Source: an uncultured Lachnospiraceae bacterium
GTDB taxonomy: Bacteria; Bacillota; Clostridia; Lachnospirales; Lachnospiraceae
Direction of reading: 5' to 3'
Assembly (NCBI GenBank): GCA_946558695.1
Contig: CAMNTQ010000001.1
Span: 62,001 to 126,000 of the forward strand
DNA: 64,000 bases
Below the pieces are notes generated by a model. That model did no database searches. It saw only the letters and a program-made list of their open reading frames with translations, and was not told where the DNA came from. Of this stretch, positions 1 through 64,000 are shown piece by piece (the stretch's first letter is position 1; every line of letters begins with the position of its first letter). The position numbers and the translations under genes were made by a program.

Positions 1-209
1 AGTACGTCGCCGATCCGATATACTTCTGTACCCAGTCCCTCATCATAGGTGACTGTATACTTTCCTTCCAGCTTTATATTCTGGATGCGGTTGATCTCAT
101 TGCCATATTGAGCAATCTGCAGCTTACTGGCTGCGGGCCATACAATCGCATATAATCCCTTTCCTGTTCCATAGCTCTTATTCGGCCCGCCTTCATTATC
201 CTTACCCAC
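1..209 (-). CDS. phage head-tail joining/minor capsid protein, partial (runs off left edge)
   Basis: Minus frame VGKDNEGGPNKSYGTGKGLYAIVWPAASKLQIAQYGNEINRIQNIKLEGKYTVTYDEGLGTEVYRIGDV; GTG start overlaps the stop of the upstream gene; position after capsid/connector genes. Confidence 0.55.
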   Translation of the reverse strand, partial: MGKDNEGGPNKSYGTGKGLYAIVWPAASKLQIAQYGNEINRIQNIKLEGKYTVTYDEGLGTEVYRIGDV

Positions 210-561
210 TTTTAACGGGTGATGGTATATTTGTATCCTCCTGTTTCTTTTCAAACGCATGTCCGCCACACCTCGCAATCCTTGCACTTCTGATCTGCCG
301 CTGAACGGATTCCGGAAGGTCGTCAAATGTATAACTTCCGCCGCCCTCCGTCCTCCCTTTTTCTCCTTCCGTACCAAGCCGGTTATAATCTATTAATGCG
401 ATCCTTCGAGGAAGGCCGGCAAGTTTTTCAGGTATGTATGTACGGTTTGTTTCCAGCAGTACAAAAGATTTTGCATCTTCCAACAGCGAAGTCAGCAAAT
501 CTGCATCGGTTTCCTCTGTACGCTGCTTCAACCATATGATGTCATCCATCTTATTTTGCAT
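202..561 (-). CDS. phage head-tail connector-like protein
   Basis: ORF 202..606; likely start at MQNKMDDIIW overlapping the previous stop; position directly downstream of the capsid gene. Confidence 0.5.
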   Translation of the reverse strand: MQNKMDDIIWLKQRTEETDADLLTSLLEDAKSFVLLETNRTYIPEKLAGLPRRIALIDYNRLGTEGEKGRTEGGGSYTFDDLPESVQRQIRSARIARCGGHAFEKKQEDTNIPSPVKSG

Positions 562-793
562 CCTTTTCACCTGTTTTGCTCTGAGCATTTTCTTTTGAAC
601 CCACATTCAGCGTATCCAGAACCACTTTCCACCCTTCCTTAACTAACTTATCCTTTGTTTCCTTGTCAAAAGTGTTCTTCGTCTGTTTTCCTTTCTTTAA
701 TGCCCACATTTCTTTAAATCCCTCCTTCTTAAGCTTCTCTGCCGATTCTTTTGATTCTGTACTGCGCTCTACATTGTTTCTCTTTAACCGCAT
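551..793 (-). CDS. hypothetical phage protein
   Basis: 80-aa lysine-rich ORF between capsid and connector genes, tight spacing. Confidence 0.5.
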   Translation of the reverse strand: MRLKRNNVERSTESKESAEKLKKEGFKEMWALKKGKQTKNTFDKETKDKLVKEGWKVVLDTLNVGSKENAQSKTGEKDAK

Positions 794-810
794 CTTTCTT
801 CCTCCTGTCC

Positions 811-1755
811 TTATTCACCTTTTGGTTCGGCATCCTTGATACTTACATAAAGAGAATCTTTTTTGTTATCAGAAATCCAAATATCATGGAACCTGCGGTA
901 ATCCATAGACCACGCATTTGCTTTCTGATAATTATCAGGTGTAAAGATTCTCATCTTGTCCTGTTTGGTTATGGCGATTGGAGTAATCCTCGGCATAATC
1001 ATGAAATTAATGTCCAAGGCAGTCGAGCCTTTGGCATATCCTCCTTCCTTCTGGCCTTCTGTTTTTCCATCGTAAATCGCAATCGCAGTATACATGCGAT
1101 TCGCCGGTGTCGAGATAATCGGCACTTCATCTACAGACGGGACATTTGTCTGGATTCCGCCTTTAGAGAAGGTAATGCTCCTGATCTTCTCCGCCAGTTC
1201 GAGTTCCAATTCCATGATAAATTCGTCAGTAGCATGTGCTACCAACGGACCATTATATCCAATCTCTCTGACGGCCTTGATTCCTTCTTTTAATTTTCTT
1301 AATGAAGAGGTTCCCGTCGCTCCCGGTGTATATCCGTAATTGACCATTCCGGCTTTTTTCGCCTCCATCGCCGTTGTTGCAATATTAGAGATTCTATATG
1401 CATCAATTTCAGGAAGCACGAAATTACGCTGAAATTCTGCCATCACAGAAGACGCTGTTACTACAAAATCAGTCTCGTCTACATCCATAGCATCAAGCTG
1501 GAACTTTCTGCCCCTGTCCTGTGTCATCTTTCTTGTCTCATACTCGAATGTTACGGCTCCCTGAACGTATCCTTCGTCTCTGTCATATTCTCCCATGCCC
1601 TGCACTGACATTTTAGGTATCTTTACTTCCGCGCCGCCGTTATATTTTACTTTTCCGGCATTTGCGTCCATCCATCCGGTTACAGACTCCCTTACTGCGA
1701 TCTGGTCTAACTGTTTCTGAAATATTGTTGCTGCTGCCAATGTGTTAATAGCCAT
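811..1755 (-). CDS. phage major capsid protein
   Basis: 314 aa; N-terminus MAINTLAAATIFQKQLDQIAVRESVTGWMDAN... typical of major capsid proteins; follows scaffold gene. Confidence 0.85.
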   Translation of the reverse strand: MAINTLAAATIFQKQLDQIAVRESVTGWMDANAGKVKYNGGAEVKIPKMSVQGMGEYDRDEGYVQGAVTFEYETRKMTQDRGRKFQLDAMDVDETDFVVTASSVMAEFQRNFVLPEIDAYRISNIATTAMEAKKAGMVNYGYTPGATGTSSLRKLKEGIKAVREIGYNGPLVAHATDEFIMELELELAEKIRSITFSKGGIQTNVPSVDEVPIISTPANRMYTAIAIYDGKTEGQKEGGYAKGSTALDINFMIMPRITPIAITKQDKMRIFTPDNYQKANAWSMDYRRFHDIWISDNKKDSLYVSIKDAEPKGE

Positions 1756-1775
1756 ATTCTATCCCTTCCTTTCTT

Positions 1776-2462
1776 TTAAAACGGAGCGCTCATTGCCTTC
1801 GCAATCTGCTCCTCCAAAGCTTTTTCTTCATTCCCTGAAGCTCTTTTGGGCGGCTCCCCGCCTTTTAAACGTTCCTCAACCGCTTTTTCAACCGCACTCT
1901 GGAAAGCCTTCTCAATCGCTGATATCGACTTATTGCATGAGTCCGCATCTGTGTAATTAAGAACCTCTGCCAATTCAAGCGGAATGTTCTTTTCTGTCAG
2001 AGTATTCTTTGCTTCCGCCATCAGTTCGCGCTTCGTAATCTCGGCTTCTTTAGCTACCAGTTCTTTTTCCTTCTTCTGTTGCAGATACTCTGTTCTTTCC
2101 GCTGCCGTCATCTTGGCCAGCTTTTCGGCCTCAGAAACTTTGTCATCTGTCATGACGCGCCATTTTTCCTGCGCATTGGTTACTGCTGTAGTAATCGCTT
2201 TCTGGACTCTGCGGTCAAATTCCGCCTGATGGCCCGCTGCCATAAGTTCATCAAAGGTAGGCTTTTTGTCTCCTTCGTCTCCCTTTCCGCCGTCATGTCC
2301 TTCGCTGCCATCTCCTGCCCCGTCACCGTCATCGCCGCTGCCGTCGCCTCCTTCTTCAGCAAAAAACTGAATGCTTAATGGCATCTTCAGACTAGCCCTC
2401 CTGAATAAATTTTTAACTGCTTTGTTTTTCATTGCTTCTCCTTTCTGCCCCGCTCCATTCAT
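1776..2462 (-). CDS. phage capsid scaffolding protein (DUF4355-like)
   Basis: Acidic/Gly-rich N-terminus, coiled-coil K/E-rich middle, immediately upstream of capsid gene. Confidence 0.75.
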   Translation of the reverse strand: MNGAGQKGEAMKNKAVKNLFRRASLKMPLSIQFFAEEGGDGSGDDGDGAGDGSEGHDGGKGDEGDKKPTFDELMAAGHQAEFDRRVQKAITTAVTNAQEKWRVMTDDKVSEAEKLAKMTAAERTEYLQQKKEKELVAKEAEITKRELMAEAKNTLTEKNIPLELAEVLNYTDADSCNKSISAIEKAFQSAVEKAVEERLKGGEPPKRASGNEEKALEEQIAKAMSAPF

Positions 2463-2630
2463 CTAAGCCTGAAGCATTGCATTTAAATTGATTACCGTTC
2501 TTTTGCGTCTGCGGCAAAAAGACATAAAAATAACACGCTTTCGCGTGCATCTTTGCATAATAAAACCATCAGCCGTAACTGATGGCAAATACTATGATCC
2601 CCGTATCTTGCTTTTAATTTCTTTTACTTT

Positions 2631-2801
2631 TTATCTATTGGGAATCACCCTTTCAATATCGTCTATCGTGATGTCAATCGTTTCCCAGTCTTCCGGGGAG
2701 TCACCAACGTCTGCAATGAATACTTTGTTATCGAATGCTTCAACTATCGATGCCTCACGTCCGTCCTTTAAAAGAACCGTATCATATTCTCTTACTGTCA
2801 T
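2631..2801 (-). CDS. small 56-aa protein, DUF4926-like; candidate immunity protein for the MuF C-terminal domain
   Basis: Not in ORF track. Minus-strand reading MTVREYDTVLLKDGREASIVEAFDNKVFIADVGDSPEDWETIDITIDDIERVIPNR*; ATG overlaps the TGA of the upstream gene (ATGA). Confidence 0.6.
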   Translation of the reverse strand: MTVREYDTVLLKDGREASIVEAFDNKVFIADVGDSPEDWETIDITIDDIERVIPNR

Positions 2802-4381
2802 TCGCCTGCCACCTCTTTTATATATGTGCTTGTCATCGCAACAGAACCATCATTTCTGTGAATCCATCCAACAATAACATTGGCCGGAGTATCCTTTTTC
2901 CCATAAATAATCATCTTCTGTTCGTAGCGGTCGCCATACCCGTTATTGTCTTTATATGCTGCCGGGTATTGGGCTGCTTTGATTTTAATTTCTTTTTGGA
3001 GCTCTTTCCAGCTATCCATATCATAGCCCAGCCTGCCTGTAAATGCCTTTCCCTTAGCCAGTCCTTTTTCGTTTTCTCCGCCAAAGAGATATTTCGTAAA
3101 TTTCTCCTTTGGTAATATAACATCCCCTGCATTTGGTAATTTTAATTCCGGATGTTCCATCAGCTTATGCCTTCTTTGATAATCCAGCTTTGTATATTTC
3201 CACTTCTCCGTTTCATTATACTTCATATCCTGAAAATCATCCAGCGTGTTCGGCAGATTATCTCCAAGAACTTTTTTATACTGCTCATATTGCCTGCGGT
3301 CAGCAGAAAGATTCTTTACTTTCTTTTCCTGAAGCTTTGCTTCCGGATTCCCTGCGACAAATTTTCTGTACCATTGTTCGTAGGTCATATTCGCCGGAAC
3401 CGTGATTATCTTACCGGTAGAAGGATCAAATGCAGATCTTTTAAGTTCTGCCAGCGCTTCCCCATTTATAATACTGATGGTTGTACTCCTGCACCAAGGG
3501 TGCATTGGATTACAATTCTTTCCCGGCTGCTGCTCCGACACTAAGAATATTTTCCCATCAAGTGAGCGGCATATTTCAGATGTTCGTAAATCCAGTGTTG
3601 CAAGAAAACGGTACTTTTCAATTCCTGCTGCCTTATATGACTCCATCGCCATCTGACCACACAGGTAATTGCTCTCAGTCCTTACCAACCTTCTAGCTTT
3701 ATTTGCGCCCACTGCAAATTGTAGTTCTATATCCCTTGCCACCTCACGGTTTGTCTTACCAGTAATCAGTCCCAGAAGCAGTTCCTGTTTAACTGTTTCT
3801 GCCAGAGTCTTTGTGTTATTCCATATTCTGGAAGAATAATTTTCACCAGACCATTTAGAATTGATAACACGATCCACAACGCTCTGTGATACATGCGAAA
3901 ACCCAAATCCAAGCCCTGTTTTTTTCTGCATCTCAAACATGGACTTGTAATACGCTTCACTGGCCAGATTTATGTAATGGCTCATGGATGACTGTTTCTC
4001 CTGATGATATACATTCTCCATCATACCATCAATCTGAAGGCGCATATATTCCAGCCTTCTTATCCTGCTTTCATAGGCTGGGCTTTCCAGCTCTTTCAAG
4101 AGTTCCTGCTTATGTTTATTATGTTTATCATTTTGCAGCGCATTCTTTAAATCCTGTATCGTGCTGTTATCCGGCAGATTTTTGAGCAGTTCCTTTGCCT
4201 GTTCTTCTGTAAGATGGTGCTTGGTTCTGTACCGCTCAAAAATATCATCTATAGAAAGGTCAAGATATAATGCTGCTTTATGATACAAAGCCGCTATCTC
4301 ATCTGCTGCCTTTTCAGCTGATTCCATATATTCAAACATCCTCTGCGCCTGACGCTTCTCCCAATATGAGTTACTGCTCAT
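2798..4381 (-). CDS. phage head morphogenesis protein (SPP1 gp7/MuF-like) with C-terminal DUF6883-like extension
   Basis: Core ...LVRTESNYLCGQMAMESYKAAGIEKYRFLATLDLRTSEICRSLDGKIF...CNPMHPWCRS is the MuF signature; C-terminal ~110 aa LPNAGDVILPKEKFTKYLFGGEN... is an added domain. Confidence 0.85.
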   Translation of the reverse strand: MSSNSYWEKRQAQRMFEYMESAEKAADEIAALYHKAALYLDLSIDDIFERYRTKHHLTEEQAKELLKNLPDNSTIQDLKNALQNDKHNKHKQELLKELESPAYESRIRRLEYMRLQIDGMMENVYHQEKQSSMSHYINLASEAYYKSMFEMQKKTGLGFGFSHVSQSVVDRVINSKWSGENYSSRIWNNTKTLAETVKQELLLGLITGKTNREVARDIELQFAVGANKARRLVRTESNYLCGQMAMESYKAAGIEKYRFLATLDLRTSEICRSLDGKIFLVSEQQPGKNCNPMHPWCRSTTISIINGEALAELKRSAFDPSTGKIITVPANMTYEQWYRKFVAGNPEAKLQEKKVKNLSADRRQYEQYKKVLGDNLPNTLDDFQDMKYNETEKWKYTKLDYQRRHKLMEHPELKLPNAGDVILPKEKFTKYLFGGENEKGLAKGKAFTGRLGYDMDSWKELQKEIKIKAAQYPAAYKDNNGYGDRYEQKMIIYGKKDTPANVIVGWIHRNDGSVAMTSTYIKEVAGE

Positions 4382-5792
4382 CCTCTTCCTCCTCGCTTAC
4401 AGGCTCTTCTGGAGGTTCATTGAGATTATTGTCAAATAACTTTTTCTGACGTTTGATATTTTCATCATTTTCTTCGTTTACGGCTTCAACTTCCCCATCA
4501 GGATCTTCTACAAAAGGAAGGAGCTGTAATAATGTCTTCATGCTGACAGTGCCTTTTAAATTCGAGACCAGCTGTCCAAGCTCCGTCAGATTCTTAGGAA
4601 GCGCCCTGCTGAATACTGGCATGATAAAATTCGGATTAAGCATTATCTGTTTCAGGTTCAGGAAATGGCAAAAGATTGCGATTCTTTTCCGCAATCCTTT
4701 TTTATAATACCTTTCTTTAATCTTTGTGATCATCTCAAGACCAAGCAGCTTATATTCCATAGCCACTCCGGAACTATTCCCAACAAAATGCTCATCTGTC
4801 AGATTTGGGACATGAGAAAATGTATAAATGTCCTCTTTTATGGCTTTTCTTAAGGTCTCTACACCAGTCTCATCCATCGTCCTGGTTAAATACTCTGCTT
4901 TTCCGTCTAACGGCATTTCCAGCAGTTTTAATTCCTGCAGTCTCTTCTTAGCCTCCGCTGTCTCTTCTGTATCGTCTCCAAGTATAGAGCCGTAGATAAC
5001 GAGAATGGCATCTATAAACTGCTCTTTATCGTTCACACGGTCCGACATCAGCGTATTGTATGCGTCAATCAGGCTGATCTGCTGCTCAAAATCCCCGATA
5101 TTATCTTTGTTGTTTTTGTATTCAATAATCGGGATCCGTCCCATGTAGTGTTCCTTGGGTGTTTCTGTAAGCGGAATCTCTTTATTCCCATCACCAGTCA
5201 ACTCAAACGTATAGATAAAATTCTCTGTAGCAACCGTCGCTATGTATCGGGTTTCATTATTTACATCATCCTTCTCCGGCCGGTAATACACACCGAACAA
5301 TTCCGTCTGTTCGATAGAATCGTCATATACGACAAAAGTAAACTCCGGCTCCAGATTCCGCACTGTAAGCTCTGCCTCTTCTTCTCTTGCGAATATATAT
5401 TCATAAGCAACACCGTAAATTGACATATCAAGAGAATTATCGCTGTCTATATCATCCAACTGCGCATTGTCAAAAGCTGTTATCAGTTTATCCATAACCG
5501 TTTTCATGCTATCCGTATCGTCTGTATAATTGTAGGTGATTGGATTCCCCATAAAATATCCGCTGGCAGTATCCGAAATGTCTTTTGCATGATTGCAGAC
5601 GGTTCTCTCATTTGGAGCATTCTCTTTTCTTTTTTTCTGCAATATATCATGAACTCCGTCATAATAACGCTTGTTCTTAAACATCTTCTTTGCAATTATA
5701 CTCTGATGTTTCATAATCAGCTTTAAGATCAATTGTTTATCCAAAGCAAGTTCATCATATCGCTTCCTTGGATACGTTAGTGTGTGTAACAT
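4371..5792 (-). CDS. phage portal protein (SPP1 gp6 family)
   Basis: 473 aa; position between terminase and MuF; ...NKDNIGDFEQQISLIDAYNTLMSDRVNDKEQFIDAILVI... typical portal motif. Confidence 0.9.
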   Translation of the reverse strand: MLHTLTYPRKRYDELALDKQLILKLIMKHQSIIAKKMFKNKRYYDGVHDILQKKRKENAPNERTVCNHAKDISDTASGYFMGNPITYNYTDDTDSMKTVMDKLITAFDNAQLDDIDSDNSLDMSIYGVAYEYIFAREEEAELTVRNLEPEFTFVVYDDSIEQTELFGVYYRPEKDDVNNETRYIATVATENFIYTFELTGDGNKEIPLTETPKEHYMGRIPIIEYKNNKDNIGDFEQQISLIDAYNTLMSDRVNDKEQFIDAILVIYGSILGDDTEETAEAKKRLQELKLLEMPLDGKAEYLTRTMDETGVETLRKAIKEDIYTFSHVPNLTDEHFVGNSSGVAMEYKLLGLEMITKIKERYYKKGLRKRIAIFCHFLNLKQIMLNPNFIMPVFSRALPKNLTELGQLVSNLKGTVSMKTLLQLLPFVEDPDGEVEAVNEENDENIKRQKKLFDNNLNEPPEEPVSEEEEDEQ

Positions 5793-5804
5793 CCTTCTCC
5801 TCCA

Positions 5805-7151
5805 TTAATAGACTCCTATCTTTGCCTTACTTTTTACCATTGCCCTGTTAAGTCCTAAAATGGTACTGCAAAAGTACCTGACAGCGTCCATCGCATGATC
5901 TCTCTGCTTCACAGGCTCATCCTTGCCGCGCTCTACCGCTTTTTCGTTCCACACATAGGATGCAAACTCAAGAAGCGTATTTTCACAGCTTTGATAGAAC
6001 TTTATTTTATCCAGATTAAGAAGACTGCCTACGAGCCGGATTCCATCCGCTACATCATTGATGGCCGGCCGTACAGAATAACCTCTCTTCCTTAATTCGG
6101 CAATAAAAGAAGCAGCAGACGGATCAACGATAATTGCTCTTATCTTTGCCCCATTCAGCCACTTCTTTAAATCATCAGCATATTCTGAATCTGTCTTTTG
6201 TTTCTTTTTGTCCCGTCCGGAATAATAATACTCTTTGGTACAATACCATATCCCGTCCGTCCCTTTCTCCCACAATAAGAATACTGTTGCATTCTGGGTG
6301 CCATAATCACAGCTTACATAACGTTTTGCAGTCAGTTTATCTTTTGCAGATACAACTGTATGTCTGGCAGTGTCAAACATATCGTAGATAATGCCCTCCG
6401 CCACCGCCCATAGTCCTAAAATATATCTTTTAAAGAATACACCTGTGTATCCGGATCGGTATCTTGCTTTAATCTTTTCAGATAACGATAGGTTATCATC
6501 CATTGTGAAATGCAGATATACTAAATTTCTAAGTTCTTTCTTTTCCTTTCTTGCCTGCTCTATCTGCTCTTTTGTAAGATATCCTGTTGCACGGTTGATC
6601 CAGTTCACCTTGAACCAGTGAAACGGGCCGTCCGGATTGCAGTTAAACCAATATTTTGAACCATCCACAGAACAGCGGCCTGTTGCCTGATTCACGAACG
6701 ATTCCGGCATTAACGCCACTTCATCAAAAAAACAGCCTGCAAGAGTGATTCCCTGTATCAAATCTTGCGACCGTTCATCTTTTCCACCAAATATATAAAA
6801 GTAATTCTCCGTATCCCCACTGGATATTGTAAGTAAATTATCAGCTCTATGATCTACTATGCGATATCCCCTTGACCTGAGCATAAGCTTAAGCCAGAAC
6901 AAAACATTTCTGCGAAATGATCCTATCGTCTTTCCGCACATACCAAAATTCTGCCCGTCAAACGTTTCCATCGCCCACATCACATAAGACAGAGACATGC
7001 TGAGCGTCTTTCCTGATCTGATGGCGCCATCTGCAATAATTCCATCCGCCTCACATACCGGAGAACATGGCAGCCACCATGTAAGAACTTTTAACTGCTT
7101 CTTTGAAAATGGCTGGAACTTGAAGATTGCTTTTTTATTCTTCCCATACAT
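5805..7151 (-). CDS. phage terminase large subunit
   Basis: 448 aa; IADGAIRSGKTLSMSLSYVMWAM Walker A-like, AGCFFDEVALMPESF Walker B-like, C-terminal nuclease region ending DHAMDAVRYF. Confidence 0.93.
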   Translation of the reverse strand: MYGKNKKAIFKFQPFSKKQLKVLTWWLPCSPVCEADGIIADGAIRSGKTLSMSLSYVMWAMETFDGQNFGMCGKTIGSFRRNVLFWLKLMLRSRGYRIVDHRADNLLTISSGDTENYFYIFGGKDERSQDLIQGITLAGCFFDEVALMPESFVNQATGRCSVDGSKYWFNCNPDGPFHWFKVNWINRATGYLTKEQIEQARKEKKELRNLVYLHFTMDDNLSLSEKIKARYRSGYTGVFFKRYILGLWAVAEGIIYDMFDTARHTVVSAKDKLTAKRYVSCDYGTQNATVFLLWEKGTDGIWYCTKEYYYSGRDKKKQKTDSEYADDLKKWLNGAKIRAIIVDPSAASFIAELRKRGYSVRPAINDVADGIRLVGSLLNLDKIKFYQSCENTLLEFASYVWNEKAVERGKDEPVKQRDHAMDAVRYFCSTILGLNRAMVKSKAKIGVY

Positions 7152-8067
7152 CCTTCACCATTCCCTTTAATGCCTCGATGAATCCATCATCCTGTATCTC
7201 TTCTTTATCATCTGGCAGTTTCGCTTTCAAGGCGGCAATTCTCGCCTTTTGTTCTGCCGTAGCAAGATCCATGTGATCTGCCAGCCACTCAAGAGCCTTC
7301 ATCCGATCAGCTAGTTTAATACTAGCTCCATCTTTTCCCTGTTTGATCTCACTGATCAGTGTACCGTCCACCTCAGAAGACTCCCGGAATTTAATAACAT
7401 TGATTTCTTTTGTCAGCTGTTTCTTTTCCCCCGTTTTCTTGTCCTTGACTTCTATTGGACCATACGGACCCATGACCGGAACGTTTTCCCGGCCAAATTG
7501 TACATAATCTGTAATGTCGGCGAAAGCGATGTCCATGTACTTTTGGAAGATGTCTGATTCCTCTAAAAATTCACGGTTTAAATGACTTTGTTTCATCCTC
7601 TGGATTTCCTCTTTTACCTTAACATTTCTTAACATCCTTGAGCCTGCTGACATTGCTGTATAATAATCTACTCCATAAGCTTTCTGATATGCTTTTGTAG
7701 CGTTGAAGCAACGTATATAAATGCAGCAAAAAAGCTGTTGTTTAGCGGTTAATCCAGAATTTTCCACGACCGAATTAACCTCTTCTTCAACAGCCCCATT
7801 CTTTGTTTCTTTTTTCCTTTTGGAACGTTCCGTATTTTTTCGGAACGTTCCATTCAATTTCTCTTTCCATTTATCTTTCGATTTCCATCCACGGACAGTC
7901 CCGGGAGAGACTTTTAATTTATCCGCAATCTTGATAAGATCTATTTCTCCGTTATGTGATTTATAGATATCAAATGCCTTGTCCCTGTTTGGATCCCGTA
8001 TTCTTGGCAATCTCACCACCTCTCTTCTCATGCGATGTCGCACAGTATTTCTCACAGCAAAGAGCAC
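7135..8067 (-). CDS. phage terminase small subunit
   Basis: HTH-like DLIKIADKLKVSPGTVRGWKSKDKW plus LTAKQQLFCCIYIRCFNATKAYQKAYG terS motif. Confidence 0.88.
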   Translation of the reverse strand: MLFAVRNTVRHRMRREVVRLPRIRDPNRDKAFDIYKSHNGEIDLIKIADKLKVSPGTVRGWKSKDKWKEKLNGTFRKNTERSKRKKETKNGAVEEEVNSVVENSGLTAKQQLFCCIYIRCFNATKAYQKAYGVDYYTAMSAGSRMLRNVKVKEEIQRMKQSHLNREFLEESDIFQKYMDIAFADITDYVQFGRENVPVMGPYGPIEVKDKKTGEKKQLTKEINVIKFRESSEVDGTLISEIKQGKDGASIKLADRMKALEWLADHMDLATAEQKARIAALKAKLPDDKEEIQDDGFIEALKGMVKDVWEE

Positions 8068-8207
8068 CCATGATTATTCCGAATACTCTTTGTTGACATA
8101 CACTATATATTCTTTCATCATTTTGCTTAATTGTCCTGACTGACTTTTTGTCTGATAACTGGCTGAATTACTATATGTATCAACAACCTGCTCCTGCAAT
8201 CGGAGTA

Positions 8208-8240
8208 TAAAAAAGACGCCCCAAGTAATGAGACGTCTGT
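8208..8240 (-). terminator. intrinsic terminator after hicAB (left copy)
   Basis: Minus strand AGACGTC-tcattacttg-GGGCGTCT followed by TTTTTT. Confidence 0.6.
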
Positions 8241-8252
8241 CTGTATAGAGAT

Positions 8253-8660
8253 TTAGTTTACTGTATTTCTGCTGATTCCAAGAGTATTCATAATCGCTTC
8301 CTGTAAAACTCTGGAATAATTCAAGCCTCTTTTATCCGCTTCCACACTTAACCAATATGGAAGTGTGCAATTTTTCTTGACCGCCCGATTATCTACCTTT
8401 CTCCGGTATTCTGTAAAGTCAACATCTACCAATGTTAAAATATCATCCTCTTCCCTGATAATTTCATTAGTATAAGGTTCTGGAATGCTCTTCCCGTCAT
8501 CTTCCATGTCAATACCCATTAACCCGATGGCATCTCTCGCCATCTCCATAGCGTTTACAACGGAAGTTCCCTGTGTCCCAATATCAAAATCAGGAATCTC
8601 TACATAGTATCCTTCGGCAGTCCGTTTTAAAACAATCGGATATGCTCCTTTCCCATTCAT
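8253..8660 (-). CDS. hicB: HicB family antitoxin
   Basis: YPIVLKRTAEGYYVEIPDFDIGTQGTSVVNAMEMARDAIGL HicB fold plus C-terminal DNA-binding segment. Confidence 0.85.
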   Translation of the reverse strand: MNGKGAYPIVLKRTAEGYYVEIPDFDIGTQGTSVVNAMEMARDAIGLMGIDMEDDGKSIPEPYTNEIIREEDDILTLVDVDFTEYRRKVDNRAVKKNCTLPYWLSVEADKRGLNYSRVLQEAIMNTLGISRNTVN

Positions 8661-8731
8661 TTCAACATCCTCCTATTCCATGTACCACCCACAATATGCC
8701 ATCTATGAAGAATGTCACCAGAATACTGAGG

Positions 8732-8902
8732 CTAAAGCCCCAGTTTCCTGATAATCGCCTGCGCCAGCCTCTCATTTATCTCTGAATGCCTTGGAATAGG
8801 TTCTGTTCTCATGCCGTCCGTATATAAATCATGACTGCTACCATTCCGCTTCAAATACCATCCATTCTTCTCAAGAAGCTTTACTAAATCTCTTCGCTTC
8901 AT
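8732..8902 (-). CDS. hicA: HicA family toxin
   Basis: Below ORF-track size. Minus-strand reading MKRRDLVKLLEKNGWYLKRNGSSHDLYTDGMRTEPIPRHSEINERLAQAIIRKLGL*; directly upstream of hicB. Confidence 0.85.
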   Translation of the reverse strand: MKRRDLVKLLEKNGWYLKRNGSSHDLYTDGMRTEPIPRHSEINERLAQAIIRKLGL

Positions 8903-8939
8903 TTATGACTACCTCCAAAATGGCTATTGCTTAGTTACA

Positions 8940-8991
8940 CGTATATTATACGCATAATATGCGTATTTGTCAATGACATTATACGTATTGA
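8940..8991 (-). promoter_or_regulatory. hicAB promoter with internal palindromic operator
   Basis: Minus strand TTGACA-17-TATAAT; spacer/-10 carries ATACGCAT-ATT-ATGCGTAT inverted repeat. Confidence 0.75.
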
Positions 8992-9056
8992 AGGCGCATT
9001 TTTATTATCCTCCTCCTAAGTGTATTTCATCTGGAAAGCACCTTGAAGAGCGTTTA

Positions 9057-9680
9057 CTAACTATCTATTTTTTTCATATCAGCATCTATTACTCTAAACA
9101 TTCTTTTTATTATCATTAACAAATTTATAACTAACATATATGTCAATGAATAAATCAAAAAACTTTGAACATATCCATATTTATTAGAAAAGCAATAAAC
9201 AAAACAAAGCAATAACAATATTACACTAACTAATATCTCAAACATAATAGTATAATAAGTTTCTAATAAAGCTTTCTGAGAAATATCTGCTTCCTTACTA
9301 AAATATTGTGGATTTTGTTTTATTTTAGCTTTCATGTCAATAACCATCGTCAATAAAGTAAATAACATTGCTGTTAAAATTGAGACTATAATTGTTATAA
9401 TATTTATTGTCTCTCCATTTATCTTTTTTATTTCCGTTGTCGCTATTCCCATAAAAAATGGTAACACTATATAATTTATTGCTGGAACTATTAATATTTT
9501 CCCTTTATTATTTCTAAAACAATTTAAATGGTTTTCTATTATATCTGTAACAGATATATAATGCAAACCAATACCAAACTTACTAATTATCAAAATTAAG
9601 ATTATTACACCCCACATTACAATATGTGGTTCTAAAAGATACTCAAAAAAATCTTTCATATTTTCCTCACTAACTAACAA
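9057..9680 (-). CDS. multi-pass membrane protein, unknown; second gene of a two-gene cassette
   Basis: 207 aa with several hydrophobic segments; overlaps the upstream gene by 11 bp; AT-rich. Confidence 0.65.
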   Translation of the reverse strand: MLVSEENMKDFFEYLLEPHIVMWGVIILILIISKFGIGLHYISVTDIIENHLNCFRNNKGKILIVPAINYIVLPFFMGIATTEIKKINGETINIITIIVSILTAMLFTLLTMVIDMKAKIKQNPQYFSKEADISQKALLETYYTIMFEILVSVILLLLCFVYCFSNKYGYVQSFLIYSLTYMLVINLLMIIKRMFRVIDADMKKIDS

Positions 9681-10683
9681 CCAATCCCATCCCTATTAAG
9701 TATTCCCTTGCCGTTTCTTGCATAATAGGTTTTAAACTTTCAAATACAGGATGACCGCCATCTTGTTTTACTTTCTTTGTAATATCTTCATTTACTACTA
9801 GACTATTCATATCGCGTAGATTAAATGTCTTATCTGTATCTCCAACTGAAAATTCCAACTTCAAATCATCATAGTCAAATCCTTCTATTTCAATTATGTC
9901 AGTATAACTTCTTTGACCAGAAAACCATTCTTGCATTTCTTTCTTTTTGCGTTCCATAAATCCTAACGGTTTATGTATAATTCGTTCCTCTTTTGTTTGT
10001 TTAACTCCATAATTAATACCTATTTTATCAGACTCGTCTTCGGGTATTTCATAACGTATCATTCTAATCTTTTTTAAGATGCCATTATTAAAATATCTAT
10101 CGATATATTCTTTTGGAGCAATTGTCCGCATACTCAATTGAAACTCCGGACATATATCCGTCATGCACTTTTGTAAACGACTTTGCAATGACAGTTTCAT
10201 CCCATAAGCCCCCATTGTTTGTAAAATAATCACACCACTATTTACTGTCCCTGCTGGAACTGCTATGCAAAACCCAAACGGCATCATGTCAGCTTGATCA
10301 GCAGAACGCTTTGTAATCTCTCTAGTCCGTATGTTAACCAATTCTGATTCTATTCCATACTCACCAGTCTTTACTCTCCCATAAACAATCTGATACTCCT
10401 CTTGCCCTTTTTTATTTTTCATTAATTCTGATTCAACCTGCTCAAATTGAAACAATATATCTTTAGATGCATCGTTTGAGTATTGAAGAATATTGTTTTT
10501 TATATACTCTTCTAAACAATCAATTAATGATCTTTTATCGATCAATTGATTCAAATCAACTCTCTTATTTTCTCCATTAATAACACTCAATCCATAAATT
10601 ACCAAACTAATTTTTTTCTTTGCCATTCGGTTATTTCCTCCACACACAATAATATATTTCCATAATATACCATATGCCGACAT
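9670..10683 (-). CDS. uncharacterised soluble protein, first gene of the two-gene cassette (likely start MAKKKISLVIYG...)
   Basis: 337-aa ORF; no family recognised with confidence; overlaps the membrane gene. Confidence 0.65.
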   Translation of the reverse strand: MSAYGILWKYIIVCGGNNRMAKKKISLVIYGLSVINGENKRVDLNQLIDKRSLIDCLEEYIKNNILQYSNDASKDILFQFEQVESELMKNKKGQEEYQIVYGRVKTGEYGIESELVNIRTREITKRSADQADMMPFGFCIAVPAGTVNSGVIILQTMGAYGMKLSLQSRLQKCMTDICPEFQLSMRTIAPKEYIDRYFNNGILKKIRMIRYEIPEDESDKIGINYGVKQTKEERIIHKPLGFMERKKKEMQEWFSGQRSYTDIIEIEGFDYDDLKLEFSVGDTDKTFNLRDMNSLVVNEDITKKVKQDGGHPVFESLKPIMQETAREYLIGMGLVVS

Positions 10684-10689
10684 TTCTCA

Positions 10690-10725
10690 ACACAAAAGAA
10701 CCCCTTGTGATATCAAGAGGTTCTT
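10690..10725 (-). terminator. intrinsic terminator
   Basis: Minus strand AAAAGAACCtCTTG-atatca-CAAGgGGTTCTTTT. Confidence 0.7.
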
Positions 10726-10822
10726 TTATGTATTGTGTGTGGATGAGAAGCTTCCGGTTCTTTCCTTTCGCTTCTCGATGATACCATAATATCACAGAAT
10801 CTTGTCCTGTGATTACCCTTTT

Positions 10823-11248
10823 TTATTTTTTTCTTGACAGCAACCAATAAAACTTTTTACGTCTATCATAATACACGTTTTTGCAGCAAGGAATACCCTT
10901 AACCTCTCTCAAATATTTATACGAAGCATAATCAGTAGTAACTCCCTCTAGTATGTACGGATAGATTTCTGAGTCCGCCTCAATGGCCATCTGCTCTATG
11001 AGTTCGCATTTTTTTCTTAACTCACTCCGTCTGATCGCAAGCTGCTCCGTGGCACTCCCAGTTCCGGTCCCTTTGATCTCTCCAGAATAATCTATGCTTT
11101 TCACTGTATCGGTCAGGTATTTAAGTTCATTCTTCCATTCTTGGTACTGCATGCAGAAATGATACAGTTCCAGAAAGCGATGTTTACTGATTTTATATTT
11201 GTCCTGATTGATCGGTCTTATGTCTGGCATTTTGAATCCTCTCTGCAT
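10823..11248 (-). CDS. phage late-gene/ArpU-RinA-type regulator-like protein
   Basis: 141 aa helical ORF; position upstream of terminase block; family assignment tentative. Confidence 0.45.
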   Translation of the reverse strand: MQRGFKMPDIRPINQDKYKISKHRFLELYHFCMQYQEWKNELKYLTDTVKSIDYSGEIKGTGTGSATEQLAIRRSELRKKCELIEQMAIEADSEIYPYILEGVTTDYASYKYLREVKGIPCCKNVYYDRRKKFYWLLSRKK

Positions 11249-11501
11249 ATCCTAAAGCAACATACTGCCCATAAGTCATTCCGGCTTCTCTTGCTTCCCT
11301 TGCCAATCTTTCCAGCGAGCTTTCTTTCTTTGGCTTCTTGGCTTCTTTTATCTGCTTGTCCTTCTCTGTATGATACCTCTCGATACTATACTTTGCCTGC
11401 CTTTTCCGGTATCCTTCCTTTGAACACTTCGGGCTACAATACTTTCTGGTGCGGTCCGTGAATTCCCTGCCGCATACCGGGCATGTCCTTATTTCCTCCA
11501 T
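11193..11501 (-). CDS. small zinc-finger-like protein
   Basis: RTCPVCGREFTDRTRKYCSPKCSKEGYR: CxxC...CxxxC. Confidence 0.6.
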   Translation of the reverse strand: MEEIRTCPVCGREFTDRTRKYCSPKCSKEGYRKRQAKYSIERYHTEKDKQIKEAKKPKKESSLERLAREAREAGMTYGQYVALGYAERIQNARHKTDQSGQI

Positions 11502-11540
11502 AATGCTCCTCCTGTCCTGCTGCCATGTGTTATGAAACTG

Positions 11541-11843
11541 TTATCCGTGCGACGTCGCACATTGCCTGCTGCCATCCTGCTGCTCCTTCTGGCTTCCTTT
11601 CTGTATGCCCCGCAGGACTTTTAATGCCGTCCGATGAGCTCTGGCTTCAGCTTTCCAAAACCAGATGATAGGAAATATATCCCTCTGCAACAGTTCATCT
11701 TCAAAATACTCTATGGCCTGTTTGATGTCTTTCGCCGTCTTGTCATCTATGGCATAGACAGTAGGCGCACACATTACAGCAGTCCTTACGGGATCATTTT
11801 CAACCCTTTCCTTTATTAATTCATCTGCATCAATTAATCTCAT
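11541..11843 (-). CDS. hypothetical phage protein
   Basis: MRLIDADELIKERVENDPVRTAVMCAPTVYAID: N-terminus common in Firmicutes phage proteins. Confidence 0.5.
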   Translation of the reverse strand: MRLIDADELIKERVENDPVRTAVMCAPTVYAIDDKTAKDIKQAIEYFEDELLQRDIFPIIWFWKAEARAHRTALKVLRGIQKGSQKEQQDGSRQCATSHG

Positions 11844-11917
11844 TCTTCCTTTCCTCCTTTTCTCCTACAAACCACTTCAACATTTCCACCTGTGAACAGC
11901 TATTCAGCAGTTCCACA

Positions 11918-12166
11918 TCATTTTCCTTGTGTTTCCACAACGTTCAAAATTTTTTCAACAGCCTTTTCCCAGAATATGCGAACAAAATCATCAAGCGTGG
12001 CAAACTCTTTATCGTCAGTCAAGCCAATTTCGTCAGCACTTCTCATAATAGTTTTCATTCCCGATTTGTCCATTGCCTCCAATGTTTCATGCACAATTTC
12101 AGAAACAATTTCTTCTGTACCGCTATACTCACAACCAAGGGAACAGATTTCTCTAAGTTCTTTCAT
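11918..12166 (-). CDS. hypothetical phage protein
   Basis: 82-aa ORF in operon direction. Confidence 0.4.
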   Translation of the reverse strand: MKELREICSLGCEYSGTEEIVSEIVHETLEAMDKSGMKTIMRSADEIGLTDDKEFATLDDFVRIFWEKAVEKILNVVETQGK

Positions 12167-12275
12167 GTCTTTCTTGCTTAATTTGCTGATTTCTATCTAT
12201 CCTTTCTGTTTATTTTATAGATATAGCCTTTTGCAATTAATGCTGATTGCAGTTTATTTATGGTTTTGCGGATAT

Positions 12276-12794
12276 TCATAATTCTTTCAATGTGGCTTCG
12301 GCTTCTTCTCTCGTTAAAAACCATGTCTTTTTGTAAAACGTATCAACTACGCTTTCCATTCCGTCACAAGTAACGAGCAAATATCCTGTAATACTAATTT
12401 CTATCCTGTTCACAATTTGCTCATATACCCGATTATTTTCGCTGTGCCCATTTATAATATTTAATTTATAGTTTGTCTTGCTCGGTATCACATACACCGT
12501 GTCCCCCACCGCACAAGGCAGTTTCAGCAGTTTCCCTTGTTCCTCTAAGTCCTCGTATTCTGCCAGTTTTTCGACTGCATGACCTACTTGTATCCGTCCA
12601 TATCCTTTAGGGTAAGTATTTGAAACCTCTACTAATCCGCTCAAATAATATCTTCCATTATCTGCTCTTTTCTTCGTTAACCTCATATTTCCCTTTCCCT
12701 CCACAATCTCTTTAAGTCCATCCGGGGAATAGCCTGTCCTTCCCCAGTGCGTTCTGTTAGTCTCTCCATATTTCTTTTCCCTCCACTCATGCAA
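12276..12794 (-). CDS. hypothetical phage protein
   Basis: ...AVEKLAEYEDLEEQGKLLKLPCAVGDTVYVI... typical phage small protein; true start probably MRLTKKRADNGRYYLSG. Confidence 0.55.
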   Translation of the reverse strand: MHEWREKKYGETNRTHWGRTGYSPDGLKEIVEGKGNMRLTKKRADNGRYYLSGLVEVSNTYPKGYGRIQVGHAVEKLAEYEDLEEQGKLLKLPCAVGDTVYVIPSKTNYKLNIINGHSENNRVYEQIVNRIEISITGYLLVTCDGMESVVDTFYKKTWFLTREEAEATLKEL

Positions 12795-14293
12795 ATCTCA
12801 GCTGCTGCTCCCTGTCATCTATCCTCATGTTCGGCATCCGTTCACCAACTTTCAGGTATCCGCAGTTTGCTTCCACCAGTTTTTTTGCCATGACCGGCAC
12901 CACGCTGTTCCCGATCCGAGCCACCTGCTTGCTGACTGGGTATTTATTCCCGTTGTAATCCCGGTCAATGATATAGTCTTCCGGGAATCCCTGACCTAAC
13001 TTCAATTCTTCGGGTTTTAACATCCTTAGGAAGATATCAAGCATTACATATTCATTTCCTAAAACTGAGACCAGCGCAAATCTGTCTTTTGTCACTATGG
13101 TATGTAATAGCCCTTTCAGGTTCTGCCCGGTGCCGCACCCGCAGTATTCCATGATGAACTGACTCACCCATGTACATTTCCGTTCGTCAATCCCGGCTTC
13201 CTCCAACGCTTCCCGGTCTGTTGCCAGAACAGATACCGTTCCAAAATGTCCCGGTGACGTCGTGATTGTATGTATCGGCTCTGCCAGACTCTGTCCAGTT
13301 CCGCTTTTATAGTACTTCGTCATATAAGACATTACCAATCCGTAACGGTTGCTGGTATCTATCGTTTGAATCGGTTCTGTAACCTGCTGCCCCCCTGACT
13401 CCATTCCTTGTTGTTTCAGAATGGTACTGAATCATCAGAGGCGTCACCATTCCAAATCCATGCTTCTGTGTGATCGTCGGTATGGGTTCATGAACGTTCT
13501 GTCCGCGGAAATTACCGCCTCCATGATTTACCTGCACAATAAACGGTTCTGAACAGTTGAATACAAATTTCTCCAATCCCCTTGCTATCCGGTTCATGGT
13601 ATTCTCAGCTAACGGTTTCTTTCTGCCAAATATTGACTTTCCAAAATCTTTTAGATCAAGATGCCTGCTAATCGGCTCCCATGGCGGCAGACTGCCCGCG
13701 CCGCCTTTGCTGTGCGTTTTCTCCGGCCAGATGATTTCCTTTCCGTCTCTCCGGAATACTGCATACCAGCGCTTGCGCGTCGTCGGCGCTCCGTAATCCG
13801 CTGCCACAAGTTCCCTGCTGTCAAATGCGTATCCAAGAGACTTCATGGCTGTAATGAATTTCTTATAATCTTCTCCTCTGCGCTCTGGTATTGGATGCCC
13901 GTCTGGATCCAGCGGTCCCCACTGCTGTATCTCTTCCACATTCTCCATGATGATCACATCGGGAAGGATAGACTTGGCATGTTTATATACCGCCCACGGC
14001 AGTATACGCAATCCGTGCTTTCTGGGCTTCCCTCCTTTTGCTTTGCTGTGGCTTGTACAGTCCGGGCTCGCCCACATCAGAGATACATGACGGCCTTTTA
14101 CGTGTTTCTGCAGGTCAACTTTAAAGATGTCTTCTGTCAGATGCAAAGTATCAGGATGATTCGTCTTATGCATCAGAATAGCGTCCGGATCATGATTGAC
14201 CGCTATGTCCACCTGCCGTCCTAATGCCATTTCTATTCCTACTGACGCTCCGCCTCCTCCGGCGAAGCAGTCTATGATTAATCCGTTTCTCAT
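12787..14293 (-). pseudogene. DNA (cytosine-5) methyltransferase, apparently frameshifted into two ORFs (13307..14293 and 12787..13404)
   Basis: N-part MRNGLIIDCFAGGGGASVGIEMALGR, ASPDCTSHSKAKGG (PC-type loop), IIMENVEE; C-part continues the repeated QPxxTI...HGFGMV segments and GFPEDYII in the +1 frame after a G6 tract. Confidence 0.8.
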
Positions 14294-15414
14294 GGCATCA
14301 CCTCTGGAAAATCTTTAAAACTCATTTGTCCGTCTACATTCTTCTTTCTTTCTCGCTCAGCCATAAGCCTGTTAGCCTTATACTCGTTATATTTTGCGCG
14401 GTATTCATAGCTTTTCCCAAATATGTTCCATGCGGCTTTTACAAGATTTGGTTCGTATGGACGTATCATTTCCAGATCCTCTGCCGCCTTATATGATATC
14501 GGACAGCCACAGCAGCCTGTCCTTGTAAGGCCGTATACCTCATATGCGTCAGCATATCTGATTCCATAGTATTCTTTATACCATGCCTTGTCTGCATCTG
14601 ATACATAGTACAGCGGACGTAAGCGGTACTGCCCTTCGCTCGTTTCCGTAAAGCAAAGCGCTGTGTTATCCTTGCGCGGTACAGACCTCATACCTCCCTC
14701 GTCTCTGCGTTCTCCAGTAATTATCATGTCAAACTCTTTTTGTACATCGTGTGCAACCTGCTTTTTGCAGTAATCGCAGCATTTCGCACTGATCTGAAAA
14801 TCCGGCGGTTTCTCTCCGATAAAATCACGCATGTACTTAGAACTGTTAATCACAAGCTGAATTTTTGGTCTTGGCTCCCCTTTGGAATTACAGCAGCACA
14901 AGAAATTAATCACACTTTCACATTTTGGGTATCTCTCCTTTAACTCTTTCCTCTTTGCCGCTTTATCCTCCGCCTTTTCGTACTCCTGTGCAATATCCAG
15001 TGGAATCCTTTTCTTTTGCCATTCCTCTAATCCCGCAGACATGATTTTTGAAACAAACGGTATCCCGTATTTTCTGGACGCTGTCACAATGTTTACTTTC
15101 GGCCTATACTCCTTAATCTCAGTGCCGTACTTCTCTGCTGTCGATTTTACGTGTTCTTTTATAGCTTTCATTTCCAGCCCCGTATTAAAAAACGCATATT
15201 TAACAGGCGGCAGGCCAAATATCATCCTGACTCTTTCAATGAGATTGATTAAGATATCACTGTCAGATCCGCCGGAATACGAACAAATCGCCTTTGGATG
15301 CTCACGCAGACGCTTGGCAATAATACTTTCAATTGCCTGAAATTTTGCCGGTGCAGGAAAATCCGCATAATCCGGCCTTTCTGTATAAACCTTGCTTTTA
15401 TAAGTTTCTCTCAT
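14290..15414 (-). CDS. phosphoadenosine phosphosulfate reductase family protein (phage type)
   Basis: SYSGGSDSDILINLIERV PP-loop-like, multiple Cys motifs (CCDYCKKQ, TGCCGCP). Confidence 0.8.
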   Translation of the reverse strand: MRETYKSKVYTERPDYADFPAPAKFQAIESIIAKRLREHPKAICSYSGGSDSDILINLIERVRMIFGLPPVKYAFFNTGLEMKAIKEHVKSTAEKYGTEIKEYRPKVNIVTASRKYGIPFVSKIMSAGLEEWQKKRIPLDIAQEYEKAEDKAAKRKELKERYPKCESVINFLCCCNSKGEPRPKIQLVINSSKYMRDFIGEKPPDFQISAKCCDYCKKQVAHDVQKEFDMIITGERRDEGGMRSVPRKDNTALCFTETSEGQYRLRPLYYVSDADKAWYKEYYGIRYADAYEVYGLTRTGCCGCPISYKAAEDLEMIRPYEPNLVKAAWNIFGKSYEYRAKYNEYKANRLMAERERKKNVDGQMSFKDFPEVMP

Positions 15415-15489
15415 TTTTCAAAAGAAGCCCGTGTACACGTCACCCCGGCCGGAGGCTGGCTCCTTCCTCAAATTTATTTGTATCAATTC

Positions 15490-16287
15490 TCAAATATCTA
15501 GTGACATTTGTCCTTCTGGTTCAAAATTCATCCAAAGTACTTCCCGCTTTTTGCTGCATACCTGAGAATAACAGTAAGTTTCTTCTCTGTGCCATCCCTG
15601 CAGGCGGTCATTGTACAGATCGTTATCATATCCGCTTATAATGGCAGGCCCTTTGTGTGCTAAAAGTACATCCAGCAAATCATTTTGGCCTTTATCATCA
15701 AGCTCACATCTATACTGTTTCCCGTGTCTGGTACTCAGAACGTAGGGTGGATCATTATATACCAGCACCTTCGGATGATTAAATCTTTGTATGACATCTG
15801 CTGCTGGTCGGCACTCAATTTGTACGCCCCGTAATCGTTCCGCTGCCTTCGTTATCTTTTCCGGAAGATTTCTCCAATCCTGCGAAGCATACGCACGCTC
15901 CCGGCCTTGTATATCGTTCTTCCACCCCACCTTTTCTCCATTTGTCCTGAATCCATGCCCCATATTCAGCTTTATGCAGAAATTAGCAGCTTTACCAAAA
16001 CTATCTTTAGGCGTTTTTGTGAAAGCATTTTCATATACTCGTCTCGCATATGGCGTATAATATATCTCATGCGCCAGCCTTTCCGGATCTCTTTTAATCC
16101 ATTCAAACAGATTCACAACGTTATCATCCAAATCATTTACTGTCTCAATGTTGCTTCGTGCTTTATTAAATAACACAGCCCCACTTCCAAAAAAAGGTTC
16201 CAGATAACTGTGATGATCAGGAAAGTAACTGATTATCCAACGAGCTATACTCCACTTGCTTCCTGGGTATTTTATTATCGCTTTCAT
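15490..16287 (-). CDS. DNA adenine methylase (D12 class)
   Basis: IIKYPGSKWSIARWI...YLEPFFGSGAVLFNK; NDPPYV motif. Confidence 0.9.
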   Translation of the reverse strand: MKAIIKYPGSKWSIARWIISYFPDHHSYLEPFFGSGAVLFNKARSNIETVNDLDDNVVNLFEWIKRDPERLAHEIYYTPYARRVYENAFTKTPKDSFGKAANFCIKLNMGHGFRTNGEKVGWKNDIQGRERAYASQDWRNLPEKITKAAERLRGVQIECRPAADVIQRFNHPKVLVYNDPPYVLSTRHGKQYRCELDDKGQNDLLDVLLAHKGPAIISGYDNDLYNDRLQGWHREETYCYSQVCSKKREVLWMNFEPEGQMSLDI

Positions 16288-16317
16288 ATTTTCAACCGTT
16301 TTCTCCTTGAATACTTT

Positions 16318-16476
16318 TTATATTTCTTCTGAATCTAACTCTATGACTCCGAATCTTCTTTTACATGAATCGCATGTCACAGTTCTGCCTGCCTGCATAA
16401 TTGATACTTCTTCACCGCAATACGGGCAGAAGTTTATTTCATCCGTATCTGTAAGTTCTGCTATATATCCATACAT
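16318..16476 (-). CDS. small zinc-ribbon protein
   Basis: MYGYIAELTDTDEINFCPYCGEEVSIMQAGRTVTCDSCKRRFGVIELDSEEI; AGGAGG upstream; the longer ORF-track start is unlikely. Confidence 0.6.
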   Translation of the reverse strand: MYGYIAELTDTDEINFCPYCGEEVSIMQAGRTVTCDSCKRRFGVIELDSEEI

Positions 16477-16554
16477 CTTCAAATCCTCCTGATTCCATTC
16501 TTTTCCCCGCATATTATCCGCCAGTCCTGCACATCCTATCTTCGGGGTGATAGC

Positions 16555-16731
16555 GTGATAGATAACAAAGAACTTCCCATCGGCTTTACGATGGAGCTTG
16601 CACAGCATTCCGACATCCTGAACCGTTTCGCTCAGTTGCCTGAATCTGAGCAGGAATCTATTGTAGACGGTGCAAGGAAGGTCAAATCCCATAATGAGAT
16701 GCGCAATTATGTGGAAAATATGTTTCAGTAA
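16555..16731 (+). CDS. small conserved-looking protein (58 aa), opposite to the operon
   Basis: GTG start: (M)IDNKELPIGFTMELAQHSDILNRFAQLPESEQESIVDGARKVKSHNEMRNYVENMFQ*; followed by an AAAGGCTCTCTTTGAGGGCCTTTA hairpin. Confidence 0.55.
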   Translation: MIDNKELPIGFTMELAQHSDILNRFAQLPESEQESIVDGARKVKSHNEMRNYVENMFQ

Positions 16732-16837
16732 AGGCTCTCTTTGAGGGCCTTTACTTTATTTGCAGTTCACTATACTGTTTAAAACGTATATTTCTTCACC
16801 CACATGTACATCCTATTTCTGAAGGGAGTGTGTACGC

Positions 16838-16993
16838 ATGAAAGAAAAATCATCTTTTACGACTGAAAAGCCGATTGATTACACTGAATCCAAAGACGCT
16901 TATGACGGCAACCGCGAAACTGCCAGCTACGAAGAAGCAGCAGCGCTTCCGCCTGCAAAGCGTCCGGAACAAAATAAGGCTGGTGGTGAATAG
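16838..16993 (+). CDS. small hypothetical protein (51 aa)
   Basis: MKEKSSFTTEKPIDYTESKDAYDGNRETASYEEAAALPPAKRPEQNKAGGE*; GAAGGGAG SD upstream. Confidence 0.5.
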   Translation: MKEKSSFTTEKPIDYTESKDAYDGNRETASYEEAAALPPAKRPEQNKAGGE

Positions 16994-17010
16994 GGGGGCT
17001 CTTAAGCTCC

Positions 17011-17445
17011 CTATCCGTCTTTTTCCGGTATCGGCCGGAACTGTTCCGCCCTGCAAAACCTTCTCATAATGTATTCCCCAATCCCTATCCTCTGCATATC
17101 CTTCCGCCCCACTGTGACAGAAGGCAGATTGCCGAACCCTGCGTTCCTATCGTCTATGTAGTAGTCCGCAAACACCTTTCTGCAATTGTTGTTAAAGTGT
17201 TCGATGTTCTCCCTCAGGTTGTCGTTTACGGTGTCAAATTCCAATCCATAGTTTTTACAGTACTTGACTGCAGATTTCAGCAGATCCCCTTCCCGGCATG
17301 TCCACAGGATGACCTTATCCCCTGCCTGCTGCCGTCCCTTAAGGAAATTGATCAGCTCCCTGTTCGGTTCCCCAAGCTGCGGGTACTTTTGGGCAAGGTT
17401 TAATGTCCCGTCAAAATCCACCGCGTATATTTCGCTGCGTTCCAT
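17011..17445 (-). CDS. HAD-like hydrolase
   Basis: YAVDFDGTLN (DxDGT), VILWTCREG, DYYIDDRNAG motifs. Confidence 0.75.
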   Translation of the reverse strand: MERSEIYAVDFDGTLNLAQKYPQLGEPNRELINFLKGRQQAGDKVILWTCREGDLLKSAVKYCKNYGLEFDTVNDNLRENIEHFNNNCRKVFADYYIDDRNAGFGNLPSVTVGRKDMQRIGIGEYIMRRFCRAEQFRPIPEKDG

Positions 17446-17524
17446 AACCGTACTCCTTTCCCCTCCGGCATGCGCCGGAGGATGTCTATATTTACTGGCT
17501 GCGTGTGATACATTCCAGTCGGCG

Positions 17525-17725
17525 CTATAACTTCTTTACCTCTTCATAAGGAATTTCCTGCAACTTCCCCTTGTCATCTTTTATCCAGACAAAATCCATT
17601 CCTCCGAATTTCCCGAATCCGAACACTTCTCCCGCACCGGTCAATCTTCCTCCCGTACCGTCGGGTACGTTCTCGAATTTCACCCTGTCCCCTTTTTTCA
17701 AGTCCTTAAATGTGTCAAATGCCAT
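17525..17725 (-). CDS. small hypothetical phage protein
   Basis: MAFDTFKDLKKGDRVKFENVPDGTGGRLTGAGEVFGFGKFGGMDFVWIKDDKGKLQEIPYEEVKKL; internal start preferred over ORF-track start. Confidence 0.5.
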   Translation of the reverse strand: MAFDTFKDLKKGDRVKFENVPDGTGGRLTGAGEVFGFGKFGGMDFVWIKDDKGKLQEIPYEEVKKL

Positions 17726-17727
17726 GA

Positions 17728-18084
17728 TCAATCCTCCAGATAGTTTCTCTTTACCATTTCCATAAACTGCTGCCTTGTATGCGTCCTTTCGTATTCCTTC
17801 TGGCAGTCCCTTTGTAAAAGCCTCATATTCTCCTGATTGTTGTGTACTGCCTCCGGGCCGTCCATATGATGAGGGATACATAAATATACTTTGAATCCTT
17901 CCGCTTCCGAGACTGCCCTGTTCTGCCCTCCATAAACATGATGTTCATGTATGGCCGGATGTCTGCGGTTATCATGATTCAGCTTCATGCATAAATAGCA
18001 TGTCCCGTCTTTGCATTGAAGGATGCTTGGGTTGTGCCGTTTCCTTTTTTTCTTGTACTTTTCTTTCGGGAACATCATCCCCAT
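17728..18084 (-). CDS. phage protein with HNH/Zn-binding-like motif
   Basis: CYLCMKLN...IHEHHVYGGQNR...LCIPHHMDG. Confidence 0.6.
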   Translation of the reverse strand: MGMMFPKEKYKKKRKRHNPSILQCKDGTCYLCMKLNHDNRRHPAIHEHHVYGGQNRAVSEAEGFKVYLCIPHHMDGPEAVHNNQENMRLLQRDCQKEYERTHTRQQFMEMVKRNYLED

Positions 18085-18086
18085 AT

Positions 18087-18500
18087 CTATCCCTCCTCTA
18101 TATCTCTTCCTGTCTCATCAACAAGACACATGAGCCAGTTTTTCCAAAATCCTTCCTCTGTCAACTGCCGGAAAGTCAGCCCTACAAATTTTGTCAGCAT
18201 TGCATTTGCCATGTACCGGGCATGCTCTTCTACGGGCAGGCTCTGTATATATTCCGCCCTTGTCCTATATGGGGATCCTGCTGCCGTCTCTGGTTCTTCA
18301 CTGTCTGTTTCTACAAGATCCGCTTCCTCATCTGGACAGTACTCTTTAATTTGTCTACCCAGCGCTCCCAGTCCTTCGGCAGTGGCGGCACCTGATCCAT
18401 CTTGATTCATAAGCTTCTCTGCATCTCCTGCTGCCAGAAGCCCTTCCGCACATGCATTCAGCTCTTCCACGCTATCGAAATTTCCAAATATTTCATACAT
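18087..18500 (-). CDS. hypothetical phage protein
   Basis: 137-aa ORF in operon context. Confidence 0.45.
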   Translation of the reverse strand: MYEIFGNFDSVEELNACAEGLLAAGDAEKLMNQDGSGAATAEGLGALGRQIKEYCPDEEADLVETDSEEPETAAGSPYRTRAEYIQSLPVEEHARYMANAMLTKFVGLTFRQLTEEGFWKNWLMCLVDETGRDIEEG

Positions 18501-18523
18501 CTTTCTTTCCTCCTAAAATACCC

Positions 18524-18619
18524 TCCGCATTTAGTAAAATTAACGTTTCCCACGGTTTTGGTTCCTATTTTGCTGTTTTTTTGTGAAAATGCCTTCCGCA
18601 TTTAGTAAAATCAACGTTT
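18524..18619. repeat. 25-bp direct repeat (18524-18548 and 18595-18619)
   Basis: tccgcatttagtaaaat[t/c]aacgttt twice, one mismatch. Confidence 0.85.
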
Positions 18620-19111
18620 CTGGTGTTTTTCGGCTTTATTTTCAGCCTGCCTTTCCAGCTCTTCCTGCCTTTTCTGTATTTTTTTCATGAGAAAATCCTT
18701 ATAATCGTGATGTTTGCTAAATTGGAAGGTGATTTTGTCTTTCCCTCCGAGGCGGTTAACCTCGTCAAGTAACTGCTTCCATAAATCCTTATTCTTTACA
18801 TCCTCCCCGTCAGGCTTCTTCCACTCCGACCGGCTCCATCCTTCCGGCCGGTCCTGCTGGTAGCTCCCTATGATATAGCTGCACCCGGTGTAAATGACTA
18901 CCTTCCAGGGCCTTAGCTCTTTAAGTGCAGAAATGATTGCCAGAAGGACGCTGCGATGGTAAGTAGTTTTCTTTTCCATACCGACTGTCCACTTAGTTGC
19001 CGGGCCTTTGCTGGTCTGATACTCAATAATCGCTGCATACCATCCATCTTTCACGCAAGGGCCTGCAAGGGTGGTCTCTATGTATATCTTTACCTCTTTC
19101 TCTTCCTGCAT
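18611..19111 (-). CDS. RNase H-like fold protein
   Basis: VKIYIETTLAGPCVKDGWYAAIIEYQTSKGPATKWTVGMEKKTTYHRSVLLAIISALKEL...VVIYTGCSYI. Confidence 0.6.
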   Translation of the reverse strand: MQEEKEVKIYIETTLAGPCVKDGWYAAIIEYQTSKGPATKWTVGMEKKTTYHRSVLLAIISALKELRPWKVVIYTGCSYIIGSYQQDRPEGWSRSEWKKPDGEDVKNKDLWKQLLDEVNRLGGKDKITFQFSKHHDYKDFLMKKIQKRQEELERQAENKAEKHQKR

Positions 19112-19112
19112 T

Positions 19113-19860
19113 TTAAATCCTCCTGTTGATCTGGATCAGCGTGTAATACCGGTATCTGCACCCGGTTACCGGATTGATCCCCTCATAAAAGCTTGCCTTA
19201 TCCAGACAGTAGCCTTCCTTCTCCATCGGCTTTTTCGGCCAGCGCGCCAGCTTCCTTCTCTCCGGCTCCTGAACCGGCAGGTTTTGTGATGAATGGTGGC
19301 TGGTCTCCACCAGATTTTCACCATACTTATTTGCCGTTTCCGGAGTCTTGGTTATATATCCGGCCAGATTCGCAAATCCCCCTTCTTCATACAGGTGCTT
19401 GAACGTCACCATCCCGTGGGGCCATGCTTTTTTAAGGATCAGGTCTGCATCCGGGATCCGGTTGATGATTAGGTGGATGTGCCATGATCCATTCGGGCCT
19501 ACTTCAATATTGCGGATCCACCGGAGCTCATATCCTCTTTTCCGGAATCCCCTCCTTACTTTTCTGATCGCTTTTCCAAAGTCTAGCACTGCCGCTTTCA
19601 TGTCCTGGGGCCTTGCCGCCCTGCGGTACGTCAGGAGTGCAAGGTAATCATTTTCCTGAAACCATGTCTTTAACTTATGCCTTGCTTTCCTCTCCCGGTT
19701 CCACTGGTTCCTTTTCCGGATCTGTTCAGGAGTGGTCCCCTTTTTCTTCTCCCTCTTTTCCCCCGGCGCCCCGTACCTTCCATCCAGATACTCATAAATC
19801 TCTATGGAGTTTTCGAACCCGTAGGTCAGCCTCCTGTATTTCTTCTGTCTCTTTTTCATG
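19113..19860 (-). CDS. HUH endonuclease-like replication initiation protein
   Basis: GPNGSWHIHLIINRIP contains an H-U-H motif; downstream GYITKTPETANKYGENL has Tyr/Lys; start at MKKRQKKYRRLTYGF chosen because the longer frame (to 19940) crosses a terminator hairpin. Confidence 0.65.
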
Positions 19861-19901
19861 CCGTCTGTCCTTATTTTAATATTCTTAACAAGTGATAAAA
19901 A

Positions 19902-19937
19902 CGGGCGGAAATCCCGTATTCCCTTGACTTTCCGCCC
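19902..19937 (-). terminator. leader attenuator terminator upstream of the rep-like gene
   Basis: Minus strand GGGCGGAAA-17 nt-TTTCCGCCC then GTTTTTATC. Confidence 0.75.
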
Positions 19938-19952
19938 CACAGATGGTATGAT
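19924..19952 (+). promoter_or_regulatory. promoter for antisense RNA
   Basis: TTGACT (19924-19929), 17-nt spacer, TATGAT (19947-19952). Confidence 0.7.
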
Positions 19953-19958
19953 TTATAT

Positions 19959-20023
19959 GTGGATATTAATCTGTGGTGGCGGAAGCCACGGGCACATCTA
20001 TTGCCGTAGGTGTGCTTATTTTT
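19959..20023 (+). ncRNA. candidate countertranscript RNA antisense to rep leader
   Basis: Starts ~7 nt after -10; GTGGC-GGAA-GCCAC hairpin; ends at GCACATCT-attgccgt-AGGTGTGC followed by TTATTTTTTTC. Confidence 0.65.
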
Positions 20024-20054
20024 TTCTTATCCGGGGCTTGTCCGCCCCGTCCTC

Positions 20055-20318
20055 CTATCCTGCCTTCCGGTCATATCCCGCAGCTCCTTCCCAGCAATGC
20101 ATCCGAAGGACTCCCATTGCCTTTTCATAGCATGCTATGTCCTCCTTCTCCTCCACTTTGCAGATGCAGTTCTTCTCAGAGCCTTTCCGCTCCCAGATCT
20201 CTATGATCCCGTCGCTGTAGGCGCTGAAGCTTAAGTGGATCTTTAAATCGCTGCTCTTTTGAAGTTCCCTGTATAACCCGAAAAACTGGTTGATCACTTC
20301 CCTGTATTCTTCATCCAC
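20055..20318 (-). CDS. hypothetical phage protein
   Basis: 87-aa ORF in operon direction. Confidence 0.45.
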   Translation of the reverse strand: MDEEYREVINQFFGLYRELQKSSDLKIHLSFSAYSDGIIEIWERKGSEKNCICKVEEKEDIACYEKAMGVLRMHCWEGAAGYDRKAG

Positions 20319-20346
20319 AACTGATCCGCTCTCCTTCGTCCGGTAT

Positions 20347-20437
20347 TTGACGTTTCCCCCTTTTTCTGTTACAATGATGTTGCTTGATTAGGTGAGCGCT
20401 TACTGTCTTGGCGGACGTTATGTAAGCGCTCTTTTCC
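20347..20437 (+). ncRNA. candidate small RNA (promoter plus intrinsic terminator)
   Basis: TTGACG-17-TACAAT, then GAGCGCTTAC...GTAAGCGCTC perfect 10-bp stem and CTTTTCC. Confidence 0.5.
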
Positions 20438-20682
20438 TACCACCATTTGAGGCCCTCCGGTGTCTCTTCGTAATGCCACCGGCTCCCGTCTTCATACTGT
20501 ACGCAGACAATGTCTTTCTTTCCTTCATGCAGCCATGCATCCGACACTTCACCATGCGTCCAGTCTTCAAAGGCTTTCTTATGCTCTCTGGCATACTGAT
20601 CCGCCCTCTCTTTCAGTTCCTTCATCCTTGACATTTTTTCACCTCCCCGCATCATGCGCAATTCAGCAATACCAGAATGCAT
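20437..20682 (-). CDS. hypothetical phage protein
   Basis: 81-aa ORF in operon direction; likely start MSRMKELKERADQ. Confidence 0.45.
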   Translation of the reverse strand: MHSGIAELRMMRGGEKMSRMKELKERADQYAREHKKAFEDWTHGEVSDAWLHEGKKDIVCVQYEDGSRWHYEETPEGLKWW

Positions 20683-20804
20683 GCCGTAGAGCCTGCCGTA
20701 ACCCCGATCAGGAATACACCGATCAGAAGGAGTATGCTCCGGATCGCTTTCTGCCGTCTTCTATTTACGCGCCGCCTTGCCTGTTTGATACTGTTTGTTT
20801 TCAA
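20652..20804 (-). CDS. small single-TM protein (50 aa, TTG start)
   Basis: (M)KTNSIKQARRRVNRRRQKAIRSILLLIGVFLIGVTAGSTACILVLLNCA*; GGAGGAGG upstream. Confidence 0.45.
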   Translation of the reverse strand: MKTNSIKQARRRVNRRRQKAIRSILLLIGVFLIGVTAGSTACILVLLNCA

Positions 20805-20828
20805 TGGCTTGTCCTCCTCCTTACCGCC

Positions 20829-20957
20829 TTAGGCGGTTTTATCTTCCTCAACACGTTCTATTGTATAAGGGATTTTTGCTCGCTCCTGCTCTTCCAAAAG
20901 TGAGATAAGAACAGCGTGGATCTTTGGTATATCTAATCCCCTGAAATCCGCATCCAT
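20829..20957 (-). CDS. small hypothetical protein (42 aa)
   Basis: MDADFRGLDIPKIHAVLISLLEEQERAKIPYTIERVEEDKTA*. Confidence 0.4.
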   Translation of the reverse strand: MDADFRGLDIPKIHAVLISLLEEQERAKIPYTIERVEEDKTA

Positions 20958-21017
20958 ATCTTTCACCACTCTCCTTTTACTCCTTTAAATGTATGAACCA
21001 CTGTTTGTACTTGTTGC

Positions 21018-21152
21018 TTACTTTTTCACAGATTGCCGCGCTTTACATCCATGTCTATGCTTCCTTGCGTAAGCGGTCATTCTCTGCTTACATATCTCTT
21101 TGTTACTCTTTGATAACTCAATGTTATTGCTAAACTGAATTATATTGCTCAA
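21018..21152 (-). CDS. small hypothetical protein (44 aa, TTG start)
   Basis: (M)SNIIQFSNNIELSKSNKEICKQRMTAYARKHRHGCKARQSVKK*; preceded by the GGATAGGGAG boundary motif. Confidence 0.4.
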   Translation of the reverse strand: MSNIIQFSNNIELSKSNKEICKQRMTAYARKHRHGCKARQSVKK

Positions 21153-21208
21153 TCTATGTCGTCTCCCTATCCTGCTGCCCGATGGCATTTCTTTATACTC
21201 TTTTTATC

Positions 21209-21237
21209 TTGTTAATTTGTTTCAGCTCTCCTATAAT
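21209..21237 (+). promoter_or_regulatory. array promoter copy A
   Basis: TTGTTA-17-TATAAT. Confidence 0.8.
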
Positions 21238-21241
21238 TTAA

Positions 21242-21268
21242 GTACGGGACACTGCCATGTCCGAGTAC
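21242..21268 (+). promoter_or_regulatory. 5'UTR hairpin copy A
   Basis: GTAC g GGACA-CTGCCA-TGTCC ga GTAC. Confidence 0.75.
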
Positions 21269-21289
21269 GTAAGAAAAGGAGGAATTTTT

Positions 21290-21487
21290 ATGGTAAAGAT
21301 AGTTCGCGGCTACTGCCCTACACAAGATACAGATTACTCCGTAGCCATTACCTATGTTGATGCCTCAACGCTTCAAGAATCCTGCCATATTAAAGGAACT
21401 TTTAGATGCAAATATAATCTTTACGGCGACAAATGCGATTCTCCTAATGAATGTCCTATATATGCATCAGCTCCTCAGTCGCTCTAG
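21290..21487 (+). CDS. array plus gene 1, Cys-containing small protein (65 aa)
   Basis: MVKIVRGYCPTQDTDYSVAITYVDASTLQESCHIKGTFRCKYNLYGDKCDSPNECPIYASAPQSL; GGAGG SD. Confidence 0.7.
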   Translation: MVKIVRGYCPTQDTDYSVAITYVDASTLQESCHIKGTFRCKYNLYGDKCDSPNECPIYASAPQSL

Positions 21488-21763
21488 GTTTGTCAATTGT
21501 TTTTCCGTAACTAAGCCGGAGTCGATTAGACTTTGTTTTGCTATATAAAACTCACTGTACGGCTCCGGCAACTCAAGAATCGCATCGGACTCAAATAACA
21601 TATCTGTAGACGCTATTGATAATTGTATAATTGGAGCCCCCGATGCTTTATGGGATATAGAATATCCAGTAACCTTTTTAACCTCTTTCCCATCTATAGT
21701 TACTTTTGCATGAATGCCATCTGTCCTAATTGTTAACTTTGATTTATTCATCTTTCTTCCCAT
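21467..21763 (-). CDS. array minus gene 1 (98 aa), hypothetical
   Basis: GGAGG SD at 21767ff; 3' end overlaps plus gene 1 tail-to-tail. Confidence 0.6.
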   Translation of the reverse strand: MGRKMNKSKLTIRTDGIHAKVTIDGKEVKKVTGYSISHKASGAPIIQLSIASTDMLFESDAILELPEPYSEFYIAKQSLIDSGLVTEKQLTNLERLRS

Positions 21764-21840
21764 TCACCTCCTATCCTGCTGCCGCTCTCCACTCCTTTTG
21801 CATTTTCCGCTACTAATCCAGCATATTCATCTCATCCCTA

Positions 21841-21869
21841 TTGTTAATTTCTTCCAGACCCTATATAAT
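21841..21869 (+). promoter_or_regulatory. array promoter copy B
   Basis: TTGTTA-17-TATAAT. Confidence 0.8.
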
Positions 21870-21873
21870 CTAA

Positions 21874-21900
21874 GTAAAGGCTCCCGCCAGAGCCGAATAC
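21874..21900 (+). promoter_or_regulatory. 5'UTR hairpin copy B
   Basis: GTA aa GGCTC-CCGCCA-GAGCC gaa TAC. Confidence 0.75.
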
Positions 21901-21919
21901 AAAAGAAAGGAAAAAAACA

Positions 21920-22105
21920 ATGGAATATACACAAATCGAAATCGCTTTTAATGAAATAATAGAAACCTACAAAAATGAAGCCTCTCAATACTCACAATAC
22001 TGTCCTGAAGAGCTGTTATATGCTTTTGAGCATTTGTATAATGCACAAATTCACGCACTGGAATCTCTAAAACATATTTTTACTTCTGACAAATTTTATA
22101 GCTAG
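21920..22105 (+). CDS. array plus gene 2 (61 aa), hypothetical
   Basis: MEYTQIEIAFNEIIETYKNEASQYSQYCPEELLYAFEHLYNAQIHALESLKHIFTSDKFYS; SD AAAGGA. Confidence 0.65.
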   Translation: MEYTQIEIAFNEIIETYKNEASQYSQYCPEELLYAFEHLYNAQIHALESLKHIFTSDKFYS

Positions 22106-22263
22106 CTTTTTGTGGTGGGTTCTTCGGAATCCGCCCAGTCAAAATACTTTTTAAGTATGTTTTCTACTATTTCTAAATCTTCTTTGTTTTTATTCAACTT
22201 TTTTTCTGACAAAGCGATAGTTGATTTTAAATACTCTCTTACCCCCAACATAAATTCTTTCAT
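22102..22263 (-). CDS. array minus gene 2 (53 aa), hypothetical
   Basis: MKEFMLGVREYLKSTIALSEKKLNKNKEDLEIVENILKKYFDWADSEEPTTKS; GGGAGG SD; stop overlaps plus gene 2 stop by 4 bp. Confidence 0.6.
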   Translation of the reverse strand: MKEFMLGVREYLKSTIALSEKKLNKNKEDLEIVENILKKYFDWADSEEPTTKS

Positions 22264-22319
22264 CTCATACCACCTCCCTATCCTGCCGCCCGACGGCATT
22301 TCTTTATACTCTTTTTATC

Positions 22320-22348
22320 TTGTTAATTTGTTTCAGCTCTCCTATAAT
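22320..22348 (+). promoter_or_regulatory. array promoter copy C
   Basis: TTGTTA-17-TATAAT; ~58 bp around it almost identical to copy A. Confidence 0.8.
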
Positions 22349-22352
22349 TTAG

Positions 22353-22379
22353 ATACAGGCATCTGCCATGCCCAAGTAT
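22353..22379 (+). promoter_or_regulatory. 5'UTR hairpin copy C
   Basis: ATAC a GGCAT-CTGCC-ATGCC caa GTAT. Confidence 0.75.
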
Positions 22380-22400
22380 TTAAAGAAAGGAGATTGCACT

Positions 22401-22577
22401 ATGACAAACGAACAACTTGCACATGATTTAGCTGTTGCACACGTAGCCGGTAAACAACTATCACCTGATATTCTGGTTGATGAGTATCAAAAGAACTATG
22501 CAGTAATTCTTGAGTACTTACGCTCCCAACCAAAGCCTAAAGTTAAAATTCATAGTAAAAATGATATCGGATTTTAA
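22401..22577 (+). CDS. array plus gene 3 (58 aa), hypothetical
   Basis: MTNEQLAHDLAVAHVAGKQLSPDILVDEYQKNYAVILEYLRSQPKPKVKIHSKNDIGF; SD AAAGGAG. Confidence 0.65.
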   Translation: MTNEQLAHDLAVAHVAGKQLSPDILVDEYQKNYAVILEYLRSQPKPKVKIHSKNDIGF

Positions 22578-22963
22578 ACGGAATGAAGCTGCATAATTAT
22601 ATCTTTTGCATCATCAAGGATATCAAAGGCATATTTCACTGGAAGTCGATCTGAATTTTGCGATATAGTATCCAATACTTTCAGTGAAATCCTTGCTAAT
22701 TCGTAATTATTCGTAAAATTAAGGTTTCCTTCCTCCATTGCTTCATTTCCAGCCTTCTCATATTTCCCTATATTGTCAACTCTTATCTTTTCAAGGCACA
22801 TTTCTTCAATCGTATAACGACAAATATCAAGCGCTAATTCAGGTGTTACGTCGATATTACTTTTAACAAGAACTTCTTTTATGCCATTCTGAACATTGGT
22901 AAATTTATCGCCCAATGACTGTTCTAGCCTTTGTTTTTCTTTCACATGTTTTTCTGCATCCAT
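22574..22963 (-). CDS. array minus gene 3 (129 aa), hypothetical
   Basis: MDAEKHVKEKQRLEQSLGDKFTNVQNGIKEVL...; stop overlaps plus gene 3 stop by 4 bp. Confidence 0.6.
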   Translation of the reverse strand: MDAEKHVKEKQRLEQSLGDKFTNVQNGIKEVLVKSNIDVTPELALDICRYTIEEMCLEKIRVDNIGKYEKAGNEAMEEGNLNFTNNYELARISLKVLDTISQNSDRLPVKYAFDILDDAKDIIMQLHSV

Positions 22964-22979
22964 TTTCGTACCTCACCTC

Positions 22980-23240
22980 CTATCCTGCTGCCGCTCTTCG
23001 TTCAATACTTTGAACCTTTTCTTTAAAAAAATAATCAGGTATATCTTGGCTACGCAATTCCAAACACAAAATTGCTCTATTCATTTCTGTCTGTGTCCAC
23101 GCTCTTTTTCCTCCGATTTTTAGCGATAATGAACGTTCTGACATGCCTAATGCCTTTGCAAAGTTGGATTGTGTACCATATTTTTCCCGGATTCTACCAC
23201 TTAGTTTGCTATAATCAAATGACATATATTTCACCTCCAT
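22980..23240 (-). CDS. Cro-like HTH regulator (DUF739-like)
   Basis: MSFDYSKLSGRIREKYGTQSNFAKALGMSERSLSLKIGGKRAWTQTEMNRAILCLELRSQDIPDYFF. Confidence 0.8.
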   Translation of the reverse strand: MEVKYMSFDYSKLSGRIREKYGTQSNFAKALGMSERSLSLKIGGKRAWTQTEMNRAILCLELRSQDIPDYFFKEKVQSIERRAAAG

Positions 23241-23253
23241 TCATCTTTATTCG

Positions 23254-23360
23254 GTTCAATATCTTGAACTTATTTAATCTTAACATCTATATATAAACAA
23301 GTCAATACTTAAATTCAAAATTTTGAACTATTTGTTTTTTAGTCTTGAACTTTTGTTCAA
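23254..23360. promoter_or_regulatory. cro/cI intergenic operators
   Basis: Palindromes GTTCAATATCTTGAAC (23254-23269), TTCAAAATTTTGAAC (23314-23328), TTGAACTTTTGTTCAA (23345-23360). Confidence 0.75.
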
Positions 23361-23395
23361 TATATGATACATTGATTACAGGAGGTGAATTCCTT

Positions 23396-23773
23396 TTGAA
23401 AAAATATAACACTTCTGATCGATTGCACCAAATAATGAATGAGCGCAATTTAAGACAAATTGATATTCTCAACCTAACAATTCCATATTGCGAAAAATAC
23501 GGTGTTAAGATGAACAAATCAGATATCAGCCAATACGTATCAGGAAAGGTTGAGCCTAATCAAGACAAACTTGCAATTTTGGGTATGGCTTTAAATTTAA
23601 ACGAAGCATGGTTGATGGGATATGATACTCCACCAAGGCGAAAAACTCTATCGTCTACAGAAGCAAAGAATGATTTTGAATTAGTAGAAAAGTTTTCTAT
23701 GTTGTCTGACTCAGATAAAGAATTAGTATTAAATCTTATCAATTCATTATTAGAAAAGGCAGGTCTGATTTAG
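23396..23773 (+). CDS. phage CI-like repressor, XRE family HTH
   Basis: TTG start after GGAGGTGAATTCCTT; KKYNTSDRLHQIMNERNLRQIDILNLTIPYCEKYGVKMNKSDISQYVSGKVEPNQDKLAILGMALNLNEAWLMGYD. Confidence 0.85.
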   Translation: MKKYNTSDRLHQIMNERNLRQIDILNLTIPYCEKYGVKMNKSDISQYVSGKVEPNQDKLAILGMALNLNEAWLMGYDTPPRRKTLSSTEAKNDFELVEKFSMLSDSDKELVLNLINSLLEKAGLI

Positions 23774-24106
23774 TCCCACCTTTTTAATACTAACATAACA
23801 TACATAAGTAGATACTCCAAAACACTCTCATTATTGATGGATTTAATAATTGCAATTAGTTTTTTCTTCTTTGCATTTATATCTTTATCCATATGTAATA
23901 CCTCCCCGCGTTTATTTAGAACGTGTGTTTGTATTCGTTAAAAATATAATACTACTATTTGCATAAAATATCAATTGTCAAATTCAAACAAACGTTCTTG
24001 TAAATATTTGTAAGATTTTTTCTTTTACTTATAAGACACTTGAGGCAGGAAGAACTAACGGGAAATTTGAAATCGTCCCAGATATGGGACACTTATTATA
24101 AATAAA

Positions 24107-24145
24107 GGTAATAATAGTGTATGACTGGAACGCTATTACTATAAA
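24107..24145 (+). repeat. leader repeat L1
   Basis: ggtaataatagtgtatgactggaacgctattactataaa. Confidence 0.8.
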
Positions 24146-24171
24146 AAAAACAAAAAAGAGAGGAAAATATT

Positions 24172-24468
24172 ATGGCATGTCCGAAATGTGGAAGCGAAAA
24201 TATCACTTATCAAAGGGAACAAACAGGAAATATTGGAGCAGGAACAAATAAAGTAGTTATCCAAGAGGCCAAAAAAAGCAAAGGTTGTTTGTACTGGTTT
24301 TTTATAGGATGGTGGTGGAAACCTATATATTGGCTATATTGGGGATTATGGAAAAGTCTGCTATTTGGTGGAAAAAATCGAGGTGGCTTAAATGTACATG
24401 CAAGCAAAACTCTAAATGTTACTATGGCCATTTGTCAAGATTGCGGATATAGTTGGAAAGTTAAATAG
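24172..24468 (+). CDS. zinc-ribbon protein with aromatic hydrophobic segment
   Basis: CPKCGSE...CLYWFFIGWWWKPIYWLYWGLWKSLLF...CQDCGYSW. Confidence 0.7.
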   Translation: MACPKCGSENITYQREQTGNIGAGTNKVVIQEAKKSKGCLYWFFIGWWWKPIYWLYWGLWKSLLFGGKNRGGLNVHASKTLNVTMAICQDCGYSWKVK

Positions 24469-24567
24469 ACTTTAAAACATAGAAAAGATCTCTTCTATAG
24501 TTACTTATTTGTAGGATATCCCCAATACGAATCTATTTGAAAATGATTTAAAAACCAGAAAAGAGCG

Positions 24568-24804
24568 ATGATTATGAGATGCACGAGTTGTAAAAGCGGA
24601 GAAAAGGGGGAAAGTAAAACATCATATTTTGCGCAGCTTAAATCATGTTATGCAATTATTGAAAATGTACCATGTTTGAAATGCACTCAATGCGGAGATG
24701 AAGTTTTCAGAGGTTCTGTTGTAGAAAAGATTGACGATATTCTCGATAATTTGGAAAAGATTGTGAGTAAGATTTCCATTATTGATTATTCAAAGGTTGC
24801 ATAA
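24568..24804 (+). CDS. YgiT/MqsA-type zinc-finger protein
   Basis: MRCTSCKSGEK...ENVPCLKCTQCGDEVF. Confidence 0.7.
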   Translation: MIMRCTSCKSGEKGESKTSYFAQLKSCYAIIENVPCLKCTQCGDEVFRGSVVEKIDDILDNLEKIVSKISIIDYSKVA

Positions 24805-24823
24805 TAGGGAACCGCTAATGCAT

Positions 24824-25021
24824 TCATTTATAAGGGGAGTCGATTAAATCTGAAATACGAACCTTCAGATTTTTAGCTAGAATTTCTAACATATCTGCTG
24901 TAGGAGATACTTCCCCGTTTACAATTCTGTTTATGGTGGATTTGGAAACTCCGGTCATTATTGACACTTGACGTACTGATAGATTCCTGTCGTTCATGAT
25001 TTTATCCAGTAATATTTTCAT
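24824..25021 (-). CDS. XRE family HTH regulator
   Basis: MNDRNLSVRQVSIMTGVSKSTINRIVNGEVSPTADMLEILAKNLKVRISDLI. Confidence 0.8.
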   Translation of the reverse strand: MKILLDKIMNDRNLSVRQVSIMTGVSKSTINRIVNGEVSPTADMLEILAKNLKVRISDLIDSPYK

Positions 25022-25067
25022 ATACTTATTTTATAACGTAATAAACGGAAAACTACTGGTAAATATA

Positions 25068-25106
25068 GGTAATAATAGTGTTAGACTGGAACGCTGTTAC
25101 TATAAA
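25068..25106 (+). repeat. leader repeat L2
   Basis: ggtaataatagtgttagactggaacgctgttactataaa. Confidence 0.8.
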
Positions 25107-25131
25107 TCTAAAGAGGAAAGAGGGAAAATTA

Positions 25132-26478
25132 TGAGATTGGGTGATTTATTCAAAGTTAATCAGTTTAAATCAGAAATTGAGCAATTAAAAGCTAACAACC
25201 TACAACTTTATAATGAAAACTGTGATATGAAAAATTTACTGACTCCAGAAATGCAGGATACTCAAAAACCTTCAAGCTTTGATACATAATCTGGAAAACA
25301 AAAAAAGTTCCTTACAAAATGATATTTCTAACATCGAAAAAGATATGGCAACACGCATATCCAACATTAACGATTTAGATCAAGAAATCCAAAATCGAAA
25401 ATCACAGATTATCTCTCTCGATGATGAAATTTTAGTTCAGGAATTTGGATTGTATCGACCCCAATTTCAGTTTGCTAATGCCCTTGGGTATAAAGAGAAA
25501 CTTGCTCAAATACGTGCAGAACAGAAACAACTAATCAAAAATAAACTCGCAGTAACAGGCAATATTAATTGGCAAGTAAATGGAAGCTCCACAAAAGGCA
25601 AAAAAATGGTTTCCGACACGCAAAAACTATTATTACGTGCTTTCAATACAGAATGCGATGAACTTATTTCAAAAATTAAATATACCAATTTCGATTCTTC
25701 ACTGAGCAGAATTTACAAATCTTCAGAAACAATTTCGAAACTTGGAACAATAATGAGCATTTCTATTACCCCATCTTATCTTAATTTAAAAGTAAAAGAA
25801 TTACAGCTTGCTTTTGAGTATCAGCAAAAGAAACAAGAGGAGAAGGAAATGCAACGTGCAGCTCGTGCCGAAATGCGAGAAATGGCTAAATTACAAAAAG
25901 AGATTGAAATGCAGCGCAAAAAAATTGAGAAGGAACAGAATCACTATCAAGCGGCCTATGAAAAACTGTTAAAACAATTAGAGCAGAATCCTGAAAACTC
26001 TGATTTACTCCTCAAAAAAAATGAACTAGAAAAACAACTTGATGATATCGGTAAAGCTATAAAAGATATTGATTATCGTGAAGCAAACCAGCGCGCGGGT
26101 TATGTATATGTCATTTCCAATATAGGTGCATTCGGAGAAAACATTTACAAAATTGGTATGACACGAAGGCTGGAGCCGCAAGATCGTGTCGATGAACTTG
26201 GTGATGCGTCTGTACCATTTAATTTTGATGTACATGCTATGATTTTCTCTGATGATGCACCCTCTTTAGAAGCCGCTTTACATAGAGCTTTTGATGATCG
26301 CAAACTTAATATGGTCAATACCCGTAGAGAATTTTTCAATGTAACACTTGATGAAATCAAAAAAGTAGTAAAAGAAAACTTCGATAAGACCGTTGAGTTT
26401 ATTGACGTGCCTGATGCAGAGCAATATCGTGTTAGCCAGAAAATTAAACAAGAAAATATCCATCCTAGCCGACAATAA
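25132..26478 (+). pseudogene. DUF4041 + T5orf172 (GIY-YIG-like) protein, frameshifted near 25260
   Basis: N-part MRLGDLFKVNQFKSEIEQLKANN...LLTPEMQD in one frame; LKNLQALIHNLENKKSSLQNDI... continues in the +1 frame; C-terminus GYVYVISNIGAFGENIYKIGMTRRLEPQDRVDELGDASVPF. Confidence 0.75.
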
Positions 26479-26552
26479 CTTACTCATAAATAACTATCGC
26501 GATTATATATTTTTCAATATAATGCATAAAATAATACGTATTTACACATATT

Positions 26553-26592
26553 CATTATTTGCACACGTATTTATACGTGCTATAATATTATC
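26553..26592 (+). promoter_or_regulatory. hicAB (right) promoter/operator
   Basis: TTGCAC-16-TATAAT with CACGTAT-tt-ATACGTG between the boxes. Confidence 0.7.
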
Positions 26593-26608
26593 ATAGAAGG
26601 GAGGAACA

Positions 26609-26791
26609 ATGAAAACACAGGAACTACTCAAACTGCTAAAGAAGAACGAATGTGAACTATTAAGAAACGGAAGCCGACATGACATCTGGTACAGCCACAA
26701 AACCGGCAAACAGTTCACGGTACCAAGGCACAAAGCAGAGATTCCAGTAGGAACACTAAATAACATCCTGAAGGATGCGGGACTTAAATAG
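26609..26791 (+). CDS. hicA: HicA family toxin
   Basis: MKTQELLKLLKKNECELLRNGSRHDIWYSHKTGKQFTVPRHKAEIPVGTLNNILKDAGLK. Confidence 0.92.
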   Translation: MKTQELLKLLKKNECELLRNGSRHDIWYSHKTGKQFTVPRHKAEIPVGTLNNILKDAGLK

Positions 26792-26838
26792 TCCCCAATT
26801 CTTCAATCTTAATATATCAAAACGAAAGGAGTTTTATT

Positions 26839-27237
26839 ATGGCAAAATATGCTTATCCAGCAATTTTTACACCTGAAGAAGATGGAAGCTATTCTATCAA
26901 TTTTCCAGATTTGGAAGGATGCTATACTTGCGGAGATTCTTTAGAAGACGGCATTGAAATGGCAGAAGATGCTCTTGCTCTGGTCCTTTTCGGATACGAA
27001 ACAGACAGCCGAACAATCCCTGCCCCATCAGTCCCGGCAAGCCTTCCTATTTCTGGAAATGAATTTGTGAACTACATTGCATGCGACACAATGAAATACC
27101 GGAAAATGTATAACAATAAAGCAATCAAGAAAACTCTCACCATTCCAGAGTGGCTGAACGAATCAGCTTCTGCTATGGGACTAAATTTTTCCCAAGTGCT
27201 TCAGGAGGCTTTGCTCCAAAAAATTCAAACAAAATAG
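26839..27237 (+). CDS. hicB: HicB family antitoxin
   Basis: YPAIFTPEEDGSYSINFPDLEGCYTCGDSLEDGIEMAEDALAL. Confidence 0.92.
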   Translation: MAKYAYPAIFTPEEDGSYSINFPDLEGCYTCGDSLEDGIEMAEDALALVLFGYETDSRTIPAPSVPASLPISGNEFVNYIACDTMKYRKMYNNKAIKKTLTIPEWLNESASAMGLNFSQVLQEALLQKIQTK

Positions 27238-27375
27238 TGCTTTTAGATTTAAGCATTAACGCTGCGGAATTGTTTTTATGATGAAAAATCTCCTCCTGCG
27301 CCAACAGGAACATCCTATGCGGTAAGTATGAGATAAGCACTCTAAAAAAATATTGCTATATAAGGAGGGCTCTCT

Positions 27376-27633
27376 ATATCAACATTAGAAAAAACTATTA
27401 ACTTACTTCAGGAAATGCCGGAGCAAACACTTGAATCCTTATACGATTTCATTTGCTCAATATGGATTCGTCAAGACAACAATTCAAAACAGTCGAAGGA
27501 TATTTTTATTCCAGATACAAAAGATGTAGACTCTATCATCGGAATCGCCCATGAATACGCCAACCCCGAATTAATATCATTAGAGAAGGAGGCGTTTACA
27601 AATGCAATGGCAGAAAAACATGCCATTAATTGA
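27376..27633 (+). pseudogene. antitoxin-like gene, start codon apparently ATA (or truncated start at 27415)
   Basis: AAGGAGGG SD followed by ATA TCA ACA TTA GAA AAA ACT... reading ISTLEKTINLLQEMPEQTLESLYDFI. Confidence 0.5.
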
Positions 27634-27994
27634 TGCCAATGTAATCTTACGGAGTATATTGGACGATCATCCCAATATGACGTAAAAAGCCAGAGAAGTC
27701 ATACGTAGCGGGGCATATACAAAACCTGAAATCATTGCAGAAGTTGTATACGTACTCCAAAAAGTATACTCTGTGCAGCGTCCCCAAATTAAAGAAATAT
27801 TAAGTCGTGTTCTCTCAGTCGTACGATGCGCTGATGAAAAATGTATGCTATCTGCTCTTGATTTATATGCGCAGGCTAATCTCGATTTTGTAGACTGCTT
27901 ACTGGTTGCATATCATTCGCTAAATGGTGAACCAGTATTCACTTTTGATAAGAAACTCAACAAATACTTGTCCAATGAAGATTTGAAACGATAG
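27602..27994 (+). pseudogene. PIN-domain toxin (VapC-like) with in-frame TAA
   Basis: MQWQKNMPLIDANVILRSILDDHPNMT*KAREVIRSGAYTKPEIIAEVVYVLQKVYSV...LDFVDCLLVAYHSLNGEPVFTFDKKLNKYL; TAA at 27683-27685. Confidence 0.75.
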
Positions 27995-28040
27995 GGGTAA
28001 AGAGCTGACGAGATTTTTAAATTTATCCGAAAGGATGGCG

Positions 28041-28066
28041 TATGACTGGAGCGCTGTTACTATAAA
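28041..28066 (+). repeat. leader repeat L3 (3' part conserved)
   Basis: tatgactggagcgctgttactataaa. Confidence 0.75.
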
Positions 28067-28093
28067 ACCAAAAGAAAGGATTAAACCAAATTA

Positions 28094-28333
28094 ATGCAAA
28101 TAAAATATGAAAAAGAGGCTGCAAAACATATCAGTAAGATGGATAAGCCAACAAAGCAAAGAATCAAAAGTGCAATTGAAAAGCTTCCCTCTGGCGATGT
28201 CATTAAGCTTCAAGGATTGTCCAATGATTATCGTTTAAGAGTAGGCGATTTGAGAGTTTTATTTTCTGTTTTCAATGATACGATAACCATAAAAGATGTT
28301 TTACCAAGAGGGCAGGCATATAAAAGATTATAG
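28094..28333 (+). CDS. RelE/ParE family toxin
   Basis: MQIKYEKEAAKHISKMDKPTKQRIKSAIEKLPSGDVIKLQGLSNDYRLRVGDLRVLFSV. Confidence 0.88.
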   Translation: MQIKYEKEAAKHISKMDKPTKQRIKSAIEKLPSGDVIKLQGLSNDYRLRVGDLRVLFSVFNDTITIKDVLPRGQAYKRL

Positions 28334-28345
28334 GAGGTCAAAATT

Positions 28346-28537
28346 ATGAGCAAGGAAATGTTAAAAGGTCTAATAGATTTAATTGATGACAGTGATACCG
28401 ACACAATTTTTAAGGTATTGGTAAAATTTGTTCCAGAAGAAGCGCCACTGCCTGATGAAATAGAGGCAATAAAACGGGCAAATAAAAGTATATCTGAAGC
28501 CGGAACTGTATCTCACGATTCTATAAATTGGGACTAA
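28346..28537 (+). CDS. cognate antitoxin-like small protein
   Basis: 12 bp after the RelE-like gene, acidic 63 aa. Confidence 0.6.
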   Translation: MSKEMLKGLIDLIDDSDTDTIFKVLVKFVPEEAPLPDEIEAIKRANKSISEAGTVSHDSINWD

Positions 28538-28630
28538 TATAACAAAAACTATCCCTGCACCAGCAATAATAGCTTATCAATAAATTGTAACAATCAAGAT
28601 CCATCTCGTAAGGAGAAAGGAAGCGATTAT

Positions 28631-29176
28631 ATGGCATTACCACAGGAAAAACTTTATACAATTGATGATATCTACGCTCTTCCGGATGGCAAACGCGCAG
28701 AGCTAATTGATGGTCAAATCTATGATATGGCACCGCCAAACACTAATCACCAAAGAATTTCTTACGCCATTGCCAGGAAAATTTCTGACTATATTGATAA
28801 GAAAAAAGGAAACTGCGAAGTCTTTCTCGCACCGTTTGCAGTGTTTTTAAATAAAGATGACAGTAATTATGTTGAACCCGATGTGTCTGTCATCTGTGAC
28901 AAGAGCAAGCTAGATGAAAAGGGATGCAATGGGGCTCCGGATTGGATAATTGAAGTTACTTCCCCATCTAACCCACAACACGATTACGGGGTCAAACTTT
29001 TTAAATATCGTACTGCCGGAGTTAGAGAATACTGGATCATAAACCCCCAAAAGCTGTCTGTTATGGTATATGATTTGGAAAATGACAAAAAATCAAATCA
29101 ATACAGTTTCGATGATGATATCTCTGCATGTGTGTATGAAGATTTACACATTATCATATCAGAATTGCTGAAGTAA
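28631..29176 (+). CDS. Uma2 family (PD-(D/E)XK) nuclease-like protein
   Basis: YTIDDIYALPDGKRAELIDGQIYDMAPPNTNHQRI...VEPDVSVIC...PDWIIEVTSPSN. Confidence 0.85.
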   Translation: MALPQEKLYTIDDIYALPDGKRAELIDGQIYDMAPPNTNHQRISYAIARKISDYIDKKKGNCEVFLAPFAVFLNKDDSNYVEPDVSVICDKSKLDEKGCNGAPDWIIEVTSPSNPQHDYGVKLFKYRTAGVREYWIINPQKLSVMVYDLENDKKSNQYSFDDDISACVYEDLHIIISELLK

Positions 29177-29380
29177 TATATTGATATTTTAAAAATATGA
29201 GTAAAAACAAAACCGCCCAGTGTTACCAGCACCGAACGGTTCATAAAATATAGACTGTATACCGCCAAAAGCGATATAACCTAACTAGCAAATAGATTAT
29301 ATCACAAACCTTTGGCATCTGTACAGGTGTTATTTTTGTACCTATTTTTACATATGTTTACCACAGGAAGGTGAATATAG

Positions 29381-30775
29381 ATGATACTGAAAAAACTCAA
29401 ACGCTGTGCCATATACATAAGGGTATCTACCGCAGAACAAATGATGCACGGCAAATCTCTTCAGGCGCAGCAGGAATATCTGGAACGCTATGCCGCCGAA
29501 CATAATATGACCATTACCGGAGTGTACGCTGATGAAGGCAAAACCGCCCGTAAAGAGCTTAAAAAGCGGAAAGCCATACATTCTCTCCTTGAGGATGTAA
29601 AAGCCGGCAAAATCGACGTTATCATCTTCTGGCGGCTTGACAGATGGTTCCGTAACCTGTCTGATTTTTACAAAGTTCAGGATATTCTGGATGAGCATGA
29701 TGTTCGCTGGATCTCCGTATCTGAACCGGGAATTAACATGGAGACCCGTGATGGAAGGCTGCAGCTTAATGTCGTCCTGTCCATCGGTCAGAACGAGGTT
29801 GATACAACTTCAGAACGTATCCGTTTTGTCAACGAGGCTTCCATCCGGCAGGGCAAGCTGATCTTCGGTGATGCAAACATGCCGCTGGGTTATAAGTCCG
29901 GTACAGTAGACGGGCGCAAATGTATGATTAAAGATCCGGATACGGAACATATGGTAGAGGATCTCTTCCGGTATTTTCAAAAACATCAATCAAAAACCGG
30001 AACCGTAAAATATATGCAAGACAAATATGATACGGATTTTTCTTACAGCATGCTGCGTACTATGCTCTCCAGCGAATTCTATAAGGGTACATACCGGGGA
30101 TTTCCTTACTGCCCTGCTTATCTCACAGAGCAGGAATGGAATAAGCTTCAGGTTATCTCCCGGAAAAATGTCAAGCATACTCCTTCTGGAAGAATCTACC
30201 TGTTTTCCGGTCTGATACATTGTCCTGTATGCGGCCAAAAGCTTGCAGGGACCGGGTGTTCTTCCATCATTAACCGGAAAACGGGAGAAAAGCGCACCTA
30301 CTGTTATTACCGCTGCAATAAAGCAATGGTTGACCGCCTCTGTGAAAACCGCCATAGAGTAAGCCAAAACCTTATTGAAAAATACCTGCTCGACAACCTG
30401 TCTATGGAATACAAAAAATACCTGATTCGATATGAGAGAATTCAGGAGCAGAAAAGAAAGGTGAAAAATACCCGTACTCCGGGCAAACTGCAAAAGGAGC
30501 TTGAAAGGTTGAATTTCCTTTTCCAAAAATCGCGGATCGAATGGGATTATTATAACAAAGAATATGAACGGATCGAACAGGAATTGAAATCTCTGCATGA
30601 GATCCACCCGGAGCCTCAGAAGGATTATTCCGATCTGGAAGAGCTGTTAAAGACAGATTTTAAGAGTATGTACCAGAAGTTAACCCCTGAAAACCAGCGT
30701 TCGTTCTGGCGCTCTACTATCAAAGAGATTTATCTGAAAGATGATTATACGGTGAACTATGTGGATTTTCTTTAG
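29381..30775 (+). CDS. large serine recombinase (prophage integrase)
   Basis: CAIYIRVSTAEQ...DVIIFWRLDRWFRN; zinc ribbon CPVCGQKLAG...CYYRC; coiled coil. Confidence 0.93.
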   Translation: MILKKLKRCAIYIRVSTAEQMMHGKSLQAQQEYLERYAAEHNMTITGVYADEGKTARKELKKRKAIHSLLEDVKAGKIDVIIFWRLDRWFRNLSDFYKVQDILDEHDVRWISVSEPGINMETRDGRLQLNVVLSIGQNEVDTTSERIRFVNEASIRQGKLIFGDANMPLGYKSGTVDGRKCMIKDPDTEHMVEDLFRYFQKHQSKTGTVKYMQDKYDTDFSYSMLRTMLSSEFYKGTYRGFPYCPAYLTEQEWNKLQVISRKNVKHTPSGRIYLFSGLIHCPVCGQKLAGTGCSSIINRKTGEKRTYCYYRCNKAMVDRLCENRHRVSQNLIEKYLLDNLSMEYKKYLIRYERIQEQKRKVKNTRTPGKLQKELERLNFLFQKSRIEWDYYNKEYERIEQELKSLHEIHPEPQKDYSDLEELLKTDFKSMYQKLTPENQRSFWRSTIKEIYLKDDYTVNYVDFL

Positions 30776-30795
30776 TTTATTTTGTCTTGTACTAA

Positions 30796-31086
30796 CTATA
30801 GCGCCTCAAATCCTGTCACAAGTTCTAGATCTATCCCTTCTTCTGCAAAGTATCCTTCCTGAATCGCCACATACATCGGTGCATAGAAAATAGAATGAGC
30901 GACCTCGTTTAACACGACTTTCGTTGTTGCCGGAAGCATCCCTTCGCTGGATGTATCCTCCTGTGTATTCGTCTCCTCCGCGGTACTTTCTACAGATTTT
31001 TCCGTCTCATTTTTGCCGGAGCATGCAGTGAGAAATACAACCGTCATAACAGCAGCCAGCAATACAGCATACACTCTCTTCTTCAT
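30796..31086 (-). pseudogene. ABC transporter substrate-binding lipoprotein, N-terminal fragment truncated at prophage junction
   Basis: Lipoprotein signal (FLTACSG) and TTKVVLNEVAHSIFYAPMYVAIQEGYFAEEGIDLELVTG then FEAL*; only ~96 aa. Confidence 0.8.
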
Positions 31087-31197
31087 AATGTCCTCCTTGA
31101 AAATAATAACAATATATTGTATGCGTATAAAAAAAGATTGTGATTTTCAAGTTTTGCCGCATCCTGCCGATAATATATAAAAGGGGGTGGCAACTAT

Positions 31198-32823
31198 ATG
31201 GATATTCAAAACGCAGCAAGTCAGCATATAATTTCTCCAAATTCTATTCCGGCAAACCAGAATCCGCAAAGGCCCCTTACTCCTGCGCCTCTGTCAGAAC
31301 AGGGCACAGGTCATCCGGCAGGATCTGGTCAGGAAGTTCCAGTTGACGGAGAGTTTGCAGAACTTGAGGCTTCCTTAGAGCAAATGCGCGCGGGCGAGGT
31401 GCTTCTGAATGCAGCTCTGGCAAAGGAAGAGGAGACGGCAAAATACCAAAAACAGCAGGATCGTGCCGAGCTAGAGTCCACAAAAGAACAAGAATATAAG
31501 AGTCCGGACGAAGAAGCGGCTAATGAAAGGATCATGAATCGAAAGCTTTCAGAGATGTACAACTGGAAATATGATTCAGGAATGTCTCTGCAGAGCAATT
31601 ATAATCAGATACAATCCATATTCCAGTCAATATTAAAAGATATTCTCTCGGACTTTTCAGGTAATCTGCAGTTACAATTGATGGCACAGCTTGATACCTT
31701 TACTTTAAATGCTATCAAGCAGTTAGTAACCGAACATTTTCAAGTACTTCTTAATTTTCTCGGACAATATGGACGTCCGAACTCTGAGGAAGCGCTTATT
31801 AACGGGCTGTTTGAAAATATAACAGAGCGAAAGCCCCTATTTTTGCAGAACGGAAGCTCTTCCTTTGGAAGCACAGGCTTCACCGCACAGGGCTTTGAAC
31901 AGAAATCGTCAGGACAAAAACTTACACAGGGAATCATTTATCAAAGGGACGCGAAAGCACGGATAAACGCTCAATACCAGACTTCCGTAGGTAAATCTGA
32001 AAAAAGCATAACGCGGGCCGCCGAAGTCCTCCAGCGCGGCGGATATCTTACAGGAGGCAAAGCATTTACTCTGCGGGATGTCAGACAAGCACAGAATTTT
32101 ATCCAATACCTGAACCAGAATCTTCCCCAGATGAAATCTGAAAAGCTTCCTTACACCAGCGAAGAATATCTTGGCTTCTCAGCAGGAATGTCCTCCTTGA
32201 AAGCGCAGACCTTTATAGAACAAGCAGGTCTTGGGGATGGTACCGCCTCCGCCCTGAAATACGCCATGGGCATCCATGCGCAGGAATTTTTTCTCCAGAA
32301 TGCACAAGCCTTAAAACAAATGCCCGAATACAGGAATCAAAGCGGAAACCCTTCCTATCAGGCAGACAGCTTTCAAAAAATATACCGATATATGATAGAC
32401 TCTTATAACGAGAACCATGATGCACAGACAACTGCTCTGGCCGGACTAAAAAAATCCCTTGAAAGTTTTTATGAAAAACAGACGGATCCGGTTTATCAGA
32501 ATATGAACCGCTATCGTTCAGACATTGGATTTTTTACCCGCTCACCGATAGATAATGTGAAAAATGAGATCCTAAACGGTTGGAAAGCCGTCTGCAGAGA
32601 CTGGAATACCTTTTTACAGTATACACAACTTTCAAAGGACAGATCCCTAAGACTTGATTATAATTTGAGCCGTGATTATTATATAGCATTTCTCATGTCT
32701 CAAGAGAAATCGCCACACAGCGGAAAAGGCAGAAAGAAAAAAACACTGCAATTTGTGATGCGGCTCGCTATTCTTGTTGTCGGCATCATTATATGCCTGT
32801 TTCTTCTGGCATTGTTTTCATAA
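31198..32823 (+). CDS. uncharacterised 541-aa protein with C-terminal TM anchor
   Basis: Long Q/E-rich ORF ending GRKKKTLQFVMRLAILVVGIIICLFLLALFS. Confidence 0.75.
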   Translation: MDIQNAASQHIISPNSIPANQNPQRPLTPAPLSEQGTGHPAGSGQEVPVDGEFAELEASLEQMRAGEVLLNAALAKEEETAKYQKQQDRAELESTKEQEYKSPDEEAANERIMNRKLSEMYNWKYDSGMSLQSNYNQIQSIFQSILKDILSDFSGNLQLQLMAQLDTFTLNAIKQLVTEHFQVLLNFLGQYGRPNSEEALINGLFENITERKPLFLQNGSSSFGSTGFTAQGFEQKSSGQKLTQGIIYQRDAKARINAQYQTSVGKSEKSITRAAEVLQRGGYLTGGKAFTLRDVRQAQNFIQYLNQNLPQMKSEKLPYTSEEYLGFSAGMSSLKAQTFIEQAGLGDGTASALKYAMGIHAQEFFLQNAQALKQMPEYRNQSGNPSYQADSFQKIYRYMIDSYNENHDAQTTALAGLKKSLESFYEKQTDPVYQNMNRYRSDIGFFTRSPIDNVKNEILNGWKAVCRDWNTFLQYTQLSKDRSLRLDYNLSRDYYIAFLMSQEKSPHSGKGRKKKTLQFVMRLAILVVGIIICLFLLALFS

Positions 32824-32825
32824 AA

Positions 32826-32868
32826 AAATGCTTTGGACGCTCCCCGCCGCCAAAGCATTTTTTTCTTA
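32826..32868. terminator. bidirectional intrinsic terminator
   Basis: aaaaaATGCTTTGG...CCAAAGCATttttttc between convergent genes. Confidence 0.85.
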
Positions 32869-33366
32869 AGGCTCCATTTTTTTTACAATATATTCGCGCA
32901 CTTTTTCTTTTGGTATATCTAAAGCAACTGCAAGCTCACCGTATAGGAACTTCTCCGCGCTATTCAAATATCTGTCATCTACATTAATAACCTTCTTCCC
33001 AACTGCAAGCCGCTCTTTTTTCCTGATGTAAGATGTCTTCATCAGCGCAACCCATGATCTGCACTGATTTTTAAACAGCGCTTCCTTATACATGAGTTCC
33101 CGCCTCTTTTCATCATTTACATTCAAAATATCAATATTGGGCATATCGGCAATCAGCTCTCTGGCCTCATTAGACGATATAACCTTTCTCAACTGTTTTT
33201 CCTGTCCATTGACTGGCATATAGAGTGTTCCGCCCGCATTATACAAGGGTTTCAATGTATAATATTCTTTTTCTCTGTCAGAACACCTTATGTCTAGTCT
33301 CCCAATATTTGTCACTTCACAGACACCTTCTTTATAATGTACTACCTGATCACCAACTTTGAACAT
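32866..33366 (-). CDS. CarD-like transcriptional regulator
   Basis: MFKVGDQVVHYKEGVCEVTNIGRLDI...YYTLKPLYNAGGTLYMPV. Confidence 0.85.
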   Translation of the reverse strand: MFKVGDQVVHYKEGVCEVTNIGRLDIRCSDREKEYYTLKPLYNAGGTLYMPVNGQEKQLRKVISSNEARELIADMPNIDILNVNDEKRRELMYKEALFKNQCRSWVALMKTSYIRKKERLAVGKKVINVDDRYLNSAEKFLYGELAVALDIPKEKVREYIVKKMEP

Positions 33367-33647
33367 ATTTACCTCCTGTTCATTCACTGACATTTCGCTG
33401 TATCCTATCTGACATCCCCTGTTTGTTCAAAAAAAGAAACTGCCGGACTGCTATCTCCATAATAGAAAAGACGCACAATCTAAGCATATTCCGCTTATAG
33501 ACCGTACGCCAGCTCCATCTGGTATATCATCTATGAAGTTCGTTATTTGCCGACATAATCCTTTCTTTTTGTATTATATCACACAATTCTCATAAATGTA
33601 AGCTATTTTTTCAAAATTTCTCCGCAGACTTTCTCTGCAAAATATAT

Positions 33648-34385
33648 TTACTGAATATAACCTTCGTGAAAAGCTTTTCCTTTATTATAGGCATAAAGCT
33701 CCGCCATAGTTGCCTCCATATATGGATTCACATAAAAGATTCCTGCCAGACCACAAGTAATGGCAGCCAGCAGATACCAGCCGATAAAGGAAAGCTGTAA
33801 TACAAAAGCATCCATTTTCTCACCATCCATCATCCGCTTACTGATCGCAAATGCTTCTTTCTGGTCCATGCCCGGATTTTCCGCAATAATATAAGGTACC
33901 ATCATATACTCAAGCTCTTTGATAATTCCCGGTATTATAAACAAAAGTGTCCACAAAGTGACATACAAGTCTTTCAAAAACATGGTAAGGACGATATTCC
34001 CATAATGCCCTGAACGGAACCCATCGAAGATGTCCCCGACACGTGTCATCTCCGTACGGTTCCGGACAAAAAATTTATTTGCGCCGATCCGAAGTACATT
34101 TCCCACAAAAATATTAAGAAGCAGCCCGAATACAACCAATATAAGACCTATGACTACCAACACCGATACGACCGCTGTGAAGGTGCCGCTCATACTGCCC
34201 ATATCGTAACCCTCATAACTGCTGTAGCTGTTATCCGTCATTGCGCTCTGCGATCCGCTTCTGACGCCTCCTGCAGCTCCGATCCCTTCTACAACTGACA
34301 TAATAAAAGCAACCGCTACACAACTCCAGTAATTCCGCTTTATATTAATTTTTGCATTATTTTTTAATTGTTCCCTAGTCCACAT
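33648..34385 (-). CDS. DUF975 family membrane protein
   Basis: 245 aa, NAKINIKRNYWSCVAVAFI start and multiple TM segments. Confidence 0.8.
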   Translation of the reverse strand: MWTREQLKNNAKINIKRNYWSCVAVAFIMSVVEGIGAAGGVRSGSQSAMTDNSYSSYEGYDMGSMSGTFTAVVSVLVVIGLILVVFGLLLNIFVGNVLRIGANKFFVRNRTEMTRVGDIFDGFRSGHYGNIVLTMFLKDLYVTLWTLLFIIPGIIKELEYMMVPYIIAENPGMDQKEAFAISKRMMDGEKMDAFVLQLSFIGWYLLAAITCGLAGIFYVNPYMEATMAELYAYNKGKAFHEGYIQ

Positions 34386-34410
34386 ACTCTTGCTCCTTTA
34401 CTGTCATAAT

Positions 34411-36018
34411 TTACTGAATTTCCCGAATCTTTTTTCTAAGCCCCAGAACCTGATCCGGCGCAACCGACAATTCATCAACTCCTATCTGAACAAAAAATTC
34501 CGTCATCGACAAGTCTGCTGCCAAATCACCGCACACACTGATAGTCTTACCCTCCAAATGGACGTTATTCGTAACAATCCGTATCATCTTAAGCAGTGCC
34601 GGATGTTTCGTATCATAATGGCTCATGACGGCCTCATTCGTCCTGTCCATGCCGAGCGTAAACTGTGTGAGGTCATTCGTCCCAATACTGAAAAAGTCCA
34701 CCTCTCTCGCCAACTCTCCGCTGAGCATAACCGCCGCCGGAGTTTCAATCATAACGCCTACTTTGATATTTTCGTCAAAAAACGCCTTCTCCGCCTTCAG
34801 TTCCTGCTTTACGCCTTCCAAATACTCCTTCGCTTTTATAACCTCTTCCACCTTCGTGATCATCGGGAACATGATCTGTACATTCCCATAGATGGAGGCT
34901 CTTAAAATAGCCCGAAGCTGCGTCTTGAACATCTCTTCCTTCTCAAGTGACATACGGATTCCTCTAAGTCCCATTGCCGGGTTATGCTCCTTTTCCATCT
35001 CCAGAAATTCCGCCCTCTTATCCCCGCCTAGATCCGCAGTACGGATCACTACTCTGTTCATTCCCATAGACTCTGCTGCAAGCTTATATGCCTGAAACTG
35101 CTGCTCCTCCGTAGGCGCCCGGTTTCCATTCTCCATAAAGAGAAATTCGCTTCGGAAAAGTCCGACTCCTCCGGCATCGCTTCGGATAACCCGCTCAATA
35201 TCTTCTCTCATCCCGATATTCGCACAGATATCTATCTTCTGTCCGCTCTGAGTAATATTTTCCTTACCCTTCAGACGCTCCAGATTCGTGATATGTACTT
35301 TATTCTCATCTTGGCGCCGTTTCATTCTTGTAAGCAATGTATAATCCGGTTCTATATATATCTTACCCTCATAGCCGTCTACGATGATCATCTTACCCTC
35401 GTACTCCGCCTTCAGAGATTCGCCGAGTGCGATAACCGATGGGATTCCTTTCGTACGGGCAATGATCGCCGTATGAGAATTGACTGTGCCATACTTGGTG
35501 ACAAATCCCAGAACCCGCTCCTTGTCAAGCTGTACTGCCTCGCTTGGATACAAATCCCCCGCAGCCATAATAAACGGCTCATCCACATACAACTTATCTT
35601 TCCAGCTCCTTGACAGGATCCGGATCATCCGAATTGCCGCATCCCGTACATCCGCTTCGTTGCCTTTATCCCTGTTATCCTTCAGATATTCCTCTGTCGC
35701 TGTCTTTACCGCATATTCCGCATTCAGCTTTTCCTCCAGAATGATGCTTGTGATCCTGTTCCACAATCTGTCATTATCCAAAATATCCTGCTGCATCTCA
35801 AAAATAGCTGCATTCGCCTTTCCAACTTCGCGGATAGAAATCTCATACAACTCCTGCAATTCAAATAATGCACGCTCCTTCGCCTTCTGAAGACGGGAAA
35901 TCTCTTTCTCCACATCTTTCACATAGATATGGCGTACTTCTTTTATATCTCTTTTATAAAATGAAAGCTTTCCAATGGCAATTCCTTCGGAAACTTTTTT
36001 CCCGGTCAGTGTAATCAT
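34411..36018 (-). CDS. ptsI: PEP-protein phosphotransferase (PTS enzyme I)
   Basis: GTVNSHTAIIARTKGIPSV His site; GIRMSLE; SIGTNDLTQFTLGMDR. Confidence 0.93.
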   Translation of the reverse strand: MITLTGKKVSEGIAIGKLSFYKRDIKEVRHIYVKDVEKEISRLQKAKERALFELQELYEISIREVGKANAAIFEMQQDILDNDRLWNRITSIILEEKLNAEYAVKTATEEYLKDNRDKGNEADVRDAAIRMIRILSRSWKDKLYVDEPFIMAAGDLYPSEAVQLDKERVLGFVTKYGTVNSHTAIIARTKGIPSVIALGESLKAEYEGKMIIVDGYEGKIYIEPDYTLLTRMKRRQDENKVHITNLERLKGKENITQSGQKIDICANIGMREDIERVIRSDAGGVGLFRSEFLFMENGNRAPTEEQQFQAYKLAAESMGMNRVVIRTADLGGDKRAEFLEMEKEHNPAMGLRGIRMSLEKEEMFKTQLRAILRASIYGNVQIMFPMITKVEEVIKAKEYLEGVKQELKAEKAFFDENIKVGVMIETPAAVMLSGELAREVDFFSIGTNDLTQFTLGMDRTNEAVMSHYDTKHPALLKMIRIVTNNVHLEGKTISVCGDLAADLSMTEFFVQIGVDELSVAPDQVLGLRKKIREIQ

Positions 36019-36213
36019 AGTGCACTTCCTTTACTGTTTTATACCAATTATACTTTACACTTTTCCCTTCCTTTCGTCAAGCAGTTCCGCCTCACTATAC
36101 GTTAAAAATATCCTCAAATCCATTGACTTTTTGTTCAAATCATGGTATCCTAGCAAAGTGTCACTCGTATAATATTACGGTGATACAGGATTAATTTTTA
36201 TGGAGGTATCGTA

Positions 36214-36411
36214 ATGAAAGGTACAGTTAAGTGGTTTAACAACCAAAAAGGATACGGCTTCATTTCCGACGAAGCTGGAAACGATGTATTCGTACATTAT
36301 TCAGGACTGAATATGGAAGGCTTCAAGTCTCTGGAAGAGGGACAGGCAGTAGAGTATGATGTTACAGAAGGTGCAAAAGGACCGCAGGCAGTGAATGTCA
36401 CAAAACTCTAA
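36214..36411 (+). CDS. cold shock protein
   Basis: [32 protein letters not shown]. Confidence 0.96.
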
Positions 36412-36501
36412 GATTTAGGAACGATAATCAAAATTTCGATGTACCTTTTTTATATATGGCACTTTGATATTTAAAAGCAATACACAAAATGAGATTTCGG
36501 A

Positions 36502-36540
36502 AAAAAGGGATGCAGCGCAAGCGCCGCATCCCTTTTTCAC
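36502..36540. terminator. intrinsic terminator between convergent genes
   Basis: AAAAAGGGATGC agcgcaagcgcc GCATCCCTTTTT. Confidence 0.85.
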
Positions 36541-36563
36541 ATTTTTTAAAATCGCCGGACATT

Positions 36564-37313
36564 TTATCTGATCTTCAGCAGAACATTCACCCCAAACGGA
36601 TTCACTGCAACTCCTTTTGTCTCAGGAGTAAGGACCTCTTTGATCTTCTCATATTCTAACACCGCCGCCCCATACTTTTTCTCCTGATTGAACTTTTGAA
36701 ACTCCCGGATGTCTGTAAAGACCGGCTGATAGGAATCTCCGTTTTTTTGAAGCAATGGGATTCCTTTTCCTTCTTCAACGGCGATAATATACTTGCCGCG
36801 GCAGAAATGCGCAGCCAATTCCTCATTCAGCTCCTCAAGCTCTGCCGTAAGTCTGCCCTCTGTTCTTGCCTCTTTTCTGAATTCCTGCGCAAAGTAAAGA
36901 GCTGTCAGGTGAAGCTCCGGATTCTCTATGCGCAGCTGTCCATCGGGCATCTCTTCTGCAGGCTGCCTGCGGATCAACTGATCTAACTGAAATTTTGTTT
37001 CTTCGGGCAGCCCTTTATCTACCGAGACGGCATTCACTCCCATAGGAAGCAGACTGGTAAAAAATGCCAAACGGCTCTTTTTGTCTATCTTTGCAAACTG
37101 TATGGGATTCTTCTCTTCCAGAAGCCATCCCGCTCCCTTATTTGCTCCATCCTTATCGAAATAAACGAATATCTCGTCATCGTAGCTTTCTGGATTGCAA
37201 GATACGAAAGGCATCTGTGTACACAGAGACATTACCGCATACAATTCGCCACAATTTCTGATTTTCCTCATAATTTCCTGCAGATTTGCCATATCTTTTA
37301 TCAGATCCCCCAT
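36564..37313 (-). CDS. SseB family protein
   Basis: FVSCNPESYDDEIFVYFDKDGANKGAG...LPMGVNAVSVDKG. Confidence 0.65.
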   Translation of the reverse strand: MGDLIKDMANLQEIMRKIRNCGELYAVMSLCTQMPFVSCNPESYDDEIFVYFDKDGANKGAGWLLEEKNPIQFAKIDKKSRLAFFTSLLPMGVNAVSVDKGLPEETKFQLDQLIRRQPAEEMPDGQLRIENPELHLTALYFAQEFRKEARTEGRLTAELEELNEELAAHFCRGKYIIAVEEGKGIPLLQKNGDSYQPVFTDIREFQKFNQEKKYGAAVLEYEKIKEVLTPETKGVAVNPFGVNVLLKIR

Positions 37314-37314
37314 C

Positions 37315-37758
37315 CTACTGATTTGCACGGTATGCTTCATCTGCTGAATACACATCGAAGCCGCTTCCTTTCAGAATATCAATGACTCTTGCCGGATCAT
37401 CGCTCTTAAGTACTGCCGCCGCATCGCTTCCATTTGCAAATGCATACATATATTCTATGTTAACCTCGCCTTCTACGATCTGGTGCATCGCCTTGCGCAA
37501 AGAGCCTGTCGCATGAGGAACCCGAAGCGCTACTACGTCGGTAAGCATGGCCGTAATTCCTGCTTCCTTAAGTGCCGCGCGTCCTTTGTGGGGATCTGAC
37601 ACGATCATACGAAGCATCCCATAATCGGATGTATCCGCAAGGCTTAATGCCACGATATTCACCTGTTTATCCGCTAGAACTCCTAACACTTCATCAAGGC
37701 GTCCTTCTCTATTCTCTAAAAATACTGACAATTGCTGTATTGTATTACTGATACCCAT
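37315..37758 (-). CDS. ACT domain protein
   Basis: IQQLSVFLENREGRLDEVLGVLADKQVNIVALSLADTSDYGMLRMIV. Confidence 0.88.
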   Translation of the reverse strand: MGISNTIQQLSVFLENREGRLDEVLGVLADKQVNIVALSLADTSDYGMLRMIVSDPHKGRAALKEAGITAMLTDVVALRVPHATGSLRKAMHQIVEGEVNIEYMYAFANGSDAAAVLKSDDPARVIDILKGSGFDVYSADEAYRANQ

Positions 37759-37772
37759 GTTCTGCCTCCTTT

Positions 37773-39104
37773 TTATAATTCTCTGTTATCAATGACACGT
37801 TTCGCTTTTCCTTCACTTCTCTGAATGGTCTTCGGCTCTACAAGCTTCACTCTTACCGACACGCCAAGCGCCTGCTTCAAAACTGCGCCTACCTTGTTCT
37901 TAAGTTCATCCAGCTTACGAATCTCGTCTGAGAAATACTTCTCGTCTACCTCTACCATGACAGTAAGGACATCCAGATTATTCTCACGGTCTACAATAAG
38001 CATGTAGTGCGGCGCTACGCCGCCGCCGATTGAAAGGAGCGCTGCCTCAACCTGTGTCGGGAATACATTGACGCCGCGGATAACCTTCATATCATCGGTA
38101 CGTCCCGTAAACTTCTGGATTCTGGGCAGAGTCCTTCCGCATTCGCAAGTGCCGTACCGGATGCTTGTAAGATCCTTTGTCCTGTAACGGAGAAGCGGCA
38201 TACCTTCTTTTGTAAGGGTTGTAAATACAAGCTCTCCCGTCTCTCCCTCAGCACATGCACTCTGATCCGCCGGATTTAAAATCTCAGGATAGAAATGATC
38301 TTCATATACGTGAAGTCCCTTATGGTGGATGCAGTCCATAGCAACCCCCGGTCCTGTAATCTCACAAAGCCCGTATATATCAAACGTATTAATTTTTAAA
38401 ATACTCTCGATCTTCTTACGCATCGCCTCCGTCCACGGCTCTGCACCGTTAATGCTCGCTTTAATCTGCAAACGGTCTACAATTCCTGCCTCTGCCGCCG
38501 CCTCCGCAAGATACAGTGCATAGGAAGGCGTACACCCAAACGCTGTCGCGCCGAAGTCTTCCATACACATAAGCTGACGCTTCGTATTGCCCGACGACAT
38601 TGGAATCGCCATCGCACCGAGAGCTTTTGCGCCAAGATCCAGCCCCATACCTCCTGTAAAAAGCCCGTACCCGTAGCATACATGAATACGGTCTTTTGAA
38701 GTCAGTCCTGCCATCACAAGACCTCTTGCCACACATTCTCCCCATGTATCAACATCATTCTGAGTATAAGAAGCCAGTGTAAGCTTTCCTGTCGTTCCGG
38801 AAGTCCCCTGAACTCTTGCGATCTTCTCCTTCGGAACCGCAAGAAGCCCGAATGGATAATTATCCCTTAAATCCTCCTTTGTTGTAAAGGGGAGTTTCCC
38901 GATATCCTCGATTCCTTTAATATCCTCCGGCAGCACTCCGAGCTCATCCATCTTTTTCTTGTAAAATGGCACATTCTTGTATACATTCTTTACCTGTCTT
39001 ACAAGTCTCTCCCCTTGGAGTTTGCTCATCTCATCCCTGCTCATGCATTCAATCTTCGGATCTCTGATCTGCTCTTGCCAATCAGCCAGTTCTACTCTTG
39101 CCAT
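37773..39104 (-). CDS. paaK: phenylacetate-CoA ligase family protein
   Basis: VQGTSGTTGKLTLASYTQNDVD; EDHFYPEILNP; QKFTGRTDDMKVIRGVNVFP. Confidence 0.92.
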   Translation of the reverse strand: MARVELADWQEQIRDPKIECMSRDEMSKLQGERLVRQVKNVYKNVPFYKKKMDELGVLPEDIKGIEDIGKLPFTTKEDLRDNYPFGLLAVPKEKIARVQGTSGTTGKLTLASYTQNDVDTWGECVARGLVMAGLTSKDRIHVCYGYGLFTGGMGLDLGAKALGAMAIPMSSGNTKRQLMCMEDFGATAFGCTPSYALYLAEAAAEAGIVDRLQIKASINGAEPWTEAMRKKIESILKINTFDIYGLCEITGPGVAMDCIHHKGLHVYEDHFYPEILNPADQSACAEGETGELVFTTLTKEGMPLLRYRTKDLTSIRYGTCECGRTLPRIQKFTGRTDDMKVIRGVNVFPTQVEAALLSIGGGVAPHYMLIVDRENNLDVLTVMVEVDEKYFSDEIRKLDELKNKVGAVLKQALGVSVRVKLVEPKTIQRSEGKAKRVIDNREL

Positions 39105-39285
39105 GTCTTTTTCTCCTATTCATTCCTTCATATATTTTATGATGTTGGGGTCAAAAGGTATTTTGCCCCCATGATGCCGCGGATTGTTCCGCACTCCGTG
39201 TCTACGCTCCGCTTCGGTCATTGCCAGACGTGCGTCACTGCCGCCCGGCAGCCCACAATCCTAAAAACATTCAAAATCTGCCCTT

Positions 39286-39855
39286 CTACAGACGGCAGCC
39301 TACATCGAATGCTTTTTTGTTGATGTCAACCGTCTTGAAAGGAACGGTCTTTTCAATCACCTCATACCACTGCTCTTTTGTAAAGTCCATATGCTGTGCT
39401 GCAATTCCGAGAACAATCAGATTGAACACTCTCGGATTTCCAAGTTTTTTGGATTCCTCTGTGGCATTTACCGCATAGACCTTATGCTCCTTCTGTAAAG
39501 TCTCCAGAATCCCTTCCGGATACTCTGCCGCTCCGATTACAACCGGCATCGGATCGATCCTCCAGTCATTGACGATTAATGCGCCGTCCTTCTTCAAAAA
39601 GTGGGCGTATCTTAATGCCTCAAGCCGCTCAAAGGCGATGATCACGTCTGCTTGTCCTTCTTCTACGATAGGTTCCGCTACCTTTTCGCCGTACCGTACA
39701 AAGGTCACCACGCTCCCGCCTCTCTGCGCCATACCATGAACCTCGGAAAGTTTCACATCATAGCCGCCCAAAGTAGCAAGACCGCCGAGTATCCTGCTGG
39801 TAAGAAGTGTTCCCTGTCCCCCGACGCCGACGATCATAATATTCTTTACTGCCAT
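39286..39855 (-). CDS. iorB: indolepyruvate ferredoxin oxidoreductase beta subunit
   Basis: IMIVGVGGQGTLLTSRILGGLA...SEVHGMAQRGGSVVTFVRYG. Confidence 0.92.
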   Translation of the reverse strand: MAVKNIMIVGVGGQGTLLTSRILGGLATLGGYDVKLSEVHGMAQRGGSVVTFVRYGEKVAEPIVEEGQADVIIAFERLEALRYAHFLKKDGALIVNDWRIDPMPVVIGAAEYPEGILETLQKEHKVYAVNATEESKKLGNPRVFNLIVLGIAAQHMDFTKEQWYEVIEKTVPFKTVDINKKAFDVGCRL

Positions 39856-41609
39856 TATCTGTCACCCTCCTTTACCAGTTCAATTGCTCCAAACTTGCAC
39901 AAACTGCCGCAAAGACCGCATCCGGTACACATGGTATCGTCGATCTTAACCGTACCGTCTGAATTCTTTGTCATGGCCGGACATCCCGGCTTCATGCACA
40001 TGCCGCATTTTTTACACTTATCTGTATGCACAATGTAGAGAGGCTTCCTTCCTTTACTCAGAAGCACGCAGGGCGATTTTGTTATGATAACGGATACTTC
40101 GTCTTTCGCCGCTTCTTCTTTAATGGTCTTCTCAAGCTTTGCAATATCAAAGGCATTGACCTCGGTAACATTCTTCACTCCCACTGCACGACAGAGTGCG
40201 GAAATGTCGATCGCATAAGCCGGATCTCCCTGCAGCGTCTTTCCTGTAGCCGCATGATCCTGATGGCCTGTCATACCTGTCGTAGAATTGTCAAGTATCA
40301 GAACCGTTCCCGAAGCATGATTATATGTCATATTCATCAGGGAGTTGATGCCCGTATGCAAAAATGTGGAATCGCCGATCACTGCTACCCAGTTCTTTAT
40401 GTAATCTTTCCCTTTTGCTTTCTCCATTCCATGAAGAGTGGAGATGCTGGAACCCATACACATAGTTGTATCTACCACGCTAAGAGGCGCTACCGCTCCA
40501 AGCGTATAACATCCGATATCTCCCGCCGCGTGGAATTTTAATTTATTCAGCACATGGTAAACGCTTCTGTGCGGACAGCCCGGGCAAAGAATCGGCGGCC
40601 TTCCCGGAGCCTTGTAAGGTTCTGCAAGAGAAAGTTCCTCTTTCAAAACCGCCGTCCGCAGCAAGTTCGCGCTGTATTCTCCCTGCACAGTAAAAATCTC
40701 TTTTCCGACGGCATCTATTCCCCATGACTTCACCTGTTCCTCAATGACCGGATCAAGTTCTTCTACGATATAAAGCTTTTCTACTTTTGCCGCAAAGTCT
40801 TCAATCAATTTCCTCGGAAGCGGATTCAAAAGGCCCAGCTTTAAGACAGAAGCATTTGGCAGCGCCTCTTTTACGTACTGGTACGCAATTCCGCTGGTGA
40901 TAACGCCGATCTTCGTGCCGTTCATCTCTACTCTGTTGAGAGGCAGCGTGTTCGCAGCCTCTGCAAGCTCCTCGTTCCGCTTTTCAATCTCAATATGGCG
41001 GAGCTTTGCATTTACCGGCATCATAACCGTTCTTCGGATGTCCTTTACATATTCTTTATCCGGAATATCCTGTCTGTCTGACAGTTCCACAATCCCTTGG
41101 GAATGCGCAAGTCTTGTGGTCGTCCGGTATACAAATGGCCGGTCAAACTTCTCACTAAGTTCAAATGCAAGCTTCATATATTCCTTCGCCTCTGCGCTGT
41201 CCGCCGGCTCGATAACCGGAAGCTTGGCAGCCCGGGCTACCATTCTCGTGTCTTGTTCATTCTGGGAACTGTAAAGTCCGGGATCATCCGCAACTACGAT
41301 CACAAGTCCTCCATTCACTCCCATATAAGAAACGCTGTATGCCGGATCTGCCGCCACATTGAATCCTACATGTTTCATGCACGCCATCGCTCTTGTGCCC
41401 GCCAAGGATGCGCCAACCGCCACCTCCGTGGCAACCTTCTCATTGGGAGACCATTCACAGTACAAATCATCCTTGTACTGCACCAGATATTCACTGATCT
41501 CCGTGCTCGGCGTACCCGGGTATGCCGCAGATACCTTTACTCCGGCCTCGTAAGCGCCTCTGGCAATAGCCTCATTGCCGAGCATGATTACTTTATTCGT
41601 TTCTGACAT
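39855..41609 (-). CDS. iorA: indolepyruvate ferredoxin oxidoreductase alpha subunit
   Basis: MSETNKVIMLGNEAIARGAYEAGVKVSAAYPGTPSTEI; C-terminal ferredoxin motifs CKKCGMCMKPGCP, CTGCGLCGSLC. Confidence 0.93.
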   Translation of the reverse strand: MSETNKVIMLGNEAIARGAYEAGVKVSAAYPGTPSTEISEYLVQYKDDLYCEWSPNEKVATEVAVGASLAGTRAMACMKHVGFNVAADPAYSVSYMGVNGGLVIVVADDPGLYSSQNEQDTRMVARAAKLPVIEPADSAEAKEYMKLAFELSEKFDRPFVYRTTTRLAHSQGIVELSDRQDIPDKEYVKDIRRTVMMPVNAKLRHIEIEKRNEELAEAANTLPLNRVEMNGTKIGVITSGIAYQYVKEALPNASVLKLGLLNPLPRKLIEDFAAKVEKLYIVEELDPVIEEQVKSWGIDAVGKEIFTVQGEYSANLLRTAVLKEELSLAEPYKAPGRPPILCPGCPHRSVYHVLNKLKFHAAGDIGCYTLGAVAPLSVVDTTMCMGSSISTLHGMEKAKGKDYIKNWVAVIGDSTFLHTGINSLMNMTYNHASGTVLILDNSTTGMTGHQDHAATGKTLQGDPAYAIDISALCRAVGVKNVTEVNAFDIAKLEKTIKEEAAKDEVSVIITKSPCVLLSKGRKPLYIVHTDKCKKCGMCMKPGCPAMTKNSDGTVKIDDTMCTGCGLCGSLCKFGAIELVKEGDR

Positions 41610-41741
41610 TCTTCCGTCCATCCTTTCGTAAATATCTTTAAGTATATCATAATACTTTTCCAATTTAAAGTGGTAATTTGTGAGCAAACTCTCCTAAGAT
41701 AATCTGTCAAAAATCTTATACTTCAGAATATATCGCAGCCT

Positions 41742-42218
41742 TTATACGCTGCTCTTGCAGGAATACTCCTCTGCCGTCAGCTCAATAATCGCAACTGCAC
41801 GCAAAAGCTTTGGATTTTTCTCAAAATCATCAAACTCTTTCCCTGTCTGATGTCTCATGATCTTGGCGAGCGCTTTGCTTTTCTCCTGCTCATCCTCTAC
41901 AAGCTCTGCATGTCCGCTTCCGATGATGCTCTCATACTGATAACTGTACTGACAGGGCGTATTCCCTTCTATCAGTGATATCTCTCTGTCCATCTCAAAC
42001 CCCGCCTGCGCATTCTTACGGAGCAGTTCAAGCTTCTTCCCCTCCTTTGCACAGTGGAAATAGATTACCAGCTTTTCTCCGTCAAAATCATATGCCATAT
42101 TCATCGGAACGATATAGGGCCTCCCGCCGTCTGATAAACCAAGCCTGCATACTCTGCAGCCGTCAAGTATCTTTTTGATCTCTTCCGTCTTCTTAACTTC
42201 TCTGTCTGTTCTTCTCAT
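41742..42218 (-). CDS. pyridoxamine 5'-phosphate oxidase-like (NimA-type) protein
   Basis: VCRLGLSDGGRPYIVPMNMAYDFDGEKLVIYFHCAKEGKKLELL. Confidence 0.85.
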   Translation of the reverse strand: MRRTDREVKKTEEIKKILDGCRVCRLGLSDGGRPYIVPMNMAYDFDGEKLVIYFHCAKEGKKLELLRKNAQAGFEMDREISLIEGNTPCQYSYQYESIIGSGHAELVEDEQEKSKALAKIMRHQTGKEFDDFEKNPKLLRAVAIIELTAEEYSCKSSV

Positions 42219-42249
42219 TAAATTTTATTTCCTTTCCAAATGCCGTCTC

Positions 42250-42813
42250 TTACGCTTTAAAGATAAATGCCGGAACCGGAGGATGATTCTCCCGATTCCA
42301 GTATTCATTTACGATAACTGTGAATTTTTTTGACGGGAGTCTCCTCAGATACGAAAGAATCGCTTCCTTTTCCTCAAATCCCGTATCCCCGCCGCTGTAA
42401 ATACAAAGGCTCATCATTCCGCCGTGTTTTAATATGGATAGCCCTTTTTCCACCGCCGCTATACTCGTATCTGCACACGTCGCTATCTTATGATCCCCGC
42501 CGGGAAGATACCCAAAATTAAAACAGATAACATCCGCCGTCTCGTCTTTCGCATAATTTCCCATATTTTCATGACCGTCTAAAATCAGCTCCGCCCTCTG
42601 TTTCATCCCATAACTTTTTAAAAGGTCTGCCGTACATGAGAGCGCCTCCTTCTGTATGTCAAATGCCAGTACACTGCCTGTCTCTCCTGCAAGCCCGCAT
42701 AAGAACAACGTATCATTTCCCTTTCCCATTGTCGCGTCAATATAAAATCCTCCCTCCGCTGCCTGAGACCGGATAATCTCATGGCACCAGAGAGTAATCT
42801 GTGACTGTTTCAT
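42250..42813 (-). CDS. class I SAM-dependent methyltransferase (YtqB/MnmM-like)
   Basis: YIDATMGKGNDTLFLCGLAGETGSVLAFDIQ...FNFGYLPGGDH. Confidence 0.85.
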   Translation of the reverse strand: MKQSQITLWCHEIIRSQAAEGGFYIDATMGKGNDTLFLCGLAGETGSVLAFDIQKEALSCTADLLKSYGMKQRAELILDGHENMGNYAKDETADVICFNFGYLPGGDHKIATCADTSIAAVEKGLSILKHGGMMSLCIYSGGDTGFEEKEAILSYLRRLPSKKFTVIVNEYWNRENHPPVPAFIFKA

Positions 42814-43691
42814 GACTGCATCTCCTTTTTCTCACATTCATGCCTTGTATTATATAAGAACATGATAGCCGCCATGGTACAGATGACTCCGTATCCAAGC
42901 CAGCTCAATGCATCCGGAATCTGCCCGAATACGGCGAATCCGAGAAGCGCCGCAAATATGATCTGGGAATAGTCATACACGGAGATCTCCCTTGCAGGCG
43001 CGCACGTATAGGCCGCCGTAATGGAAAACTGTCCGCCCGCAGCACTGAGCCCCGCCATGAGAAGCGATGCAAGCTGCGCCGCTGTCATGGGATGATAATC
43101 AAAGATCAGCCACGGCAATGTTACCATACAGGAGAATAATGAAAAAAAGAATACGATAAAGGAACCTTTCTCACCGTTTTCCCCGAGCTTTCTCACCATC
43201 GTATAGGCCGCTCCCGCACAGATCCCTCCAAGCAGTCCTATAACAGAAGGAAGCAGATCCATATTTGCGAAGGTAGGCTTGACTACAAACATGCTGCCGG
43301 CAAATGCCCCCGCCACAATCAATGCCTGCGGCGCCGTCACTTTCTCCTTTAACACTAGAAAGCTGAACAGCACTGCAAAAAAGGGTGACATTTTATTCAG
43401 CATTGACGCGTCGGCAAGAACCAGATGGTCTATGGCATAGAAATTGCACAAAATTCCCATCGTCCCAAACCCGGCACGCAGCAGCAGATAGATCAGATTT
43501 TCTCTTTTGCACCGAAACGGCACCCGATCCTTTAACAGCATCACAAATGCAAAGCCCGCCGCCACAAAATTTCGGAAAAAGCTTTTCTGCACGGAAGGCA
43601 GATCACCCGCCAGACGCACAAACATGTTCATAAATGCAAAGCAAAATGCAGACAGGATAATATAGATGATTCCTTTGTATCTGTTATTCAT
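42810..43691 (-). CDS. EamA/DMT family transporter
   Basis: Ten hydrophobic segments; MNNRYKGIIYIILSAFCFAFMNMFVRLAGD. Confidence 0.88.
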   Translation of the reverse strand: MNNRYKGIIYIILSAFCFAFMNMFVRLAGDLPSVQKSFFRNFVAAGFAFVMLLKDRVPFRCKRENLIYLLLRAGFGTMGILCNFYAIDHLVLADASMLNKMSPFFAVLFSFLVLKEKVTAPQALIVAGAFAGSMFVVKPTFANMDLLPSVIGLLGGICAGAAYTMVRKLGENGEKGSFIVFFFSLFSCMVTLPWLIFDYHPMTAAQLASLLMAGLSAAGGQFSITAAYTCAPAREISVYDYSQIIFAALLGFAVFGQIPDALSWLGYGVICTMAAIMFLYNTRHECEKKEMQS

Positions 43692-43725
43692 AATCCGTCA
43701 TTCCTTCCTGTTCCGATACTTTTTC

Positions 43726-46700
43726 TCATAAATCAAAAAGCGATAGCTGATTAGACTCCGGAAGATCTCCAAGCAGTCCCATCCCCGCCATATAATCGAT
43801 CACCGTCTTACTCGCCTTCGTTCTCTGCCTGAAATCATCCTTTGACAAGTACGGTCCGTCCTTCGCGGCTTCTGCCACGGCCTCCGCCGCCTTTTCTCCC
43901 ATCCCCTCGATACTGATAAAGGGCGGCATCAGCTTTCCGTCCACGATTAAGAATTTCGTCGCCTGCGCCTTATAGATATCGAGAGGTTCAAATTCCAGAC
44001 CTCTTGCATACATTTCCTGTACGATATGCATATCCTTTAAAGTCGCCTGTTCCTTTTGAGAAAGACTCGCTAAGCGGCGGTTATAGTCGTCTATATACTG
44101 ATTCAGCTTTTCCTTCCCCTGACACATCAATTCATAGGAAAATGCATCTGCACGGATTCCAAAATAAGCGCCATAATACGCCAGCGGATAGTGTATCTTA
44201 CAATAAGCGATCCGATATGCCATCATAACATATGCCGCTGCGTGAGCCTTCGGAAACATGTACTTAATCTGCTTGCAGGACCAGATATACCAATCCGGTA
44301 CGCCGGCCGTTTTCATCGCTTCCTCAAATTCCGGCGTCAGTCCTTTTCCCTTCCTTACCTTTTCCATGATCGTAAAGGAAAGCTCACTGTCCATTCCCTT
44401 ATTAATAAGATATGTCATAATATCGTCACGGGTGCAGATTGCAGTGGAAATCGTTGCTTTTCCGCTCTTTATCAGCTCTTGGGCATTGTTCAGCCATACG
44501 TCCGTCCCATGGGAAAGCCCTGAGATACGGATCAGATCGGACAGTGACTGAGGCTTTGTATCCACCACCATCTGGATAACGAAATCCGTCCCGAACTCCG
44601 GTATGCCAAGACATCCCACCGGACATCCTCCGATATCATCCGGCGTGATCCCAAGCGCCGAGGTATCGTGAAACAGCGACATGACTCCCTTATCATCCAG
44701 CGGAATCTCCGTAGCTTTGAACTTATGGTCCGTCTCATTGTATTCATTATCCATAGCCGGGGAACTGATATATTCCTCCAGAGTCTTGATCATAGTCGGA
44801 TCATCATGGCCGAGAATGTCAAGCTTCAATAAATTATGATCGATAGAGTGGTAATCAAAATGCGTCGTAACGATATCCGTATTCAGATCATTGGCCGGGT
44901 GCTGTACAGGAGTGAAGGAGTTAATATCCTCCCCTAAAGGAAGCACGATAATTCCCCCCGGATGCTGGCCCGTACTTCTCCGGATTCCAGTACATCCTTG
45001 TACAATACGATTAATCTCACATACTCTTTTTCCCTGCCCGCGCTCTGCATAATAATTCTTCACATACCCAAACGCCGTCTTATCCGCCAGCGTGCCGATC
45101 GTCCCGGCACGATAGGTCTGCCCGGCCCCAAAGATCACCTCTGTATATTTGTGGGCGTTGCTCTGATAATCACCCGAAAAGTTAAGGTCAATATCCGGCT
45201 CTTTATTCCCTTTAAATCCTAGGAATGTCTCAAAAGGAATATCAAATCCGTCTTTCACAAGAGGTTCTCCGCAGACCGGACAGCGTTTATCAGGCATATC
45301 CCATCCGCATCCTCCGGCATACGCGCGCACTTCGTCAGATGTAAAATCGCTGTAATGGCATTTTTCACAATAATAATGAGGACTTAAAGGATTTACCTCC
45401 GTAATTCCCGCCATCGTCGCCACAAAGGAAGAACCGACGGAACCTCTGGAACCTACCAGATATCCGTCTTCATTCGATTTCCATACCAGCTTCTGAGCAA
45501 TGATGTACATCACGGCAAAACCGTTGGAAATAATCGAGTGAAGCTCTCTCTCCAGACGCTCGGTTACAATCTCCGGCAGCTTCTCCCCATACATACCGTG
45601 CGCTTTCCGGTAACAGATCTCCCGAAGCTGCTTGTCAGAATCAGGGATGACAGGCGGACACTTATCCGGCCGGACCGGAGAGATCTTCTCCACCATGTCC
45701 GCAATCCTTCCCGGATTCTCAACAACGATCTCTCTCGCCTTCCTAGAGCCAAGATATTCAAATTCCGCCAACATCTCATCTGTCGTATGTAGATAAAGAG
45801 GCGCCTGATTATCCGCATCGCCGAACCCTTTGCCCGCCATAATGATACGGCGGTACACTTCATCCTCCGGGTCGAGAAAATGTACATCGCAAGTCGCAAC
45901 CACCGGCTTATTAAACTGTTCCCCGAGATGCACGATACGGCGGTTGATCTCTTTTAAATCTTCTTCACTGTTTATCTTACTGATTTTATCGCTCGTTATC
46001 ATAAAACGATTGTTACCAAGAGGCTGCACTTCCAGATAGTCATAAAAATTTACAATCTTTGAGATACGCTCCTCTGATTTGTCATTCAAAATCGCCTGAT
46101 ACAGTTCTCCCGCTTCACAGGCGCTCCCCACGATCAGCCCTTCCCGGTACTTTGACAATTCACTCTTGGGAATTCTTGGGCGCCTCGCATAATATTCCAA
46201 ATGCGACTTTGACACAAGGGTATAAAGGTTCGTCCTTCCCACCTGATTTTTCGCCAGAATAATGACATGATAGGAAGGAAGCTTTTTCACCATATCCTTG
46301 CTCTGTGCGCCGAAATGATTCAGTCTTTCTAATGTATGGATCCCCCTTTGTCTTAACATCTCTATGAATTTCACAAAAATCTCCGCCGTGGCCCCCGCAT
46401 CGTCTACCGCACGATGATGATTGTCCAAAGAAATGTGCAATGCATTCGCCACAATATTCAGCTTGAACTTTGACAGTGTAGGAAGAAGTATTCTGGCCAT
46501 TGCCACCGTGTCTACGGATGTAAATTCCGCCGCGATATCCTGATACCTGCAGTTCTGCTCGATAAAGCCTACGTCAAATCCTGCATTGTGCGCCACCAGC
46601 ACCGCATTCCCCACAAATTCAAGAAACTGAGGAAGCACCGTCTCAATAGCAGGGGCTTCCATCACCATCTGATCGGTGATACCGGTAAGCTGCGTAATCT

Positions 46701-48216
46701 CAAAAGGAATCGGACGCTTCGGGTTGACAAATGTGCTGAACTTATCCGTAATCTTTCCGTCTACTACCTTTACCGCGCCAATCTCAATGATCTTATCCTT
46801 CACCGAGCTGAAACCCGTCGTCTCCAGATCGAACACTACGTAAGTATCTGAAAGAGACTGCCCTCTTTCATTGACAGCCACATCCTGCAGGTCATCTACC
46901 AGATATCCTTCCACCCCGTAAATCACTTTAAAAGGATCTGACCGATCCAGTCTCTGCAGAAAATGATGCGCCTCCGTAAAGCCTTGGACAACACCGTGGT
47001 CTGTAATCGCCACCGCCTTATGTCCCCAGTCGTGGGCTCTCTTTAGGATGTCCTCTACCTTGGACACTCCGTCCATATCGCTCATCTTCGTATGGCAGTG
47101 AAGCTCTATGCGTTTTTCCGGCGCCGTATCCTGCCTGCCTTCTGTAAAGTCCGGAATCCTCCGGATTCCGAACACGGAACCTATGGTAAGCTCTCCGTCA
47201 TATTTATCAATAGTCGTAACACCTTTAATCTTTAAAAAGGCTCCCTTTTTCACTTCTGCCAGTATCTCGGGAAGCTGATCATTTCTCACAAACATCTTGA
47301 CCATGATCGTATCTGTAAAATCCGTAATGGCGAACATGAGGATTGATTTCTCGTTGCGGATTTCCCGCATGTCAAAGCTGATAATCTTCCCCCGGAAGGT
47401 TATCTCGCCCATCTCTCCTACAACCTGACTAAGCTTTAACGGCTCGTCATCAAAGTCGCGTCCGTATATTATGTTCGGATCATTGGAACGCCTTACACTT
47501 ACAGAAGTTTCCCGCTTTTTAACTCCAAAAGACTTCCGAACCGAAGATTTCTGACTGTTGTTCTTGTTGCTTTCCTTCTTATCTGTTGCTTTTGAGACCA
47601 TTTCCTTTACAGGTTCTTCTTCCTTCTCTGTGTGTGCTGCTACAGAGGTCTTTAGAATCTCATCCACTTCCTGCCGTACTTTCAGTTCATTGTATTTAAG
47701 CCTGCTTTCCTTCCTTGTCTCATACATCACCCGTATATCGACATCAAGCCCAAAACGATTCTCATATACTTCTTTCAAATATCCGGTCAGCGATTCTTGT
47801 TTTCCTTGAGATACGATCGTATCATTCAGCTTCAGGCAGAGGATATTTCCATCTTCAAACGAACATTTTGCCTCTTTCAGCATACTCCGCTCTACTGCGC
47901 TTCTTCGCCCCAGTTCAAGAATAAAACTGTCCATATACTCGTCCATTAGATTTTCCGGCGTATACTGCTCAGAAAGCTCATACCGCTCGACAATCTCTAT
48001 CTGAACCCTGCTTTTTCCAAAAAGCTGGTCTTTCAAAAGCCGCTCTGCATCATAAACCGTTCTTTTAGGAAGCAGATGCTTACCTAATATATGCACACGG
48101 ACAAAGTCACGATTCGTATTTGTCGCAACTTTCGTAACCTCTACACCCTGAAACAGCATCTCTATATTCTGGTTTACTTTTAATGTTGGAAACACTTCAA
48201 AAAATGTCTTACTCAT
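43726..48216 (-). CDS. polC: DNA polymerase III subunit alpha, PolC type
   Basis: 1496 aa; PHP ([13 protein letters not shown]), exonuclease ([13 protein letters not shown]), polymerase blocks. Confidence 0.98.
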
Positions 48217-49282
48217 TCCAGTTAAGCAGCTCCTGTCTTAAGACTTCCAATAATTCTTCTTCCTTTACCTTCTTTATGATCTCTCCCTTTTTGATCAAAA
48301 GACCTTCGCCGATTCCGCCGGCAATTCCAATATCCGCTTCCTTCGCCTCGCCAGGACCATTTACCACGCAGCCCATAACCGCCACTTTAATATCCAGCGG
48401 AATATCCGAAACCATAGCCTCTACCTGATTCGCCAGTCCGATCAGGTCAATTTTTGTACGTCCGCAGGTTGGACAGGATACCACTTCAATACCGCCTTTT
48501 TTTAGCCCCAGTGTCTTTAATATTATCTTCGCAGACCGTATCTCCTCCACAGGATCTCCTGTCAGCGATACACGGATCGTATCTCCGATTCCCTGATTCA
48601 AGATCAGTCCCAAACCGATTGAGGACTTAATATTCCCTGCCAAAAGTGTTCCTGACTCTGTAATCCCTACATGGAGCGGGTAAATACATTTTTTTGCAAG
48701 CTCCTCATGAGCCTTTATGCACATCATAACATCCGAAGATTTGATACTGACTACTAACTGATCATACCCGAAGGATTCAACCAATCTTACTTTGTCAAGG
48801 GCGCTTTCAACCAAGCCCTTGGCTGTAACGCCGCCGTATTTCTCCACCAGACTTTTTTCTAAAGAGCCGCTGTTTACTCCTATCCTTATAGGTATATCAC
48901 GTTCCTTCGCCTTTTCCACCACTGCCTTAACACGATCAGATTCCCCGATATTACCCGGATTAATCCGAATCTTATCCGCCCCGTTTTCTATAGCCGCGAT
49001 TGCCAGACGATAGTCAAAATGAATATCTGCAACTAAGGGAATATGTATCTGCTTCTTGATCTCAGAAAAAGCCTTCGCCGCCTCCATAGTCGGCACAGCA
49101 CAACGTATGATCTCACAGCCGGCTGCCTCAAGTCTATGGATCTGTTCTACTGTTGCATTCACATCCTCCGTCTTCGTGTTAGTCATGGACTGGATGGCAA
49201 TCGGATTCCCTCCGCCAATCATCACGTCCCCGATCCGTATTTTTTTCGTATTATCTCTGAACATCTCAAACACCTCCCACAA
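48209..49282 (-). CDS. ispG: 4-hydroxy-3-methylbut-2-enyl diphosphate synthase
   Basis: [24 protein letters not shown]...[11 protein letters not shown]...[13 protein letters not shown]. Confidence 0.97.
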
Positions 49283-49335
49283 AAAATCCCCTCTATTACC
49301 ACCGCATCCACCGATGACAAATAGAGGGATATCTG

Positions 49336-49797
49336 TTACTTTTTCAAGAATATCATCTGATCTCCATATTCACGTTCTGTCAATGTAAGACAACTCCTGT
49401 CTACGCTGTAATTAAACGTGGTGACAACAGAATCTACCGCCTGTGAAAGCGTCTCCTTCGTATACTTTCCGTCCGACACTTCCAAAAGCTTTTCAAACTC
49501 CTTATCGTCTAAATGAATCGCAATGGTCTTCTCATCCCGATCCAGCGTATAATTCATCCTCACATCCACAGCTTCATTGTCCAAAAGTTCCGGCACGCTC
49601 ACGGTCAGTGTTCCATTCTTCTTAATCGTCATGGAAAGACTGCCATCCTCGTCTTCCCAGCTTCCCTCCAAAGGGTTGGAAGTAAAAAGCTTTGTCAGCA
49701 GATAGACCGCTATCAGTATGATCACAACCGATGAACCAATGGTTGCCGCCATCCACAGTGCGCTTCTTTTGTTTTCGTCATTCTTCGCAATTATCAT
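49336..49797 (-). CDS. membrane-anchored hypothetical protein
   Basis: N-terminal TM then [23 protein letters not shown]. Confidence 0.6.
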
Positions 49798-49887
49798 AGG
49801 CTCTTTGTCCCCTCATACTTTTGCTGCTTTCTTTAAATTATATTTTCTTTTGTTATGTATGTCAACGGGTGTCTGAAAGCAGGCTTC

Positions 49888-50121
49888 TTATTTTTCCATC
49901 TCTACAAGAAGATAGAACCCTTTTTCCGTCTTTTCAATCTTATTGACCACTCCTCTGCGTGCCATAATCCGTTCACTGGTGCGGTAAATTCCCGACATTG
50001 CGATAGATGGCTCCACCAAATAAGTATATTGTCCCGTCACAGCACTTCTCTCGCTGATCTCAACTTGCTGGCCTTCTTCTACAAGGCCCTCTCTTTCCAT
50101 TTTAAATCTTTCCCGTCTCAT
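49888..50121 (-). CDS. hypothetical protein
   Basis: 77 aa ORF. Confidence 0.55.
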   Translation of the reverse strand: MRRERFKMEREGLVEEGQQVEISERSAVTGQYTYLVEPSIAMSGIYRTSERIMARRGVVNKIEKTEKGFYLLVEMEK

Positions 50122-50268
50122 TACGCCTCATTTTCCTTCGTTATCACCGAATAATATCACATCTTGGAACATATTATTTATATAGTGTTGTGTACCGGCA
50201 CACATCCTGTTCTTTACTGCAACACCTGATAAAATATAACTATCAAATCATGGAAAGGATGAGCGCTT

Positions 50269-50640
50269 ATGTCTTTGGCTGAAAAACTAAAAATCCTCCG
50301 GCTCGAACACAATATGACACAGCAAGACGTTGCAACCCGTATCAGCGTTGCACGATCCACAGTCGCGGGCTATGAGAAAAAAGAACGGCAGCCTTCACTG
50401 GAAACTCTGGCAGCGCTTGCAGATCTTTTTGATGTTACGGTTGATTATCTGATAACCGATAAAACTATGAATGAATGTATAAATCTTGATACCTCAAACC
50501 GTGTCCTTCCATCAGATGAAGCAGCAAAGCTACTTGCCAGATACCAAAAACTCTCACCTGATTCCCGAAGGCTTCTAATGGATTTTATCCAAATACTTGA
50601 AAAGTCAGAACAAAACACACAGAAACGGCAGAACCTTTAG
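50269..50640 (+). CDS. XRE family transcriptional regulator
   Basis: LAEKLKILRLEHNMTQQDVATRISVARSTVAGYEKKERQPSLETLAALADLFDVTVDYLI. Confidence 0.92.
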   Translation: MSLAEKLKILRLEHNMTQQDVATRISVARSTVAGYEKKERQPSLETLAALADLFDVTVDYLITDKTMNECINLDTSNRVLPSDEAAKLLARYQKLSPDSRRLLMDFIQILEKSEQNTQKRQNL

Positions 50641-50672
50641 CAATTGCTTCCCGGCGTCTGCCGTCTTCACTT

Positions 50673-51704
50673 TTAACACTCTTGTGCTATCTTTTTGATC
50701 AGCTCTTTTGTATCTTCCCATCCCAGACACGGATCCGTGATAGATTTCCCGTATTTCATATGCTCGCAGATATCCTGTCTTCCTTCTTCCAGATAACTCT
50801 CTACCATAACTCCCTTTACCAATGATCTGACGCCCCTACAATGCTTTCTGCTGTGCAGCACCTCGCTGACAATCCGAATCTGCTCCTTGAACGCCTTGTT
50901 GGAATTGGAATGATTCGCATCTATGACAACAGCCGGATATTTTAACTCCATCTTTTCGTACAAACTAAGAAGCCGCACGCAGTCCTCATAGTGATAATTG
51001 GGGATACAGGTGCCATACTTATCCACACCGCCCCGCAGAATCGCATGAGCCAGTTCATTTCCGTCTGTCGTCACATCCATCCCCCGGTAGATGAAGCGAT
51101 GTCCCATCTGTGCCGCCGCCACGGAATTGAGCATAACAGACAGATCGCCGCTGGTAGGATTCTTCATCCCCACCGGAATATCCATTCCGCTGGCGGTCAG
51201 TCTATGCTGCTGATTCTCTACAGATCTCGCCCCGATCGCTTCATAGGACAGAATATCGTCCAGATAGCTTCTATTCTCTGGATACAGCATCTCATCTGCC
51301 GCCGTCAGACCGCTTTCCTCCATCGCTCTGATATGCATCTTCCGAATTGCCAAAATCCCTGCATACAGATCTGGAGCTTTATCCGGGTCCGGCTGGTGAA
51401 GCATTCCCTTGTAGCCTTCCCCCGTAGTTCTCGGTTTATTCGTATAAATCCTTGGTATCAACATCAATCTGTCCGAGACATCTTCATTCAGTCTAGACAG
51501 ACGATTTACATATTCGCAGACTGCCTCCTCGTTATCTGCGGAACAAGGTCCCACGATCACTAGAAATTTGTCTGACCTTCCCGTAAATATATCACGGATC
51601 TCCTTATCCCGCCGGACTTTCATGGCAACGAGCCTCTCGGACATAGGATACTCCTTTTTCAATTCCTGCGGTGATGGAAGCGTATTGTTGATTCTCATTG
51701 CCAT
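50673..51704 (-). CDS. 3-deoxy-7-phosphoheptulonate synthase
   Basis: VIVGPCSADNEEAV...YTNKPRTTGEGYKG...DANHSNSNKAFKEQ. Confidence 0.95.
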   Translation of the reverse strand: MAMRINNTLPSPQELKKEYPMSERLVAMKVRRDKEIRDIFTGRSDKFLVIVGPCSADNEEAVCEYVNRLSRLNEDVSDRLMLIPRIYTNKPRTTGEGYKGMLHQPDPDKAPDLYAGILAIRKMHIRAMEESGLTAADEMLYPENRSYLDDILSYEAIGARSVENQQHRLTASGMDIPVGMKNPTSGDLSVMLNSVAAAQMGHRFIYRGMDVTTDGNELAHAILRGGVDKYGTCIPNYHYEDCVRLLSLYEKMELKYPAVVIDANHSNSNKAFKEQIRIVSEVLHSRKHCRGVRSLVKGVMVESYLEEGRQDICEHMKYGKSITDPCLGWEDTKELIKKIAQEC

Positions 51705-51719
51705 TTCTTACATATCTCC

Positions 51720-52679
51720 TTACTTTGCGATCAATTCATCAATCTGATCCGGTTCCGGCATAGAGCGGATCGCTCCTTTTTTCAGTGTGATCAGAGCCGC
51801 GCCTGCATTGGCAAAGGTTAAGATCTCTCCAAGACTGTCTTCCGTCAGATTTTCCAACCCATATTTTAATACTCCGTGAATCGAACAGCCGCAGAACGTA
51901 TCTCCGGCGCCGGTTGTCTCGATTGCTTTTACGGTAAAGCCCTTCTGCTCTACTCTCAGATTCTTATAGTAAGCGCGGCTTCCATCCTTCCCCATAGTAA
52001 GAAAGATGAGCGGAATCTGATATTTTTCCTGAAGATAACGAATTCCATCGTCGTAGTCGTCCATACCGGACACAAACTGAATCTCGTTATCTGATATTTT
52101 CAGCACGTCACAATACTGAAATCCATATTCCATCTGCTCCTTTGCCTCATCCAAAGTATTCCAGAGAGGAGGACGAAGATTCGGATCAAACGTTATCAGA
52201 CATCCTGCTTCCTTTGCCGCCTCAAGGGCTCTCTTTGTCGCTGTTCTCGCCGGCTCTCCTGTCATAGAAAGAGTTCCAAAATGAAATACCTTTGAACTGC
52301 GGATCACATCATAATTCACCTCATCCTCGACGATCATCATATCAGCACCCGGTTTGCGGTAGAAAGAAAACTCCCTGTCTCCATCCGGAAATGTATGTAC
52401 AAATGCCAGCGTTGTAGGAACCTCCTTATCCATACAAAGCCCCTCTGCATGGATGCCTGCCGCAGAAATCGTATCTTTAAGAAGCCGCCCGAACTGGTCA
52501 TCTCCAACCTTTCCGATAAAAGCAGTTTTTCTGCCGAGCTTATTCAGCATCGCAAGCACATTGCAGGGCGCTCCTCCCGGGCATGCCTCAAATAAGTGAT
52601 TCCCTTGTTCGCTCTTTCCATTCATCGCAAAATCAATCAAAAGCTCACCCATTGCCGTCACATCATATAATTTGTCCAT
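51720..52679 (-). CDS. PfkB family carbohydrate kinase (fructokinase-like)
   Basis: MGELLIDFAM...GGAPCNVLAMLNKLG...ETTGAGDTFCGC. Confidence 0.92.
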   Translation of the reverse strand: MDKLYDVTAMGELLIDFAMNGKSEQGNHLFEACPGGAPCNVLAMLNKLGRKTAFIGKVGDDQFGRLLKDTISAAGIHAEGLCMDKEVPTTLAFVHTFPDGDREFSFYRKPGADMMIVEDEVNYDVIRSSKVFHFGTLSMTGEPARTATKRALEAAKEAGCLITFDPNLRPPLWNTLDEAKEQMEYGFQYCDVLKISDNEIQFVSGMDDYDDGIRYLQEKYQIPLIFLTMGKDGSRAYYKNLRVEQKGFTVKAIETTGAGDTFCGCSIHGVLKYGLENLTEDSLGEILTFANAGAALITLKKGAIRSMPEPDQIDELIAK

Positions 52680-52819
52680 CTCAAAAACTCCTTCCTTCAA
52701 ATTCATTGTAAACATTTTAACATACCTTACCGAATGCCGCAACTGCACGTCCTAATTCTTCAAATATACATTGCCATAGCATAATCTGATAGATTGCTAT
52801 CTCTGAAATCATACAGATA

Positions 52820-53332
52820 TTATCCCAGCAAATTCACTCCTCCTAAAAGCACGTAGGAAATAAAGCACATGATCACTGTAGCCATGCAGATTCCCAAAAT
52901 AACTGCCGGAAAAGCCTTCTTAAACTTAATCCCAAGAAGTGCTGCAATGAGTGAACCTGTCCATGCCCCCGTTCCCGGAAGAGGAATACCTACAAACAGA
53001 ACAAGCCCCCAGAACTCATATTTTTCAATCTGATCACTCTTGCTCATAGCTTTACTCTCTAATTTTTCAACCATGGGACGAAAAAGCTTTGTTCCTTTCA
53101 TCCACCGGAACACCGGCGTGATCAGCAGCAGGATAAATGGAACGGGAATAATATTTCCGACAACACTTAACGGCACTGCCACCGACACCGGAACCCCAAG
53201 GAGCGGTCCCGCTACCAACAGCGCGCCCCTGAGCTCCAGAATCGGAATCATAGATATAATAAACACAATCGCTTCTTTTCCCACACTGCCTCCCAGCGCG
53301 TCGATAATTCCCTGTATCAATGTCTCTGTCAT
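52820..53332 (-). CDS. small multidrug export protein family
   Basis: ISMIPILELRGALLVAGPLLGVP...GIPLPGTGAWTGSLIAALLGI. Confidence 0.85.
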   Translation of the reverse strand: MTETLIQGIIDALGGSVGKEAIVFIISMIPILELRGALLVAGPLLGVPVSVAVPLSVVGNIIPVPFILLLITPVFRWMKGTKLFRPMVEKLESKAMSKSDQIEKYEFWGLVLFVGIPLPGTGAWTGSLIAALLGIKFKKAFPAVILGICMATVIMCFISYVLLGGVNLLG

Positions 53333-53366
53333 AGCACTCTCCCTTAATTAAATATTCCAATTTTTT

Positions 53367-54431
53367 TCAGTCTTTTGCCGCCGCCAAATACCTGTCTAAA
53401 AAGTCAAACAGGGTATCCATCTCGTCTTCTGTGCCGACAGTAATGCGTACATACTGCTCAATCCGCTCACTGCCCCAGTAACGCACATAGATTCCTTTCC
53501 TTTTCAGCGCCTCATAAATCTTTTGAACATCATATCCCGGATGCGCGGCAAAGATAAAGTTCGCTTTTGAATCCAGACATAAAAAGCCGCGTTTTTTAAG
53601 TTCCTCCTTTGCCCATTCCCGCGTCCTAATTATCTTACGGATTCCTTCTTCAAAATATTCCTTATCTTTTACCGCTTCTATGCCGCATACAATCGCCGCC
53701 TGATTCATCGTATAAGAATTAAAAGAATATTTCGCATCATTCAAGTATTTGATCAGAAGCGGATTGCTGATGGCATATCCGATTCTCATGCCTGCCATAG
53801 AGCGGGCTTTGGAGAAAGTCTGGACTACGATCAGGTTCTCGTACTTATCAATCAATTCCAGCGCGGATTTGCCCGCGAAATCTATATACGCCTCATCCAC
53901 AATCACGATCACATCCTGATTGCGGGCAATTATCTCCTCCACGTCCCCAAGCTCCATATAAAGCCCCGTAGGTGCGTTAGGATTCGGGAAGATGATACCT
54001 CCGTTCTCTTTAAAATAGTCTTCTTTTTTTATGCAGAAATTCTCATCCACCGGACAGCACTCATACGGAATGCGGTATAGCTGTGCCCATACCTTATAAA
54101 AAGAATATGTAATATCTGGAAAAAGTATCGGTTTTTCTGAATTAAAAAATGTAAGAAAACACATGGAGAGAACATCATCTGATCCGACTCCCACAAATAC
54201 CTGATTCTCATCTACGTGATAAAAATCCGCCAGTGCCTTTACAAGCTCTCCCGCCGTCGGATCCGGATATAGGCGCAGTCGGTCCGCATCCATGGATTTT
54301 AAAGCCTTCTCTACTCCCGGCGCAGGAGGATACGGATTTTCATTGGTATTTAACTTGATCACTTTCTGCCAAGGCTGTTCCCCCGGCACATACGGCTCTG
54401 CCTTGCGGATATTTTTTTCAAATGTCTTCAT
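53367..54431 (-). CDS. hisC: histidinol-phosphate aminotransferase family
   Basis: IKLNTNENPYPPAPGV...TFSKARSMAGMRIGYAI. Confidence 0.9.
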   Translation of the reverse strand: MKTFEKNIRKAEPYVPGEQPWQKVIKLNTNENPYPPAPGVEKALKSMDADRLRLYPDPTAGELVKALADFYHVDENQVFVGVGSDDVLSMCFLTFFNSEKPILFPDITYSFYKVWAQLYRIPYECCPVDENFCIKKEDYFKENGGIIFPNPNAPTGLYMELGDVEEIIARNQDVIVIVDEAYIDFAGKSALELIDKYENLIVVQTFSKARSMAGMRIGYAISNPLLIKYLNDAKYSFNSYTMNQAAIVCGIEAVKDKEYFEEGIRKIIRTREWAKEELKKRGFLCLDSKANFIFAAHPGYDVQKIYEALKRKGIYVRYWGSERIEQYVRITVGTEDEMDTLFDFLDRYLAAAKD

Positions 54432-55625
54432 CTAAAAATACTCCTTTGCAAGCTCCCGGAATTTCGGAAGGGAATTCACAATCGTCTCGTAGGAAACACA
54501 GTATGCCAGCCGTACGTATCCCGGACACGCAAACGAACTCCCCGGAACGATAAGAAGATTGTATTTCTTCGCCGCCGCGCAGAATTCCTTTTCGTCCGCC
54601 ACCGGCGATTTCACAAAGAGATAGAACGCTCCCTCTGGTTTGATACATTCAAACCCGCAGTCCCTCAACCCCTGATACAATGCCTCCCTGTTCCGGTCAT
54701 AATAGGAAATGTCCGTCTTCTCATCCAGACACTTTGCCACGATCTTCTGCTGAAGAGTCGGCGCATTTACAAATCCTAAAATACGCGTGGCGACATTTGC
54801 CGCCGAAAGCACTTCTTCACTGTCTGCCACTTCATCCGGAATCACAAGATATCCGATACGCTCTCCCGGAAGAGACAGCGATTTGCTGTAAGAATAACCT
54901 ACAATCGTATTGGCATAATACTTTGTCAAATACGGAATTTCTGCTCCGTCATACACTAGCTCGCGGTACGGTTCGTCAGAAATCAGAAAGATATCCGTGC
55001 CATACTCTTTCTGCTTCGCCTCCATGATCGCCGCCAGCTTCTTGATCGTCTCCTCAGAGTATACGATTCCCGTCGGATTATTAGGTGTATTTATGATGAC
55101 AGCCTTCGTCTTCGGCGTAATTTTCTGTTCAAACTCCTCAAGCTTCGGCTGAAAGTCTGCAGTATTAGGTGAAATCTCCACCAAAACACCGTCATAGTTA
55201 TTCGTGTACGAGCGATATTCTCCAAAATACGGCGCAAATGCAATAACCTCATCTCCCGGGTTGATCAATGACTTTAAGATGACATTTAAACCGCCTGCCG
55301 CGCCTACTGTCATAACAATATTTTTTCCCTCAAATCCGGTGCCGAAACGCGCATTCAAGGAATCGGCAACCGCTTCTCTCACATCCGCATAACCGCAGTT
55401 ACTGTTCGTATACCCGTGAAGAGCAACCGGATCTTCCTCTTCAAGAATATCCTGAATCGCCTTTTTTACTGCCTCCGGCGCCGGAACATTTGGATTCCCA
55501 AGACTGAAATCAAATACATTTTCCGCCCCGTAAATCTCAGCCAGCCTGTTTCCTTCCTCAAACATTGCCCGGATGGCAGAACTATTCGCCACCATATTCT
55601 TCATCTTCTCTGCAATCATCTTCAA
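54432..55625 (-). CDS. class I/II PLP-dependent aminotransferase
   Basis: NTPNNPTGIVYSEE; YSYSKSLSLPGERIGY. Confidence 0.92.
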   Translation of the reverse strand: MKMIAEKMKNMVANSSAIRAMFEEGNRLAEIYGAENVFDFSLGNPNVPAPEAVKKAIQDILEEEDPVALHGYTNSNCGYADVREAVADSLNARFGTGFEGKNIVMTVGAAGGLNVILKSLINPGDEVIAFAPYFGEYRSYTNNYDGVLVEISPNTADFQPKLEEFEQKITPKTKAVIINTPNNPTGIVYSEETIKKLAAIMEAKQKEYGTDIFLISDEPYRELVYDGAEIPYLTKYYANTIVGYSYSKSLSLPGERIGYLVIPDEVADSEEVLSAANVATRILGFVNAPTLQQKIVAKCLDEKTDISYYDRNREALYQGLRDCGFECIKPEGAFYLFVKSPVADEKEFCAAAKKYNLLIVPGSSFACPGYVRLAYCVSYETIVNSLPKFRELAKEYF

Positions 55626-55649
55626 ATTCCTCCTTCACTGTTGTCCCCG

Positions 55650-56576
55650 TTATTGTCTGCTTCCAATCCACCCGTCTGTCTCTTTTACGTTTCCTTTTTC
55701 CACCAGAAATACCGGCCGGTAAGAAAGCTTTGCCTTTCTCAAGCCATCTGATCCGGTATCCTCCTCCCGGTTAATATACCGATAATCCATACATTCATGC
55801 TGTACAAACTGCTGGTTGATCATCGTATAGGCTCCTTCAATGTCTGCAAAGGCTTTTTCTATATGAACGACAAAGGTATCGGAACAGACTGGCTCTCCCA
55901 GCGTAAACGCGGCAACCTTCCCGTCAACCTTCAAAACCCCGCCGATCAGTCCTAACTCTTCAAACAGCCGGAGGGCATTGAGCGTCACGCACATCTCCGC
56001 GTTCTTCTCTTCGTCCTCCTCACATCCGTTCTCATTGCGCCATGTAAGGGCCATCTGAAAACATTCCTCCAGATTATCCTTTGTCATGGTCTCATAGCGC
56101 CAGCACCCATCATAGATTGCTTTAAACTTATTAATATGATTGCGCTTTCCGTGAAGCTTCTTTCCTGACAATGTGGCGAGCTTTTCCGTCTCATATACAT
56201 AATCTGCATAATCGCGCTCATATTCAATTTTAAATCTGCCCGGATACCATTCTTCAAGCTTCGCAAAATTATCCGGCGTGATATTATACATGGTAAACGG
56301 ATAGCCTCTCTCTTCACTGTAGCTTTTCATAAATTCCAGCGCCTTCTTTACGCTCTCATCATCCCCGGCCGGGAAAGCGTAGGATACGTGCTCCTCGTCC
56401 TCACTCTTAAAAACTAAGGCGCCCTCGATCACCGCCCATTTTACCGGGTACTGTCTGGACCATAAAAACACATTTACAAAAGTCCTCTCACAGCTCCTGC
56501 TTGTATGATGCCTTAAATATTTTGAAATAATTTCTTTATCTTCTAATTCTGCCCGCTTAAATTGTACCTCTTCCAT
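55650..56576 (-). CDS. DUF2156-like protein
   Basis: MEEVQFKRAELEDKEIISKYLRHHTSRSCERTFVNVFLW...INREEDTGSDGLRKAKLSYRPV. Confidence 0.85.
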   Translation of the reverse strand: MEEVQFKRAELEDKEIISKYLRHHTSRSCERTFVNVFLWSRQYPVKWAVIEGALVFKSEDEEHVSYAFPAGDDESVKKALEFMKSYSEERGYPFTMYNITPDNFAKLEEWYPGRFKIEYERDYADYVYETEKLATLSGKKLHGKRNHINKFKAIYDGCWRYETMTKDNLEECFQMALTWRNENGCEEDEEKNAEMCVTLNALRLFEELGLIGGVLKVDGKVAAFTLGEPVCSDTFVVHIEKAFADIEGAYTMINQQFVQHECMDYRYINREEDTGSDGLRKAKLSYRPVFLVEKGNVKETDGWIGSRQ

Positions 56577-56598
56577 AATTTCCTTTCTATCTCTGTTT

Positions 56599-58326
56599 TT
56601 ATCGTATATGATACAACGACTCATAGATGCCTTTTTTCTCTAATAATTCTTCATGGGTTCCCTGTTCTGCGATTCCATCCTCCGTCAGCACAAGAATCTT
56701 TTCTGCATTGCGGATCGTCGTAAGACGGTGCGCAATCACAAAGGTCGTACGGTTCTCTGCCAGACTTTCCAGTGATTTCTGCACCACCTGCTCGCTCTCA
56801 TTGTCAAGCGCTGAGGTCGCCTCATCAAAGATCAGGATCGGCGGATTCTTAAGAAATACCCGTGCGATAGAAAGTCTCTGCTTCTGCCCTCCGGAAAGCT
56901 TTACGCCCCGCTGTCCGATATCCGTATCGTAACCGTCGGGAAAACTCACAATAAACTCATGAGCATTCGCTCTCTTTGCCGAACGTACAACCTCCTCATC
57001 GGAAGCATCCGGCCTGCCATAGCGGATATTGTCCATAATCGTCCCGGCAAACAGATAAACGTCCTGCTGAACGATACCGACATGGTTTCTCAGACTCTCA
57101 AGCCGGATATCCCTGATGTCCGTGCCGTCTATACATACCGCTCCGTCCGTCACCTCGTAAAATCTCGGGATCAGGCTGCAGAGCGTCGTCTTTCCGACGC
57201 CCGACGGTCCCACAAGGGCAATATACTCTCCTGCCCTTACCTTTAGGTTGATAGAACTTAACACCTGCTCTGCCGTATCTTCATAATGAAAGGATACATT
57301 TTTAAATTCGATGTTCCCCTTTACATCTTCAAGATTTACCGCATCCGGCTTATCCGCAATATCCGGCGCGATTGCCAGAATCTCAAGGAATCTCTCGAAC
57401 CCGGAATACCCGTTCTGGAACTGCTCCGTAAATGATACCAGCTTCTTGACCGGATCTGTGAAATTATTAATATAGAGAAGAAACGTAAGCAAGTCCGTAA
57501 GTTTGACGCTTCCGGAAAGCATCATCCCAACGCCTGATACGATCACCGCCACCGTCACGAGCGTTGTCATGGCTCCCAAACCCGAATTGTAAATACCCAT
57601 GTATTTATAGCTGACCTTTTTTGCATTTACAAAATTATCATTTCCGGCTTTAAACTTTTTCATCTCTTCCTTTTCATTGGCAAAAGACTTTACAACACGG
57701 ATGCCTGCCAGACTATCTTCAATCTGACTGTTAATATCTGCAATCTTCTCTCTATTATGTACAAATGCCGTCTTCATCTTGCCATTATAATAAAAAGCAA
57801 ATATTACCATAACCGGAATAAACGCGAACATAATCAGCGCCAGCCTTACATTCACCGTCATAAGGATGGCAAATGAACCAATGATCTTGATGAGAGAAAT
57901 CACCAGATCCTCCGGTCCATGATGCAAAAGCTCACTGATATCGAACAGGTCGCTTGTAATTCTTGAAAGAAGATGGCCTACCTTCTGATTGTCATAAAAA
58001 GCAAAGGTCAATTTCTGATAGTGGCCAAAGATATCCTTACGCATATCCGCTTCCATCTCAGCTCCCATGATATGCCCATAATATGCGATGTAAAAATTGC
58101 AGAATATCTCTAACACAATCAGTCCGACAAGCGCCAGTCCCAAAGAAAGAACCGCATGCTTTGCCCTCGACGGTTCATAATATACAACCGTGTTCGTAAT
58201 GTATCTTATAATAAGCGGGATTACAAGAGTAATCCCCGCCCCCAGAACCGCAAAAAACAGATCGCTGTAAAACAGACGTCTATAGGGTCTATAATAAGCA
58301 AAAAGTTTCTTTAATTTTTCTTTCAT
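56599..58326 (-). CDS. ABC transporter, fused permease/ATP-binding
   Basis: ALVGPSGVGKTTLCSLIPRFY; LSGGQKQRLSIARVFLKNPPILIFDEATSALD. Confidence 0.95.
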   Translation of the reverse strand: MKEKLKKLFAYYRPYRRLFYSDLFFAVLGAGITLVIPLIIRYITNTVVYYEPSRAKHAVLSLGLALVGLIVLEIFCNFYIAYYGHIMGAEMEADMRKDIFGHYQKLTFAFYDNQKVGHLLSRITSDLFDISELLHHGPEDLVISLIKIIGSFAILMTVNVRLALIMFAFIPVMVIFAFYYNGKMKTAFVHNREKIADINSQIEDSLAGIRVVKSFANEKEEMKKFKAGNDNFVNAKKVSYKYMGIYNSGLGAMTTLVTVAVIVSGVGMMLSGSVKLTDLLTFLLYINNFTDPVKKLVSFTEQFQNGYSGFERFLEILAIAPDIADKPDAVNLEDVKGNIEFKNVSFHYEDTAEQVLSSINLKVRAGEYIALVGPSGVGKTTLCSLIPRFYEVTDGAVCIDGTDIRDIRLESLRNHVGIVQQDVYLFAGTIMDNIRYGRPDASDEEVVRSAKRANAHEFIVSFPDGYDTDIGQRGVKLSGGQKQRLSIARVFLKNPPILIFDEATSALDNESEQVVQKSLESLAENRTTFVIAHRLTTIRNAEKILVLTEDGIAEQGTHEELLEKKGIYESLYHIR

Positions 58327-58328
58327 CT

Positions 58329-59399
58329 CTAATCGTTCATAGAGGCCAGCTTTGCCGCCTGATCTGCCGCAATACAGGCATCTATGATCTCCTGTATATC
58401 CCCGTTCATAATCTTATCTAATTTATACAATGTCAGCCCGATCCGATGGTCTGTCACACGCCCCTGGGGGAAGTTATAAGTACGGATCTTCTCCGAACGG
58501 TCTCCTGTACCGATCTGGCTCTTTCTTGCTTCTGCCTCTGCGTCATGTCTCTTCTGGCATTCGATATCATACAATTTTGCGCGCAGAAGAGCAAATGCCT
58601 TATCCTTATTCTGAAGCTGTGACTTCTCTGTCTGGCTGTAAATAACGATTCCTGTCGGATAGTGTGTCAGACGCACGGCAGAATCTGTCGTATTGACACA
58701 TTGACCGCCGTTCCCGGACGCACGCATAACATCAATACGGATATCCTTTTCATCAATCTGGACATCCACTTCCTCCGCCTCCGGCATAACCGCCACTGTA
58801 ATCGTGGAAGTGTGGATACGTCCGCCTGATTCTGTCTCCGGCACACGCTGTACCCGATGAACGCCGGACTCATATTTCATCACGGAATAGGCGCCGTTTC
58901 CATTGATCATAAAGGTCACATTCTTCATACCGCCGATTCCAATCTCCTCACACTCCACAAGCTCTACCTTCCAGCGCCTGCTCTCTGCATAATGAATATA
59001 CATTCTGTAAATCTCCGCCGCGAAAAGTGCCGCCTCATCGCCGCCTGCGCCGGCGCGGATCTCAACTACAACATTCTTATCATCATTCGGATCTTTCGGA
59101 AGAAGGAGTATCTTAAGCTCACGCTCTAATTCCTCCACTCTTGCCTTGGAATCATTCAGCTCTTCCTTGGCAAGCTCGCGCATCTCTTCGTCGCTTTCTT
59201 CCTCCAGCATCTGCAGACTGTCCTCTATCGCCTGTTTGCATGTCTTATATTCCTTATATGCTTCCACAATCGGAGTCAGGTCATTCTGCTCTTTCATAAG
59301 CTTGCGGAAACGGTTCTGATCACTCGCCACATCCGGCTCCTGAAGCTCACTGAGTATCTCCTCCAAACGAATCAATAAATCTTCTAACCTGTCAAACAT
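58329..59399 (-). CDS. prfA: peptide chain release factor 1
   Basis: [34 protein letters not shown] (GGQ). Confidence 0.97.
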
Positions 59400-59417
59400 A
59401 TCTCTTCCTCCTTACAA

Positions 59418-60281
59418 CTATTCTCCATTGTACCTGCCATAAACTACGCGGTCAAGACCTGCCAGATCCTTTTTCATTCCTATATCCTTATATCCCGCCG
59501 CCTCCATCAGTCCCATTACCGCCTCCGCCTGCTCACTGCCAATCTCAAAAATCAGATAACCGCCTCGTTTGATAAAGGAAACGCATTCCCTGACAATCCT
59601 CCGGTAGAAAAAAAGCCCATCCTCTCTGCCGTCCAGCGCAATATAAGGATCATAGAGCTTTACTTCCTCCTGCAGTCCGCCGATAACCGCTGTCGGGATA
59701 TAAGGCGGATTGGACACGATCATATCAAATAACTTCCCGGGTTCTGCGTTTTCAAACAAATCTCCCTTAACAAATTTTGCCGGGATTCCCAGCCTCTTTG
59801 CATTACTTTCAGCGACCAGAAGCGCCTCTTTTGAAATATCCATGCCAGTTCCCGTTATACCTTTTTCTCTGCATAGTTTCAAAAGACTCAGCAGGATACA
59901 GCCGGAGCCCGTACACATATCTAATATCCGCATCCCAGCCTTGATCCGCTCTAATGCTGTCTCTGCCAAAATCTCTGTATCTTGTCTCGGTATCAAAACA
60001 TGCCTGTTCACATGAAAAGTAATTCCCATAAACTCCTGCTCGCCCGTAAGATGCTGGAGCGGGATCTTCTTTTTCCGCTCCTCTATATAATAAAAATACC
60101 GCTCTTTTTCTTCTTCACGGATCTCTCTCTCCGGATGCCCGTAATAAACCGCCCTGCTGATTCCCGTCACATGCTCGAACAGATACCACGCGTCCAGTTC
60201 AGCTTCTGAAATCCCCGCATTCTCAAGGCGTCTCTTCCCTTCTTTATATATCTCTTGTATCGCCGAAATTTTCCGATTCAT
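59418..60281 (-). CDS. prmC: release factor glutamine methyltransferase
   Basis: RILDMCTGSGCILLSL; VSNPPYIP. Confidence 0.95.
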   Translation of the reverse strand: MNRKISAIQEIYKEGKRRLENAGISEAELDAWYLFEHVTGISRAVYYGHPEREIREEEKERYFYYIEERKKKIPLQHLTGEQEFMGITFHVNRHVLIPRQDTEILAETALERIKAGMRILDMCTGSGCILLSLLKLCREKGITGTGMDISKEALLVAESNAKRLGIPAKFVKGDLFENAEPGKLFDMIVSNPPYIPTAVIGGLQEEVKLYDPYIALDGREDGLFFYRRIVRECVSFIKRGGYLIFEIGSEQAEAVMGLMEAAGYKDIGMKKDLAGLDRVVYGRYNGE

Positions 60282-61197
60282 ATGCTCTCCAGTCAAACAC
60301 TGCCTCCACCGCCTGAATTGCCACCTCTATCATACTGTCATCCGGCTCCTTCGTCGTCAGCTTCTGAACTGCGAGCCCCGGCTTGCTGAGAAGATTTACC
60401 ACCGGATTCTCACTTCTGCCCGCCAATTTCAACACCTCATAGGAAATTCCCGCAATGACAGGAAGGAGAACAACCCGGACTGCCACCCGCATGACCGGAG
60501 ACTCCACCCGGATAAACAGTAAAAGGATGATGCCAATAGCAAGCACGAAAAACAAGAAGCTGGTTCCGCAGCGCTTATGCTGTCTGGAACTTGCCCGCAC
60601 ATTGTCAACCGTCAGGGGAAGCCCGTGTTCAATACAATTAATACATTTGTGCTCTGCGCCGTGATACATAAAGGTGCGCTGAATATCCTCCATCCGCGAT
60701 ATCAAAAGCACATAAATAATAAAGATACCGATCCGCATAACTCCTTCGATAACCGTTCGCCACATGTAAGAAGAGATGACTGGCTTTAATAACGAAGAAA
60801 GAAAATAGGGCAGCACCATAAAGATCCCCACTGCTGCCGCAACAGAAAACAGAACAGTCCCCGCCATAATAAGCTTTTCTGCTCCCCTGCTCTGAACGGC
60901 CTGCTTATCGGCTTCGCCGTTTTTTGATACCTGCTTCTCCTTATCATCTTCCTCTTCATAAAATTCCGCCGAGTAAGTCAATGTCTGTATCCCCAGTACC
61001 ATTGAATCTATAAAATTAAAAATACCTCTGATAAACGGAATCCTTGTGAGAGGCTTAAAACCAATCACACTGCGATATTCGTCCTTTTTCACAAAGATTT
61101 CTCCGTCCGGTTTCCTGACGGCAACTGCATATTCATCCTCATGCTTCATCATAATTCCTTCAAGGACCGCCTGCCCTCCAATATTCGATGATTTCAT
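60244..61197 (-). CDS. DUF1385 membrane protein
   Basis: NIGGQAVLEGIMMKHEDEYAVAVRKPDGEI; YHGAEHKCINCIEHG. Confidence 0.95.
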   Translation of the reverse strand: MKSSNIGGQAVLEGIMMKHEDEYAVAVRKPDGEIFVKKDEYRSVIGFKPLTRIPFIRGIFNFIDSMVLGIQTLTYSAEFYEEEDDKEKQVSKNGEADKQAVQSRGAEKLIMAGTVLFSVAAAVGIFMVLPYFLSSLLKPVISSYMWRTVIEGVMRIGIFIIYVLLISRMEDIQRTFMYHGAEHKCINCIEHGLPLTVDNVRASSRQHKRCGTSFLFFVLAIGIILLLFIRVESPVMRVAVRVVLLPVIAGISYEVLKLAGRSENPVVNLLSKPGLAVQKLTTKEPDDSMIEVAIQAVEAVFDWRAYESENFGDTRDI

Positions 61198-61304
61198 AAA
61201 TACTCCTTCAATACGAAAAGCCTGTTACAAGCAGGCTCTCCGCCTACTATAGTATAAAAAAGGTTGAGATTTTAAAAACCTCAACCCGATACTTACTTGT
61301 AAGC

Positions 61305-61517
61305 TTATTTTCCCATTCCGTATTTCTTATTGAACTTATCAACACGACCGCGGGCCTGAGCTGCTTTCTGCTGCCCTGTATAGAACGGATGGCATTTGGA
61401 ACAAATTTCTACGTGGATGTCTTCGCTTGTAGAACCCGTTACAAATGTATTGCCGCAGTTACAAGTTACAGTTGCCTGATGGTATGCTGGATGTATTCCT
61501 TCTTTCATGATCTTCAC
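61305..61517 (-). CDS. rpmE: 50S ribosomal protein L31
   Basis: [27 protein letters not shown]...[15 protein letters not shown]. Confidence 0.98.
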
Positions 61518-61603
61518 CTCTTCTTTATTTGTTTTACGCTTTATGCGATTATACTTCTTTTTCTAAACAGCTTTCATATTGTATCACAAAAGTGCTTCCT
61601 TGT

Positions 61604-62944
61604 CTAGATTAATTTCGTCTTTTTTACTAACTGCATCAATTCCACATTATTTTTCGTGCGGCTGAACATGTTAAGGATATTATCCACTGCCTCTTCAGCA
61701 CGCAGACCATTCAATGCGCGGCGCATCGTATCCACTGCCTCCTGCTCCTGCGCAGTAAGAAGCAGATCTTCTCTTCTCGTGCCTGACGGCGCGATGTCAA
61801 TTGCCGGGAACATCCTCTTCTCAGAGAGTTTGCGGTCGAGAACCAGCTCCATATTACCCGTACCTTTAAATTCCTCATAGATCACATCATCCATCTTACT
61901 TCCCGTATTCACAAGCGCACTGGCAAGAATGGTGAGGCTTCCGCCTCCGCGCATATTTCTCGCAGCTCCGAAAAACCGCTTCGGCATGTGAAGCGCCGCC
62001 GGATCAAGACCGCCCGACAAGGTACGTCCCGAAGGCGGAACTGTAAGGTTGTACGCTCTTGCAAGTCTTGTAATGCTGTCAAGAATGATCATAACATCCT
62101 TTTTATGCTCTACCAGACGCTTCGCACGCTCAATCACCATCTCAGAAACCCTCTTGTGATGTTCCGGAAGCTCGTCAAATGTGGAATAGATAACCTCCAC
62201 ATTCTCTCCCTCTATCGTCTCCTTGATATCTGTCACTTCCTCCGGGCGCTCATCTATCAAAAGAATCAAAAGATGTACTTCCGGATTGTTCTGACGGACA
62301 GACAGCGCCACCTGCTTAAGAAGAGTCGTCTTACCTGCCTTTGGAGGCGAGACGATCATACCTCTCTGGCCTTTCCCGATCGGCGACATCAAATCCATAA
62401 TACGCATGGCAGTGCTTGTCTTACCGCACTCCAGCTTTAATCTTTCATTGGGGAATATCGGAGTCATATCCTCGAAGTTCATCCTGCGCATAGCCTTAAG
62501 CGGATCCATCTCATTAATCTTCGTCAAATATAAAAGCGCGCTGAACTTCTCCTGCTGCGTCTTGATCCTCGTATTTCCTTCCAATATATCTCCGGTCTTT
62601 AAATTAAACTTGCGAATCTGCGACGGCGACACATAGACGTCATTCTCACCCGGCAGATAATTGGCGCTTCTGATAAATCCGTATCCATCCGGCATAACTT
62701 CCAGAATACCCTGCGCTTTCACTCCGCTGTCCAGTCTGTCGATATCGTGGACTTCCTTATCCCCTGTATTCGCGGACATCTCTTTTACCGTATCCTGCTT
62801 TTCCTTCTTCTCCTTTTCGTCTTCTTTCAGCATTAGCTCAATAAGCTCTGCCTTCTTAATTACCGAAATACCTTTTAATCCTCTCGCCTTTGCCAACTCC
62901 TTCAGGGTAGCAAGGGGCAGAGATTCGTATTTTTCTCTCATCAT
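61604..62944 (-). CDS. rho: transcription termination factor Rho
   Basis: [47 protein letters not shown]. Confidence 0.97.
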
Positions 62945-63163
62945 GAATATATAATCCTTTCTTAATTCATCCTGCTATAGTGGGATAAATGGTCTGAACC
63001 GACCTTCTTGAAAATATCTGCAACGCTATGATTATACTACAACATTTCTGTTATGGAAAGTCTTTTTTAAGAATTCTTCAAAGGTTGATTTGCTGTTGAT
63101 TTGCAAGATATCCAATGATATGATAGTATGCAGGACAGTAAGGTACACAGACGGGAGATCATC

Positions 63164-64000
63164 ATGAGCAGACAGACCGTATACTGGGGAGAAAAGCGGT
63201 ATCATTCCCTTGATTATTACTTAAAAAACAGATTTGGGCAAAAGCTTTATAAATTATCCTTAAACGGCGGCATGACTTGTCCGAACCGCGACGGGACTCT
63301 GGGAAACCGCGGATGCATCTTCTGCAGTCAGGGCGGCTCCGGAGATTTTGCCGCGAATCCTTCCCTCCCCGTCACAAAACAGATAGATGCCGCAAAGAAA
63401 CAGGTAGATAAGAAGTATTCCGGTTCCGCCTATATTGCTTATTTTCAAGCATACACCAATACTTACGCGCCCTGCGAAACTTTAAGAAACATCTTCACGG
63501 CGGCCATAAACCATCCTGATATCCATATACTGTCCATTGCCACAAGGCCCGACTGTATAGACGATGAAGTATTAAGTCTCCTTGACGAGCTGAACCGAAG
63601 AAAGCCTGTATGGATTGAGCTTGGACTTCAGTCCATCCATGAACGCACCGCACGCTTTATCCGAAGAGGGTATGATCTTCCCGTGTTTGAAAATGCTGTC
63701 TCTGCCCTCCGTAAGCGCGGTATCGAAGTTATCACCCATGTGATATTAGGGCTTCCGACAGAGGAAGAATGCCACATGCTTGACACCATCCGCTATCTGA
63801 ACACACTGGATATACAGGGAGTAAAGCTGCAGCTTCTTCATATATTAAAGGATACAGACCTTGCCGTCCTTTATGAACAGCAGCGTTTTCCCGTGCTCTC
63901 TATGGAGGATTATCTTAAGATTACAGGACGGTGCATCGCCAACTTAAGACCAGATATCGTCGTCCACCGCCTGACCGGAGACGGTCCGAAGTCACTTCTT
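63164..64000 (+). CDS. TIGR01212-like radical SAM protein, partial (runs off right edge)
   Basis: Missed by ORF track (no stop in window): MSRQTVYWGEKRYHSLDYYLKNRFGQKLYKLSLNGGMTCPNRDGTLGNRGCIFCSQGGSGDF... Confidence 0.9.
   Translation, partial: MSRQTVYWGEKRYHSLDYYLKNRFGQKLYKLSLNGGMTCPNRDGTLGNRGCIFCSQGGSGDFAANPSLPVTKQIDAAKKQVDKKYSGSAYIAYFQAYTNTYAPCETLRNIFTAAINHPDIHILSIATRPDCIDDEVLSLLDELNRRKPVWIELGLQSIHERTARFIRRGYDLPVFENAVSALRKRGIEVITHVILGLPTEEECHMLDTIRYLNTLDIQGVKLQLLHILKDTDLAVLYEQQRFPVLSMEDYLKITGRCIANLRPDIVVHRLTGDGPKSLL

Follow-up and report, generated by a model that had tools for sequence, protein, structure and literature searches.

A predicted promoter-hairpin leader heads convergent small-gene modules at the cro junction of clostridial prophages

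Small genes standing tail to tail beside the cro gene of a prophage, each pair separated from the next by a repeated linker, raise the question of what such a row is for and how it is put together. The row considered here lies in a stretch of 64,000 nucleotides from an uncultured Lachnospiraceae bacterium (contig CAMNTQ010000001.1, positions 62,001 to 126,000), hereafter the window. The window is part of a prophage, with terminase, portal and Mu-F-like genes on its left and a rolling-circle-type Rep, cro (DUF739), a CI-like gene and a serine recombinase on its right, and the array is located between cro and the remaining early minus-strand operon. A preliminary description had reported three tail-to-tail pairs of small genes here, divided by duplicated linkers that carry the Shine-Dalgarno sequence of a minus gene on one side and the promoter of a plus gene on the other. 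An ORF check of the window reproduced all six genes at the coordinates given below, with pair overlaps of 21 nt (21467-21487), 4 nt (22102-22105) and 4 nt (22574-22577). The linkers proved to be real repeats: an alignment of linkers 1 and 3 gave 88% identity across 119 nt, and a core of 68 nt in linker 2 matches linker 1 at 71%. On the minus-gene side, the ribosome-binding stretch TCACCTCCTATCCTGCTGCCGCTCT occurs in identical copies at 21764-21788 and 22973-22997, and the neighbouring gene that had been called cro-like indeed encodes a Cro-type DUF739 protein (8e-29). The features of the array are as follows.

21176-21187, plus strand: short TGCC...GGCA stem, then a T-rich run, immediately ahead of the -35 of linker 1
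21209-21237, plus strand: promoter of cassette 1, TTGTTA-17 nt-TATAAT (match of covariance model R1/R2)
21243-21267, plus strand: 5' hairpin 1, UAC-G-GGACA[CUGCCA]UGUCC-GA-GUA (82.3 bits)
21290-21487, plus strand: plus gene 1, 65 aa, Cys-rich; family of eight members, led by the same hairpin elsewhere
21467-21763, minus strand: minus partner 1, 98 aa; relatives in loci L085 and L205 oppose other plus genes
21764-21788, minus strand: conserved ribosome-binding stretch of minus gene 1, identical to 22973-22997
21841-21869, plus strand: promoter of cassette 2
21875-21899, plus strand: 5' hairpin 2, UAA-A-GGCUC[CCGCCA]GAGCC-GA-AUA (76.9 bits)
21920-22105, plus strand: plus gene 2, 61 aa; homologue behind the same hairpin in L065, from another genus
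22102-22263, minus strand: minus partner 2, 53 aa; its homologue partners the plus-2 homologue in L065 (co-inherited pair)
22284-22298, plus strand: terminator-like TGCC...GGCA stem with a T-rich tail, before the -35 of linker 3
22320-22348, plus strand: promoter of cassette 3
22354-22378, plus strand: 5' hairpin 3, UAC-A-GGCAU[CUGCC]AUGCC-CAA-GUA (77.3 bits)
22401-22577, plus strand: plus gene 3, 58 aa, two-helix model (pLDDT 85); cargo superfamily of 44 members
22574-22963, minus strand: minus partner 3, 129 aa; relative in L102 opposes a zinc-ribbon-like plus gene
22973-22997, minus strand: second exact copy of the minus-gene ribosome-binding linker
22980-23240, minus strand: Cro-type regulator (DUF739, 8e-29), the fixed right-hand neighbour of the array
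23396-23773, plus strand: CI-like repressor (phrog_2967, 1.7e-15), divergent from cro

The plus genes are each predicted to have a private sigma-A-type promoter: every one in the window is preceded by TTGTTA-17-TATAAT, and this promoter is conserved across the 284 leader copies that we collected with two covariance models. In each window linker a hairpin begins 5 nt past the promoter -10. It consists of UAC, an unpaired A (G in copy 1), a stem of 4-5 bp, the loop CUGCCA or CCGCCA and the second arm, after which come two unpaired nucleotides (mostly GA), GUA and the Shine-Dalgarno sequence; in summary form, a 4-5 bp stem carries a CYGCCA hexaloop and an internal loop of A/GA. The third window copy is less exact, with a 5-nt loop and three unpaired nucleotides. 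The predicted start site places the hairpin at the extreme 5' end of the mRNA. Among 258 distinct parsed copies, the distance from the -10 to the hairpin was 5 nt in 238 and that from the hairpin to the start codon was 18-24 nt in 227, statistics that are partly circular because 119 of the loci (L095-L213) were chosen by hairpin pattern, as are all hairpin statistics that include them. Rfam returned no family at the gathering threshold across the window and nothing relevant even to E=10 for 20900-23400. Our literature search found no paper describing the promoter-hairpin element, and the words 'promoter', 'moron' and 'hairpin' are absent from the Ruminococcus gnavus phage paper (PMC10072058). 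The leader is an as yet undescribed structured RNA, its hexaloop being conserved; the hairpin, the breadth of the system and the matching of convergent partners described below were absent from the preliminary description. In phage phiRM10 (L024, 5020-5090, plus strand), the plus gene of phiRg507T2_2 stands under a diverged hairpin, CCGA[AUAGCAG]UCGG; therefore, the leader can lose the consensus loop yet keep a stem. The stems and T-runs of linkers 1 and 3 could insulate the cassettes from plus transcripts arriving from the left, and the stem at 22284-22298 would be a predicted stop for those coming from cassette 2. Terminator-like sites were found within 400 nt of plus genes in 41 of 252 cases versus 86 of 783 control windows, with no clear enrichment.

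An inverted repeat just past a promoter might equally be a DNA operator for a phage or host repressor, its RNA pairing being incidental. This would suit the sequence conservation of the UAC/GUA and GG/CC flanks, the overlap of the repeat with the predicted start site and the presence of XRE regulators at 55 of 61 loci. The arms themselves, however, change in compensation. In 12 copies aligned with MAFFT, an alignment not fitted to any structure, two-sided changes at the 11 pairs numbered 22 versus 8.8±2.4 in shuffles, and the covariation score was 0.413 versus at most 0.081 with slid partners. In 70 copies aligned to the covariance model, an alignment biased toward that model, 132 two-sided changes were counted versus 52.8±6.0 in shuffles and at most 40 with slid partners. 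The 72 copies found without the hairpin pattern carried 28 different stems with one hexaloop type; 56 of them were parsed with a 6-nt loop, which matched the loop consensus in 53. One shared protein would not be expected to recognise half-sites this varied, and the repressors are unrelated from phage to phage. Moreover, the loop is asymmetric and, in the mRNA sense, invariably CYGCCA, an orientation that the model favours. The strong covariation of the arms suggests that the hairpin would act at the RNA level, and we regard the operator reading as improbable.

The leader recurs in one bacterial family and is rare outside it. With the first covariance model it was detected in 42 of 397 Lachnospiraceae genomes (40 of 334 genera); it was also present in 5 of 391 genomes of a class sample, two of them outside the family, and in 5 of 300 genomes of a phylum sample, four of them outside the class; an ORF lies directly behind each of these outlier leaders, which are genuine. 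A search of IMG/VR with the -35/-10 sequence as pattern gave no match, and the hairpin was therefore used as bait, which yielded matches on 39 viral and 89 genome contigs, almost all from Lachnospiraceae or other Clostridia. Among cultured phages, BLAST with one linker retrieved the same leader from R. gnavus phages and one Acetoanaerobium phage, in each of which it heads a plus gene that opposes the early operon and lies a few genes away from cro. At least two copies were present in 67 of 163 loci, at least three in 37 and seven in one; in none of the 163 did copies occupy both strands. The Lachnospiraceae contig of L157 has seven leaders within about 3.6 kb (1549-5187, minus strand), two of which head Cys-rich genes related to plus gene 1 of the window. 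The genome under study holds the linker motif four times, three in the window array and one in a second prophage (L055, contig C57, 5376-5450, minus strand), where a single cassette with the same hairpin lies beside Cro/CI-type genes; across prophages, by contrast, the motif recurs hundreds of times over, far beyond chance.

What follows the leader is equally regular. An ORF with a Shine-Dalgarno sequence stood behind 261 of 279 testable copies versus 87 of 1317 (7%) random same-strand sites, the median length of the plus protein being 73 aa, and a convergent minus ORF was present at the end of 248 of these 261 ORFs, with a 4-nt overlap of interlocking stop codons in 44 pairs. Differences between homologues are concentrated at codon position 3 (693 of 1280 for plus, 427 of 901 for minus genes), and plus and minus genes therefore both evolve as coding sequence and are presumably translated. 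Strand bias calculated from all ORFs was uninformative owing to spurious ORFs, and with Shine-Dalgarno-supported ORFs the left flank was minus-strand in 102 of 110 loci; on the right, one to three minus genes and then a plus gene followed in 88 of 100 loci, Cro-type and then CI-type in the sequences read. Thus, the insertion point is fixed despite unrelated repressors. The cro/cI-type XRE genes formed a single-linkage HTH cluster in 55 of 61 loci; apart from them, no gene near the arrays was common to more than 22 of the 61. The preliminary reading of the row as a cassette array with private promoters in an early-operon junction is supported by the one promoter per plus gene and with the position between cro and the early operon.

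The cargo, by contrast with the linker, varies. The 234 non-redundant pairs fell into 114 plus clusters and 137 minus clusters, and homologous plus genes were found within one array in only 2 of 131 comparisons. Linker similarity was 0.73-0.81 within arrays versus 0.62-0.66 between arrays. In phages phiRg519T2 and phiRgPS_6 (L006, L007), 96 nt of linker are identical between unrelated flanks (38% on the left, 29% on the right), and therefore the linker is a joint of exchange. The modular exchange between related prophages that had been anticipated is thus borne out, the arrangement being other than a single fixed one. The named plus families are DUF2513, zinc ribbons, KTSC, YozE-SAM-like, DUF2321, DUF2441, Abi_alpha and a TIR-type effector. 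Judged by sequence matches, some plus cargo appears defence-like, namely an Abi_alpha protein (6e-42; PADLOC PDC-S47) and a TIR-type effector (4e-12); of the 116 plus representatives, no more than two or three matched known defence families. The hairpin-led genes for the TIR-type effector and the Abi_alpha protein lie at L101:7212-7919 and L134:4176-4964, respectively, both on the plus strand. For plus gene 3 of the window, neither the two-helix model nor a weak match to FliS (E 0.12) was informative as to function. A Tad2-like minus gene (probably L118:7798-8034) was set aside as evidence, being a single case of a gene class common in early operons.

Whether the two genes of a pair are partners was addressed from inheritance and from protein type. 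Homologous plus genes faced homologous minus genes in 88 cases versus 1.6 expected, mostly among close relatives; where plus proteins were less than 35% identical, the partners were detectably homologous in only 11 of 81. Together with the relatives of window minus genes 1 and 3 that stand opposite unrelated plus genes, these data indicated that partners are exchanged and are not strictly cognate. In a homology-independent test on 96 pairs, with each plus cluster and each minus cluster represented once, a membrane-type plus protein met a membrane-type minus partner 10 times versus 2.0 expected (p<5e-5), membrane calls being made from hydropathy and the convergent partner chosen algorithmically. 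In the 81 pairs with a readable divergent left neighbour, that neighbour was of membrane type beside a membrane plus gene once versus 1.7 expected, whereas the convergent partner of the same pairs was so 8 times versus 1.5. After removal of the overlapping tail from the minus protein the figure was still 7 versus 1.6, and zinc-ribbon plus genes showed the same matching tendency (2 versus 0.15). Compartment matching with the convergent partner, and not with the divergent neighbour, points to plus and minus proteins that act on each other. One recurrent plus type, seen in L202, L213, L140, L098, L069 and L174, has a soluble N-terminal part and a C-terminal membrane helix, and is opposed there by a minus gene of 36-98 aa with a membrane helix.

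The modules with their promoters, the covariation of the hairpin, the constant position, the turnover of cargo and the matching of partners can all be read from the DNA, and we think it somewhat more likely than not that they constitute a prophage accessory-gene platform, in which a hairpin-led plus gene would serve lysogeny and a minus partner in the early operon would modulate or silence it on induction. The early minus operon behind cro carries a row of convergent two-gene modules. We infer that in lysogeny the early promoter would be silent and the plus promoters free, so that plus genes would be transcribed, their products being small lysogeny functions of which at least some may be anti-phage. 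The hairpin at the 5' end would protect the short mRNA from 5' decay and/or bind a host-supplied factor; as no phage gene other than XRE accompanies it, it would be either a lone 5' stabiliser or an element read by a host factor through the hexaloop. On induction, transcription of the early operon would cross the array in the direction opposite to the plus genes and yield the minus partners, which would modulate or inhibit the opposite plus products as Ith does with Tha, and the linkers would serve as joints for gain, loss and swapping of modules. In the 'noncontiguous operon' of Staphylococcus aureus prophages, a lysogeny defence gene and an overlapping antisense gene form a pair in which the antisense product inhibits the defence protein on induction (PMC11087260); since Tha/Ith works by this logic, we propose lysogeny-side effectors and lytic-side modulators in series. 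A bolder reading is that of a new kind of mobile-gene platform, in which a host-read RNA tag, made of the promoter and the CYGCCA hexaloop hairpin, would label exchangeable antisense pairs of defence and antidote beside cro in clostridial prophages, so that any gene set behind the tag would become a lysogeny gene with a lytic antagonist on the opposite strand; it is offered tentatively and may well not hold.

Two other explanations of the pairs were weighed against this platform. The cassettes might be ordinary morons that share a strong promoter and a 5' stabiliser, the minus genes being unrelated early genes in merely physical linkage; private promoters, changing cargo, recombination at linkers and the exchange of partners by minus genes 1 and 3 would all be expected of them. 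Such linkage does not account for unrelated convergent partners being compartment-matched (10 versus 2.0) when divergent neighbours are not (1 versus 1.7), and a conserved hexaloop goes beyond the needs of a plain stabiliser, so that we consider this reading rather unlikely. Alternatively, the plus gene might encode a toxin, with the minus gene or an antisense RNA as antitoxin (type I or II), making the modules prophage addiction systems. Small, convergent, overlapping genes fit this idea, partner matching suits any cognate pair, and one report (PMC6563280) places type I systems of comparable layout in clostridial prophages. Yet only 19 of 234 plus proteins are membrane-like, and the class as a whole therefore does not consist of type I toxins; no toxin-antitoxin family occurred among the Pfam, PADLOC and NCBIfam matches; and the minus partner is not expected in lysogeny, where a freely toxic plus gene would stand unpaired. 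We give the addiction reading little credence.

Several known systems come close to the platform. Like Tha/Ith, it has two small genes that overlap in antisense inside a phage operon, one of them with its own promoter, and a private-promoter antisense gene is nested in the operon and overlaps its neighbour. The arrangement is, however, a mirror image: ith is the antisense gene in the cI operon, whereas here the antisense gene lies in the early operon, and many unrelated pairs follow one another, the promoter and hairpin being common to all. No HEPN family was found among the Pfam/PADLOC matches of the 116 plus representatives. Lambdoid morons or lysogenic-conversion genes are likewise extra genes with their own promoter that vary between close relatives, and own promoters and exchange between relatives were found here as well; the differences are one RNA-structured leader and one insertion point for more than 100 cargo clusters, and a convergent partner. 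The SAS/ESAS elements of Cluster K mycobacteriophages (PMC3203893) resemble the leader as a conserved element with inverted repeats and a ribosome-binding site before many unrelated small phage genes. Their 13-bp GGGATAGGAGCCC at the start site is not matched, the consensus after the hairpin being AAAGAAAGGAG here. RNA pairing of those repeats had little support in the authors' own analysis (PMC3203893), whereas covariation supports pairing here, in an element that includes the promoter and heads antisense cassettes. In acr-aca operons, too, phage accessory genes have an inverted repeat right after the promoter, but the present cassettes are without a shared travelling HTH aca gene. Integron gene cassettes are also serial interchangeable small units with a repeated structured element, in contrast to which the units here have their own promoters and, XRE regulators excepted, no gene is common to most loci.

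The covariance model provides a single searchable tag that retrieves hundreds of unannotated small prophage genes in gut Firmicutes, and for every one of them the convergent partner is a candidate antagonist. Two questions become directly testable through this tag, namely the role that the prophages of gut Lachnospiraceae play in their lysogens and the means by which prophages escape their own defences during induction, with the TIR-type gene of L101 and the Abi_alpha gene of L134 as the best entry points for defence function. The hairpin adds a structured RNA, and its conserved hexaloop may be read by a host factor, because no common phage gene accompanies it.

Two further loci of the window prophage are recorded. 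At 13307-16287 (minus strand), a PAPS-reductase-like gene is flanked by Phage C5 and D12 adenine DNA methylase genes. The other, at 25279-26478 (plus strand), encodes a DUF4041/T5orf172 protein; it lies on the lysogeny side, after the CI-like gene and ahead of the serine recombinase, and is probably another accessory gene.
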